Shown here one piece after another: positions 1-64,000 of a stretch of 64,000 nt of DNA. Source of the stretch: Hysterangium stoloniferum (Eukaryota; Basidiomycota; Agaricomycetes; Hysterangiales; Hysterangiaceae); assembly GCA_015178975.1 (NCBI GenBank), contig WHVD01000059.1, positions 434,001-498,000 of the forward strand. Direction: 5' to 3'. A program made the position numbers and the translations under genes. A model generated the notes under the pieces. That model had not been told where the DNA came from. It made no database searches and worked only from the letters and a program-made list of their open reading frames with translations. Position 1 is the first letter of the stretch. Every line of letters starts with the position of its first letter.

Positions 1-780
1 GCCGGTCAGCTTTTTGCTTGCTAAAAACATCTGTGAAGTCATGATATTTCTCTGGGACACCTTCTAGGTCAGCAGCTTCCTCAGATTCAGATACTGGTAT
101 TGAAAAATGTCCAGTTGCTTCATCAATTTTTAAGTTGATAGTGAATGCCTGGGACCTGTCCATTTTTGAAGCCCTAATAAAAGCTGCAGCATTAATCAGA
201 GAAATAGATGGAGGTGCCATGGGTTCCGGGGAAGCCATGGGTGCCGTAGGGATCACAGGAGTCTTCGAGACTGCAGGTGCTGGGAAGGCCGAGACGGGTG
301 CAGTTTCCTCAGCTGCCGTGGGAGTCCAGAATGTTATACTGTTAGCTATCCAGTCAATCAACGGATTGTAGTGGGTAAGCCAGTTATGTCCTAGGACCAC
401 CGAGCAACTTGAGTCTAACTGGGTCACATAGAAAGTGGCCAATTGAGATGTTCCACATGGGAAACAGATGGATAAATCACAAGCTTGGGTAACAACTGAA
501 TTACTTGTGCCATCGAAGAGGCAGAGACTGACGGGATTTATTGAATAAGTTGACAAAGAATTCTTTTGTGTGAATTTTGTATCTAAAAAACAATGAGTTG
601 AACCTGAATCTATAAGAGCTGAAAAAACGAATTTCGGAATCATATTAGACATAAGTTTAACGGAAAATGAATCAGAATGCGAAAGAGCGGATGCGTTGAG
701 ATGGGTAAACTCTTGAATGCGTGGAGAGGCAATGCAACCCCCAACCCGTGTGGAGTCCATGGGGTTGCTTACTCTTTTTT
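1..780 (-). CDS. E1 pol, N-terminal part (aspartic protease), cut by window edge
   Basis: Ty3/gypsy polyprotein read on the minus strand and open without a stop to base 1. The retropepsin active site reads L-I-D-S-G-S-T-H-C-F-L-D at about 585-620. It is followed by the usual linker (LGHNWLTHYNPLIDW) and, near the left edge, by the RT lead-in (VPEKYHDFTDVFSKQKAD). I see no ATG of its own near the start. The frame overlaps the end of gag and lies -1 to it at a run of six A, which suggests pol is made by -1 frameshifting. The rest (RT, RNase H, integrase) lies outside the window. This is the least decayed pol start in the window. Confidence 0.85.
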
Positions 781-2034
781 CAAGTCAGAAGCCTGTTTGT
801 CCTTCGACGGGGTTTCCATGGAGGCCTTGGCTGTTAGACCCTTAGAAGAGTTTGCTTTTACCAGTGGACATTCCGGGACTCGATGACTGGGTTTCCTGCA
901 CAAGAGACAGAGGTTATTGTCTATACGACGTTGTCTTTCCTGTGGAGTCAATTTGCCATCGGGTCCGAGTTTGCCTGAGAGGTCGGGTTTTCCGGCTTGC
1001 TTGCCAGACTGTTGACCCTTGTTATTGTCCTTGTTGTTATTGTTGTTGTTGTTGTTGTTTGAAGACTTTTTATCGTTCTTCTTGTCAGATTGCATGGAGT
1101 TTTGGTTGCTGGTTGATGAATTGTTGTTGTTGTCTTTATTGGCTGTGGACTTGTTCACTTTGTACGCGGAGGTCTTGCGGGCAACTTCCACACGACATTC
1201 CCAATAACATGCATCTGCGTTTTGAGCTTTGAAGCACATACGGGACAGGGTTTTTGGCTTGCCATCTTCTCCTTTTGAGACTTCGTCTTTAAGGCGGGAC
1301 GGCAAACCGGCGTAGAATTGGTGGCAGAGAGCAGGATCGCCCCACTGACAACGAGCTGCAGGATTATTGAATTGGACGATGTAGTCCATGATGCACTGTG
1401 TGTCCTTTATACGAAGATTTGTGAGACTATTCTTGGCTTCTCCTGTCGGGTCATACAGGCCAAAGTTGGTTTCAAGCTCCTCAACAAAAGCATCCCAATT
1501 GTCAAGCCAGAGCGGCTCTTCCTCGGACATTCCGCTAAAAGCCGGTTCGAACCATTTCAACGCAGATCCCGACAAGTATGAAAGTGCGTAGTTGACTTTT
1601 CGGGAGTCCATGGAGAATGCAGCAGATTGATCGCGGAAATTGAAGTGACATTGCATGAGGAAAGTAGAGAGCTTGTTTGGGTTGGAACCCATGAAGGGTT
1701 CCAGAGCATTGACTTTTGACCGTGGAGGTTCTTGTTCCTTTTTCTTTCATTCTTCGAGCAGGTGCGTCATGAATTTATCTATAGTACCTGCTAAAAATTC
1801 AGAAGTAGGATCCCCCAAGTGCAGTCGTTCGATAGGCAGAGGAATTTCGACACCTTTGCCCTTGTCGGGGGCCACAGATTCATCCTGGTTTTCTGGGACT
1901 TCTTCGATATGGGCTTCTTCCGTGGATTCCAACTGGTTCACAAGCGTCTGACTGGTATACAGAGTTAACAGGGAATGAAGAGTCAACGGTCCAGGTAATG
2001 ATGCCTGTGTGCATGTATTTCTTCTTGGTGGCAT
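769..2034 (-). pseudogene. E1 gag with one in-frame stop
   Basis: Capsid/nucleocapsid gene of a Ty3/gypsy chromovirus. It starts at the ATG at 2034 (MPPRRNT...) and ends with TAA at 769-771. The retrotransposon gag core (ALKWFEPAFSG..., DWDAFVEELETNFG...) is followed by an Asn/Gln-rich low-complexity tract encoded by CAA/AAC repeats (about 1020-1140 of the plus strand). Then comes one CCHC zinc knuckle, C-L-L-C-RKPS-H-RVPE-C. The only defect seen is a TGA at 1747-1749; 5' and 3' parts are in the same frame. Related copies are in E4, E5 and E6. Confidence 0.88.
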
Positions 2035-2051
2035 AATGAAAACAATCTGTG

Positions 2052-2062
2052 AGTCAGAAAAT
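2052..2062 (-). other. E1 self-complementary primer-binding site
   Basis: Two bases (GT) after the LTR end, the minus strand reads ATTTTCTGACT. Its reverse complement AGTCAGAAAAT occurs exactly in the E1 LTR (plus coordinates 2357-2367), just after a TATA-like box. There is no TGG start as expected for a tRNA-primed element. Confidence 0.65.
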
Positions 2063-2064
2063 AC

Positions 2065-2858
2065 TGTTAGGATACGTACAGGGTGGGTTTCCGGAGAAAC
2101 CTGCGGAATATCCGGTAGGACTTGGCTTCAGCTTATAGGCTGTGCCCTCACCAGATCGTCAAGTCCAATTTCAGATGGACGGATGGGAATCCCAGGGAGT
2201 CTGGGTGGGGGGTCGTGGGTCATGAGTCGTAAGTCGGAGGTTGTGGGTCGTGAGTCGAGACTGGTGAGAGAGATAGATATGCCAGAGCCCATGGGCTCCG
2301 ACTAGTAAGGTTTTAGAGTGGAAAATGTATTAGATTACTGGGGGGAATCTAAGCCAATTTTCTGACTGGATTGTATGTACAACATCTGCCAGTTTAAATA
2401 GACCATGGAGTAAATGTCATACCGAATCCAGTAATAATGAAACGAAACGAGCAAAACATAAAACGGGAATAGTAAACACCAAATTGGTGTTAGGAACAGG
2501 ATGGAATGGAGTGGAGTCGAATAGTGACAAATAATAAACCATAACAGGAAATGGAGCGGGAGCGGAGTCTGAATCGTGATGAGTCATTTGACTAAAACGG
2601 GAACGGGGCTTGGTTAGAGGGAAGATGGGTGTTCTGAGTGGGGTCTGGTGACTGATGCGTGGGACGAGGTTGGAATTAGACAGAGATGGAGTCCAGTGAG
2701 TATTCTGGTGACTGAAACACAACATAACAAAGACGGATGTAGATGAGTCTGACGTATGGAGTCCGGTGGGAATTCGGTTGAACTGATAATGGGTGTGTAT
2801 AGGGTGCAGGTGCATATAAGTTAGTGCCCGGAGTCCGGCGGGATTTCCAGTCGTAACA
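2065..2858 (-). repeat. 5' LTR of E1 (family LTR-2)
   Basis: Long terminal repeat read on the minus strand: starts TGTTACGACTGG and ends GTATCCTAACA directly before the primer site and gag. It is about 80% alike by eye to the LTRs at 44364-45191 and 60937-61690. It contains a TATA-like stretch before the primer-complementary site and the conserved CAGC..GCTG stem-loop motif near 2120-2150. The outer flank is CCTGG; the partner flank is outside the window. Confidence 0.85.
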
Positions 2859-2944
2859 CCTGGGCAAACCTGAGTCAATAAACCCAAACCATTTACTGGC
2901 TCAAACCTGAAGAAATTACCAACATTTCTTATGCAATGTATCTC

Positions 2945-4100
2945 TCAAGCCTGTGAACTCTGACTTCAGTTCCTGTGTGGAACCTTTCAGACAGTTATGT
3001 TTTTTGTAACACAGTTGGACTCAAGCTGCTCCATGGTTTTAGGTCATATGTAACTGGCTCACCCACTACACTCCATTGATTGATTGGGTATTGGGCAGTA
3101 TCCATTTCTGAACCCCATTGGCACCTGATACGACTGGTCCATCTCCACCTGTTTTGGCAAATATGGTCTCTATGGCACCTCTGGCCCCCATGGCAAATCC
3201 GAGCTCTCCACCTCCCATCTCTCTAATAAATGCTGCAGCTTTTATGAGAGCCATCAAGTTAGAAGGCTCCCAAGTATTTACAGTCAATCTTAAAGTTGAT
3301 GAAGCCACCGGTCATTTCGCAACCCTGGTGGCCAAACCTGTTGCAGATTTGGAAGGTGTTCCAGAAAAATACCATGTATTTGCAGATGTCTTCAGTAAAC
3401 AAAAAGCTGATCAACTTGCCCCTCACAGACCCTATGATTTGAAAATTGATATTGAAGAAGGTTCACCCTTAGGCCCAGTTTATCCTCTCTTGCAGTCTGG
3501 ACTATCGGCTATCTGAGATTTCTTGGACGAACACTTGGCTATAGATTTTATCTGACCCTCAAAATCTCCTTATGGAGCCCTGTTCTATTTGTCTGGAAAA
3601 AAGACGGTTCCCTACAGCTTTGCATTGACTTTCAAGGACTCAATGCGATCACTCAGAAAGATAAGTACCCATTACCACTAATTTCTGATCTACTCAATGC
3701 CCCTCAGGAAGCCCGAATCTATACAAAGATAGATCTTAAACACACCTATCATTTGGTTCAGATTGCCAAAGGTGACAAGTGGAAAATGGCTTTTCACACT
3801 CACTATGGCTCTTTTGAATGGTTAGTGATGCCTTTCAGTCTCACCAACGCTCCATTGGTCTTTCAATGTTTTATCAACGATGTCTTTTCTGACCTCCTCA
3901 ATGTCTATGTCATTGTGTATTTAGATGATATCCTCATATTTTCCAAAGACCCCACACTTCACAATGAACATGTCTGTGAAGTTCTCTGAAGACTCCAAAA
4001 ACATGGTCTTTTGTGAATGGTAAAAAAATGTTCATTTGATATCGACACAGTTGAATATTTAGGTTTCATGATGGGACCTGATGGTCTCCACATGGATGAC
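2945..4100 (+). pseudogene. E2 pol: protease and reverse transcriptase remnant
   Basis: Decayed Ty3/gypsy pol on the plus strand, starting abruptly in the protease (about 2945, CGTSQTVTFFVTQL-like after frame repair by eye). The stretch 3118-3516 encodes the RT lead-in (VPEKYHVFADVFSKQKADQLAPHRPYD). RT follows with several stops and frame shifts. The catalytic box V-Y-L-D-D-I-L is at about 3915-3935 inside an open stretch (3753-3989). RNase H is missing: the frame jumps near 4100 from the RT thumb to the integrase zinc domain. The sequence has almost no CpG and the breaks look like CpG decay. Confidence 0.85.
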
Positions 4101-4991
4101 ACATCTACATATGTACTGGATTCTGACACCCTTTGGCTGCCAATCCTACAACATAAGCATGACCACCTGATCTTGGGACATTTCAGCCTCAACAAGACTC
4201 TTGCATTCAGTAGAAGAGAATATACATGGCCCAGCCTCCGAGATTTCATTAAGAACTATTGCAAATCCTGTACAACCTGTTTACACTCTAAATCACAGCA
4301 ACACAAACCATATGGCCTACTCAAATAGTTACCAATACCAGAAAAACCCTGGAACTTGATTTCTATGGATTTCATTGAGCACCTACTGGCATCCAAAGGT
4401 CATACAGCAATCTTAGTTGTTGTGGATAGGCTCACAAAGCAAAGTATTTTCATTCCAACATATGACACAATAACATCTGTACGGTTAGCTGAACTATTTA
4501 TCACCCATGTATTTTCCAAGCACAGTATTCCATCACATGTCACATCCAATCGTGGATCTGAGTTTGTCTCTCATTTCTTTAGGTCACTCAGAAAAGCACT
4601 GGACATGAATTTACACTTCACTTTGGGCTATCACCCAGAAGGTGATGGCCAAACCAAACACATGAATCAAACTTTGGAACAGTACATTCATGTCTATTGT
4701 AACTATCAACAAGATAATTGGAAATCACTACTACCGCTAGCTGAATTTGCATATAACAACACACTGAACACCACTACTGGCATTTTGCCTTTCTTTGCAA
4801 ACAAAGGCTACAACCCCAGTATCACAATCCACCTGGAACACGATCTCGCATCCACCTGTGCTCAAGACTTCATTACAAACCTTGATGAGCTACATCAAGA
4901 ACTTCAAAAAACTATTGCAATGGCCCAAGAATGATACCAACAGTCTGCAGATAAGAATCAACTTCCACCTCCTGACTTTAAGATTGGAGAC
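4101..4991 (+). pseudogene. E2 integrase (zinc domain and catalytic core)
   Basis: Integrase of the same chromovirus. The HHCC zinc domain is visible (KHDHLILGH...; CKSCTTC near 4270). It is followed by a core from about 4356 to 4934 with catalytic D (SMDFIEH), the second acidic position mutated from D to N (TSNRGSEF in place of SDRGS), and E (YHPEGDGQT). The core is open for 192 codons and then stops; it is cut at 4991 by a solo LTR and resumes at 5575. Confidence 0.85.
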
Positions 4992-5574
4992 TGTTACGAC
5001 CCATTCCCAGATGTTTCAATATCCGACTTCCGGTCTCCCACTCCCGACTTCCGATCCCCGACTTCCGACTTTGACCTCCGACTACGGAACATCATAGTTA
5101 CCGTATCATCCGCGTTCTTCGTTTGTTCCGCATTTGGTAATTTGTCCGTTGACAAGTATTCACTCGTTTGTTGTTGTATTCCCGTCTCGGAATATTGTCT
5201 TCCTAATATGTCTTATTGTATTTCCGTTTTAAGAATACTTCCGTTTCCGTCTTATTATGGTCTCAGTTTGTAGTACAATAACGAGTAGACTTATATTAGT
5301 TTCCGCGAATTTGTACTTTACTTTAGATCTGATATCGACTTAGTTTCTTATTCCTCCTCCCGTCTTTCTGTACGCTCGATATTCGGAACTCTTCGGAACT
5401 CTGAATATCCATATCTTCCGTCGTTAGTTCACTTCCGAAATTAAGGACATTGAGTGTTTGCGTAGAGGCGCAGCACATAAGCTGAAGCCGACGTCCTGAC
5501 CCTATCCACGAGTTTCCGACTTCCCGGTGACTTCCCGATAGTTCTGGAATAAGTTCCCGACACGGCACTTAACA
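4992..5574 (+). repeat. Solo LTR-1 inside E2 integrase, TSD GAGAC
   Basis: Starts TGTTACGACCCATTCCC and ends CACTTAACA. Direct repeats GAGAC at 4987-4991 and 5575-5579 are the target-site duplication, and the integrase frame resumes right after it. It holds CpG-rich sequence inside a CpG-poor host element, so it is a later insertion. Confidence 0.93.
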
Positions 5575-5956
5575 GAGACCGAGTATTCATTAAAGCCAAG
5601 TTTTTCTGAACCACTAGACTTTCCAAGAAGCTCTCTGAAAAATATTGAGGTCCTTTTGAAGTTATAGCACAAGCCAGCACACTTTCATGGACTCTTCAGC
5701 TTCCCGACAACACACCCCCCACCCTGTGATTATTGACAGAGAACCCGAATTTGAGATATCAGAAATCCTAGACTCCAAGATCAACAATCACCAACACTCA
5801 TGCAAGTTACTTTATTTGGTCAAATGGGCTGGCTATGAAGGTACAGATGAAGAAACCTCATGGATCCTAGCTACAGAGCTCGGCAATGTGTCAGAAATTG
5901 TCTTAGGTTTTCATCAAGCATATCCGAACAAACCCAGTCCCTCAGGCTCTCTATAG
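5575..5956 (+). pseudogene. E2 integrase C-terminus with chromodomain
   Basis: Resumes pol after the solo LTR. From 5687 to 5956 it encodes a chromodomain: REPEFEISEILDSKI, then LLYLVKWAGYEGTDEETSW, then an amphipathic end with stop. This C-terminal chromodomain marks the element as a chromovirus; in the family it directs integration to marked chromatin. The part before it has in-frame stops. Confidence 0.85.
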
Positions 5957-6149
5957 TTTTCATGCAGTATCCAACCCCTCTTCCAACTATGTCTTATGTT
6001 CTTCATTTTTTGTTTGTTTGTTTAAACCAATATATTCAACTATCTAAAAGTCTACTCTACAACCTCCCCTTCTTCCCTGGCTTCTGAGATTTCCCCTACA
6101 CTGATAGCCATCATCACCTCCTTCTCACTGACCTTCTATGATGTCTCAA
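5957..6149. other. E2 spacer between pol and the antisense gene
   Basis: Short 3' untranslated stretch of E2 between the chromodomain stop and the C-terminal end of the opposing gene. I see no coding signal of its own. Confidence 0.4.
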
Positions 6150-7713
6150 CTCCTGGCCCAGCTTCTTTGGAACTCAACACCTCTAAATACTGTTTGAGTT
6201 GTCCTCCAATATACTCTATGATGCTGGTCTGTTTCTCCATCCCCAAGCCCAATAATCGCAATTGTTTGGTGAACAGTGCTTGTTGTCACAGTTGTTTGTG
6301 TCAGAACTGACTTGTTTCCGATAAATATGAGCATAGGAGTTGATTTTGTTCCTCCAATGTGTCTGCCTGCTGCTCTTGATAGGGACCGTTCCCATCAGTA
6401 TCCAGGAAGATGCAACTGAGTTTTTGATTGGCACACTCTTGGCATGTGCAGCCCCAACCATTGGCCCAAGGATGGCAAACCTGACCTCGGTTAGTGCATT
6501 GATTGCACTTTGGGTTGTTTTTGGGCCCCACCTTTGGGGCCTGTTTTTGTTTCTATAACTGAAAAATTAGAAAATAAAAAAAAAACTAAATAATAGAAGT
6601 CCGAACATACCTTAGGGCTCAAAGGCCCTGGGACTTCCTCCTTGTCCTCCCCATCCTCTTTGTCATTGGAATCTGATGGTGTTACTGCCTTGCACTGTAA
6701 AAGGAGGATATCTGAAAACTATTAAGTATACCAAATTCTAATATACTCTAAAGGTCATTTAAACATCTGGGATGTGATTCAAACATAATTTGGTTTTTAA
6801 AACTTTCAAAAAGTTTTAAACTCTCTTGTACATTACAAACTAAAGAATCTTTCCAGACATGAGTAGACAATAAAAAAAATTAGTAGTTTGAAACACTAAT
6901 ACTTTTAAAAAATAGATACCTTTAGATAGTCCATTCCATGCATATGTATATCATTGGCACCTCTAAATACATATGTATTACTTTGGAATGGATCTGTTAA
7001 TCTGAACAGATTTCTACTTGATTCAACATACCCAGAATATATAGGGGGTTTTACTTAATAAAGACAGCTGTGGTATGAAAAATTTCCAATAATATTTTAC
7101 ATATTTTACATGGAAATAAATACATTACAACTTTTAAAAAACAAAGTACTAATAAAAGTATTAGTAGGCATCTGTAAAAGGAAAGAAATTATTTACAATG
7201 GAATTTGTTAAATAACTATGGGTTGTATAAGATGTAATATGAAGAACTATTTCTGATAGTTGTTTTTTGATGATATAATTGTTTCAGAATAGATATCACT
7301 ATTTAAAGATAGAGTTTTGTAAAAAATAAGACTTTTATTAGTAAATATTTGAGATTATAGTAATTATAAACACCCTCCAAAGGATGTCAGCGAGATTATA
7401 AGAATGAAGAATTTCTTACTTTACCCTCCTGCTTCTTTTTCACCTCCTCTTCTCACACCCAATTGGCCTCCCTCTGCTTCTTCCTCACAAGCTCGGCTTC
7501 CTAAAGCTTGCAAGCAGCCTCCTCCTCTGCCAACCTTTTCTCCTCCATCTCTATCACCTTCAGCTCTTCCCTCTCCCTATGTTCCTCCTCCTTGTGTGCC
7601 TTCTTCTTTTCTTCAAGAAGTCATCAATGCTCTTGTGCATTTGGGGGTCCACTCGGATCTGATATGGGGGCAACAGTTGCCACAGATGGGAAAGGTCTTG
7701 ATCCCGAACCCAT
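6150..7713 (-). pseudogene. E2 antisense gene: coiled coil plus Zn2Cys6-like domain (decayed)
   Basis: Gene on the strand opposite to E2 pol. ATG at 7713 (MGSGSRPFPSVATVAP); a TATA box (TATAAAAA, plus 7767-7774) lies about 54 bp upstream. Exon 1 runs to 7420 and encodes a Glu/Lys/Arg-rich helix (EEKKKAHKEEEHREREELK...). It contains stops, then ends GAGGGTAAA before a GTAAGA donor. A later exon starting near 6560 after an acag acceptor (APKVGPKNNPKCNQC...) carries cysteines spaced CX2CX6CX10CX2CX6C, the spacing of fungal Zn2Cys6 domains. The C-terminal part is helical (LFTKQLRLLGLGMEKQ). An AT-rich repeat sits in the middle. Equivalent genes are at 8619-9745 and about 49000-50138. Function is unknown; DNA binding is inferred from spacing only. 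Confidence 0.6.
6702..7382 (-). mobile_element. AT-rich non-autonomous repeat (copy 1 of 3)
   Basis: About 680 bp of AT-rich DNA with short inverted ends (GGAGGATATC on the left, GGAGGGTGTTT read inward from the right). It is repeated in the opposite orientation at about 28770-29290 and 56270-56870. No coding capacity is seen. It interrupts the E2 antisense gene between the coiled-coil exon and the cysteine exon. Probably a MITE-like DNA element; exact ends are uncertain. Confidence 0.6.
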
Positions 7714-7864
7714 GGTCATTGAGGTTGAAGGAAAAGAGTTAAAATCTCAAGCCCAGCACCCCTCAAATTTTTATATGTAAATTTTTACCAGGTCACATGA
7801 TGTCTTGACACACCACCCATATCCGACAAAGTTTTATGTACAAGATCTAGATTTCGGCCTCCTT

Positions 7865-7889
7865 GGGATTTCGGCCAAATGGGGGGATA
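7865..7889 (+). other. E2 polypurine tract
   Basis: GGGATTTCGGCC followed by AAATGGGGGGATA and then the LTR. The same layout (ATTT-GGCC then a G-run) precedes the 3' LTR in E5 (about 50292-50318) and, on the minus strand, in E3 (about 8435-8458). Confidence 0.6.
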
Positions 7890-8434
7890 TGTTAAGTACC
7901 GTGTCAGGAACTTATTCCGGAACTATTGGGAAGTCACCAGGAAGTTGGGAACTGTCAGATAGGATCAGGACATTGGCTTCAGCTTATGTGCTGCACCTCT
8001 ACGCAAACGCTCAAAGTCCTTAATTTCAGAAATAAGGCTTACAATGGAAGATAAGGATATTCAGAGTTCCGAAGAGTTCCGAATATCGAGCGTACAGAAA
8101 GACGGGAGGAGGAATAAGAAACTAAGTCGATATCAGATCTAAGGTAAAGTACAAATTCACGGAAACTAATATAAGTCTACTCGTTATTGTACTACAAACT
8201 AAGACCATAATAAGATGGAAATGGAAGTGTTCTTAAAACGGAAATACAATAAGACATATTAGGGAGACAATATTCCAAAACGGGAATACAACAAACAAAC
8301 GAGTGAATTACTTGTCAATGGACAAATTACCAAATATGGAACAAGGGACGAACGCGGATGATACGGTAACTATGATGTTCCGTAGTTGGAGATTGGAAGT
8401 CGGATATTGAAACATCTGGGAATGGGTCATAACA
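7890..8434 (-). repeat. LTR-1, 3' LTR of E3, shared with E2
   Basis: Read on the minus strand it starts TGTTATGACCC and ends CTTAACA. A minus-strand polypurine tract abuts its right side (E3), and a plus-strand polypurine tract abuts its left side (E2), so one LTR separates two tail-to-tail elements. Confidence 0.85.
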
Positions 8435-8562
8435 GTACCCCCCTGTTAGGCCGAAATCCCATAGAGGCGATTAGGTACTGAGTGATTGAAGCGACGGCTG
8501 ATTATTATGTGTCGTGGAATTTACGCAATTCTGGAGGTGAGAGTTTTGGCTGATGTTCTGAG

Positions 8563-8569
8563 TATAAAA
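8563..8569 (+). promoter_or_regulatory. TATA box of the E3 antisense gene
   Basis: TATAAAA 50 bp before the ATG at 8619, followed by a CT-rich stretch (tttgtttcttcatcc) of the kind found at fungal start sites. It lies inside the element between polypurine tract and ATG, not in the LTR. Confidence 0.6.
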
Positions 8570-8618
8570 ACTTCCAAATATTCGAATTAACGTTTTTGTT
8601 TCTTCATCCACAACTTGT

Positions 8619-9745
8619 ATGTCGATACGTCGGCCACTGTTCATCACTACCCCGGAAGATTCAGATACCGAAATTGCTGTGCTTCAGAAAATGTCAAAGG
8701 TCGCAGAACTTCAACAAAAATGACAAAGGATGGAGGAGTTGAAGCGACGACAGGAGGAAGAGGAAAAGGCATTGATGCAGGAGTTGAAAGATGCAGAAAA
8801 GGCAGAAAAACGGGAGGTGGAGCGGGCGAAGGCGGAGAAGGAAGCGTGGATATGGAAAACGGCGGAGGTTCAGAAAAAGAAGGAGGAGGCGGAAAGGTTA
8901 CAGTGGGAGTCAGAGGTGGCGAAGAAACATGAGGAGATAAGGGAAGGAAAGGTAAGTGTTATCCATAAATTCCATGGTTTCAACCGATAACTATTGGGTA
9001 CAGCGAAAAGCCGTGGAGGTGGAGGTAGAGGGAGAGGCTGGACCTTCGAGTCCTAAAGTAAGTGCATCTACAAAAAGGACCGATAATTGATTAACTTCCG
9101 AAACAGAAGCCAAAGGTCAAGGCTCTGGAACGGATGGACGTGGTCCATGAAAATCCGTGTTATCGATGTTCCATACGGAGTATGACGTGTTGGAAACAGA
9201 AGGTAAAATGGGGCGGAACTTGCTATCCCTGCGCGGTTCTTAAACTTCCATGCACTCTCGCCTTGAAAAGGGATCCAAAAGGTGAGAAGCCTCAGAGAAC
9301 TAACAATGCGGAAAGTTCGGGAGCTGCCAAAGCTGCAGAAACTGAGGTACCGAAAATGGACAGTATGGGCATGGAGCTCCTCAAGGACACCATTGACGCA
9401 TTAGTCTTTATCGGGATGGAAGTCATGAAGATGCGGGATACTCTAGATCGCCATAATGAGATCCAGGAAAAAGGTTTCCGTTCGTTGGTCCAAAATTTCC
9501 AGAGACAAAACGAATTCCTGGAGAAGGTAATGGTTAGCATTGGTGTGATGTTTCCGAGAGATTTTCCGATAAGGCAAGGGAACAGCCTAACAATCTGTTG
9601 GTGGAATATGTCGAAAAGAGATGGGAGTCAGGGAAAGGGCCGGAAAGTGAAGATGAAGAGGTACAGGATATGGTGGATAGTGCGGAAATTGCAGATGATA
9701 TGGGAGTGGAAATGGAAGGAGGATTTGGGGTGTCAGAGACTTTAA
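8619..9745 (+). CDS. E3 antisense gene: spliced coiled-coil/Zn2Cys6-like protein
   Basis: Best copy of a gene on the strand opposite to E3 pol. Exon 1 is 8619-8951 (MSIRRPLFITTPEDSDTE..., then a Glu/Lys/Arg-rich coiled coil). Exon 2 is 9004-9057, exon 3 starts at 9107. Both introns (52 and 49 nt) have GTAAGT donors and CAG acceptors and keep phase 0. Exon 3 gives cysteines C-Y-R-C, C-W, C-Y-P-C, C spaced CX2CX6CX10CX2CX6C, then a helical region (ELLKDTIDALVFIGMEVMKM). Defects: a TGA near 8720 that looks like CGA-to-TGA, and a likely one-base loss near 9563 that diverts an acidic C-terminus ending at 9745. Not recognised as a named family; a fungal regulator-like DNA-binding role is inferred only from cysteine spacing. 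Confidence 0.7.
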
Positions 9746-9846
9746 AATAGATGAAAATAAATTTGACTTGTATGATTTCAAAAACGAGCATGATATCGGA
9801 AATAGCGGAAGTGTCGGAAACTGAAACAGAAAGACAAACGGAAGAG

Positions 9847-11451
9847 TCAGAGTGATGATAAAGGTCCGGGTTTACTTGGATAAGCCATGTGGAAATCAGT
9901 GACAATTTCCATAGCGTGTCCAAGTTCCGTGGCCAATATCCATGAAGTTTCCTCGTTGGTACCTTCATAACCTGCCCATTTAACTAAATAGAGCAATTTA
10001 CAAGTACGTCGGTGATTGTCGATTTTAGAATCCAAAATTTCGGAAACTTCAAATTCGGGTTCTCTGTCAATGATGACCGGAGGGGACGGAGGTTGAATAT
10101 GTTCTGGGATTTTGTTAGGAACACAAGGTTCTAACATGGAAACGTGGAAAACAGGATGAACTGCTCACATACTATTGGGAAGTCGGAGAGTCCATGAGAG
10201 TGAACCGGCTTGTGCTATAATTTCAAAAGGTCCTAAGAATTTCTCAGCGAGTTTTTTAGAAGGTCGGGTAGTATGGAAAAATTGAGCTTTTACAAAAACC
10301 TGATCACCGATTTTAAAGTTAGGAGGTGGGATCCTGTTTTTGTCCGCAGAACGTTGATAATGTTCCTGTGCAGAAGAAATAGCTTTCCAAAGTTCTTGAT
10401 GTAATTCGTCGAGGTCGGTAATAAATTCTTGAGCACAGACAGAAGCCAAATCTCGTTCGGGATGTACGGTGAGATTTGGATTATAGCCTTTGTTGGCAAA
10501 AAAGGGAGATACTCCAGTAGTTGCATTTGGAGAGTTATTGTAGGCGAATTCTGCGATCGGGAGAAGGGATTTCCAGTTGTCCTGTTGATAATTGCAATAG
10601 ATGCAGAGGTATTGTTCCAATGTTTGATTTACACGTTCCGTTTGTCCATCACCTTCTGGGTGATATCCCGAGGTGAAGTGTAGTTTCATGTCGAGGGCTT
10701 TTCCGAGAGCCTGGAAGAAATGGGAGACGAACTTGGAGCCTCGATCGGAAGTTATGTGAGATGGAACTCTGTGTTTGGAAAATACGTGAATAATGAAATG
10801 TTCCGCTAATTGTAAGGACATGATTGTATCATGAGTGGGTATGAAAATGCCTTGTTTCGAGAATCGATCCACAACAACTAGAATGGATGTAAAGCCTTTG
10901 GAAGTCGGGAGTTGTTCGATAAAATCCATGGAAATTGAGTTCCAGGGTTTTTCTGGTATCGGGAGTTGCTTGAGAAGGCCGTACGGCTTATGCCTCTGGG
11001 TTTTGGAGCGTAAGCAGGTGGTGCATGACTTACAGAACTGGGTTACGAAATCTCGGAGGTTGGGCCAAGTGTATTCTCTACGGATTAAACTGAGTGTATT
11101 GTTAATGCTGTAATGTCCAGAGATTGGATGATCGTGTTTATACTGAAGGACACGGAGTCGGAGATTGTTGGAATCTGGAATGTAGATACGTCCATCGAGA
11201 CAGATAAAACCTTGAGAGTCTTGTGACCATCAGGGTTGGTCCGGATTGTCAGGAACTTCTAGGTGTGGCTTGAGAGCTGGGTCGGAAGTGAGTGTGGAAA
11301 GGATATCTTGATGTAATTGCTCAATGTCCATAATCATGACACTACGCATAATTGGATAGTAGAGGGAAGTTGCTCAGATAGATGTGGAAAGTTGTTGCGT
11401 TGTAAAAACCGGTTTCCAGTTATGCGGATTAACAACGGCATAGTTACTTTC
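9847..11451 (-). pseudogene. E3 pol: integrase with chromodomain
   Basis: Minus-strand 3' half of pol. Reading from 11451 down: the linker after RNase H, the HHCC zinc domain (KHDHPISGH..., CKSCTTC), and the catalytic core 10929-10165. The core has D (MDFIEQ), D (TSDRGSKF) and E (YHPEGDGQTE) and is open for 254 codons. A TGA stop at 10165 follows (probably from CGA). Then comes the chromodomain 10137-9847 (EPEFEVSEILDSKI, LLYLVKWAGYEGTNEETSW). All integrase catalytic residues are present. Other stops (near 11240 and 11380) are also TGA. CpG is largely kept, so this copy is younger than E2. Confidence 0.88.
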
Positions 11452-11695
11452 TGTTACGACCGTGTCGCAACCCTATCGGTCCTGAGGTTATCGCCACTTA
11501 TCAATGTTTTCAAGTCACCATTTTGGAAACCATTGGCCCCGAAGCTGACGTATGTTTTCGCGAAGATCAAACTCCATTTACGCCCACGTCAAAATAACTC
11601 GTATTGTCTGGTCAAACTTTTGATACGTCCCTTTTATTATGTTGATCTGTTCAATCTTATGTTTCACATATGTCTATCTATATTTGTAGTCCTTG
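11452..11695 (+). repeat. LTR-3 fragment inside E3
   Basis: Starts TGTTACGACCGTGTCGC and matches the first 245 or so bases of LTR-3 (compare 20298 reading down), then breaks off. E3 pol sequence lies on both sides. Confidence 0.8.
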
Positions 11696-11746
11696 TTTAG
11701 TGGTAGAAAAATATTCGAGATTTTTGTGATCAGTAACAACATCAAC
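11696..11746 (-). pseudogene. E3 RNase H fragment
   Basis: About 50 bp that on the minus strand encodes VVTDHKNLEYFSTTK, the end of the chromoviral RNase H region. It shows that E3 continued beyond the LTR-3 fragment before being cut at the copia remnant. Confidence 0.75.
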
Positions 11747-11754
11747 TAACAGCC

Positions 11755-12690
11755 TCATGGCAGACAAACCCTACTGTGAGTTGCTTGGGTCCATTATGTA
11801 TGACCAGACAGCCACACATCCCGACTTGTCTGATGCAGTGTCCACTCTGTCAAATATATCATGGTTATGCTGCATTACAAAATCACTTATGGAGGGAAGT
11901 TCAAGGATCTTTGACTGGCGGGATATGTGGATGCTGGTTTTACCTGGATAATCGTTGTTTGTGTTCAGGACATGTTTTCATTCAAGCTGGGGGACTGACA
12001 GTATGGGGTACTCAGTATTAGCCAAATGTAGCACTTTTGACCCGGGCTGAATACATAGCACATACCCAGGCAGTATTATGGATGTATTCCACCATGGATG
12101 AGATTGTGTAAGGCTGTGGGTATCAGCCTCACTCAGTCAGTAACAGACAGGACAAGAGTATCGTGTTTTGTCATACTTCTCTACTTTTACAGATATACAT
12201 GTATGTAGTGTAGCTATTATATAGAATGTGGAATTATTGCATGATCATAACAACTGAGATGGAAACAGGAATAAGGGTCTGGAATTGTGTAGTCAAGATG
12301 AGAAAGTGAAACAGGATCTTGATCTGGTTCAACCAGGAGGACGACCATTAGGGGAGTGGGCCCATGATTGATTCCAATAGCAGGTTGGCACTCAATCGGG
12401 GGAATAGTGGAATGGCGGCCAGGGGTCACCAGTGGTCAGAGCTGTATGTGTGGTAAGGCTGCCAGGATTACAGATTGGCTATCCACAATTGTGACTGGCA
12501 CTGCTTTGGAATGATAACTCAGGTGCTGTATCATTAACAAAGAATATGAAAAATAACACACACATCAAACACATTGACATATGATATCACTATATATGAG
12601 AATGGGTCAAATAAGGGGACATAGAAGTCCTCTTCAATAAATAGTGTCTCACATTATGACTTTGCAAGAGTGTGTTGAGCCAGGGGGAGT
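11755..12690 (+). pseudogene. Ty1/copia pol remnant (RT end and RNase H)
   Basis: Fragments on the plus strand resemble copia pol: YCELLGSIMYDQTATHPDLSDAVS (RT end), then GYVFIQAGGLTVWGTQ and RAEYIAHTQAV (RNase H). After about 300 bp of unclear sequence, LLWNDNSGAVSLTKN and KHIDI follow near 12510-12590. Stops and frame shifts make it non-functional. It ends at a copia-type purine tract (CCAGGGGGAG) just before 12691. Confidence 0.7.
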
Positions 12691-12990
12691 GTTAAAATAG
12701 GCTCTAGCCCCCTAAGTCTATGTCAAGCTTACATGGCCATACCAAGTTGTTGGGTACCTTAAACACATATACCCCATTGTCTTACCCTCACATTAGCCAT
12801 AATGTATTTAACTACTGTAGTCACAGCTCCATACCTCAGTCAAACCACTTAACCATATCAACTGAGGTATGTTACCACTGTTATATTCCCAGTTATCTCA
12901 GTTTACTAAATGTATTGTAATGTATTTGTTACATATTCTGATAGCAAAATGCAAATGTCACCCATCAACTTGCCAAATCCAAACTCATTA
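12691..12990 (+). repeat. Probable copia 3' LTR (end not resolved)
   Basis: Begins TGTTAAAATAGGC directly after the purine tract, as copia 3' LTRs do. I cannot place its right end; an LTR-2 fragment takes over by about 12995. Confidence 0.5.
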
Positions 12991-12994
12991 CATA

Positions 12995-13132
12995 CCTGTC
13001 ATGGTCTAATGACCTGTCATGTTTTGGACTCCGCCTCCATTCCATTCCATTCCTAACACCTAATTTGGTGTTTACTTATCTTGTTTCATGATTACTTGTT
13101 TGGATCTCATTATTACTGGATTTGGTATAACA
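12995..13132 (+). repeat. LTR-2 fragment
   Basis: Matches the inner part of LTR-2 (ggactccg..., ccattcc..., aacacctaatttggtgtttact..., ggatttggtat). It is broken at 13132 by the Tc1 element. Confidence 0.65.
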
Positions 13133-13134
13133 TA

Positions 13135-14729
13135 CAGTGACCCAAAAAAGCATCCAGATGTTTGGTGAAATTGGAAAGATGGGTTTGCAGCTCCAGAAAT
13201 AAAATAGATAAAATTCTGAATAAATCAGAGGTAAGAGGTATACATCTGACCTACATGATGACATAAGCATGACATCATAGCTTTCCTTATCAGGGAAGTA
13301 GGAAATGAACAATGGACATCGTGCATCCAGACATTTTTTTTGCTCTGTCAACTGATACATGAAACTCAACTAAGGTTCATATAACTGTGGGAATTTCTGG
13401 TTAGGTTCAACAATGTCATGTGACCACATGTTTAAATAACACATTTACATGAACCTTTGCCTCAATTCACCCCCCCACCACATGATGAAGAAGCACTCTA
13501 CTGAAAAAAGGCTCTCTGTCATTTCTCTTCTCCAGGAGGGTCACTCCTGCAGAACAATTGCTTCTAAACTTCATATTGGGCACTCTACAGTATCAGAAAT
13601 TCGCTCCCAACTCCCTGGTCCACTTCCAACACCTTCCAGAGGTTGTCATCCCAAACTCTCCCCCAGGGATCATCACCACCTGGCTCGTTCTATCACCTCT
13701 GGACAGGTTGATAATGCCTCCCAAGCCAAGTCCCACCTCTCCCTCAATGTCTGCACACAGACAATTAGAAATGCATTGAAGAAAGAGAATTTGAAGGCTG
13801 TGGTGAAGGCCAAAAGACCTCTTCTTGCCTGTCGACACATCAAGGCTCGATATGAGTTTGCTATCAAGTACCAGCATTGGACTGAGGAGGACTGGTTTAG
13901 GGTTATCTTCTCAGATGAGACCAAAATCAATCATTTGGGCTCTGATGGGAGGTTGTGGGTATGGAAAAGACCAGGTTCTGCACTCATTCAGCAGCATATC
14001 AATGGAACTATCAAATTTGGAGGGGGGAGTCTAATGATTTGGGGATGTATGACAGCACATGGTGTGGGGTACATGTGCAAGATAGATGGGAGGATGGATG
14101 GGGAAATGTACAAGGACATATTGGAGGACTATATCTTCAAAACAGTGGAGTATTATGGGATGGACAGGGAAAGGTTTGTCTTCCAGCAGGACAATGACCC
14201 TAAACACACTTGCAAGTTGGCCAAGGATTGGTTCAAGGACCATCAGGTGGAGGTTTTAGACTGGCCTGCACAGTCTCCAGACCTGAATCCAATAGAACAC
14301 TTATGGTGGGAGTTGAAGAGAAGGCTTGGAACATACCCTGAGGCACCCAAGAGCATATTGGAGCTCTGGGAGAGAGTGGAGGTGGAATGGGAGGGTATTC
14401 CAAGGGAGAAATGCCTTGAATTGATCAAGAGCATGGCAAGAAGGGTTGCTGCAGTACTAAAGGCCAAGGGGGGGTACACTAAATACTGAAACTGGTAAAA
14501 ACTAGTAATTAATTACAAGAGCAAAAAAGGTGTCTGGATGCACCATGTCCATTATTAATTTCCTACTTTCCTGATAAGGAAAGCTATAATGTCATGCTTA
14601 TGTCATCATGTAGGTCAGATGTATACCTCTTACCTCTGATTTATTCAGAATTTTATCTATTTTATTTCTGGAGCTGTAAACCCATCTTTCCAATTTCACC
14701 AAACATCCGGATGCTTTTTTGGGTCACTG
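13135..14729 (+). mobile_element. Tc1/mariner element, apparently full length
   Basis: Flanked by TA at 13133-13134 and 14730-14731. Long terminal inverted repeats of about 190 bp (13135-13325 and 14540-14729) start CAGTGACCCAAAAAAGCATCC. The arms are nearly identical by eye. One uninterrupted transposase lies between them, so this is the best candidate for a recently active element in the window. Confidence 0.92.
13449..14489 (+). CDS. Tc1 transposase (DD34E), open reading frame intact
   Basis: Cut-and-paste DNA transposase of 346 codons. The N-terminal helix-turn-helix is visible (EKRLSVISLLQEGHSCRTIASKLHIGHSTVSEI). The DDE core has D in VIFSDETK, D in FQQDNDPKHT and E in LNPIEHLW, with 34 residues between the last two (Tc1 type). 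GGGSLMIWGCM is also typical. Length matches the roughly 340 residues usual for Tc1. The start could be the ATG at 13449 or one of two ATGs about 11 codons further in (MMKKHSTEK), which fits family length better. No stop or frame shift. Confidence 0.93.
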   Translation: MNLCLNSPPHHMMKKHSTEKRLSVISLLQEGHSCRTIASKLHIGHSTVSEIRSQLPGPLPTPSRGCHPKLSPRDHHHLARSITSGQVDNASQAKSHLSLNVCTQTIRNALKKENLKAVVKAKRPLLACRHIKARYEFAIKYQHWTEEDWFRVIFSDETKINHLGSDGRLWVWKRPGSALIQQHINGTIKFGGGSLMIWGCMTAHGVGYMCKIDGRMDGEMYKDILEDYIFKTVEYYGMDRERFVFQQDNDPKHTCKLAKDWFKDHQVEVLDWPAQSPDLNPIEHLWWELKRRLGTYPEAPKSILELWERVEVEWEGIPREKCLELIKSMARRVAAVLKAKGGYTKY

Positions 14730-14731
14730 TA

Positions 14732-14926
14732 TTTTTTTATTTATTAGAAATTTGGGGGGGATACTAAAAATGGCTTGTATCCACCCTACAGTGCATAGCC
14801 ACACTTTTGGCACTTATGTAAGCCCACCCAGCACTGTGTAGGTCCGCACAGCATGCTGGCGCTTGTGTAGGTGCCGACTGCAGTTGCAGTGCTGGCACAC
14901 AAGGAGGCCTGGCTCCATGGACACAC
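14732..14926. other. Unassigned sequence between Tc1 and LTR-3
   Basis: About 195 bp with a G-run and a repeated cac/agc-rich section; no coding or repeat family recognised. Confidence 0.3.
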
Positions 14927-15686
14927 TGTTAAGAACAGAAAACTGACTGATGTCAGTAGAATGATGGCGACTGAATGGAAGGACTTGGCTTCAGCTTATA
15001 TGCTGTGCCCTCGCAAGTTACTGTTGGGTGTTCTTAAATTTTGGGTGGGCAGAAAACTAGTCCTGTCAAGTAACCCTCTCAGTAAATCACCAATTGGAAA
15101 CCAAAGGATAAGTTGAGTGTCAGGTCAAAGGGTCAGAAACTGAGGGTGAGCGAGCACAAGTAGAGGTGGAGAGCGGGATATTTAGAGCAAGACTATGAGA
15201 GATGTACACAAGTATTCTGAGTCAATATTCTAATTGATTTGTAGCTACATTACAGTTGGACTTAAATACTAGTTATCACCATCTCGAAATACTAATTAAG
15301 GTAAGAGCAGGATGTCCAATTAGTGACAAATAAACTACTAGGAACCAGAAGGTTATGATAAGATCGGAAGCCGTAATTAAGTAAGAGCAGAATTACAAGA
15401 AAAGGGAATAGTCCAAGGGCTACAAGTATATACATATGGGCATATGTGAAACATAGAGTAGAATGGATCATCATAATAGAAGGGGACATATCAAAGCATA
15501 ACCAGATGGTACGAGCCTAACTTGACAGGGGTGTAAATGGGGTTTGATTGCCATGAAGGTATATGTCAGTGTCGGTGTACCAATGGTTGCCAATACAATG
15601 ACTTGGTCAATAACTTGAAATGCCAGTAGACAATAGTATCATTGGGGACCATTGGGTTGTGACAGGGCTGCGACACAGTTGTAACA
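14927..15686 (-). repeat. LTR-3 copy
   Basis: Plus strand begins TGTTAAGAACAG and ends GTTGTAACA, i.e. the LTR is oriented minus. It contains the conserved stem-loop motif near 14985-15010. The flanks (CACAC and GTATC) do not match, so it may have recombined. Only 6 bp separate it from the E4 5' LTR. Confidence 0.8.
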
Positions 15687-15692
15687 GTATCC

Positions 15693-16237
15693 TGTTACGA
15701 CCCGTTCCCGGATGTTTCAATATCCGACTTCCGATCTCTGACTACGGAACATCATAGTTACCGTATCATCCGCATTCGTCCCTTGTTCCGTATTTGGTAA
15801 TTTGTCCATTGACAAGTAATTCACTCGTTTGTTTGTTGTATTCCCATTTCAGAATATTGTCTCCCTAATATGTCTTATTGTATTTCCGTTTTAAGAACAC
15901 TTCCATTTCCATCTTATTATGGTCTTAGTTTGTAGTACAATAACGAGTAGACTTATATTAGTTTCTGTGAATTTGTACTTTACCTTAGATCTGATATCGA
16001 CTTAGTTTCTTATTCCTCCTCCCATCTTTCTGTACACTTGATATTCGGAACTCTTTGGAACTCTGAATATCCTTATCTTCCATTGTAAGCCTTATTTCCA
16101 AAATTAAGGACTTTGAGTGTTTGCATAGAGGTGCAGCACATAAGCTGAAGCCAAAGTCCTGATCCTATCCGACAGTTCCCGACTTCCCGGTGACTTCCCG
16201 ATAGTTCCGGAATAGGTTCCTGACATGGTACTTAACA
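15693..16237 (+). repeat. 5' LTR of E4 (LTR-1)
   Basis: Starts TGTTACGACCCGTTCCC and ends TACTTAACA just before the primer site and gag. The site AGATCTGATAT at 15987-15997, about 30 bp after a TATA-like CTTATATTAG, is the exact complement of the primer site at 16240-16250. The stem-loop motif lies at about 16130-16155. Confidence 0.9.
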
Positions 16238-16239
16238 GT

Positions 16240-16250
16240 ATATCAGATCT
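16240..16250 (+). other. E4 self-complementary primer-binding site
   Basis: ATATCAGATCT starts two bases (GT) after the LTR and is the exact 11-nt reverse complement of 15987-15997 in the LTR. Confidence 0.65.
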
Positions 16251-16271
16251 CAACTCTGCGACTCGCTCATC

Positions 16272-17500
16272 ATGGGTCCAAATGCAAAGCTGCCGAAGAA
16301 CCATCCCAACTTCAATCCCTGTTGCAACTTTACACCACTCAACCTGAAACCCCTTTTCAGCCGACAACATCAGCTTCAGTCGAAGAAGTTACCAAGGAGG
16401 TTACCGAGGTAACGAAGGACACCAATATTCCCCACACTTCCGACAACGAAGCAGAAGATCAGCCGGAGACATCGAAAAAGAAATCTTCCGATGAACCGAC
16501 TGAAATGTTGTTCATCAACTCCATTGTGAAATTCACTGACTACTTGAAATCCGCTGAGGATAGTAAAGAATCATCCCGCACCGGAGTCAAAGAACCCGAA
16601 CCATTTACTGGCAAGGATCTGAAAAAATTGAAGAATTTCCTTCTTCAATGCCATTTCAGTTTCCATGATCGACCTTCCGCATTTAAATCCAACAGTCAAA
16701 AAGTCAATTTCGCACTCTCTTATCTCAAGGATACTGCTCAAGATTGGTTCGAACCCGGACTATATGGAATATCCGATGAGACACCCGTATGGCTCAACGA
16801 CTGGGATGCTTTTGTGGAAGAACTGGAAACTAATTTCAGACCTTACGATCAATCCGGCGAAGCGGAAAATGAATTAATGACGCTCAAGATGAAGGATAAT
16901 CAACAAGTTTCCGATTATCTCGTCAAGTTCAATACTCTCGCCGCACGATGTGGATGGGACGATTCCGCCCTCAGACACCATTTCTATATGGGACTTCTAT
17001 CACACCTTAAAGACGAGATCTGCAAAGATGGAAAGCCGAAAACTCTCCAACTCATGCGGATTAAAGCTCAAACATCTGATGCCTGTTATTGGGAATGAAA
17101 AGCTGAGGTCTCTCGAGAGAATCTGATGGAACGTTCTCAGAATAACAAGGCATCGACTAGTAAGTCTTCCGGCAACAACTCAGGCAATAACACCGGCAAC
17201 TCTGGCATGAATACTGGCAGATCAACCTCCGACCGGAAGAAAGACAAGAAATCCAACAAGGAAAAACAGTCAACTTCCGACAAACCCAACATTTCCCATT
17301 TGTTGGGTGCCGACAGTAAACTCACCCCGAAGGAGAAACAATGATGTATGGACAACGACCTCTGCCTTTTCTGTGGGAACGGCGGACACAAGGTTTCCAA
17401 CTGTACCGTTAAATCTAACTCTTCCAAGGCTCACGTGGCAACTTCCACTACGACTACAACGTCTAAGGAAAAACCGGCCACAGAGTCGAAAAAAGAGTAA
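16272..17500 (+). pseudogene. E4 gag, two TGA stops and one frame shift
   Basis: Chromoviral gag. ATG at 16272 (MGPNAK) followed by a one-base frame change near 16290 into the main frame. The gag core is open from about 16322 to 17098 (FTGKDLKKLKNFLLQCHF, WDAFVEELETNF). TGA at 17096-17098 and at 17342-17344 sit where related copies have Arg, so both look like CGA-to-TGA. A Ser/Asn/Gly-rich tract is followed by a CCHC knuckle C-L-F-C-GNGG-H-KVSN-C. It ends at TAA 17498-17500 after a run of A. CpG is otherwise retained. Confidence 0.85.
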
Positions 17501-19573
17501 GCAACCCTCTGGAATCTGCACGGACAGAGGGTTGCGTTGACTCTCTCCGTGTTTCCGAGGTTATCCGTCTCAACGCGTCCGCTCTCTCTAATCCCGATTC
17601 ATTATTTGTAAAACTCATTTCTGACTTTCTTGGAAATTTAGTGTTCCAAGCTCTGATAGATTCCGGCTCCACACACTGTTTTGTAGATACCACCTTTGCC
17701 TCGAAACATAATCTGAAACTCCATTCTGTTCCTGCAATTTCCTTGCATCTGTTTGACAGCACTAGCAATACGGCAATTACCCAAGCCTGCGACATGTCTA
17801 TCCGGTTCCCTTGTGGAACATCCCAGACGGTTACTTTTTTCGTAACACAGTTGGACTCTAGCTATTCGGTAGTTCTTGGATACAACTGGCTCACCTGATA
17901 TAATCCGTTGATTGACTGGGTATTGGGCAGTATTAATTTCCGGATTCCCGACACTTGGTTCCTCCTGCAGTGTCTTTTCCGGCCAACACCTTTTCGGCAT
18001 CTATGGCACCTCCGGCTTCTACCGAAACCTCCGTGCCTCCAAAAATCTCTCTCATCAACGCTTCGGCATTTGTTAGGGCGAGTAAACTGGATGGTTTGCA
18101 GTGTTTTTCGATCAGCTTAAACGTTGATGAAGCATCTGGATGTTTTGCGACTCCAGAATTATCCGAGCTAAAAGCTGACCTGGAAGGAGTTCCTGAAAAA
18201 TACCATGATTTCGCAGACATTTTCAGTAAGCAAAAAGCTGACAGGCTTGCACCACATAGGCCCTACGAGTTAAAAATCGATATTGAGCCCGGTTCAAACC
18301 CTCCATTAGGACCTATTTACCTGTTATCCCAATCAGAACTTTCGTCTATTCGGGAGTTCCTGGATGAACATCTGTCGATAGGTTTTATCCATCCCTCAAA
18401 GTCTCCGTATGGAGCACCCGTCATTTTCGTCCGAAAGAAGGATGGCTCCCTTCGACTCTGTGTCAATTTCAGAGGATTAAATTCCATCACACGGAAAGAT
18501 AAGTATCCACTTCCACCCATTACCGATTTACTCGATGCCCCACGGAAAGCTCGGATTTACACCAAAATAGACCTCAAACATGCCTATCATTTGGTCTGAA
18601 TTGCCGAGGGTGATGAATGGAAAACCACTTTTCGAACTCGCTATGGATCCTTTGAATGGTTGGTTATGCCGTTCGGCCTTACCAACGCCCCTTCCGCTTT
18701 TCAATGTTTTGTTAATGATATATTTTCTGACATGCTTGACATATGTGTCATAGTCTATTTGGACGACATTTTGGTATTTTCCGAAGATCCCGCTCTCCAC
18801 GATGAACAGGTCCGTGAAGTCTTCTGAAGACTCCGTAAAAACGGTCTTTTTGCCAACGGTAAAAAATGCTACTTTGACATGGATTCTATTGAATACTTAG
18901 GTTTCATTATCGGACCTGATGGTCTCCGTATGGATGAAACCAAGGTTCAAGTTGTCCATGATTGGCCCGAACCAAGGATATTCAGTCATTTTTAGGTTTC
19001 GCCAACTTTTACCATTGTTTTATTCGGAACTACTCGGATATTACAGTACCGCTCACTCGTCTTACCCGTAAAGCTCAACCATGGGTCTTTGACGACAAAT
19101 GCCGCTCCGCCTTCCAGACTTTAAAAAATGCTTTCACTTCTGCCCCGATTCTTTCTCATTGGAAACCTGATGTTCCGATTATTGTGGAAACCGATGCTTC
19201 CAATTATGCAATTGCCGTGATTCTTTCCATTCAAGATTCCGACGGTGAAATTCATCCGGTCGCGTTTCTTTCTCGGACACTGAAAGTGTCCGAACTCAAC
19301 TACGATGTTCATGATAAGGAACTTTTGGCAATTTTCGAAGCTTTCAAACATTGGTGCCATTATCTCGAAGGTTCCGCAACTCCCGTTGACGTTGTTACCG
19401 ATCACAAAAATCTCGAATATTTTTCTACCACTAAACGTTTAACCCGTGCAGGCCCACTGGTCTGAATTCCTTTCCGCTTTCAATATGATTATCCGTTTCC
19501 GACCCGGACGTCTTGGTGGAAAACCGGATGCCATGACTCGACGATGGGACATCTATCCTAAAGAGGGGGAAAG
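17489..19573 (+). pseudogene. E4 pol: protease, RT, RNase H
   Basis: Pol starts in the -1 frame at the A-run overlapping the gag stop. Protease active site L-I-D-S-G-S-T-H-C-F-V-D is at about 17655-17690. A TGA at 17896 (Arg in relatives) and a frame shift near 17950 follow. RT is open from 17955 to 18599 and continues past TGA stops at 18597 and 18825. Its catalytic box V-Y-L-D-D-I-L is near 18755-18775. RNase H (18962-19465) has VETDASNYAI and DHKNLEYFSTTK. The copy is cut at 19573 by an LTR-3; integrase and 3' end are missing. Confidence 0.88.
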
Positions 19574-20298
19574 TGTTAAGAACTGAAAACTGACTAATGT
19601 CGGTGGCCGACAGGGACTGATCGGAAGGACTTGGCTTCAGCTTATGTGCTGCACCCTCGCAAATATCCGTAGGGTGTCCTTAGATTTCAGACGGGTGAAG
19701 ACTAATCCTAAAGAGCTCCTTTTGGCAAGATACCGATCAGAACCGAAGGACAAGTCGAGCGTCGGGCCAAGGGGTCGGGGCTGGGAGTGGGCGAGCGCAT
19801 GCGAAGGCGGATGGGGGGGTCTTTAGTATGAGACTGTTACAGACGTATGAGGGTATTCTGAGTCGATATTCTGATTGCCTAGTAACTACAACTACAGCGG
19901 GTTCATATACAAGTAACAGGTGTCTAGAAAATACTAATGGGGAGAAGGGTGGAAAATGGCATTAACAATAAGCTTGACTAGGAACGGGAAGTTTATGATT
20001 AGTTTGGAGGCCGATGATAACCGAGAGCGGGATTATGATAAAAGGAAATAGTTCAAGGACTACAAATATAGATAGACATATGTGAAACATAAGATTGAAT
20101 GGATCAACATAATAAAAGGGATGTATCAAAAGTTTGACCAGACAATATGAGTTATTTTGACGTGGGTGTAAATGGAGTTTGATCTTCGCGAAAGCATACA
20201 TCAGCTTCAGGGGCCGATCGTTTCCAAAATGGTGACTTGAAAACATTGATAAGTGGCGATAACCTCAGGACCGATAGGGTTGCGACATGGTCGTAACA
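19574..20298 (-). repeat. LTR-3 copy truncating E4
   Basis: Plus strand begins TGTTAAGAACTG and ends GGTCGTAACA. Flanks GAAAG and CCTTG differ and E4 does not resume on the right, so a deletion or recombination accompanied it. Confidence 0.85.
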
Positions 20299-20487
20299 CC
20301 TTGTGACAATGACGGCAGCCTTGCGATAGTGATAGTGGCTTTGTGATGGTGAGGGTGGTGGCCTTGTGACACACTTGCACTTTTGCCTGTACTTGTCTTG
20401 TAGGTACTTAATAAAATAAAATAAACTAAAATCAAAAAATAAATGGCAAATATATATTATATATATTGCCCTGACAGTAACTAAGTC
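20299..20487. other. Unassigned sequence
   Basis: Contains an imperfect repeat of ccttg(c/t)ga(c/t)a-type units (20299-20370) and an AT-rich stretch; nothing coding. Confidence 0.3.
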
Positions 20488-21150
20488 AATCAGGGGGCTG
20501 ACAATAGAGATTGTACTAGTTGGGAGGTCTGACTCTATAAATATAGTGGAGCCTGGCTTCAACTTATGTGTTGTGCTCTCACACAAATTGTTAGGGTGCA
20601 CTGGTATTTCGAACAGAGTGGATAGTATGATAGGAATGAAGATCAACACTTAGCTTAATCAACCAGAGAGCCAAATTACTAAGAGTCATAGGGTAAGAGG
20701 TCATGGCTTGCCAAAGACACCTTTGAAAGTATTAGAAATAGGAGTAATAGGACTGAAAACTAGAAGGGGGTAATCTAAGTTGATATTCAAACTGGAGAAC
20801 TGTAGCATACATAGAAAGGGCTTTATACTACAGTGAGATGGATAATCAGGGGGCCAACCAGAGAAGCAAGAGTGATGACTAGTTAAAAAGAAGCAGGGGA
20901 AGGAACAGGTATCTAAATGAAACTAAATACAATATAATGAAGTATTCTAAAAAGGTATGAGGTGGCAAATGGGATGTATACATGGAAATGGTGATGGGGG
21001 AGTGAACAGGATGGAAGGCTATGGGGCTAAGCTACAAAGAAGCAAGTGTTGGAGGCATCACCTGTGGTGACACCATGAGTGAGGGCACTGATAGCGGGAC
21101 ATCAGAGAGTTATGAGACTAAAACAGGTTGTGGGGGTCCAAAATGAGAGG
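20488..21150 (-). repeat. LTR-4 copy (ends approximate)
   Basis: CpG-poor repeat paired with about 31215-31890. It includes ttggcttcaacttatgtgttg, a variant of the stem-loop motif, and aatctaagttgatatt, a variant of the primer-complementary block. The LTR character is inferred from these shared blocks; terminal bases could not be placed. Confidence 0.55.
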
Positions 21151-21439
21151 GATCCTAATACTTATCCTTCATCTTACTCTTAAAACTTCACTATCACATC
21201 ACTGGAAGCCTCAATCACAAGTCCTATTTTCCTATCAAGTTGTACTTCAATTCATGACTCTACTCTAACAGAATCTATGACTACCAATACCTTGTACTTA
21301 CTATCAATTAAACTCGCTAATTCTAATTATTATTATTGGGATCAAACCTTTAAGGTCAATTCCATATTACTGAGCAATTGCACTTACTTAAGTTGATATT
21401 ATTCACACATACATAAAGTGGTAACATATGCAACTCTTT

Positions 21440-21976
21440 ACACCCAGACCCCTTAGATGCTTGGAGATCTCTTCCCTGATCTGTTCCTGAATAGGTTTGA
21501 CATCTAGTTTATTATATTCCTGCAACTGTTCCTGTTCTGTCCTGACCCTTGTTCTTAGTATGGTCCTCCCCACCTTGTTTCTTGTTCACCCATTTTGTCT
21601 TTTTATCTTGCTGGATTAGTAGTACAATAATCTTTAGTACTATATAGTCAAGTAAATATTTGTACTTACAATCCAATCAGAAAATCAACTTAGCACCCAT
21701 CTAGTATTCTACCTATTTGTCCCAATAATGTCTACACCAGCATATTTCCAAAACCCATGGGTCCTCCAACCAAATATAACTTGCTCTCAGAAGCCCCAGT
21801 TCCCAGCCCCCATCTCTTTACATAATCCCAGAGTCCACAGGTCTCCTGTATTCTCCTGTCTGAAATTGGACTCAAAAATTGTGCAAAGGCACAGTACATA
21901 AGCTGTAGCCAAGTCCTACCCATCCTGGACCACCTGTGGGTTTACCCTGGATGCCTGCCCATAAGCCCTCTTAACA
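21440..21976 (+). repeat. Decayed LTR (LTR-5 related)
   Basis: Right end reads CCCTCTTAACA. It contains tatatagtc, then tacttacaatccaatcagaaaatcaacttag-like sequence near 21668-21695, and a degraded stem-loop motif near 21893. The left end is uncertain. Confidence 0.6.
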
Positions 21977-22550
21977 CACAGTTACTAGATCTCTAAACAC
22001 AGTTGGAAATTCCACTCAACTCTAAACTAATTTATATATTTATAAAGTATTTAACAGCTTTATAAATAGTGAAATTAATACATGAAAGAAAGAGAAACCT
22101 TACAAGAATTATTTTACACACATTCAACTTCCAACCTTTTATTCTTGGACAGAACTTAGCTTTCATTATCTGAACACATCCCACCAACTTGATCAGAACT
22201 TGCCAAAAAATAAACATCTGTTACAGAAGTCGTGGTTAAGTGCTTCATGCACCTGACCATTTTTAGCCTTACAACACCAACACCCCTCCTCCATTTGACC
22301 TCATCATCTATCTGTACATTTTATGGTATCATACAGAAATATTGAAAGTATGAAACTATTTCACTGTAGATTATTGATATCAACCTATACATAGTGGTTT
22401 TTCTACCATGTTTAGCTGGACTGATGCCTCCTGTCATGTATATATTTTTCCCCACAAAAGAGAATGGGAACAAAATGGTTTGTTGGGTATCAGCAGGCTA
22501 TGTGTGTAATAAGAGTTTATATAAAAACAGCTGGTAGGAACGGAACCACA
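21977..22550. other. Unassigned AT-rich sequence
   Basis: No coding region, LTR end or transposase motif recognised. Confidence 0.3.
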
Positions 22551-24541
22551 CTAATCCTCATGGCCAATCAGGCCCCACCTAATTGAAGGTAGGTTTGACC
22601 AGCACCTCAATTACTGATTAGAAAAATGCTAAAGCGCCGTGAATACTGGCAACCAGAAAAAAACCCATTTACTCAAACATTCAATTATACAAATATCATT
22701 AATACTCTTCAAGTGTGGATTGGTTCAGTTCATGAACTTCGACATCTACCTCATCCACGACCTACAGATAATCACAGTTAAGCTTTCGATCATGATGTGG
22801 AAACACGTTTAGATGCTTCCTCACGCTGATGAATTCACATTGATTGGGCTGAGCCCACGTTCCCTAGTTCCGCTTTCAATCTGCTGACTTTTGCTTCGAT
22901 GTCGGCTTACGCCCTCATAATTTAAGCCCCGATTCTCCGAACCTCCGCTCGGCTTTGAACTTACCTGACGACCACGTGGATGAGAAGGACACAGAAGAGA
23001 CTTATCGGAAATGATGTGATCAGGTTGTCAACGATGTGACTTCAAGTTCTCAATGGTAATTTAATTTCCATAATAGGCAGGACGATCGCCATGTTTGATG
23101 TTCTGAAGGAGCCTAAGTCGTGGTGGGACGTATTGTATAAGTAGTTGCTCCAATATAATGCGCCAATAGGTGTATGTCATATGTGTGCCGGCGCCAGCTT
23201 CAGATGGGGAGTCCGGAATCCGTGTGTTGAAATACAGAGACCTTTCCGTTTCTGATCCCGGTGTCCAGAACGTCCAAAAAAGGCATTCTTACGTTACCTG
23301 ATCAGCCTTGCCCTCGCTTCGAGTTGATGGCACACTCGCATCATTGCTTCACACACTATATACTATTCATTCTCTCATGCTCCGGTGATGTATCTATCCG
23401 AATAGCGCCTGTGCGCTTCGTCCTCCGCTAAGGTCTAGGATGAACCTCTTGATTGATCGATGATAATAACTAATCCCAAAGTCGGCGTGCGACAATTCAT
23501 TTCAGCTGAACCTTGAGAACCAGCTCAGTATGATTCGCTGTCGTAGAATAATCTTGCGAAACCCTACTTATCCCATTACACACCTTGATCCGGACGATAA
23601 ACTGAAAGGTGAAGAACACTGATGTTTGTGTTTACATTGATACGCGATGTCTGGCAACCGTCAATCAGTGTAGAAAGGCAGTTGGCTTCTGCATTCTGTT
23701 AGGCTTCTATGGCCACGGGACTATTTGCTATATATATATGATATGATATGTCAGTGTATAAATTTTGCTATCTATTAAACCATGCTGCGCAAAGTAACAA
23801 TGAATCTTAAGATAGCGCGCATTATTATGTGTATGTATATCCAACAAAAAGGGGGCGCGTGATATGCAGGGCGTCTTCCGAGTCGTCATTGCCGCTTTAT
23901 CCATACATTTTCACAACCATATGACTATTGATTTTTCAAGTCGAAGCGTCTCGATCGATCCTGCGGAGCAGTCAAAGCCATTACTGTTTAAAGAAGGTGA
24001 CAATCATTTATCCAACGATGGGCTCAACCCATCAGTCAGCTACATACATGTTATTTCCAATTGCAAAACAGATAAACCGATCTTTCGGAGTACTGGCATT
24101 ACGACGTTAGAGTGGGCCGCATCAATTGTTTTAATCGTCGTTTAAAAATCGTTCAAACAATGAAACAGCGAAACGAGTCCGGGAGCCGTTTGGCATTTCG
24201 TCCGTTCTACCGGTTGTTTCGTTCATTGTCGACAGCCAGTGCGGTGCGTGCTGGAAATCTATGGTTTAGATGGTCTTCTAGACTTGTGATGATATGCATG
24301 ATTCAAATATAACCGTGAACATGCAACTAAAGTTATCTATATTATTAATCAAGAAAATTTCCTGTGTAAGTCCCTGGGAGTGTTTGTCGGAGTTGAAATA
24401 TTTTTGGGGCATTTCCCAAGACACTCTGAGCGCCATTCAACACACAGATTAATATAATTGAACCAACCATCCAAACGGCCATGAAAACAGGCTCTGACAC
24501 CTCTATTGCTACTCTGTGCAGCTATGGGGAAAGTATGTTCC
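22551..24541. other. CpG-rich non-repeat region downstream of the hydrolase gene
   Basis: Base composition changes to CpG-rich, unlike the flanking transposons. A 93-codon frame at 23864-24145 is the longest here, but it shows no family motif or supporting splice structure and I would not call it a gene. Probably intergenic host DNA. Confidence 0.4.
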
Positions 24542-25740
24542 TCATTTTGCTTGAACTATACGCTCGGTATCCGTAACGAAACCGTAACTCTGTTGTACCG
24601 TTTGTAACGTCAGCGATATTCTTAGCCGAACATGTTGTAGAATGAAGGCAGCAAGAGAAGGAAAGAAGGGCGCTGAAAAGATAGTGTACTTACCCCCCGA
24701 CTGTTATGCAAGACATTCTCAAGCCCTCCTTCGGGTGACCCAGTTGCTGTTGTATCTTTAACAACAATAACGTCGTACCCAGTGAAATAGGCATCCACCA
24801 TCGTTCCGAGGACGCACTGCAAGGTTTAACCTTCGTGAGAAAAATATGTAGGATGAAACGATACGTACCTGATCGGTATTAACCCCAGAGAAAAACAGTG
24901 TCTTTATTCCCTCTTCTTGCAAGTATACTTGTAGTGCGGTCCCAGGTCCCCACAGACCACCCATCCTACCACATCCCTTAATTATCAAGCCAAATTTCAG
25001 CAACAATTACGACATTCACCGATTCTTATGCATCCAAACATCCGTGCCTAGTTCCTTTCCCTCTAAATACATCTCCTGCAACGGGCCATATAATTCTGCG
25101 TTCCTCGTACCACGCATGAGCAAATCTCCCCATGTTCCACCTATATCGGAGCCAAATCCGCCAGATTTGTTTCGGGAAAAGGAGCGTGACAGAGAAGGAG
25201 GGATGGTTTGCAGCTCGGTTGGTGTTAGACCCCAGTTTCTGTAATTGGAAAGATTTTCCATCATAGAAAGTTTGCCGGAACTGTGTCACCTACAGCCAAA
25301 TGATGCGACTGCCTGCTTTGCGCAGGACAGGGACGACCTTTAAGAGGGGATCGACACATGCGAGACCCGTGGGGTGGGTGCGCAGTTCGGGGTGGAGAAA
25401 GAAGCTGAAAATCATTTTGAATCACATCACATCACTAAGTACGCTGAACTGCTATAATAATAAAATGCCTTCACTTCTGCATGTCAATGATTACAATAAC
25501 ACTCTGCTTTGGATCGACTCTGATCGTCCTGTCTCCATCAACGTCGATATCTAAGTGTCCGGCTTCCTTCTGGGGACCATGGCAAAGATTCTTGTCAGGC
25601 GATAACGGGCTAGAGCGCGTCAAATCGACGAGACCAGACGGGTATTCCACCCAGAACGACCCTAGTTTGACACTTCCGAATACTTTAGCCTCTGTTACGC
25701 GCGGGCGGGATGGAGGCAAAGTTGCTGGTAATCGTGACAT
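24542..25740 (-). CDS. Isochorismatase-family cysteine hydrolase, six exons
   Basis: Host gene on the minus strand. Exons 25740-25475, 25404-25294, 25238-25020, 24965-24869, 24816-24694 and 24589-24542 join in phase to 287 codons plus stop. Introns have GTGAAG, GTAGGT, GTGAAT, GTACGT and GTAAGT donors and AG acceptors. The family triad is present: D in VIVIIDMQNFF (across intron 1), K in WMHKNRM (just before intron 3) and C in GVNTDQCVLGT (just after intron 4). Also typical are FWVEYPSGLVDLTR near the start, HPTGLACVDPLLKVVPVLR, and FTGYDVIVVKDTTAT. These enzymes hydrolyse small substrates such as isochorismate or amides through the cysteine; the substrate here is unknown. The start at 25740 is the nearest ATG to the conserved part; an upstream extension is open. 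Confidence 0.9.
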
Positions 25741-26221
25741 GCGGTGAAGACAACCAAATCGGTGTTTGGTGGGTCGATGGGAACGGGCTACGTGCACGGA
25801 CCGGTTTTCTCGCATCTGCCTCCTGACTCTCCCACGAAACGGTAAGATCCACTCATTGAGGGGAACGGGATTCTGAGCAGATAATATCAATTGCTACTTG
25901 AGAATTAATGACTCCAAAAGTTTTGGACAGCTGTTCAAGTCAAGGAAGTCCGAATTCCTTGTCAGGTCCTTTAACTTGTTGGAATATGACTAATAGCACT
26001 CCAACAAGACATTTAGTTTAGCAGCCCACACTTGGTGATTAGCCTTGTTGTGGCATAGTAATTGGTGCTGCCAGTGGTCTCCAGAGTTCTGTCTATACAC
26101 TGACTTGAGCATCCAAAATGGGCTTATGGAGGGTTTGGTGGAGTTCATCAAGGTCTAACAACCTCTTGGTGGAGAGGTATCAACCATGGTATGTGTAGAT
26201 TGCACTGTAAAGTACAAGAGA
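25741..26221. other. Hydrolase upstream region and start of transposon block
   Basis: CpG-rich up to about 25890 (likely promoter/5' leader of the hydrolase), then an abrupt change to CpG-poor sequence. No TATA box is obvious. Confidence 0.35.
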
Positions 26222-26828
26222 TATTTGTTAAACTCAGGCTTATGGGCAGGTATCTGGGGAAAATTCACAGATGTTCTGGGAGCAGGTAGGACTTGGCTTC
26301 AGCTTATGCACTGTGCCTTCACATGGTTGTCAGGTCCAATTTCAGACAGAGGGGTGCAGGAAACCTGGGGAGTCTGGGAATTTGCAATGTGGTAGAGTCT
26401 GGAAACTCAGGGGCTCCAAGAATATGCTATGAGCCAAAGTTGGGAAGCCTGGGGGCTCCAGAAATACACTGGTGAAAATGAATAGAACAAGTAGGTACTG
26501 AACTGGTAAATAGGTAGATACTAGGTTGGTGCTAAGTTAATTTTCTGATTAGATTGTAAGTACAAACAGGTCCTAGACTATATAGAACTAATGATTATTG
26601 TACTACTAATGTATTGAGACAAAAAGACAGAACAAGCAGACAAGAGCAATGCAGGGCTGATCTTACTGTGGATAAGGGTTGATACAAAATAGGAACAAGT
26701 ACAGGGAACACAATGGCAAATGAATGAATGTAAGTCAAACAGACTCAGGAACAGATTGGGGCAAAGGATCTTCAAGCATCCAGAGGGTCTGGGATATCCA
26801 GTCAGGATCTAGAGGGATTGCTGATAAG
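26222..26828 (-). repeat. Decayed LTR (same type as 21440-21976, opposite strand)
   Basis: Contains ggacttggcttcagcttatgc near 26285, and ttaattttctgattagattgtaagtac near 26538, the two blocks shared by all LTRs here. The ends are blurred. Confidence 0.6.
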
Positions 26829-26895
26829 ATATCTTGATATAGTATTTTGCTGTCCATTATGATAACACTACACATGACTGGATGAATAAACTAAG
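26829..26895 (-). pseudogene. Chromoviral pol snippet
   Basis: About 65 bp matching the E3 linker after RNase H (compare 11300-11350, MRSVMIMDIEQLHQDI on the minus strand). It shows that another pol copy once stood here. Confidence 0.55.
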
Positions 26896-27708
26896 ATCAA
26901 GTGTCTACCCCTAACCATAATATTGGGGCTGCAACTGGTAAATGTTGGGAAGGACTTGGCTTTAAGTGATGTGGGATTACCATGGCATAGTTGTTACTCT
27001 CCTTTAAGATAGTCTCCCATTGTCAAGTCATAGCATCGGGTTTCTGCCATGGTGGCCAGGCTGGAAATGAATAACTGTATCAAAAGTAGAAACATTTCAA
27101 AAATGGCCAGAAGTTCTATTGTAAACATCTGAGACAGAATATGCTACTGGCTGAACTTATCCGTCTGTGTTGTGAATGAAAATGATTGCAGCATGTGCAT
27201 AATCAGAGGTATCCAATTCTACAATGAGCAGGATGTCAGGTTTCAAGTGAAAGAATCAGAGATGGTCAGTTGACAGCCTGACTCAGCTTTAAAGCAATGG
27301 GACTGTTTCTCACAGAAGTTTCTGTGTATTATAGAATGTTAACAACTACATAAGGTTGACTCCACTACCAAGTATCTAAAGGGTTAGTAGATCAGTTTAG
27401 GAGCTGTTCTCTCAGGCCTCCATATGTTGTTCCACCCTTACCATCCTCTGACATCCCATCATCAGTGTTACCTGGTAGAGCACCTCTGACAATGGTGTCC
27501 TGACCACACACCCACTTGATGTTTTCCTTTTTTAGCCACTCTGTCTTGATTCAATTCTGACAGTGTTCTGTTATTCCTCATGTCACTTTGCCACATCATT
27601 TTCTGTTGTCTCATATCCCATTTATTGATCCCCTGTTCTATTTCCCTGATTGCCTTTGTTCTGTTAATATCATATTCCCATTTTCCCCTCTTGTGTTTAG
27701 AAGCTTGC
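26896..27708. other. Mosaic of unassigned repeats
   Basis: The part 27130-27400 resembles 33590-33720 (including ctcagctttaaagcaatg and agtatctaaagggtt), and 27420-27550 resembles 30837-30985 and 61879-62035. No coding function recognised. Confidence 0.4.
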
Positions 27709-28198
27709 TGTTAAGTGCAGGGCTCACAGGTGGGTCTCTGGGGGAAACCTGCAGAAGTTCCAGGAAAGGACTTGGCTTCAGCTTATGTGCTGTGCCCTCA
27801 CAAGATCATGTTGTCCAGCTTCAGACAGGAGCAGACAGGAAACCCATGGGTTCCTATAATATGCTGAGGCAGATACTACTAAGTTGAAACTAAGTTGATT
27901 TTCTGATTGGATTGTAAGTACAGGTAGTAGCTAGACTAAAAAGACTACTAGATTATTGTACTACATATCCAGAGATACAAAAAAGAATAACAGGCATACA
28001 ATAAGACAATAAACCAGGTATCAAACTGATTCAGAACAAGGGGCAGACTGAACCAGATATCAAATGGGCAAGACAGATTGGCAACAATGGGTCTGGGATG
28101 TCCAGGTGGAGTCTGGTGGCTGGTTCATGTGATATAGAGAGTTGAATACCTATACATAGGATGGGTTCTGGGTCCTGGTGGATTTCCTGGTCCTAACA
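27709..28198 (-). repeat. Solo LTR-5, near-perfect TSD
   Basis: Plus strand begins TGTTAAGTGCAGG and ends GGTCCTAACA. Flanks CTTGC and CTTAC differ by one G-to-A change, compatible with an old 5-bp duplication. Confidence 0.8.
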
Positions 28199-28540
28199 CT
28201 TACATGATAATATCTTCATTATTCTGAAGTATGTTTTCATGCTGCTTAATTATTGTCTTAGCCTCCAGCCAGACCAAGGCTTGTTTTCTTTCTGACCTTT
28301 ATCCTCTAGACCCCCAGTTTACACCTAAGCATTGATATATATCCTGCTACATACAGTACATACTTCTTGTGTGTTTTGGAAATACCAGGGCACCAAATAG
28401 TTTCATGCAATGGGGTACAACACATACATTGAAGCCAAGCTCCATTCATCTTTAGTAACTGGAGTCACAAGCCAAGTAGATATTGATCCTTTGGTCCCCC
28501 ATCCTGTCTCTCCATTTTAGTACACTCTTAACAACAAGTG

Positions 28541-28600
28541 GTAGAGCATCCAGTTTAGATTACAGATGGTCCCAGATTCAATTCCTGGCTAGTCCAATAT
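28541..28600 (+). repeat. tRNA-like fragment (possible SINE head), copy 1
   Basis: gtggtagagcatcc resembles a box A and ggtcccagattcaattcctgg a box B of a tRNA gene. It does not fold into a full cloverleaf by eye. A second copy is at 33711-33765. Confidence 0.4.
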
Positions 28601-28769
28601 TTTCAATAAAGTGTTAATCTGGAGTTCATGAATAGTAAATTAGGAAAGTACATATATCTGCAGATAACAAGTGACATAGAGGGTGATGAATGGATCACAA
28701 ACTTGAAATCCAAACATATGTACTGTTAAGAACTGAAGTCTACACTTAATATGGAGGTTGTCCATAATC

Positions 28770-29290
28770 ATTATAATATCATATGTTTACTTGTAAAATT
28801 TATATTTCTACAAAACTCCATCTTTAAATAGTGATATATCCTCTGAGACTATTATATTGTTAACCACCAACCATATGTAAGAAACAATTCTCCATATTAC
28901 ATCCTAAATAATTCAGAGTCAATTAATAGAACGCATTGTATATAATTTCCTTCCTTTTACAGATGCCTACTAATACTTTTATTAGTACTTTGTTTTTTAA
29001 AAGTTGTAATGTAGTTATTTCCATGTAAAATATTATTGGAAATATTTCATACCACAGCTGTCTTTATTAAGTCAAACCCCCTATATATTCTGGATATGTT
29101 GAATCAAGTAGAAATCTGTTCAGATTGACAGATCCATTCTGAAGTAATACATATGTATTTACAGGTGCCAATGATATACATACATACATATGCATGGAAT
29201 GGACTATCTAAAGGTATCTATTTTTTAAAAGTATTAGTGTTTCAAACTACTAATTTCTCTTATTGTCTACTCATGTCCAGAAAGATCATT
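28770..29290 (+). mobile_element. AT-rich non-autonomous repeat (copy 2 of 3)
   Basis: Opposite orientation to 6702-7382 and clearly the same sequence (for example ttgaatcaagtagaaatctg and catggaatggactatc). One end starts near ggaggttgtcc at about 28760. Confidence 0.65.
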
Positions 29291-29665
29291 ATCCTATTTT
29301 TTTTCCATTGACCTAGGCAATTCTAGCATATGTACTCACCATTGACTTACAATGTCTTTCACAGGTATAGGGATATTTTACATAACAGGTGCTAGTCAGC
29401 CCTTATGAGATTTCAGCTCACCCTTCATAATCCAAATTACTTGTAATCAACATACTCCAATCAGATTTGACTCATCATTGAGTGCCAAGGATCAAGGCTC
29501 AGTATGGGTTAAAAACTGAATCTGTAGTGGAGACTATAGAGGATGTTTAATTTCTTCCTGGCACTTAGTTTATCCATTTCTCCAAAAAAATCTTCCATTG
29601 ACAAGTAGGCTATGTGGATATCAGGCTTTTTAAGTAAAATGCAATGGCTCCATAGTTTTGAGAGA
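29291..29665. other. Unassigned CpG-poor sequence
   Basis: No coding or repeat family recognised; it ends with AGAGA, the target duplication of the next LTR. Confidence 0.3.
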
Positions 29666-30752
29666 TGTTAAGTGCCATGTCAGAACTTATTCTGGAACTA
29701 TTGGAAAGTCACCAGAAACCTGGCAACTATCGGATAGGGTCAGGATGTCAGCTTCAGCTTATGTGCTGCACCTCTATGCAAATGCTTGGGAGTCCTTAAT
29801 TTCAGAGACAAAAACTTACACTGGAAGATATGGATATTCAGAGTTCTGAAGAGTTCTGAATATCAAGCGTACAGAAAGATGGAAGAGGGAATAAGAAACT
29901 AAGTTGATATCAGATCTAAAGTAAAGTACAATTTGTGGAAACTAATATAGATCATCTCGTTATTGTACTACAAATTAGGATCATAATAAGATGAAATCAG
30001 AAGTATTCTGAAATGGCAATACAGTAAGTAAACGAGTGAATACTTGTCAGTCGACAAATTACTAAATGCAGAACAAAGGTGAGATCCAGAAGTACAGGAA
30101 CTATGAATGTTCTGTAGTCAGAAGTTGGAGTTGGATATTGAGGCAGAGGTCAGATGATTTGGATGCTATTGGATATTTGTTAAGTGCCGTGTCGGGAACT
30201 TATTCCGGAACTATCAGAAAGTCACCGGGAAGTCGGGAACTATTGGATAGGGTCAGGACGTTGGCTTCAGCTTATGTGCTGTGCCTCTACGCAAACGCTC
30301 AAAGTCCTTAATTTCAGAAGTGAGACTTATGATGGAAGATATGGATATTCAGAGTTCTGAAGAGTTCTGAATATTGAGCGTACAGAAAGATGGGAGAAGG
30401 AATAAGAAACTAAGTCGATATCAGATCTAAGGTAAAGTACAAATTCACGGAAACTAATATAAGTCTACTCGTTATTGTACTACAAACTAAGACCATAATA
30501 AGACGGAAACGGAAGTGTTCTTAAAATGGAAATACAATAAGACATATTAGGGAGACAATATTCCGAAATGGGAATATAACAAACAAACGAGTGAATACTT
30601 GTCAACGGACAAATTACCAAATGCAGAACAAGGGAAGAATGCAGATGATACGGTAACTATGATGTTCCGTAGTCAAAGATCGGAAGTCAAATATTGAAAC
30701 ATCCGGGAACAGGTCATAACAATATTGAAGTATCCAGGAACAGGTTGTAACA
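29666..30752 (-). repeat. Outer solo LTR-1 split by a second LTR-1, TSD AGAGA
   Basis: Begins TGTTAAGTGCCATG, is interrupted at 30177, and resumes 30722-30752 to end GGTTGTAACA. AGAGA at 29661-29665 and 30753-30757 is a perfect duplication. Confidence 0.92.
30178..30721 (-). repeat. Inner solo LTR-1 nested in LTR-1, TSD ATATT
   Basis: 544 bp, TGTTAAGTGCCGTG..GGTCATAACA, with ATATT at 30173-30177 and 30722-30726. It keeps more CpG than the outer copy and is therefore younger. Confidence 0.93.
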
Positions 30753-30836
30753 AGAGAACTCCATAAGGGCTGAACTGGACAGGACAGTAGCAGAGGAGGT
30801 ATGTAGCATATAGCATACACTACAAACCACTGCTGA

Positions 30837-31090
30837 TGTTAGGAGCCATCATTTTGGGAACTTGCAGTATTTACCATTCTGGTATCCCACCATTCAGTGC
30901 CTCTGACACCAGCATGCCTCCAATGGTGTCCTGACAACTCATACTTGAGCTATTTCCTTTTTGAATGATGCTCTTCTGTGCATGGGTATGTGTTAAGTAT
31001 TCACTTGTATGAAAGAAGGACAATGGAATGGTTTGTAAGGGTGCTGTCAAAGTAGTGGAGATGAGGTTAAACTAAGGTATACTTATGTAC
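30837..31090 (+). repeat. Unnamed repeat starting TGTTAGGAGCCA
   Basis: Shares its first 150 bp or so with 61879-62035 (tgttaggagcca..., ctctgacacc..., tggtgtcc, atttcctttt) and more weakly with 27420-27550. The TGTTAGG start suggests a further LTR family. The right end is not resolved. Confidence 0.4.
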
Positions 31091-31190
31091 ATATATGAGA
31101 GACTGAGAGTTAACTGATGTCAGAAGGACTTGGCTTCAGCTTATCTGCTGCACCATCACAAACCATTCAGTTGTTTCAAACAAGTGAATT
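31091..31190 (-). repeat. LTR-3 fragment
   Basis: Contains gagttaactgatgtcagaaggacttggcttcagcttat, the inner part of LTR-3; both ends are lost. Confidence 0.55.
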
Positions 31191-31214
31191 GTTAAGATCT
31201 AAGCAAGGGGGTAA

Positions 31215-31890
31215 GAGGAGGCTCTATGTTGGGGGCCAACCATAGAGATTGTACTAGTTGGAAGGTCCAACTCTATAAACAGGTGGAGCTTGGCTTCAAC
31301 TTATGTGTTGTGCCCTTGTATGAACTGTTAGGGTGCTCCAGTATTTCAAACAGAGCAGATAGTACAATATGGACTGAGACAACACTTAGCTCAATTGACT
31401 GGGGGGCTGATATACCAAGAGTTGTAAGGGAGAGGGTCATGGCTTGCTGACAATGCCTTAAAGGGTATTAGGGAGGGAGTAAGTAGACTGAAGACTAAAC
31501 AGGGGTAATCTAAGTTGATATTAGAACTGAAGAGAAATAGCATACATGGTAGAAACTTTATACAAAGGAGGAATGGATGAGCAGAGGGCTGATCAAGGAA
31601 GTGGGAAGCTGTGACAGGTCAAAGGAAGTATGGGAAAGGGTAGGGATCATACTAGAACTAAATATGATGTGGTAAAAGCATTCTAGAGGGTATGAGGTGG
31701 CAAAATATCATTTAAAAGTAGAACAGGTGATGGGAGAGTGTCAGATGGAGATGGGACAGGATGACAAAAAGAGAAAACCATATTGACACAAGTGTTGGGA
31801 TGCTGTGGGCAGTGATACCATGGTCAGGAGTACCAATGGTGGGATGCCAGAGGGTGGGGAGAGTAGAAGGAGGTTGTAGGGGACTGAATG
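31215..31890 (-). repeat. LTR-4 copy (ends approximate)
   Basis: Second copy of the repeat at 20488-21150, with the same order of blocks (agagattgtactagttgg, ggcttcaacttatgtgttg, taatctaagttgatatt, ggtatgaggtggcaaa). Confidence 0.55.
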
Positions 31891-32075
31891 ATAACATGAA
31901 TAGTTAATATATGTATATGACATAAATTGAATTTTCTCAACAGTTCCCAAATAGTAGTTGAAGAGTTTTCTATAATGTCATGAATGAAATGCCTCATTCA
32001 ACAAAGTATTGATTCATCTGATTATAAAGTGTGAGGCTATTTTAGGACACAAAGGCTTATGATAAATAGTAATAC

Positions 32076-33098
32076 TGTTACGACCGTGTTGTAACCCATG
32101 TCGCAACCCGATGGTCTCCGAGAATACTACAGTCTATCGATGTTCCAAGTTATTGATCAAGTCATCATTTCGGCAACCTTCGGAATACCGACACTGATGT
32201 ATACCTTCACGGCGATCAAACCTCGTTTATGCCCCTGTCAAAATATACTCGTACCATCTGGTTATGCTTTGATACGTCCCCTTTCATTATGATGATCTGT
32301 TTTACTCTATGTTTCACATATGCCCATATATACCTGTAGCCCGTGGACTATTCCCTTTTCTCGTAATTCCGCTCTCGGCTAAATCTCGGCTTCCGATCTT
32401 ATCGTAACTTTCCGGTTTCTAGTCAAGTCTATTCGTCAAATAGTGTTTCCGCTCTTCCCTTAGTTAGTAGTTTCTAGACGCCGATAACTCATATATAAAC
32501 CCACTGTAATGTAGTTATTAGACAATCAGAATATCGACTTAGAATATTGACTTAGATCGACTTATATACCCCTCTAATTTCCGACTCCATTATCTATTCA
32601 CAACCACCACATTCCGACTCCATCCCATTTACGATCCAACCTACATTTATGACTTCAACCTCTAGTCTCCGACTCTCTCAGTCTCCGACTCTCTCAGTCT
32701 CCGACTCTCTCAGTCTCCGACTCTCTCAGTCTCCGACTCTCTCAGTCTCCGACTCTCTCAGTCTCTGACTCTCTCAGTCTCCGACTCTCTCAGTCTCCGA
32801 CTCTCTCAGTCTCCGACTCTCTCAGTCTCCGACTCTCTCAGTCTCCGACTCTCTCAGTCTCCGACTCTCTCAGTCTCCGACTCTTGGTCTCCGACCCCTC
32901 AGGCCAACCCTCGACTTATCCTTCGGTTTCCGATCGGTAGTTTACTGAGAGGTTTACTTGACAGGACTAGTTTCCGCCTGCCTGAAATTTAAGGACACCC
33001 AACGGTAACTTGCAAGGGTGCAGCACATAAGCTGAAGCCAAGTCCTTCCGTTCGGTCCCTGTCGGTCTGCCGACATCTGTCAGTTTCTGCTCTTAACA
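32076..33098 (+). repeat. Solo LTR-3 with internal minisatellite, TSD AATAC
   Basis: Starts TGTTACGACCGTGTTG and ends TGCTCTTAACA. AATAC at 32071-32075 and 33099-33103 is a perfect duplication. It is about 300 bp longer than the LTR-3 at 19574-20298, largely through a tandem repeat at 32664-32884. CpG-rich, so recent. Confidence 0.93.
32664..32884 (+). repeat. 16-bp minisatellite in LTR-3
   Basis: About 14 tandem copies of AGTCTCCGACTCTCTC; one unit has a C-to-T change at its CpG (gtctctgac). Confidence 0.95.
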
Positions 33099-34100
33099 AA
33101 TACACTGAATAGGAAATGGATTATAGTACAGATTTTCTGACTGCCTTCCCTCACTCCTTTTGTTGCTGGGCCTGCCCTTGAATGTTAGCTTATGACTATT
33201 TTATGACTTGAGAATGACATCATGTATGAAATAACAAATGATGTAAATCTGAGACAAGTTGAAGTTGAAGTTGAAAAATGTTGAGAATGTTGAAAAATAG
33301 TCCAGTTGAAGAGTCAAAAGGTTGTCAGAAGTTTTGTCAGAAATGGTCTTGTAACAGTTGTGACAATATGTACATATACCCATGCTTGAATGTGGTCCAG
33401 AGGCCGGAGGTTAAGCTGAGAGGTTTCAGGTTCAGATATCAGAGGCCGAAGTGGTCCCAGTGGGTAGAAAGGGGGGGTTGGGTAATAGTCAAAGTGTGCA
33501 GGAGAGAAGTACAAGTTACAAGTTGTGAAACCTAAGGGGGATCCAATAAGATGGGAGGGAACAAGAAGATTTAACACAATTGGCTGATAAACTTAGTTGA
33601 TTAAGTTGGATATGGTCAGTGGATAGCCTAGACTCAGCTTTAGAGCAGTGCATATGTGTGTGATTATTTCTCATAGAAGTTTATGTGGCTTCACTACTGA
33701 GTACCTAAGGGTTGGTTGCTCAGTGGTAGAGCATCCAGTCTAGATTATAGATGGTTCCAGGTTCCATCAATAATAGGAATAATGGTGGGTCTTCCTGGTG
33801 GTCCTAGAGCACATAGTTCCAGGTCTAGATAGCTACTAGAGCAACAGCCAGCTGAGATAGCTAGTACAACCTCCCCTCCGCAATTCCCAATACCGCAAGG
33901 TTTATAGCCGCGCCTGGCTTATTATTTAAACTAGCTAGGGGTATAGACACATTCCCCAATTTCCTGATGAAAAGGATGCAATTCAATTGGTGTTGATTAA
34001 CAACTTAAAAGTTCCATAACTAAATTTTCACTCGCACACCACTGAGATTCACCACATTAACGTGTATTGGATTGTCAAGAGGGATAGAACGAGAAAGAGA
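33099..34100. other. Transition from repeats to CpG-rich host DNA
   Basis: Includes gaagtt triplet repeats near 33258, sequence shared with 27130-27400 (33590-33720), the tRNA-like piece at 33711-33765, and CpG-rich unique DNA from about 33880. No gene recognised. Confidence 0.4.
33711..33765 (+). repeat. tRNA-like fragment (possible SINE head), copy 2
   Basis: ggttgctcagtggtagagc looks like a D-arm with box A; ggttccaggttcc looks like a box B. Partner of 28541-28600. The context differs, so it is probably a dispersed SINE-like piece and not a working tRNA gene. Confidence 0.4.
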
Positions 34101-34408
34101 ATGTCGTAAACGATACAAATATACAACTAGTACGATAGCAGATGATAGGACGGGGACAAAACGAGATCAAGATAAAGGAAGTAGCAGACAGACCAGTCGA
34201 GAGACGAGATAGGATATAGGGGAAGCCGGAGTGCTAGGATAAGGAGGCATTAGGAGAATTATCATAACGAGACCAAAGAGTTTTTTTCTTCTTTTTTTCA
34301 ACAATGAATTAAGAGCTGCAGATTTCCCGATAGAAGAGTGGCATGTCCAAGACCAGCGGGAGTGATGGAGAGGTGACGTTACAACTTGCCACACAGAAGA
34401 ACAATTCA

Positions 34409-36201
34409 CTATCGCTCCCTCTCCCTCTCCCTTTCCCTAGCATCCCTTTCCCTTTCCCTATCCCTCTCTATGTCCCTATCTCTTTCCCTCTCACGGTCAC
34501 GGTCACGTTCTCTCTCCCTAGACTTCTCTCTCGAAATCTCCATCTCTCTTTCCCTGTCTCGTTCTTCACTGGGTGGTGAAGGGCGGTAGGGGTAGGATGA
34601 GCCAGGGTATGCAGACCCCTGATGGGGAGAATACGACCCTTGAGATGGTAAGATAGGACTCAAATGCAATGATTTCGAAGCGTTTGTACTGGGGCTGCTG
34701 GGGTTAGACGAATGTACCTGAGCAGGACCCGGGGCTGGTGAATGGTTGAGGAGTGCGTTTAGGGAGTGGGGAGATGTCGTTCCTGGTCCTGGGGCTGGTG
34801 CTGGTGCGGACGCAGATTGTGGGGCAGATGGTGATGTTGGGGGTGCGGGAGCAGAAACGGGGACGGACGAGGATGAGGGTGGTTGGAGGGCCATAAGTGA
34901 CGCATGAGTGTTCAGAGGTCTAGGAGGGACGTTTACCACTCCGGTGCCCGCTCCTTCCACGCCAGGTCCGGCAAGTTTACCGCCTGCAGTTCCTTGGCCA
35001 TCCCTTCCGCCCCCCCACCGCTTTGCCCACCCCCTCCGCCTTGCCCACCAACCTTCCTCGGCTTACTCCGTAACTCTGCAGGATCATGTGGTCGGTCTTT
35101 CTGATGCGTCCTCTCGTAAAGCCCACACTTATTACAAAGCACCTTCCCTGGGTGCATCGATGATCTCCTCCACGCTGCACTATCAGGTGTGTGGCAGTTG
35201 AAGCAACGGCGGCGGATATAGGAGCCTAGCTTTGTGGTAGCATCGTCTGTGTACAAAATCGGCTTAGATTGCTGAGGGTTTTGAAGCTGTTGTTGGGAGT
35301 GCGTAGGCGAGTGTCCCTGGGAAGAGTGCGAGAGGTGCGGAGAGTGCAAATGTGGAGAGGATGGGTGCGGCGAATGCCTCAGGGGAGAGTGAGTTAGGGG
35401 CGAATGATGCGAATGTGAGTGCGAGTGTGTGTGGAGGAGTGAGGAGACTGTTAGTTTGGAGGTGGAAGACGCGAGCGCACTGGCAGGACTGTTATGCCCA
35501 TGTCCACCGTCGTGCGGGTGGACAGGTAGATCCAACGGTGGAAGCTTCGTATGTCCACCACGGGCGTATTCCCTGTCCCTATCCCTTTCCCTCTCGTACG
35601 CCGAGCTCGGATGCGCACTCGCGGGATGATAAGGGCCTAACACGCCGCCCGAGCCAGAATGGCCATGGCTATGTTCTCTGTGATGCGGTGGGGCGCTATT
35701 CGGACTTTTGCTTGATGGATATGGCATCGTTGGGGGGATGGGGAGTGAGAGGTGGACAGGCGAACCACGGGCGTTGGGATTGGGGTTGGTTGAGAGCGGA
35801 GGGAGGGTGTATCTGTAGGAGAGGAAATGTGTGCGTTAGTCCTGCATAGCAATTGGAGAAAATCCTGAGATACGTACCCGTGTTGGGATTGGGTGCTCTC
35901 GCGGTATGGTTGGTGCTGAGGTGCATGTGGGGTCTGCGTGTTGTTAGAGACATGAAGGATGACATAGGGATGCTGGATGCTCTCTCACCTGACGATACCA
36001 TTGCTCGCTATGCTGCTGCTGTTGCTGCTGGGCAATATGCTGCTGCTGGTGATGATAATCGGATCTCCTATCCACATCCATCTCGTTCGCTTCTCCTCCA
36101 TCCTCAGAATACGAATCCTCGCTCGCTGCCGCTGAATGATGGCGGGGGGGCTCTCGGATGACGGTCCACCCATTTACGTTCTGCTCTGTGGCTGGATACA
36201 T
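34409..36201 (-). CDS. GATA-type zinc-finger transcription regulator
   Basis: Host gene on the minus strand. Exon 1 36201-35989 (MYPATEQNVNGW..., Gln-rich), exon 2 35933-35878, exon 3 from 35812; donors GTGAGA and GTACGT, acceptors CGCAG and TACAG, phases kept. Exon 3 has long His/Ser/Pro-rich tracts, then one GATA finger (about 35100-35215): C-F-N-C, 19 residues with AWRRS, C-N-K-C-GLYERTH. After the finger the frame ends near 34933, while an overlapping frame runs on to 34409 through Pro/Ser-rich and then Arg/Glu/Asp-rich repeats. The join is either a 65-nt intron (GTGGGC..CTGCAG) or an indel in the G7 run near 35015. It binds GATA-like DNA by family. I cannot assign a pathway. Confidence 0.85.
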
Positions 36202-36230
36202 TGTTGAGCGGTGTGGCGGATGCGGGTGAG

Positions 36231-36298
36231 CTACAACGTGCATGGAGGAAAGGAATGGGGGTGAGGGGAAAAAAAGCAAAACTTTCAAAGGATCTCAC
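36231..36298 (-). other. Probable 5' UTR intron of the GATA gene
   Basis: GTGAGATCC donor after CTCTCAG and a TTGTAG acceptor 29 bp before the ATG at 36201. Removing it discards an upstream in-frame ATG, which favours the 36201 start. Confidence 0.5.
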
Positions 36299-36420
36299 CT
36301 GAGAGGTACAGCTTAAGAGGAGTAGCGAACAAGAAAGCCCACGGACGAGAAAATCGAAATCCAGAATCTCCCAAAAAAAAAAACGTCCGCGCCTCTTACG
36401 CTCGTCAATCAAGTCAATCA

Positions 36421-38699
36421 ACGCAACATGTAACTCCCGCTTAATGGCTTGATCGCATCAATTAAAAGGGATCAGTCTTAATCCGGCAATATGTGCGAAA
36501 TAAATAAAAGAAATAATTGCAGCCGAACGCAAAGCGAAGTCCCTGAAGTGATAGACGCCGTGAGCTGAGATTGAATCGTACTTCGGCTCGTCTCGGCTGG
36601 GCTTGATAATTTCATCACCTGTGTCACGTAAGCCAAACTCTACTTTACTTCTCTTCCCGTGCCATCAAATTTCACGGAATCAAATCAAATTACTTGCATC
36701 ATCACCGGAGTGCGGTCATCGGGGGAGAAGGGATCAGACAGGATCAGACGCCATTTTTGGTAATCCTGGCTATCCAGTGCGTTAATATTCATCGGAACGC
36801 TTCAAATGCCATTTGACGATATGGCAAATGGCGCCAAGTCTGCATTTGGGCAAAACGCCAATCGCAGTATGATTCCAGAGCTAACAGGATATATGCCGTA
36901 ATAGCCAATGAGTGTATTGTTTCAAAGCAGGGATATCCGAGTTTGATGAGAATCGGATGTTTATAAGTAGACTGGTGGTAAACGTGTTTGAAAATGTCGT
37001 GGAGGTGAACCTGGCTCAGCGTTGAACCGCATCTGATTTTATGCCGGACCGTGAGCACTAACGTTCGCATTGTGCTGAGATAGACACCGAGAGAGAGATG
37101 AGATGATGTCTTGACTGCGATGTCGATCGTGTCCGCCGCCAATGGATAAGGTTTTTAGCCAATTCAGCCAGGACCCCGGCTGCTCAAATAATTATATCGT
37201 GGTAGCGTCCTAAGTAATTGCTGCACCGCGCATGCTCAGACAAATTACAGCTACAGATGATGATCCATTTTCGCATGCAAACCCACAATGAGTTTTTGAA
37301 AATCAATTCAATGGCATTACAATCCGCACGAGGGAAAGGTTTTTCCACTTTCCTACACAATTAATTGGATAGTAGTGATTTGATCATTATTTCCATTACA
37401 CAGGCCGTTGAGGCGCTGAACAGAAACACTCCAACGGCTGCGCTTGTATTGCCTGAGGCTGTTCTCATCTAATTCATCTGGGGCCGCTGTGCGAACCTTA
37501 ATGGTCGTATATCTGCTGCCAGCTCTTAGCGGCGTAGATACGTGCATAAGACCGAAGCAATCATTGGAGCAGTGGGGTCTTTCCTGTACGGCCTCTTTAT
37601 CACTCGTTACCTTGACGGCTACCCAGCTTTGATCGACAATGATTAAGTACCTATGATTGATTGTTGTGACTATTGAGAGCAGGAACAGGGGAGAATCAGG
37701 CTGCTGGCTGGTTGACTTTACGGGCAATGCCAAGACTAAGAAGACGATCCCATTTACAACCAACGCTACCACCAGGGATAATACATAAATCACTTAGTGG
37801 ATACAGTCCCCACATTGAAACTCGCATCAACCTCTGCCGAGGAATCAATGAACGAATCCCAGTTTCTCGTGCGCGCGTATCATCCGAGTATGCCTGATGC
37901 AAGCAATATAAGCTGTCAATAGCCAATACACACAGCTCATTCATGGCACCTCCGCCAGTACTTAGCCTACATTCCTGCGCGTATGACACCTCCGCCATCT
38001 ATTGTAGCTGTCCCTTACAACCATGACGTAGACGTCTTTGCTAAATACTCACACCTAACTCTTAGTGAGTCACGCTCGGCATGTCTGCTTGTCCTGTCAC
38101 GGTTCGTAGATACCTGTCGGCTGAGGCTATCCTGTCGGCATACTGTGTATTCAATGATCAGAGAGTTGACAATGATGGGTACCGGCTTTATCCAGATATG
38201 CATATGGAGTGCAGTCCAGTGCAGCTGGAAATAGTTAGAATATGATATAGGAGTGCAAATGTGAAGGAGATGATTTGAACGTTACGGCACGGCAACGGAC
38301 GCTTGCTAATGATCGGTGATAGACTTTCGAGTAGTCGACATGAGGCTATGTGGCGCTCAAGTGATCACCTCTACACCGTGCAGCCGTGCCTGGCGAATAG
38401 AATTGGTGCCGCTTTTCTGCCTGTTTGTTTGTTCACAACCTTTAGCAAAATTACATTACATGATGAAGTGAGTTCTGCATAGAATATCATGATGATACAG
38501 AAAAGTTCGCCTTGGATGTGAGCTTCGGAGCTTCGGACAGCCAACTCCCACTCCAGGCACTTTTCCTTATGAATCTACCTCGTGTCCGTAGCCTAATTAT
38601 TAATTGATCTCCGAGCGCATCAAATCCATCAAATCAAAACCCTCTCCAATAAGGCAATATTAATACTTCACTCCGCATACCGCATACCCCTCTCGTCTC
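36421..38699. other. CpG-rich intergenic DNA
   Basis: Small open frames exist (a 100-codon one from ATG 37998 on the minus strand, a 146-codon one at 37353-37793), but none shows a family motif, clear introns or repeat homology. Presumed non-coding or unrecognised. Confidence 0.35.
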
Positions 38700-38753
38700 C
38701 GCCTTCCTTCATGCCCTTTTTGTTTCTTAATGTACCCCCTCGTTTCTTATGGT

Positions 38754-38762
38754 ATAAATAGA
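38754..38762 (+). promoter_or_regulatory. Possible TATA box
   Basis: TATAAATAG after a CT-rich stretch (38690-38750) looks like a fungal core promoter, but the only frame that follows is 63 codons (38971). Weak. Confidence 0.3.
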
Positions 38763-41490
38763 TCTCCTGTGTGATGAGGGGAGACCTGTCTGGTTGATCA
38801 GATAACCTTGTGTCGATCAAAGACCGTGAGACTATTATTAGTGTGGTAATTGCTTCCGATGGTTACTCGTAAAACACTATCACGTAAAGCAGGTACATAG
38901 GACAAACACTCTAGCCCTGAGTTTCTTTGATGCGTGGGTTTACACCTACACAATCCCACCAGAAATATCGATGGGTCATAAAAATAAAGTAAAGTTTATT
39001 GCCTCCGAGAGGAAATATCAAGAGATTCATCACATAACTAGAATTAAAATCGCACTAAGCTGTCGTTTGATTATCTTTCTTTCTCTAAGGTCAAAAGTCG
39101 ACTATACTATCGGAGTCAAGTCCGGTTATCGAGGACACGGTTGTGCCAGTGTCTTTCTCTAAGTTCACTAGCTAGGGGGAAACCTGTATTGATGTGTCAC
39201 ACATTAGACATCGAATGAGAATAACAAAGCCGGCAAATGTAATAAAATTACAGTGTGGAGAAACGGCAACGCGACAATCACGCCTCTACATAGCATCAGT
39301 GCCTGTTGAAGCACTGGGGAACGCGTGGATATCTTTAAGCGGGAGCGGCAAAAAGTCAACTCTCATGACGATGTGTTATGAACCTTGCCTACGGCCGAGT
39401 ACGAAAGTGATCCTAAGGTACCAGTAGCAGCAATCTCCCAAAAGAGTCGTATACATTCTGACTATAATAGCATTGTTCATTAGAGTGGATTGTGCTCGTA
39501 TGATGGTTGAAGAATGTCATTTATTTTATTGATATTTCTTAACCACATTTAACCTACACCAGGAATATCTTATTTATCACCCAGGATTCCAGAGCGTTCT
39601 TCAAGTAATATGTATTAGGAAAATGAATGATGTTCTCGTACGATTTTTAAAAACGTCATATACTTCGCTATTATTCCTTAGCCGCCATACAATCTGCTTT
39701 GGGAAGGACATGTGAGTAGTAGCTTTTAGCTCCGTAGAGGAGGCATTTGTAGCACGGTGATACCGCCCGTTCAGCTAATGTGATTGACAGATATATATTA
39801 ATAATTCAATGTCTCTGAAGCTTGACTCCTGAAGGCTTTCTAGATGGAGGTTCGGAAGAAACACCTCCTGTGGCCACCGATAGCCGAGGTTTTATCACAT
39901 CCTAGGCGAGTGCTTAAAACATATCAAATGAGGGTAAAGTCACCCAATATGGCAGTTGGATGATCTGGATGATTATCACTTACTCCGGGCCTGGGAAAGT
40001 TATGAATAGGATGTTTAATATTATGGACCTATTTGTGGTTATGTGAGCATTCTTCGGCGTTATTTGGATTTGGGTCTGCTGCCCCCCCCCCTGGAGAATG
40101 CCGGTTTGGGAGACTAGGCTAAATTTGGTCGGCTTGCGAGACTAGTATATAAAAAACTAATATAAGACCACCGACGGCTCATTCGACGGCAACCCTACCC
40201 GAATCAGAGCCAGCCGTCGTCCTTGGTCCCTCAAGGTTCGCTGCCGGCATATAGGGATATGATGTGACACGCCAATGCTATTTGAAATTGTTGATGAAGT
40301 AGAGTAATGGAATATAATATTTTTCCAGGGAGGCCAGCGAAAGCATTCATTGCATGATTATTACAAACAGATATGTGCTGGACCTGAGCCAAAGGTACCT
40401 CAGGGATACCACATCAAAGACTTATATGAATGAGGGATGTGATTATTTGATAAATTCTGCAGGTCTGCCTAGTTGTGATTCTCATGCTGAGAATTTGTTG
40501 TGCAGATAAACCCGGCCCACATCCTCCTCTTCAATTTGAGAAAACACAAGACCAAAATACTAGACGACTACCGCTTCACCGTGTCGCTGATGAACAATCT
40601 TGTTTGCCAGCTTAGGCTTTTTATTCGACTGTACCTATCACAGTTTTCTGTTCTCTGAGCAGTGGCAATGATATAACATTGACGATCGAACATATGTCAA
40701 GATATGCGCGAATGAACTCGGACGAGGGAGGAATGATGGGCATAAGCAAATGGCGAATAGGCGTGATCATCCCCGTAATCCCGACGAATGTGACTAGTCT
40801 AGTAGTGAGCAAATATCATCGATCGGCACGAGAACCGAATTGAACAGGCATAATCGGTAGTCTTAGATCCACGCCAGGGAAATTCATACTCGTGTGCGAG
40901 CTTGTAATAAAGATCGGGTGATGTGAGGATTAAGAACTTGAATATTTAGTCTGAATCTTAGTCGTGGACGGTTATTCCACTATTGTTTTTAAATAAGATC
41001 TCGTTCATACTTGGCGGGACCATAGTGGTCGCTTGTGAGGGGAGTACAAATGGCTATCATCCTATAATGTTATCAATTTTCGCACCGGTTTATGGATCGC
41101 ATAATATGGGAGATGATAGGCATAATCAAGTACTAGCGTGAAAGCCTTTGTGGCAATAATTTACACTGGAGTTATGTGTAGACATGTTTTCAGCCCGAGT
41201 GACGGCTTTCAGAGCAGCACGATCTGACCCTTCATGCCTAGTTGAGATTATCTTAGTTTCTCGTAATTGCGGTTAGGCACAGAGTCCAGATTGAATCACT
41301 CATTGGTTAAGCGCTTGGAAATCAACATGTGACTGAATACTATCGTGATGCTACTCTCAACAACACGAGCCCTTAGTTACATAAGCATACCCGTTTTTCC
41401 CACTGTATGTACAGTGAACCGGGGGCTTGGGGGGTCAAGCCCCACATAACCCACAACTTTTCTCTACGTTGACAATTCTAAGTATTTATC
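38763..41490. other. CpG-rich sequence with no recognised gene
   Basis: Many stops on both strands. Notable only for a C-run at 40081-40091 and a G-rich hairpin near 41418-41442 (GGGGCTTG..CAAGCCCC). Confidence 0.35.
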
Positions 41491-41491
41491 A

Positions 41492-42206
41492 GGGCATGTA
41501 CTTTGCATTACATAAGGCGTGCGCTAAATTTGCGGGGAAATATTGCTGAAAGTTGCGATCCTTGTAGCTTTCTCAATAATTGACCAATTGTCTTGTAACT
41601 TCATATACATATTCTACTACTAATATATAGTATATTATGATGTTATAACTCCAAAATTTACAGCATTTTTCCCAAAATTGCAGTCCATTTGAGCTTGCAA
41701 ACCAATTCATGAGCCAACAGATGTGTCACTCCCAATGAGCTTGTAATATGTTGTTTTACATGTATCAAGGTAGTAAAAAATGACATTGCCTGGCTTTTGT
41801 GGTCAGAGCTAATGTGAGTGAGGTTGCTGAGTAAATGCATACAACTACCCTCATACAGGTTTGCAGCTGGTATTTAGACAGCAAAAGCCAGGTGCTGTCA
41901 CTTTTTACTACCTAGATACATGTAAAACAACATCTTACAAGCTCATTGGGAGTGACACATCTGTTGGCTCATGAATTGGTTTGCAAGCTCAAATGGACTG
42001 CAATTTTGGGAAACATGCTGTAGGTCAAATTTTGAAATTATAACATCAAAATATACTAGATATAGTAGTAAAATATGTATATGAAGTAATATGTATATGA
42101 AGTTACAAGACAATTGGTCAAGTATTGAGAAAGCTACAAGGTTCACAACTTTCAGCAATATTTCCCCACAAATCTAGCACTCACCTTACATAATGCAAAG
42201 CACTGT
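41492..42206. mobile_element. Foldback inverted-repeat element
   Basis: Two arms of about 300 bp (41500-41800 and 41880-42200) are inverted copies separated by about 80 bp. Outer ends read CTTTGCATTA on the left and its complement TAATGCAAAG on the right. No coding capacity. The arms differ mainly where the left has CG and the right has TG or CA. Confidence 0.8.
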
Positions 42207-42744
42207 AATTATTTATATATACTTTTTGAATTCATTGAATCTGAAAGGCATACATTAGTCAGTCACTCTTTGCAACTGGGCCTGAATACTTACTTATGTG
42301 CAATAATAATGTGCTCAAACACTACATGAGCAGTCATATGTTAGAATATAGGGCTGTGCGAGCATGCATAAGGTGCCACACCAGCAATTTGCCACCCTAT
42401 TGTTCTTTGAGTTTGGCTAAACCCTTTGTTGCCATATGTCTATTGTTCTCAAGGTGTATATAACTAGTATAGATTTCTTGTACTTATACTATCCGTTTGC
42501 CTCCTATGAGACACAGAGGGTCAAATGGAAATTATATTCATTATTGCTTGAGATTCACAAGCTTTAAGATCTTATTTCAACATCATACATATCTGTCTTG
42601 GAATAAGATTTTCACTCTTCTCTGATTTGTTCCTCTTGAAGCATCAACATAAAACTATACATGTGAGAAGACAGGAGTGTGCAGATGCCAATCCCACTAT
42701 CTCAAAGATTGACCTCTGACTTATGGATATTCATGTTACCCAAG
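42207..42744. other. Unassigned CpG-poor sequence left of E5
   Basis: No coding or repeat family recognised; it ends in CCAAC, the E5 target duplication. Confidence 0.3.
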
Positions 42745-42749
42745 CCAAC

Positions 42750-43767
42750 TGTTAGGACTGGAAAATGGGAACCAGAACACAACCTATAAGTATCTGACTC
42801 TCTATATCACATGATCTCACTGCCAGACTCTGCCTGGATAACCCAGACTCTGCCTGGATAACCCAGACTCTGCCTGGATAACCCAGACTCTGCCTGGATA
42901 ACCCAGACTCTGCCTGGATAACCCAGACTCTGCCTGGATAACCCAGACTCTGCCTGGATAACCCAGACTCTGCCTGGATAACCCAGACTCTGCCTGGATA
43001 ACCCAGACTCTGCCTGGATAACCCAGACTCTGCCTGGATAACCCAGACTCTGCCTGGATAACCCAGACTCTGCCTGGATAACCCAGACTCTGCCTGGATA
43101 ACCCAGACTCTGCCTGGATAACCCAGACTCTGCCTGGATAACCCAGACTCTGCCTGGATAACCCAGACTCTGCCTGGATAACCCAGACTCTGCCTGGATA
43201 ACCCAGACTCTGCCTGGATAACCCAGACTCTGCCTGGATAACCCAGACTCTGCCTGGATAACCCAGACTCTGCCTGGATAACCCAGACTCTGCCTGGATA
43301 ACCCAGACTCTGCCTGGATAACCCAGACTCCATTCTATAGGTGCTGACTTTCAGTATTGTACAAACTATGCACTGGACCCTGCCCAGATATTCCAGACCC
43401 TCTTGTTCTCAATCCATCTTTGCCTGTTTGACATCTGGTTCAGTTTACCACCATGTTTCCCTATCTGTTTGACATCTGGTTTATTGTGTTATTGTACTCT
43501 GGATATGACTTTTTGTATGTCTAAGTTAGTAGTACAATAATCTACTAGTCTATATAGTCCAGTAGTTATCTGTTCTGATCAGAAAATTGACTTAGTTTCT
43601 ACTTGTCTTTTGCTCCCTGCATATTCTCAGAACCTGCAGGTTTCCCATCCACTCCTGTTCAAAATTGGACAATGCAATCTGCAAAGGTGCAGCACATACA
43701 AGTTGTGTCCTTCCTGGAACTTCTGCAGGTTTCCCCAGAGACCCACCTGTGAGCCCCATGCTTAACA
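42750..43767 (+). repeat. 5' LTR of E5 (LTR-5) with 25-unit minisatellite
   Basis: TGTTAGGACTGG..GCTTAACA, 1018 bp against 535 bp for the 3' LTR; the excess is the tandem repeat. TATATAG at about 43550 precedes TCTGATCAGAAAAT (43574-43587), the complement of the primer site. The second half of the stem-loop motif (from GCTG on) is lost near 43690-43705. Confidence 0.93.
42823..43330 (+). repeat. 20-bp minisatellite, about 25 identical units
   Basis: CAGACTCTGCCTGGATAACC repeated without visible variation. The 3' LTR of the same element has one unit (about 50397-50416). Confidence 0.97.
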
Positions 43768-43769
43768 GT

Positions 43770-43784
43770 ATTTTCTGATCAGAT
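43770..43784 (+). other. E5 self-complementary primer-binding site
   Basis: ATTTTCTGATCAGAT, two bases (GT) after the LTR. It is complementary over 15 of 15 bases to 50675-50689 in the 3' LTR and 14 of 15 to the 5' LTR. Confidence 0.7.
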
Positions 43785-43798
43785 CTTGCAGATTGCCA

Positions 43799-45791
43799 AT
43801 TGTGCCCCCAAGAAAGAAACCATCTCAACAACCAGAGCCTGCTACACTCCAGTCACCACTCATTTTGTATACTAGCCAGACATCCAGACACAACCCAGAC
43901 ACCATGGATGAATCCCACTTCAAAGAAATACTGGAGAATCCAGATGCCTCTGAACATGAGGAAGAGTCCACAGCCCCCAACAAGGGCAAAGGTGTCAGAA
44001 CAACCACATGTTGAGGACCCCACTTCTGAAGTTTTAGCAGCAGGTTCTAACCCCAACAAACTGTCCACCTTTCTCATGCAATGTCACTTCAATTTCTGTG
44101 ATTGTCCCACTGCATTCTCCACAGACTCCTGAAAAGTCAATTACACACTCTCTTGCCTCTCAGGACCCATTTTGAAATGGTTTGAACTGGCTTTTAGCAG
44201 AATTACCAAGGAAGAGCCAATTTGGCTTGATGATTGGAATGCATTTGTTGAAGAATTGGAAATGAATTTTGGCCTGTATGGCCTGATTGGAGAAGCCAAG
44301 AATAGCCTCACCAACCTTTGCATGAAGGACAACCAGTGCATCACAGACTATATTGTCCAATTCTGTTAGGATACACACACAGGCCGGGTTTCCGGAGAAA
44401 CCCGCGGGATATCCGGTAGGACTTGGATTCAGCTTATAGGCTGCACCCTCGCTAGATCGTGTTGTCCAATTTCAAATGGACAGACGGGGATCCTGGGGAG
44501 TCCGGGCGGGGTTCGTGGGTCGTAGGTCGTAAGTTGGAGGTTGTGGTTCATGAGTCGGAGGTTGTGGGTTGTGAGTTGAGATAGTTGAGAGAGATAGATG
44601 CGCCGGAGCCCGTGGGCTCCGACTAGTGCGAGCGATGTGAATCAAGTAAGGTTTTTAGAGTGGAAAATGTTATTAGATTACTGGGGGGAATCTAAGCTAA
44701 TTTTCTGACTGGATTGTATGTACAACATCTGCCAGTTTATATAGACCATGGAGTGAATGACATACCAAATCCAGTAATAATGAAACGAAACTAACAAAAC
44801 ATAAAACAGGAATAGTAAACACCAAATTGGTGTTAGGAACGGAACGGAACAGAGCGGAGTCCGAATTGTGACAAAGCATAACCCATAATGGGAAACGGAC
44901 CTAAATCGTGACAGGTCATTTGACTAAAACAGGAATGGGGCTCGATTAGAGCGGTGACGGGATTCTGAGCGGGGTCCGGTGACTGATGCGTGGAACGAAG
45001 ACGGACATAGACAGAGACGGAGTCCGGGGGAAGTCCGGTGACTGATATGTGTCTTAATGAGGTCGAACGTAACTAGTCTTGACGTAATGGAGTCCGGGCG
45101 GGAAATCCTATAAACAGACGATTGGTGCTTGTAGCGTGTGGGGGCGTACGGGTTAGTGCCCGGAGTCCAGCGGGATTGTCCAGTCGTAACAAATTCAATA
45201 ATCTTGCAGCACATTGTCAATGGGGCAATTCCACACTCCACCATCAGTTCTACTTGGGTTTGCCTTCCCATCTCAAAGATGAAGTCTTGAAAGGTGAGGA
45301 CAGAAAACCCAACACACTTTCCTGAATGTGCCTCAAAGCTCAAAATGCAGATGCATGTTATTGGGAATGTCGAGCGGAAGTTGCCCATGAGACACCTGTG
45401 GACAAATCCAGCAAGTCCATAGTGAACAAAACCAACAACAACAATCTGGCTACCAACAATTCAAACTCCATGCAATCTGACCAGAAGAATCACAGGAAAT
45501 CTTCCAACAACAACAACAACTCTGGCAATACCAACAAATGTCAGCAATCCAGCAAATCCACTGGAAAGCCCAACCTTACAGGCAAACTTGGACCTGATGG
45601 CAAATTGAACCCCACAAGAAAGACAGCACCATATGGACAATAACCTCTGTCTTTTGTGCAGAAAATCTGGTCATTATGTCCCAGAATGCCTGATAGCAAC
45701 AGCTAACTCTGCCAAGGGTTGTACACCAATACTTCCTCCATGGAGTCTCCATCAAAGGAAAAACCAGCTTCTGATCCAAAAAAAGAGTAAG
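43799..45791 (+). pseudogene. E5 gag, interrupted by LTR-2
   Basis: Gag remnant. The expected ATG reads GTG (PPRKKPSQQPEPATLQS follows). Frame changes occur near 44000 and 45610, and stops at several CpG-derived sites. The core reads KWFELAFS, WNAFVEELEMNFG and DYIVQF, is cut at 44363 by the LTR-2, and resumes at 45192 with NLAAHCQWG. An Asn/Ser tract and a CCHC knuckle C-L-L-C-RKSG-H-YVPE-C follow. It ends at TAA 45789-45791 after seven A. Confidence 0.85.
44364..45191 (-). repeat. Solo LTR-2 in E5 gag, TSD AATTC
   Basis: Plus strand TGTTAGGATACAC..CAGTCGTAACA, 828 bp. AATTC at 44359-44363 and 45192-45196. It is CpG-rich inside a CpG-poor element, so it arrived much later. Confidence 0.95.
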
Positions 45792-47934
45792 CAACCCTCT
45801 GGACTCCATGCAGGTTGAGGATTGCATTAACTCTCTGCACATTCTTGAGTTCACCTGTCTTAATGCATCTGCTCTTTGAACTTTGACTCATTATTTGTAA
45901 AACTTCTGATATGATCATGAACTCCTTTTTTTGTGTGCTTCTATATTCTGGCTTGACCCATTGTTTTGTAGATATTGAATTCACTTGAAAAAACATGTTG
46001 TCAACCTATTCAATAAACCCAGTTGGCTCTGACTCTTCAATGGTACATTGCACTCTTGGCATAGACACCTCCCAGTCACTTCTCTCATGCTCAAGATTTT
46101 CTGTAAGAGATCAGGGATTGGGTTCTGAATTCATGGTGGGAACAGGGGTGGTTGTCTGGCTCTGAGGGTACTGTACAAGTAATTCAGTTATCACCCAAGC
46201 TTGCAACCTATCTATCCAGTTCCTGTGTGGAACATCTCAGGTCACTTTTTATGTGATGCAGTTGGACTCAAGTTGCTCAGTTGTCCTAGGATATAACTGG
46301 CTAACCTGACACAATCTGTTGATTGACTGGGTATCAGGCAGTATTCCTTTCTGGACACTTGCAGCACCCAATATAACTGTATCATCCCCAGCCATTTCAG
46401 CACCTGTGGCCTCTATGGTATCTTTGGCTTCACTGGAACCCATGGTATTTCCCTCATTAATGCAGCAGCTTTTATTAGGGCTACAAAATTGGACAGATCC
46501 CAGACATTCACAATCAATTTAAAAATTGATGAAGCAATTGGATGTTTTGTGACTCCAGATTCTGAGCACATCACTGACCTAGAAGGTGTCCCAGAAAAAT
46601 ACCATGACTTCACAGATGTTTTTAGTAAGTGAAAAGCTGACCAGCTTCCACCCCAAAGACAGTACAACTTAAAAATCAACCTTGAAGATGGGGACCCCTT
46701 GGACATATGTATTTACCTGCTGTCCTCCATGGAACTCTCCACCATATGGGATTTCCTGGACAAACACTTGTCCATAGGTTTCATCCAGCCATCAAAGTCT
46801 CCTTTCGGAGCCCATACTTTTGTCAGAAAAAGGATGGATCCCTTAGACTATGCATTGATTTACACAGACTCAATGTTGTCACATGGAAAGATAAGTATCT
46901 GCTCCCACTTATTTCTGATCTACTCGATGCTCCATGGAATGCCTGGATCTATACCAAGATAGACCTCAAGCATGCCTACCACTTGGTCTGGATTGCCAAG
47001 GGAGATGAGTGGAAAGCTACTTTCCAGACATGTTACAGAGCTTTTGAATGGTTGGTAATGCCCTTTGGGCTAACCAATGCTCCATCTGTTTTTCAATGTT
47101 TTATTAATGATATTTTCTCTGACATGCTTGATGTATGCATCATTGTTTATTTGGATGATATTCTTATCTACTCCAAGGATCCTGCAGCACATAATAAACA
47201 GGTCTGTGAGGTCCTCTGGAGACTCCAACAACATGCTCTATTCACAAATGGTACAAAATGTACTTTTGGCATGGACTCTGTGGAATATTTGGGTTTCATT
47301 ATGGGACCCAATGGACTCTGGATGGATGAGGCCAAAGTACAAGTCATCAAAGATTGGCCCAAACCCTGAAACATTAAAGATATCCAATCTTTCCTCAGCT
47401 TTGCCAATTTTTACTGGTGGTTTATCTATGAATATTCTGAGATCATGGTCCCCCTTACTCACCTCACTCATAATGATGCTCTGTGGAATTTCAATGGTAA
47501 GTGTCATGCTGCTTCAATATTTTAAAAGATTATTTTTCTTCAGCTCCCATTCTTTCACACTGGAAGCCAGGCCTCCCACTGATTGTTGAAATGGATGCCT
47601 TGGACTATGCATTGGGAGCCATTTTGTCAATCCAGGACTCTGATGGAGAAATTCACCCTGTCACTTTTCTCTCCTGGACTTTTACCTGGACCCGAGCTCA
47701 ATTACAATGTCCATGACAAGGAACTTCTTGGAATTTTTGAAGCAAGCCTTCAAAGTGTGGAGACACTATTTGGAGGGTCTGGAGATTCTGGTTGACATTG
47801 TAACAGATCACAAAAACCTGGAATATTTTTCAACCATGAAGCTTTTAACCTACTGGCAAGCCTGGTGGTCTGAATATCTATCTGCCTTTGATATGATCAT
47901 CCACTTTTGACCCACCCAGCTGCCTTGGCAGAAA
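45780..47934 (+). pseudogene. E5 pol: protease, RT, RNase H
   Basis: Pol in the -1 frame after the gag A-run. The protease motif is damaged: where relatives have D-S-G-S-T this copy reads Y-S-G-L-T (about 45943), so the catalytic Asp is gone. About 170 bp near 46010-46180 do not align with the other copies. RT is open from about 46707 to 47369 with VYLDDIL near 47148. RNase H follows (VEMDALDYALGAI, DHKNLEYFSTMK) with frame shifts. The copy then jumps at about 47935 into the middle of integrase. Confidence 0.85.
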
Positions 47935-48829
47935 ACCTGACATTTGGATCAGAGTTTGTATCTCACTTCTTTAGATCCTTCAGAAAATCCTTGGGCATGA
48001 AGTTACACTTCACATCCAGGTATTACCCAGAAGGTGATGGACAAACTGAGTGTGTCAATAAGACACTGGAACAATATCTCCACATATATTATAACTATCA
48101 ACAGGACAACTAGAAATCCCTGTTACCCCTTGCAGAATTTGCATACAACAATGCACCCTCAGCCACTACTGGCATATCCCTTTTCTTTGCAAATAAGGGT
48201 TATAATCCCAATATCATGGTACATCTGGAACAGAATTTGGCCTCCACCTGTGCTCAAGAGTTTGTCATGGACCTCAATTAATTCCACCAAGAACTCTGGA
48301 AAGCAATAACATTCACCCAAGAACAATATCAATGTTCAGCAGACAAAACCCAGATTCCACCACCTAACTTTAAGATTGGTGATGGTGTGTTTGTTAAAGC
48401 TCAATTCTTCCAGACTACCATCCCTCTAAAAAACTTGCTGAAAAGTATTTAGGGCCATTTGAAATTATAGGATAAGCTGGCTCTGTATCATGGACCCTGT
48501 GGCTTCCAGATAGCATGCATGCAGTACACCCAGTATTTCATGTCTCTATGTTAGAACTGTGTACTGCTAACACTATTCTGAACCACATGCAACCTCTGCC
48601 CCCTCTGGTCATTATAGATGGAGAACCTGAGTTTGAAATCTCACAAATTTTAGACTCAAAAATAGATAATCATCAATGCACTTGTAAGCTGCGCTACTTG
48701 GTCAAGTGGGTGGGTTATGAGGGCACAGATGAAGAAACTTCATGGATTTTGGCCACAGAACTTGCAAATGCCATGGAGATTGTTACTGATTTTCATACAG
48801 CTTACCCAGTCAAACCAGGACCATTATAA
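47935..48829 (+). pseudogene. E5 integrase end and chromodomain
   Basis: Starts at GSEFVSHFFRSFRK, so the zinc domain and first half of the core are deleted. YYPEGDGQTE follows, then stops, then the chromodomain at 48600-48829 (EPEFEISQILDSKI, LRYLVKWVGYEGTDEETSW), the best-preserved part. Confidence 0.85.
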
Positions 48830-48999
48830 TCTCTCTGACTGCACTATCCACAGACCCTGTACATATCTTGGACTCATCTCATTTTTCCTTGTCACCCCCT
48901 ATGTCTCTCTTGTTTTTACAGATTTTGACTTGTTTTGATTTCAACTCAAAGTGGATATTCCACAGGGTTTTCTCATCCTTCACACATGAAAAAAAAAAA

Positions 49000-50138
49000 A
49001 AGAAAGAGAAAACAATTAATATTACAGCTGTCCAGCCTCCACAAACTCCTTATGCAAGTCTTGGACCTCCTCAGCCCTCACAGATATGTCCATCTCCTGC
49101 AACCCTTGGAATCCCTGGCCTCAGAATCCTCATAATCCATGTAGTCTTTCAGGAACTCCTGGAATAACCCACAGAAGTCCTGAATACAACCTACCAAAGC
49201 CCTCCACACATTGTTCCCATCATGTAATAGACCATTTTGAGCCTCAATGCCCACTACAATCCATCCTAAAGCCTCCTCCATTGCCCCCTGCCTTTCTGCA
49301 TGACCACCCATTTCCTGGGAACCAGAACCTGAGGCATCTTGCACCAATGAGCACCAATGAGCACTTGGCTTTCAAGTGCATGCATGGCCATCAGCCTGGG
49401 CCCCAACTGGCTTTCCAGAAACAATCCACATTCTGGTCATGACAACCAGAGCACCACAGATCATTTTTGGTCTCCAGCCAGGCTGGAGCATTTTTCTGGG
49501 CCTTCTGTCATTTATAAGTCAGTTGTATATCTGTTGACGACTGTACACTTACTGTACCTTCTGAGGACTACCCTATTCCCCTTTGGACTCTGTCTCAACA
49601 TCCACTACCAGTATTATTAGTAAGGACTTGGACCAAAAGAATCTTTGACTCACCTTTCCCACAGACACCATGGATGCCTTGGTGCACTCTGCAGCCACCC
49701 AGGCTGCCTTCTTCTCTGCCTCTGCTTTCTTAGCAGCCACCTCTTCCTCTTCCCTTTTCCTCTGCTCCTCTGCCTCTTTCTGATCTATGGCCAATGCCAC
49801 CTGCACTAAAGGCACCCCAAGGTTTTTGGAGTTGGAGAACCTTCCAAAAAGCCTACTATTTGGCCAAATTTTCTAAGAATTCTTAGAAAATTTGGCCAAA
49901 AATTAGGATTTTTAGAAGGTTTTCAAACTCCAAAAACCTTGGGGTGCCTCCAGTGCTGGTACTCCCTCTCCAATGCCTCCTCCTTCTCCCTGGCCTTCCT
50001 CTCCTATTCTTCCCATTGTTGCCACTGTTTTTCATGTTGTGCAAGTATCTGCACAGCTATGAGTGGAGCCTGGTACATGGACCCCATAGGAGCCCCAGCA
50101 TTGGTGGTAGTTTTCCACAGTGTGGGTTTTGGTCCCAT
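49000..50138 (-). pseudogene. E5 antisense gene: coiled coil plus Zn2Cys6-like domain (decayed)
   Basis: Third copy of the gene opposite to pol. ATG at 50138 (MGPKPTLWKTTTNAGAP); TATATAAT at 50191-50198 about 53 bp upstream, with a CT-rich stretch between. Exon 1 encodes a Glu/Lys-rich coiled coil (KEAEEQRKREEEEVAAKKAEAEKK) and ends GGGAAAG before GTGAGT near 49652. It is split by a 138-bp palindrome. The cysteine region (about 49365-49465) reads C-S-G-C, C-F, stop, C-M, C: CX2CX6CX9 then TGA in place of Cys, X2CX6C. The C-terminal part (49078-49347) is helical. The domain order matches the copies at 6150-7713 and 8619-9745. Confidence 0.6.
49811..49948. mobile_element. 138-bp near-perfect palindrome (mini foldback)
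   Basis: GGCACCCCAAGGTTTTTGG at the left and its complement at the right, with centre aagaattctt. It sits inside the E5 antisense coiled-coil exon. A diverged relative (gagttggaaaaccttcc) is at about 60595-60715. Confidence 0.85.
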
Positions 50139-50190
50139 TTCCTGGATGTTGATGGGGTATGAAAGAAGAAGAAATTTTATTATTTTCAAT

Positions 50191-50198
50191 ATTATATA
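50191..50198 (-). promoter_or_regulatory. TATA box of the E5 antisense gene
   Basis: TATATAAT on the minus strand, 53 bp before the ATG at 50138. The spacing equals that in E2 and E3. Confidence 0.5.
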
Positions 50199-50291
50199 GG
50201 CTCCTTGCATTTGAACTTTGCCTTCCAGATCACCTGACATCTTCACACATACATGTAACAGACAAACTCTAATGGGCCCTAAGGCCTTTAT

Positions 50292-50318
50292 GGGATTTAG
50301 GCCTTAAAGGGAGGGTAC
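50292..50318 (+). other. E5 polypurine tract
   Basis: GGGATTTAGGCC then TTAAAGGGAGGGTAC directly before the 3' LTR. Confidence 0.65.
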
Positions 50319-50853
50319 TGTTAGGACTGGGAACCTGCTGGGAACTAGAATGTGACCTATAAGTATCTGACTCTCTATATCACACAATCTCACCACCAGA
50401 CTCTGCCTGGATAACCTGGACTCCATTCTATACATGCTGACTCTCTGTATTGTATGAACTACACACCAAACCCCACATGGATATTCTGGACCCCCTTGTT
50501 CTCAATCCATCTTTGCCCATTTGTCATCTGGTTCAGTTTACCACCACATTTCCCTATCTGTTTGACATCTGGTTTATTGTGTTATTGTACTCTGGATATA
50601 TCTTTTTGTATGTCTAAGTTAGTAGTAACAATAATCTACTAGTCTATATAGTCCAGTAGTTATCTGTACATACAATCTGATCAGAAAATCAACTTAGTTT
50701 CTACTTGTCTTTTGCTCCCTGCATATTCTTGGAACCAATGGGTTTCCCATCTGCTCCTGTTTGAAATTGGACAATGTGATCTGCGAAGGTGCAGCACATA
50801 AGCTGAAGCTGCAGGTTTCCCCAGAGACCCACCCATGAGCCCTATGCTTAACA
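50319..50853 (+). repeat. 3' LTR of E5 (LTR-5)
   Basis: TGTTAGGACTGG..GCTTAACA, 535 bp. One copy of the 20-bp unit, an intact stem-loop motif (50790-50810) and the primer-complementary site at 50675-50689. Confidence 0.93.
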
Positions 50854-50858
50854 CCAAC

Positions 50859-51510
50859 CTGGACACTGCTGAAAATGCAATTCAAGTCACAATTGTTTTG
50901 GAGCTGGAATAGGTGTTATTCAAGGGATGAATGTTAGCTCTATGACCTTCACTCAAAGTACTCTGTTGTTAAGTGCAGGAAGCCTACCCAAATTTTCTGG
51001 TAAATATTCTGAGGACATTCCAGAAATAGTCTGAAGAGTTTCTGGGAAATAGTCCAGGGAATAGTCTGCCGAGTTCCAGGAAATTGTCTGGGGGTATCAG
51101 AATATTACCAGGGTACAAGAAGGATGTTAATTTCTGGATCTCTGGGCAGAATTTCCAGTGGATATTCCAGACACTTCCAAGAATGTGTCCATGGAGTTCC
51201 AGAGAATTAGTCTGGGAGTATAATAAAATCTATTTGGAAATGTTTCCAAACTAAGCATACAATAACAAGTCAGATAAATGAGGAACAAGGATGGGGAAAG
51301 ATCAGGGAATAAGAGCAAGAATAATAAACAAACAAATGAACATCTGTTAACCAGTCAGTTACCAAATGTGGAACAAAGGAAAGGAGTCAGAATATCCACA
51401 GATATATGATATTATCCAGAAATGGATCCTAACACTAAATGATTAGGTGAGTGTATTTTCAGGAAAGCCATGGGTTCCAGATAAGTCAGAACATTGGCAT
51501 AGAGAAGTTA
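50859..51510. other. CpG-poor repeat debris
   Basis: 50965-51440 resembles LTR-1 in layout (tgttaagtgcagga..., then oddly repeated ttccagaa/tctgg blocks, ..gaaatggatcctaaca). It may be a strongly diverged LTR. No coding sequence. Confidence 0.35.
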
Positions 51511-51515
51511 CAAGG

Positions 51516-52253
51516 TATTAAGAACTGAAAACTGACTAAAGTCGGTTGGCCAACAGGGACCGATCGGAAGGACTTGGCTTCAGCTTATGTGCTGTGCCCC
51601 CGCAAAATCTGTTGAGTGTCCTTAAATTTCGGATGGGCGAAGACTAATCGTAACGAGTTCCTTTTGGCATAATACCGATTGGGACTGAAGGTTAAGTCGA
51701 GTGTCGGGCCAAGGGGTCAGGGACCGAGGATGAGCGAGCGCATGTGAAGGTGGAAGATGGAATTCTTAGTATGAGACTTCTGGAGGTGTAAGAGAGTATT
51801 CTGAGTCGGTATTCTGATTGCCTAGTAACTACAACTACAGCGGGTTCATATACAAGTAACAGGTGTCTAGAAAATACTAACTGGGAGAAGAGCGGAACAC
51901 GGTATTGACAAATAAACTTGACTAGGAACGGGAGGTTACTATTGGTTTGGAGGCCGTGAAATAACCGAGAGTGGAATTATGAAGAAAGGAAATAGCTTGA
52001 GGTTACAAATATATATAGACATATGTGAAACATAGGATAGAGCGGATCATCATAATAAAAGGGACGTATCAGAGTTTAACCAGATAGTTCGAGTATATTT
52101 TGACATGGGCATAAATGGAGTTTGATCACCGCGAAAGCGTATGTCAGCATCGGGGGCCGATGGTTTCCGATGTGATGACTTGAATCGTGACTTGAATCGT
52201 CGATAGGTGGTGATAACCTCAGGGACCGATAGGGCTGTGACACAGTCATAACA
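51516..52253 (-). repeat. Solo LTR-3, TSD CAAGG
   Basis: Plus strand TATTAAGAACTG..GTCATAACA (first TG mutated to TA). CAAGG at 51511-51515 and 52254-52258. The next LTR begins right after the duplication. Confidence 0.92.
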
Positions 52254-52258
52254 CAAGG

Positions 52259-52744
52259 TGTTAGGACTGGAAAACCCACTGGGACCTGGAACCCATCCTA
52301 TAGGTATTTGACTCTCTATATCACACAAACTAGCCATCAGAATCCACCTGGACATCTTGGAACCCTTTGTTCCCAATCCATCCTTGCCTGTTTAATATCT
52401 GGTTTAGTCTGCCCCTTGTTCTGAATCAGTTTGACATCTGGTTTATTGTCTTATTGTATACCTGTTATGTCTTTTTCTATCTCTGGATATGTAGTACAAT
52501 AATCTACTAGTCTATATAGTCTAGCTACTACCTGTACTTACATTCTAATCAGAAAATCAACTTAGCTTTGACATAGTATCTGCCTCAGTATATTCTCGGA
52601 ACCCATGGGTTTCCTGTTCCATTCCTGTCTGAAGTTGGACAACACAATCTTGCAAGGAAACAGCACATAAGCTGAATCCAGGTCCTTCCCTGGAACTTCT
52701 GTGGGTTTCTCCCAGAGACCCACCTGTGAGCCCTGTGCTTAACA
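52259..52744 (+). repeat. 5' LTR of E6 (LTR-5)
   Basis: TGTTAGGACTGG..GCTTAACA, 486 bp, followed by GT and ATTTTCTGATCAAATC. The LTR carries AATCAGAAAAT near 52546-52556; the 10-nt core ATCAGAAAAT of it is the exact complement of the start of that primer site. Confidence 0.88.
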
Positions 52745-52781
52745 GTATTTTCTGATCAAATCTCACAGATTGTCTTGACCA

Positions 52782-52932
52782 TGCCACCAAGAAAGAAACC
52801 ATCCAAACAACTGGAGCTCCCAACACTCCAGTCACCACTCATTTTGTATACCAGCCAGACATCCAGAAACAACAACCTAGACACCACAGATGAATCCCAC
52901 TTCAAATAAGTACAAGAGAACCCAGATGACTC
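52782..52932 (+). pseudogene. E6 gag N-terminus
   Basis: ATGCCACCAAGAAAGAAACC: MPPRKKPSKQLELPTLQSPLILYTSQTS, clearly related to E1 and E5 gag starts. It has one stop after DESHFK and is cut by an LTR-1 fragment. Confidence 0.8.
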
Positions 52933-53156
52933 TGTTACCACCCATTCCCAGATACTTCAATATCTGATATTATCCAAAACATCTGACATCTGCCCCAAGT
53001 CTCTGATCTGACTTCCTGTCTCAATATCTGATCCCAACTTCCAACTATGGAACATTCATAGTTCCCATACTTCCAGATCTCATCCTTGTTCTGCATTTGG
53101 TAACTTGTTGATTGACAAGTATTCATTCATTTTTCTTATTGTATTCCCATTTCAGA
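52933..53156 (+). repeat. LTR-1 fragment
   Basis: TGTTACCACCCATTCCCAG.. through gtattcccatttcagaat, the first part of LTR-1 with CpG lost; the rest is replaced by Tc1 sequence. Confidence 0.8.
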
Positions 53157-53409
53157 ATGCATCTTAGCTTGAACTTGACACTTGGCTTATGTAATTTGAA
53201 TTCAAATTGGTGGAATAATAAATAAAACAAAATAATCACTCATTGGAACAATTTTTTGATCTCTATTATTTTGACAGAAAAGCTACTATTTCAGTAAAAA
53301 TATAAGTTCAAACCACTTGTGAGAATAATAAACATGTCATGTAACTTTGTTTACATCTGTTTGACATGTTGACAGTTGGTTCAACTACTCCTGAGTCTTT
53401 ACCACCACT

Positions 53410-54630
53410 ATGAAAGCTATTTCTGCTGCTCAGCACTTTACTATTATCTTTATTCTTCAAGAGGGGTATTCCTACACTCAAATCCAGACTAAAACTGGTT
53501 TAGGAAGGGCTACAATCAGCAGGATCAAAGCTGAAGTGCTTGTAGATAAAGAAAACAACCTAGCTGGCCATCCTTCTAAGCTTACTACTTATAATAAACA
53601 GTCAATTGTCCATTAAATTAGCTCTGGAAACCTTGACAATGCTGCTCAGACTACCCAATTCATTAATTCTCTCATCCCCAACTCTGTTGCTTCCCATACT
53701 GTCAGGAATGTACTCAAGAAAAATGGGCTTTACTCTCCAATAAAGAAGAAAGTATCCATGTTGAAGAAGACACATCATCAGAAGTGACTTGAGTTTGCTC
53801 AGTACTATGAAAACTGGACTGTGGAGGACTTCAAAAGGGTGTTGTAGACAGATGAGAACTAAGATTAACTGAATTGGATCTGATGGAAAGGTGTATGTTT
53901 GGAAAGAATGGGGGGAACCAATATCTAACTGAACAATAACACCAACTGTCAAGTATGGAGGAGGAAATAATCTCATGGGTATGGGGCTATATGGGGTGGA
54001 ATGGTATGGGAAGGTTTGTGGAGGTTCAGGGAAAAATGGATGTTGGTCAGTATGTGGAGATTTTGGAGGATGGAGTGGTAGAAAGCTTTGGAATGCTAGA
54101 AATGGAGGGGGGTAAATATTACTTTCAACAGGACAATGATCCAAAACATACATCTGGGAAGGCCAAACAGTGGTTTGAAGACAATGACATTCAAGTACTA
54201 TCCTGGCCTGCCTAGTCCTCTGATCTAAATCCCATTGAACTGTTAGAATATGATAACATGATTAACTGTAATCTCATATCTCATCTTGTGACTGTATAGG
54301 TTCCGGCCGGTTCACACATGTGATAGATATATTTAGTTAGAGTTCACTAGATCCGTAGCACACCATCGTGCACAGACCAGTGCACAGACCATGTATACTA
54401 GTATATAGTTAGTTCAGATGAGGAGTAGATCCCTCATCTGAAAGCCTAGCAATATCACCGGCTTAGCATCTACCCACTCTACTCTTAGTGGCTACGCTCC
54501 AATTGTAGAGAGTCATTGTACCGTGAAACTTAGGCTAGCAGACTTTAACATGAACACCTTTGAGAACACCTCAAGCACCACCTGCAATAATGTAGCTTTT
54601 ATAGTGGTAGGAAAGGCTAAGGAGTGGTTG
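53410..54630 (+). pseudogene. Tc1 transposase remnant split by an LTR
   Basis: Starts MKAISAAQHFTIIFILQEGYSYTQIQTKTGLGRATISRI (helix-turn-helix). After stops and frame shifts it shows YENWTVEDFKRV, QQDNDPKHTSGKAKQW and LNPIE. The LTR at 54241 interrupts directly after NPIE and the frame resumes with HL and EHLKHHL at 54552. Not functional. Confidence 0.85.
54241..54550 (+). repeat. 310-bp solo LTR in Tc1 transposase, TSD TGAAC
   Basis: TGTTAGAATATG..GACTTTAACA flanked by TGAAC at 54236-54240 and 54551-54555. Unlike the five gypsy LTR families it lacks the stem-loop motif; size and ends suggest Ty1/copia. CpG content is much higher than in its host element. Confidence 0.92.
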
Positions 54631-54961
54631 AACCAACTGTCAACATGTCAAACAGATGTAAACAAAGTCACATGACATGTTTATTATCTTCACAAGTGGT
54701 TAGACTTATATTTTTACTGAAATAGTAGCTTTTCTGTCAAAATAATAGAGGGTCAAAAAATTGTTCCAATGAGTGATTATTTTGTTTTATTTATTATTCC
54801 ACCAATTTGGATTCAAATTACATAAGCCAAGTGTCACATACAAGTAAGATGCTATACTATATTGGGTAATTGTTTGGGAATTGTCTGATCTCTGGTATTT
54901 GTATTGTGAATCAATCTTTCCAAAGCAACAAAACATCGGAACAATTTTTTGAGCCACTGTA

Positions 54962-55870
54962 TGACTCAAACCATCAACAATACCATTTGAATTATGGCAC
55001 AAAAATAAGCCAAATGTATCCCATCTCTGTCTGATTGGGTGTAGCACATATGTGAAGATATCTGTTAATGCAGGCAGTGGATTAAGAAAACTGGACCGTG
55101 ATCTGTCAAGTGTATACTTATTGGGTACTTTGGACAGGACTCATATCAAACATTCATCAGAGTGGTGCAACTGCAGTGTATGAGCTCACCATGACTGGAT
55201 TTGTGCCATACACTGAATATCTATAGATCTGAAACTATTGGCACTCAGGGGGGTCATCTGGAGTTGATCCTGGTTGAGTCACCTTCTGCTCTAACATTTC
55301 CAGGAGCCTGCTCTCAGCTAGGACTCCCACATCATTTTGAGGGGCATGAAATGGTCCACTGAGATGTGCCATTAGCCTGTTGGGGGCTACAATGCCCTGG
55401 AACTTCCTGCCATGGCACTTCTTGTAGCCAGTGTAACAAGCTCCTGAAATTCCCCTGGTTGACAAGTGGGATGGATTATGCAATCAATGAAGCCAGATAT
55501 TGTAGATGTAGGTGCTCCAAAGTTATGAATTGCTTCAGTGTATTCTTGAAGATGATCTGGGTTGACAACCCCTTCCATATCCCAGTCTAGTAGGTGATCC
55601 CACTGATTGTTGAGAAATTTCACTGTGGAGTTAATGATATCAGAGATGACACCCTGCAACAAGTTATATTTAGCAGATAATGCCCACTGGTCTTCTGGGC
55701 TATCCAATTGTGCACAAAGAAGTGTTAATGCCTCAATGGCAGTGGCTTTGTTATGGTTGGGAGTGATAAGAGGATCTGGAATGTCAAAGATTTGGCTCAA
55801 TAGTATGAGCTCATCTGCTATGAATCTATGTATATAATATGTTAGCAATGGTCATCAAATCAAAATATAT
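54962..55870 (-). pseudogene. PIF/Harbinger-type transposase remnant
   Basis: Minus-strand fragments match DDE_Tnp_4/HARBI1-like transposases. The open part 55848-55387 (IADELILLSQIFDIPDPLITP... to GFIDCIIHPTCQPGEFQ) corresponds to the family's GFIDGT.RPICRPG with the first catalytic Asp. After a frame change near 55450, YTGYKKCHGRKFQGIVAPNRLMAHLSGPFHAPQNDVGVLAES gives the second Asp. The C-terminal part to 54962 is badly decayed. Upstream, 55918-56146 may encode its N-terminus. The Tc1 element at 53157-54959 abuts it by TA. Confidence 0.75.
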
Positions 55871-56269
55871 CCATACATACCTGAATGTCCAAAGACACCC
55901 CAACTGCCCAAGCCTGTTCAGATAATCCACAGTAATCCTTGCTCCTCCCAGATCTGGCTGAGGTCAGTGCTTGGGTAGTGCAGAAATGGTTGCAAGAGCT
56001 GCAACATTGGCTGCATCCTCAAATCGGAGTTGGATGGTGGGGGACAAAATGGGTAATGCAGTGAGAGGCTGAGGCTGTGATACTGTGTGATGTTGGATGA
56101 AAACATTGGCAAGAATACAGTACCAGCAATGAGGGCCTTCTGTCACTGGAGTGTTTTTCTCAACAGTCTTGACTGTGTGACAGACATAACTATGCTACAA
56201 CTAATGTTGAATATTATTTACCACAGGTGCCAATATTATCCAACATAATATTAGGTCAAAAAATGCTAA

Positions 56270-56870
56270 TATATATTAGTTGCAAATGCTCTCTATTGTT
56301 AACCACCAACCATGAGAAACAATTCTCCATATTACATCCTACACAATTCAGAGTCAACTAATAGAACCTATTGTATATGGTTTTCCAAGTTATGTAAATA
56401 CTTGCTATTACTTTTGTTGGTACTTTGTTTTTTAAAAGCTAAACTGTAGTTGTTTCCTAGTAAAGTATGTGAGATATCATTGGATATTTTTCATCCTATA
56501 ACTTTCTCATTAAGTGAAACCATCTATATATTCTTGGTATGTTGAATCAAGTAGAAATCTGTTCAGATTGACAGACCCATTCCAATGTAATACTCATCAT
56601 GTATTCAGAGATGTCAATGACATACATGTGCATGAAATGGACCATTTAAAAGGATATGCTTTTTAAAAGTGTTAGTGTTTCAAACTACTAAACTCTTTCA
56701 TAATCTACTCATCTCCTGAGAGATGCTTTGTTTCATAATATACAAATAAGTTTTAAACACTCCCAAAGGTTGGAAGACCAAATTAAGTTTGAATCACATC
56801 CCAGATATTTAAATGACCTTTAGAGTATATTATAATTTGGCATACTTAATAGTTTTCAGATATCCTCCCT
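56270..56870 (+). mobile_element. AT-rich non-autonomous repeat (copy 3 of 3)
   Basis: Same sequence as 28770-29290 and, inverted, 6702-7382; it ends in gttttcagatatcctcc at about 56868. Confidence 0.65.
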
Positions 56871-57700
56871 GTATCACTCAGTGGCATTGGTCTGCACATG
56901 CACACATAGCCACTCAAACAGCACTCAACTCACAGGCATCTGAGCAAATGACTGAGGATACAAAGAAGGGAAGTGCAAAAATGGATGAGGATTTATCAGC
57001 AGGAGCCAACATAGTCAATGTTTCTACATGTACAGAAGTATTTTTTAATGTGTGGGAGCATTTCTGCATACAATTCCTGGAAACTGAAACAGGTTGCTCA
57101 GGTAGGCCTACAACAGATTCTGGGAAATAACAATTAAATGAGGGAATAGTTACAGCTGTTCTGAGTACCTAAAGTGGAGTTCAAAGTTTAAAACAAAAAT
57201 TCCACTCTTGACCCACAGACAAATTGTTCTGTATCTCAGGAAAGGGATCCAATTAAGACAAAACAATTTGGGGTGTGTACTATATATTATAGGTCTATAT
57301 TTGTGTATATAGTTGGCCTAATGAGATGCTATTTAATATTCAGTGAAATATCAGTGCAATGGCTCCCCTTCATTTACTTCTTCCTCGATTTGCATATAAG
57401 CTGATGGGACTAATACTATATATTATGTGTGAATATACCCTAAGCTGTGAGGCTTAATACCACCCTTTGAACAAGTTGTGTGGGCATGCTTATAACCTCC
57501 GACCAAAGGCCAGCGCCTATCATGTAATCAGTTCACACGGGTTGTTAAGTTACCGGCAGGCTGTTGGCTGGCATCATTCTTCTAAGTCATGAGCGTCCAT
57601 TTTAGTTTGGATGCCCAGATTTTGAGATTAATATTTTTAGACCAGGAGGGTAACAGCTAATTACAATTAATTGAATCTGAAGGTATTAAAGAGGGATAGT
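56871..57700. other. Unassigned sequence
   Basis: Mostly CpG-poor, with a short CpG-bearing patch at 57485-57560. An open stretch at 56813-57130 overlaps the repeat end and shows no family motif. Confidence 0.3.
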
Positions 57701-57711
57701 CAGGAAATAAA

Positions 57712-60230
57712 TTAACTCTGTGTATCAAAATCTGGGCACAAAAATAAAGTATCTTTAGCTACATGTTTTAGTGCATCTGTTGCAGCAAGAAGACATGTTA
57801 ATGACACTCTGGAGATCCCATCCAACTTCTCTGTGGAATCAACCCCCCACCACATATCCGTTGACCCTATAAACTTAATTCCATCTTGGACCTTGGCAAT
57901 TAGACATCTTTTAGTGGTGCATTGATCTTCCAAAGACTCTGCATCTTTGTCGACCTCATGACTGTGATGGGCCAGCACAATTATGTGTGAAAGGGATATA
58001 GTGTAAATTGTGACTCTGTGAACCAAAAACATCTGCTTGCATGTAAAAGTGACTGCCTGTGCATGGGACAAGTACAAGAAGTAATTTTGTCATCCATCAG
58101 TTGAATGATATATGAAGTAGCATTGTCAGAAAAGGATAGAACTTTAACCTGTTAAACTTAAACCATTAGTGTATGAAATAAATGAATCAAAATTAAATTA
58201 AATTCCTACCGTGCCATCCATGAGGTCTTCAGCTGCCGCTTCTGCTTCTGCAAAAGGAACAGTTTCTGCAAGCTTTTGGCCAGCCAATTCAGCTTTACAG
58301 AGGTGGCGATTTCGAAACCCTAGGCCACAATGAAGATGTGAGTGCATGAAGTCAGGCTCAACATCTTCAGCCAGGATCCGGACCAGATAGTCAATGCACT
58401 GTCGTCATCCTCATCCAATGTAGTTTGTCTTGAGGTTGGAATGCCAACTCTCAATAAAATTGTTGGTATTGATGCCATAATGGGCATGCTAAGTAGCAGA
58501 TCAGCCATCTAAGTCATAGCAATAAAAAAAGATAGAAAAAGGCCATACCCTCCTTCCACCATGCACAAGCCCAACACTGCTTCTTGTGAATCCATTCATC
58601 TTCCATGTATTTGACCCATACCCACTGATCACCATACTAACACTGAATGAAAGTCCATTGTTTCTCGAAGTCATGTGGGGTTTCAGATTGGAGGAGAGTG
58701 GCTAAGTGGGCCCAGAGATCTTTGAGCAGCTCTGCCCGATCTTCTTTGCATTGCATGTGTTTGAAAGAAATCTAGAAGAGTCAAAGTGAGAGAGGAGAAG
58801 AAATGAAGGATAAAAGAAGGGAGAAAACCTTTGTGATGATATTCTTCTCCCAAGCTTGCCAGAGATGCCAATGACAGTAGAGGATGCAAATCACATGATC
58901 ATTGAATGCTTTGTTGGTTCCCAAAGCCTCAGTGTCTGAGCAGTCAATCATAAATGTATTGGGATCAAGATTGCATTCCTTTCGAAGCCATTTAAGATAG
59001 TGTTCAAGGGGATAACTATTATGACATAAATAGGTAGGAAACAAGTAAATAAATAATCTGCTTACTGAGACTCAAGATTGGTGAGCATGAAAGCCAATGG
59101 CACACCTCTTCCAGTAACTTGGTCACGTGTTAGAATGGTATTAAGGAATACTTTTACCTGGTTTTCACCACAGCAGGTATTGTGTGTCGAATCAAGGCAA
59201 ATAACATCTTCATATTCTGCAATTAGCTACAATTAAATCAAATGTGAATATTAAATAAAAACAGATTCAAAAATACTTTGCATTGCCAAGGGGAGCAGAA
59301 GGCAAGGGTGAATCCATTGTGAGACTTCTCCCCAGGTGTAGGCTCATAAAGTGTAAACCAGCCCTTTTCTTGCAGACACTTCATCCAGAGTTCAATACTC
59401 TCACCAAGTGCCGGGGCGAGGATGGTATCAATCATAGCCTTGTGATGGATAGCATTGAAAATATCCATTGCAGAGATCTTGATACTATATGGCAACATCA
59501 CAGCATCCAGGGTAATCTATATAGAACAATGTCTAAATGTGCTGATCAATTAAATCAAAATATCACATACCTCAGAAAGCTCTTCTGATGACAACCGATT
59601 GGTGTCAAATTCATCACAAACCCTATTGTCCAGCCAATCTCAAACCTCTCCAGGATTTGGTGAATTTCACATATCCTCAATGGAAGATGGATCTAATTTT
59701 AAGTGAGTGGTAATAAAAGATGTGAGACAAAACTGATGTTATATACCATGCCCTCCATGCTGCCAATAATAGGTCACCAAAAGCCAGTCAGAGTCCACAG
59801 GTTTTTCAATGTTGATATGTGCTTCACAGCCAACCTTAATTGAAGGTCTACACTTCCATTTCTTACTAGGACTAAGGTTGGGATCTCGACAGTCACACTT
59901 TATCCCATTATGGTTGCAAACAAGGCGTTGGTCCATTCCTTCTCACATTTCCAGCTGGATTTAGGTTCTGATGGAAAATAAGTCTTCAGGAAATTGCCAT
60001 AAATGTAAGTTACATACCTGATTTATACTCATGTGTTTTTGCCCATTTTCCCATCACCAAATCTCTGCCATGAAGCAACTACACTGCAGGTGGACTTATG
60101 ATGCAGTGAGAGTGTAGCTGTATTGGCCTGTTCTATGCTGATTTTTAAGTAAAATAACAATACGCGAACATGAAACTTTTGTTCAGCCACGGTTTGAGGA
60201 AGAGAATTGGCATACTGAAATTGGTCCATG
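57712..60230 (-). pseudogene. Mutator-like (MULE) transposase remnant
   Basis: Minus-strand pieces in order. 60229-60029 and 59936-59739 form an N-terminal zinc/FAR1-like part (CRDPNLSPSKKWKCRPSIKVGCEAHI, VTYYWQHGGH). 59640-59580 holds WLDNRVCDEFD. 59501-59238 contains GFTLAFCSPWQ. Next, VICLDSTHNTC with the first Asp (about 59195), GRGVPLAFMLTN, MIDCSDTEA with the second Asp (about 58950), and ILYCHWHLWQAWEKNI (the CxxH of MULEs). HYGINTNNFIESWH carries the expected Glu near 58460, and a C-terminal exon is at 58077-57712. A few stops and unclear introns break it; a SWIM zinc motif is not visible. CpG-poor. Confidence 0.8.
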
Positions 60231-60936
60231 CTGTGTGCAGGGAAAATGGTAAATTGAGAAACTTAAAAAATTCAGTACACTTAGCTATAAATCATAATTT
60301 CAAATTGCTCTGGATATTTTCAAATGCTATGGTGCAGTTCACTTATATACCACCAATTTTGTGCATACAGCTTTGCACAGTCAGAAAAGAAAGATTATAC
60401 ATATAGAAATTGTCTTTTTCTTTGCATAAAAACTGAGCAATATTTTTCCATCAACAGGACTCCATGAGGGAAGTGTGTCTGATGATGCATAAACCATGTT
60501 TGTTCTAAGAAAGCAACTTTGGATCACAAGTGATTTTCATGAACCATGAAATTAACAACAGGAAACTTGTGACTGTTTCTAACCACACTAGAGGCACAGC
60601 TTTTTAGAGTTGGAAAACCTTCCAAAAATCTTAATATTCAAGCAAATTTTTCAAGCATTGTTTGAAGTGAAAAACTGTTTTAAAACTTCAAGTTTTAGTA
60701 GGTTTTCTGAGGTGGAATGTCATATCTGAAAACTGTAAAAATTTACACCAGGAAATGCTGGAGAAACATCATTGGGAATAACCTATTTTTGATGGATTTT
60801 TTGAACAGGGGAAAACTCTTACAAAATTTTATTTCTGCCCAACAAAATCAAATAAAAACCTTACTAATGTACCAAAATTCAAAAAAATGGGTTTGTGAAC
60901 TTTTGAAGAAATTAATAGCTTCACAAGTTTCTTGAA
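60231..60936. other. Unassigned sequence with a diverged foldback copy
   Basis: About 60595-60715 resembles the palindrome at 49811-49948. An open stretch at 60717-60935 is Lys/Asn-rich and shows no family. Confidence 0.4.
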
Positions 60937-61690
60937 TGTTAAGTTTGGTGTGCAGAGCTTATTAAAGAATTTCTGGAGAAACCCGTGTGAAAGCCAGTAG
61001 GACTTGGCTTCAGCTTATAGGCTGTGCCCTTGCGAGATTGAGACATCCAATTTCAGACAGGCAGATGGGAATCCTGGGGAGTCCAGGGATTGATGATAGG
61101 TCAGGGGTCAGGGAGGTCGATGGTGGGAAACCCATGGAGTCATTGATAGGTCAGGAGGTCGAGTGATGATAAGTTGAAGGTCAAGTGGTAGGAGAGTCGG
61201 AGCCTGTGGGCTCTCACAAGGTTGAAGCAGTATTCACAAAGGAGTTTTAGAGCAGAAAAGGTACTAGATTACTGGGGGGGGAATCTAAGCTGATTTTCTG
61301 ACTGGATTGTATATACAACATCTGCCAGACTATATAGACTGTGGAATGTATGTCATACCAAATCCAGTAATAATGAAATCTAAACTAGTAAACATGAAAC
61401 GAGATAAGTAAACACCAAGTTTGGTGTTAGGAACGGAACAGAGTCCAAATTGTGACAGGTCATTAGACTATATACGGGAACAGGGTGGGAGTGGAGTCCA
61501 AATTGTGACAGGTCATTTAACAATAATGGGAATGGGGCTCAGTTAGAGAGCTGTCAGGTTTCCCAAGCAGAGTTTGGTGACTGGTGTGTGGGACAGGGTC
61601 AGAAATAGACAGGTGCGGGTTCCAGTGGGTAATCTGGTGATGTGCATATAAGTTAGTGCCCAGAGTCTGGCAGGTTTTCCAGTCATAACA
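60937..61690 (-). repeat. Solo LTR-2, TSD TTGAA
   Basis: Plus strand TGTTAAGTTTGG..CAGTCATAACA, 754 bp; TTGAA at 60932-60936 and 61691-61695. Confidence 0.92.
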
Positions 61691-61722
61691 TTGAAGCTCT
61701 ATCAAGCTGAGAAATCCTGAAC

Positions 61723-61805
61723 CAATTTTTTTGATTTTTTGTAACACTTTCTAATTTTTTATGACACTCTGTAATTTTTTGTGACACTGTGGGACTTTTT
61801 GTGAA
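61723..61805 (+). repeat. Degenerate 20-bp tandem repeat
   Basis: About four units of taattttttgtgacactgt; it lies between inverted pieces cctgaaccaattttttt (61710) and aaaattggttcaggg (61832), so it may be a small MITE. Confidence 0.55.
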
Positions 61806-61878
61806 TTGCACTGTGTCTGTTTGAATCAGAGAAAATTGGTTCAGGGTTGAAAGAGTTTTAAGAAACTCTTGTGGAACT

Positions 61879-62805
61879 TGTTAGGAGCCACCTCTTTAGG
61901 ACCCATCTGTAGTATTCACCTTTCTGGCAATCTGCCATCCCTTAATGCCTTTGACACTGGCATCCCTGATGGTGGTGTCCCAGCAACTTGTTGTTGAGCA
62001 ATTTCCTTTTTTGGCCACCTCATGTAGTCACTTGGGTAAATACATAACTGTGCCTAGGACAATTAGTCAAAATGGGTGCTTGAGTGAATATAGAGAATTC
62101 AAAAATTGTCTCTTGACCTTTCTCCCAAACCAATATGCATTCCCAACCAGTATTCCTTGTGAGCCCCAGCAATGATGAGGGTATCAAAGCACCATGACAA
62201 TAGCTGTGTGAGGTTGAGGACAACAAATATTTGGTGCATCAAGTGGGAGGCCATGGAGAGAAAGAAGAGAGAGGAGTAGGAGCATTGAGCAGCTTCAGTA
62301 GTGAAGTGGAAGGCAGTGGGTGAGTCAAGGGGTTGCAGGAAGGGGAAAGGTAGGGCATCAGCAGGGCTGTCAAATGTAAGTATACATAGGTTGTTTTTCT
62401 AGGGCTATGCTGATGGTGGTGAGCAGGGCAAGCTTAAGAGAAAAGCCCATCATGTTCAATCTTTTTGGTCCAATCAGACAATAGTGGTGTGGTGTCCATT
62501 TTGACAAAGGCCAATCATGCAACAGGGAAATTTATAAGTTATTAGCCATGAAGTGAATACAGCTAAAAGTCAAATACATACTGTTGAAGGACAACATTTC
62601 AGATGCCCTCTCACAAGGGCATGTTGCCAATTTCTTCAAGGGTTTTCCAAAAAAGAACGCTATATAGACTCCCTAGCCTTCCTAGACTCCCTAGATCTAT
62701 AGCAAGCTTTTATACCGACTAGTAAATAGGGATCTCGCGAATGTAGGGTATCTAGTCGAGTGCAAACCATGAAACTCACGTACGTAGCCGCATAGACAGG
62801 GTATA
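61879..62805. other. Repeat starting TGTTAGGAGCCA and unassigned DNA
   Basis: The first 150 bp match 30837-30985. The remainder has G-rich purine stretches (62220-62350) and, from about 62650, CpG-rich sequence leading into the copia remnant. Confidence 0.35.
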
Positions 62806-63215
62806 CGGACGCTAATTGGACATCCCAAGACCATCGTCATTTTACATCCGGATATTTATTCACCATCGACGGGAGTGCGGTATCCTGGAGCTCGAAGAAA
62901 CGGCCAGCAATCGCGCCATCGTTCACGAGGCCAAATATATCTCGGCCACACGTGCCTTCGAAGGAGCTCATATGGATCCGAGCTATCGTTGGCCCTTCCA
63001 CTCATTCACGCAACGACACTTTATTACGATAACCAAAGCGCCATCGCACTAGCTCACGATAGTGCGTACCACGTCACATCAACATCCGTTTTCATTTCAT
63101 TCGCGACACTATTTCTCGAAATCTAGTCGACGACCGTTATTGCCCGACTAATATAATGAAGGCCGACATGCTTACCAAGGCCATCTCTCGCTCCGAACTT
63201 CTATAGGTGAGCAAC
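62806..63215 (+). pseudogene. Ty1/copia RNase H end, frame-shifted
   Basis: Reads YTDANWTSQ, SGYLFTIDGSAVSWSSKKRPAIA, then in shifted frames TLYYDNQSAIALAHDSAYHVTS, RFHFIRDTISRNLVDDRYCPTNIMKADMLTKAISRSEL. These are the standard copia RNase H and C-terminal blocks. At least two frame shifts. Unlike the gypsy remnants it is CpG-rich, so its decay is by indels more than by CpG loss. Confidence 0.8.
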
Positions 63216-64000
63216 TCTATATATAACTACCTAAATGATATTAACTATATCTAGTCATTGGCATGGCTTAACTACGGCGGATGGGGGCATTACTTTCGCC
63301 CTAGTTGGAACCTCTATAGGTGTGCAACTAATGCGTTGGTTTGTGAAATCTGAAGAATGTTTGTTTCTTACATTGATTTCCAAAACAGATATACCTTCCC
63401 ATGAGTATAGGTGACATTATACAACATAACTCAATACTCCCCCTCATGCGTGAGCGTGTAGTCTGGCGTTCAAGGTAAAATAATTGAACTTCAACTAAGG
63501 CTTGATGTCATTTAGTCCGTACCGTACTCAAGACTTCGTGTTCCTCCCCATAGCTCCACAATACAACAATACATATATAAGGCTGCCAGGACGGTTCATA
63601 CGAACAACGCAAAGGATATAGCTGACATCCTAATACTCTCCCAAAGTATCCCAGCAAGCAAGAAGCTGCCCATTGGGTCTCATATCCGTTCCACAAGGTC
63701 TGACCCGCCATATGTAATCGACGCCCTCACGAAAAACCTCGCGAAACCAGAAGACACCGGGTGGATGGGCGCAGGGCGCAATGAATGAAAAGCTTCTCAT
63801 AGTATTTCCCCGCAGCGGTAAGACGTACGACACCGTTGGCCTATTGAAGGCCATAGCATTGATGCGGGAAATAGAGGATGATGATTTTGCGACAGGAGGA
63901 TGAAAGGCTGTTGGTATCAGCCTCACTCAGTCAGCAACGGACAGGACAAAGTTCTCTTTGTTGATCATAGGGGGAGAACATGATAGCTATCTGGTAGGGG
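63216..64000. other. Right end: probable second copia piece, minus strand, and unassigned DNA
   Basis: ctataggtg(a/t)gcaact occurs twice (63202 and 63311). On the minus strand, catgagggggagtattgag near 63430-63450 looks like a copia purine tract and LTR start. A 98-codon frame (63926-63630) is open but not recognised. The segment 63903-63945 matches 12111-12155 (ggtatcagcctcactcagtcag). Confidence 0.35.

Follow-up and report, generated by a model that had tools for sequence, protein, structure and literature searches.

An intron-bearing antisense gene with a Zn2Cys6-like domain in three chromovirus families of Hysterangium stoloniferum

The chromoviral element E3 of Hysterangium stoloniferum carries, between its chromodomain and its 3′ LTR, what looks like a gene of its own on the opposite strand, which raises the question of whether this is a gene at all, whether it belongs to the element, and what a retroelement might do with it. 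The window in which it was noticed is a stretch of 64,000 nucleotides (C510:434001-498000) from a genome of 111 Mb assembled in 554 contigs, and the initial annotation had read the gene as encoding an accessory regulator with a fungal Zn2Cys6-like domain.

The antisense gene and its place in the elements

The E3 gene is real, and the TATA box, three exons, two phase-0 introns and cysteine spacing first assigned to it were confirmed at base level:

7887..8435, minus strand: E3 3′ LTR; the element lies on the minus strand, with TG..CA ends at 7890 and 8434
8563..8569, plus strand: TATAAAA of the antisense gene, about 130 nt inward of the LTR edge; a 49-nt spacer follows, then ATG 8619
8619..8951, plus strand: exon 1, charged helix; contains TGA 8721-8723
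8952..9003, plus strand: intron 1, 52 nt, phase 0, GT-AG
9004..9057, plus strand: exon 2, RKAVEVEVEGEAGPSSPK; a similar exon is found in the other two families
9058..9106, plus strand: intron 2, 49 nt, phase 0, GT-AG
9107..9750, plus strand: exon 3, with Cys domain, linker, long helix and acidic tail; stop TAG 9748-9750
9158..9253, plus strand: Zn2Cys6-like domain of exon 3, CX2CX6CX10CX2CX6C
9756..9761, plus strand: AATAAA, candidate poly(A) signal, five nt past the stop
10165..10929, minus strand: C-terminal part of the E3 integrase (rve, SH3_Tf2-1), convergent with the antisense gene and used in the pairing test below

This copy is itself broken, by the in-frame TGA (codon 35) and by a frame change near 9550, past which the acidic tail and the stop TAG lie in another frame. 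The cysteine motif (middle spacer 5-14), searched in all six frames, occurs twice in the window, in E3 and in E2, and in none of 20 shuffled windows or 100,000 shuffles of one exon-3 protein. At the exon 2-3 junction a basic SPKKPKVK stretch reads as a possible nuclear localisation signal. The E3 3′ LTR is repeated, within BLAST bounds, at 15692-16241 (94.9%, inverted), 5064-5574 (inverted) and 30171-30721 (direct). Beyond the E3 integrase lies an apparently inserted, open 346-aa transposase frame of Tc1/mariner type (13449-14489, plus strand; DDE_3, HTH_Tnp_Tc3_2), flanked by inverted 215-nt repeats (13132-13346 and 14518-14732).

Across the whole genome, a search with E3 exon 3 scored at least 150 E3-type gene copies among 627 first-look candidates, and one with the E3 integrase at least 150 matches among 4295. 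An integrase match lies within 3 kb of 91 of the 150 gene copies listed; in 90 of these 91 pairs the integrase is antisense to the gene and lies 3′ of it, at a distance of 582-637 nt in 89 pairs and of 1283 nt in one, and in the odd pair the integrase match is on the same strand, 5′ of the gene. The location antisense and 3′ of chromoviral pol, as claimed from the window, holds. LTR pairs 93-95% identical enclose the gene in all four elements fetched whole (L031-L034), three of which (L031, L032 and L033) have 5-bp target duplications and TG..CA LTRs with the same ends as the E3 3′ LTR; the integrase match lies between the LTRs of L031 and L032, and Pfam detects gag in L034. RNase H, integrase and a C-terminal chromodomain, which define the host element as a chromovirus, are seen in L037, where an open antisense gene accompanies a 765-residue open stretch of pol with chromodomain (RT_RNaseH, Integrase_H2C2, rve, SH3_Tf2-1 and Chromo above the Pfam cut-off).

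Relatives were likewise expected to carry the gene, and it is present across those examined, with a single exception. Seven of eight loci fetched at integrase matches without a listed gene nearby contain it (L091-L097; in L097 the frame is broken within the Cys region). Of 58 integrase rows that have no E3-type row close by, 19 were examined: nine have, by eye, an L036-type and one an E2-type gene row in the right place, seven are fetched loci with the gene, one has a matching gene tail (C520) and one is the L035 deletion. The exception, L035 (G000:C2:324900-328400), has its integrase in a 1304-aa open frame, and SH3_Tf2-1 and Chromo are detected in the element; antisense exon 1 is kept, but exons 2 and 3 are lost. 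We rejected L035 as a splicing fossil, with the exon 1 donor joined to the tail in the manner of a spliced cDNA. Its loss is better explained by deletion between two 9-nt GCGGGAAAA repeats, the second of which is seen in the relative L078, and the junction is exact at one genome location. Exon 3 also exists in subtypes: L091-L093 differ from L037 in the Cys 1-3 loop, the linker and the first helix but hardly at all in the C-terminal part, a pattern that suggests exchange between subfamilies.

Two more chromovirus families, with integrases 80-84% identical to that of E3, have homologous antisense genes of equal structure, namely the L036 type, to which E5 belongs (at least 150 scored copies; 19 rows, the query among them, are 100% identical in protein), and the E2 type (at least 150 scored copies). 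Common to the types is a TATA whose start lies 55-59 nt before the ATG; there follow a charged helix, a donor behind a Gly-Lys pair, a short RKA...SP(Q)K exon, intron 2, a basic start of exon 3, the cysteine domain and helices. A TATAAA was looked for upstream of the L094 ATG and not found. Recurrence of the gene order in E2 and E5, noticed in the window, was upheld, with the donor after Gly-Lys present in both types. The E5 start at ATG 50138 is correct; that of E2 had been put at 7713 and, judged from the young relative L090, is ATG 7719. Both copies contain stops:

7420..7719, minus strand: E2 exon 1, with stops; TATAAA begins at 7775, ATG 7719; 59% to L090 exon 1, E 1e-31
6611..6691, minus strand: E2 exon 2, from the second residue on; 63% to L090 exon 2, E 3e-9
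6172..6552, minus strand: E2 exon 3, with stops; Cys domain 6507-6412; 65% to L090 exon 3, E 2e-53
49654..50138, minus strand: E5 exon 1, with an insertion after 49956; TATATAA near 50198
49132..49504, minus strand: E5 exon 3, decayed, with a stop within the Cys region; 57% to L036 exon 3 over the first 51 residues, E 1e-20

E2 intron 1 is enlarged by a nested repeat (6703-7379) that is also found, inverted, at 28752-29286 and 56405-56868. E5 exon 1 matches L036 exon 1 at 54% over 50138-49956 (E 2e-15), and its distal part was placed by the ...GK/GTGAGT end (E 0.008). Elsewhere in the window, a 20-nt tandem array at 42703-43450 (26 register positions, the middle ones perfect) adjoins a repeat shared with 50396 and 52362.

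Alignment of the antisense proteins between families gives 26% for L036 and L037 (E 8.5e-10), 39% over 51 residues for L090 and L037 (E 1.4e-6) and 32% over 94 residues for L090 and L036 (E 7e-10), pointing to a homology that is low yet significant. The pol C-terminus, in one comparison of two families (L036 with L037), is 88% identical over 149 residues, and the LTRs of the families share only a 31-nt block and their ends, with leaders from LTR to ATG partly alignable. Antisense gene and LTR thus both diverge beside a conserved pol. No homologue was found outside this genome by protein searches, which need shared 5-residue words while the antisense protein diverges fast, and which returned, among the matches listed, only P0001 and P0002, both named Hysterangium stoloniferum and probably this genome's own proteins; nor did a viral-contig scan or a search of the plasmid collection give any.

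Selection, introns and promoter

The loci used for selection tests are a non-random set of best matches and copies picked mainly for open frames, with exon 3 usable for pN/pS in 33 of 51 E3-type and 23 of 33 L036-type loci. Median exon 3 pN/pS, over pairs with dS above 0.2, is 0.27 in the E3 type (490 non-independent pairs) and 0.23 in the L036 type (172 non-independent pairs), or 0.24 and 0.13, respectively, when CpG codons are excluded. Exon 1, sorted by dS class, ranges over 0.19-0.35 for E3-type pairs and over 0.22-0.36 for L036-type pairs, apart from 0.78 in 3 pairs. For E2-type exon 3, L094 yields 0.09-0.15 against three others, with dS saturated, and more closely related pairs yield 0.10-0.33. 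Purifying selection on the antisense frame, as expected of a functional gene, is thus borne out by both medians and by the low values of the E2 type. Within E3-type exon 3, pN/pS is lowest in the second cysteine half (0.06) and the acidic tail (0.09), and higher at the first cysteines (0.45) and in the linker (0.6-0.7). Shifted and opposite frames range from 1.04 to 1.60, bar the opposite frame in wobble register (0.32 and 0.29). The latter was considered as coding for its low pN/pS and rejected, as 0/45 and 0/23 copies are stop-free; a second opposite frame, stop-free in 15/23 L036-type copies, was likewise rejected, being unconstrained (pN/pS 1.46).

Intron 1 is bounded by GT..AG in 50/51 E3-type and 33/33 L036-type loci, and intron 2 in 50/51 E3-type loci; for L036-type intron 2 the computed boundary is offset into exon 3, the acceptor having been read directly in L036 only. 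The introns vary freely in length and sequence, exon frames are conserved, and no intronless copy occurs among these 84 loci. Upstream, TATAAA starts 55-59 nt before the ATG in 49/51 E3-type and 31/33 L036-type loci. Divergence from TATA to ATG, five rearranged loci left out, is 0.054 in the E3 type versus 0.174 and 0.208 in the introns, and 0.062 in the L036 type versus 0.132 and 0.116, the last figure including part of exon 3; over the ten bases at the TATA itself it is 0.012 and 0.093, respectively. Downstream, AATAAA, ATTAAA or AATAAT lies no more than 60 nt from the stop in 48/51 and 31/33 loci of the two types. In at least three chromovirus families, a three-exon protein-coding gene, antisense and situated between chromodomain and 3′ LTR, belongs to the regular make-up of the element.

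Genomic RNA made from the 5′ LTR holds the introns of an antisense gene as complements, and such complements are not splice substrates. The introns would therefore persist through reverse transcription because the gene is antisense, genomic RNA carrying only their unspliced complements, and the many near-identical intron-bearing copies agree with retention of this kind. The same antisense-intron trick is used in retrotransposition assays, of which the intron-bearing antisense gene would be a natural counterpart.

The encoded protein and its possible role

Six cysteines are invariant in the sequences aligned from the three families, in the CX2CX6C..CX2CX6C spacing of PF00172 and with a middle spacer of 9-10 residues. 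Five of seven domain pieces match PF00172, at best with E 0.02, below its cut-off of 21 bits (14 bits for the first member); two of four exon-3 proteins match at 10.1 and 8.9 bits and two have no match, and the E3 exon-3 ORF has no Pfam match. In PDB sequence searches all matches had E >0.5 and none was a zinc-cluster protein; matches to the predicted fold of the Cys domain are weak, and all those listed are zinc-cluster proteins. The Zn2Cys6 assignment of the initial annotation agrees with the cysteine spacing, finds weak but consistent matches at the fold level and stays under the Pfam cut-off; a Zn2Cys6-type domain in the antisense protein is weakly supported. Together with the basic exon 2-3 stretch, the long helices and the acidic tail, the domain weakly suggests the layout of a fungal zinc-cluster transcription factor. 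The supposed coiled coil of exon 1 has an excess of i,i+4 opposite-charge pairs but little heptad hydrophobicity (best a/d hydrophobic fraction versus overall 0.36 vs 0.28 in L037, 0.58 vs 0.46 in L036 and 0.36 vs 0.31 in L090), so that a charged single helix would fit at least as well. As a separate observation, several tandem PF00172 matches, an arrangement unusual for transcription factors, occur in G000:C56, C115, C308, C209 and C85, some in single frames (for example C56:27459-27674 and 39585-39800).

The DNA half-site of zinc-cluster proteins is CGG, and their specificity depends on how the half-sites are spaced and oriented. Among 32 trinucleotides compared with dinucleotide-preserving shuffles, CGG shows the strongest enrichment in the L037 LTR of the E3 type (34 vs 19.2, z 4.9), where CGG-N4-CGG recurs, and ranks second in the LTR of L034. 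In the L036-type LTR it ranks first (56 vs 40.7) and CGG-N3-CCG recurs; in the partial E2-type LTR the total is without excess (15 vs 14.5) and CGG-N2-CCG recurs. Over 18 LTR rows of two families, which are related copies, z is 3.2-4.9, with CGG at rank 1 in 16 and rank 2 in two. The presumed host region at 33-42 kb gives -1.9 to 1.4 in 14 of 15 tiles and 3.1 in one, whereas whole elements are mildly CGG-rich, ten pol tiles giving 0 to 2.6 (top three in 8/10) and two gene bodies 1.6 and 2.6. The comparison covered the LTRs of gene-carrying families, and LTRs often have short repeated arrays; we take the CGG excess as a lead to a target of the antisense protein rather than as proof. A 264-aa frame with a GATA zinc finger (34933-35727, minus strand), probably a host gene, lies in the GC-rich part of the window.

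We regard an accessory regulator, as proposed at the outset, as the best reading of the gene's architecture, of the LTRs' excess of CGG and of the way the gene diverges along with the LTR. The antisense gene would be transcribed from its internal promoter and spliced, and its protein would enter the nucleus and bind CGG-containing repeats on the U3 side of its own LTR. In the 5′ LTR such an array would precede the sense promoter, and at the 3′ end it would separate the sense from the antisense promoter; the protein would thereby set the sense-transcription output of its own family, much as HBZ/APH do for HTLV. That a nuclear zinc-cluster protein made from an internal antisense promoter regulates its own element through CGG repeats in the LTR seems to us to have about an even chance of being right. 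More tentative is a complete regulatory circuit, possible but in our view rather less than probable, in which the zinc-cluster factor co-evolves with family-specific arrays (CGG-N4-CGG, CGG-N3-CCG, CGG-N2-CCG), the gene and its LTR make up a 3′ module that can be exchanged on a common pol, and introns are kept only because the gene is antisense.

Other readings were weighed against the same evidence. A chance open frame, or an unrelated nested gene, might be suspected from the broken state of the E3, E2 and E5 copies, but is refuted by the fixed position in 90/91 pairs, by selection and by the homologous three-exon structure in three families, and can safely be set aside. Gene and pol converge in L037, with about 85 nt between stop codons, so that sense read-through would make about 1.1 kb of complementary RNA; the antisense transcript might then act as RNA, through dsRNA with genomic RNA, in silencing or copy-number control, the protein being secondary. 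Selection at the protein level in three families, with exon frames conserved and introns freely varying, argues against this, and we think it very improbable.

Roles for the protein other than regulation fare somewhat better. Plant VANC proteins relieve silencing of element DNA, and a host-directed factor of this kind, binding family-specific element DNA and relieving CpG methylation or heterochromatin instead of setting promoter output as such, would be expected to diverge in an arms race, as the antisense protein does much faster between families than the adjoining pol (26% vs 88%). Old copies are, by eye, rich in CpG-type transitions (CGA to TGA stops, R to W/Q/C), a sign of possible methylation, and fungal DNA transposons are reported to encode TET/JBP dioxygenases (PMC12730594). 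However, Pfam found no enzymatic domain and selection within families is purifying, not diversifying, which makes an anti-silencing factor unlikely in our judgement. A basic stretch and long helices would also suit a nucleic-acid-binding protein of the particle or pre-integration complex, aiding reverse transcription, nuclear entry or targeting, steps that have been proposed for plant antisense proteins (PMC7264820). A particle protein, however, needs no separate antisense promoter, and the antisense protein diverges with the LTR instead of staying pol-like; a structural or integration helper is accordingly an explanation to which we give little credence.

Comparison with known antisense genes and zinc-cluster factors

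The statement that nothing like this gene was described in fungal chromoviruses was too strong. Boty-like elements of the ascomycete Botrytis cinerea are, like those of the basidiomycete studied here, fungal Ty3/gypsy elements with an extra antisense gene, brtn, between pol and 3′ LTR (PMC7264820, PMC8365987); a CHROMO domain is present in one Boty-like element that carries brtn (PMC4227169). Additional ORFs of unknown function in fungal chromoviruses are marked in a figure legend (PMC2864245); the word antisense is absent from a survey of fungal LTR elements (PMC3248453) and a Laccaria study (PMC3411680), and none of the matches listed from the open-licence literature reports a fungal retrotransposon with a gene that is spliced and antisense or of Zn2Cys6 type. 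Plant Ty3/gypsy elements carry antisense ORFs in the same place, between pol and 3′ LTR, in most copies (Retand TRP28 ORFs, Grande gene23, RIRE2, PvRetro13; PMC7264820, PMC11963269). Grande gene23 is served by a promoter of its own, and its product is nuclear (PMC7264820); TRP28, carried by the Retand ORFs, is predicted to bind DNA, and DNA binding and regulation are roles proposed for the plant antisense ORFs (PMC7264820, PMC11963269). Retand, however, belongs to a non-chromovirus lineage (PMC11963269), the plant domains differ (TRP28, SMC) with no Zn2Cys6 domain mentioned in the excerpts of PMC7264820 and PMC11963269, and the word intron is absent from PMC11963269.

Similar in the proposed action are the antisense proteins of HTLV, HBZ (HTLV-1) and APH-2/3/4 (HTLV-2/3/4), which are made from spliced antisense transcripts, are mostly nuclear and act on the element's own LTR (PMC10186651); their promoter lies within the 3′ LTR, in contrast to the internal promoter proposed here, they have a bZIP or no bZIP, they are viral, and no homology is claimed. 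The role of antisense ORFs in Ty3 elements, an old question, would become testable in the present families because zinc-cluster proteins have predictable DNA sites, and each of the three families offers at least 150 scored copies, identical ones among them, for comparative tests. With fungal Zn2Cys6 factors (Pho7, Ppr1, Lac9, Hap1) the antisense protein shares the six-Cys spacing, a weakly predicted fold, an acidic tail and the CGG half-site logic, but it is element-encoded, falls below the Pfam cut-off, has a middle spacer of nine or ten residues and, for two of the three families, carries a single basic residue from Cys 2 to Cys 3. Antisense genes were already known in plant Ty3 elements and fungal Boty, so what is new here is an intron-bearing, Zn2Cys6-like variant, which, if the regulatory reading is true, would be a retroelement regulating itself with a host-type transcription-factor fold.
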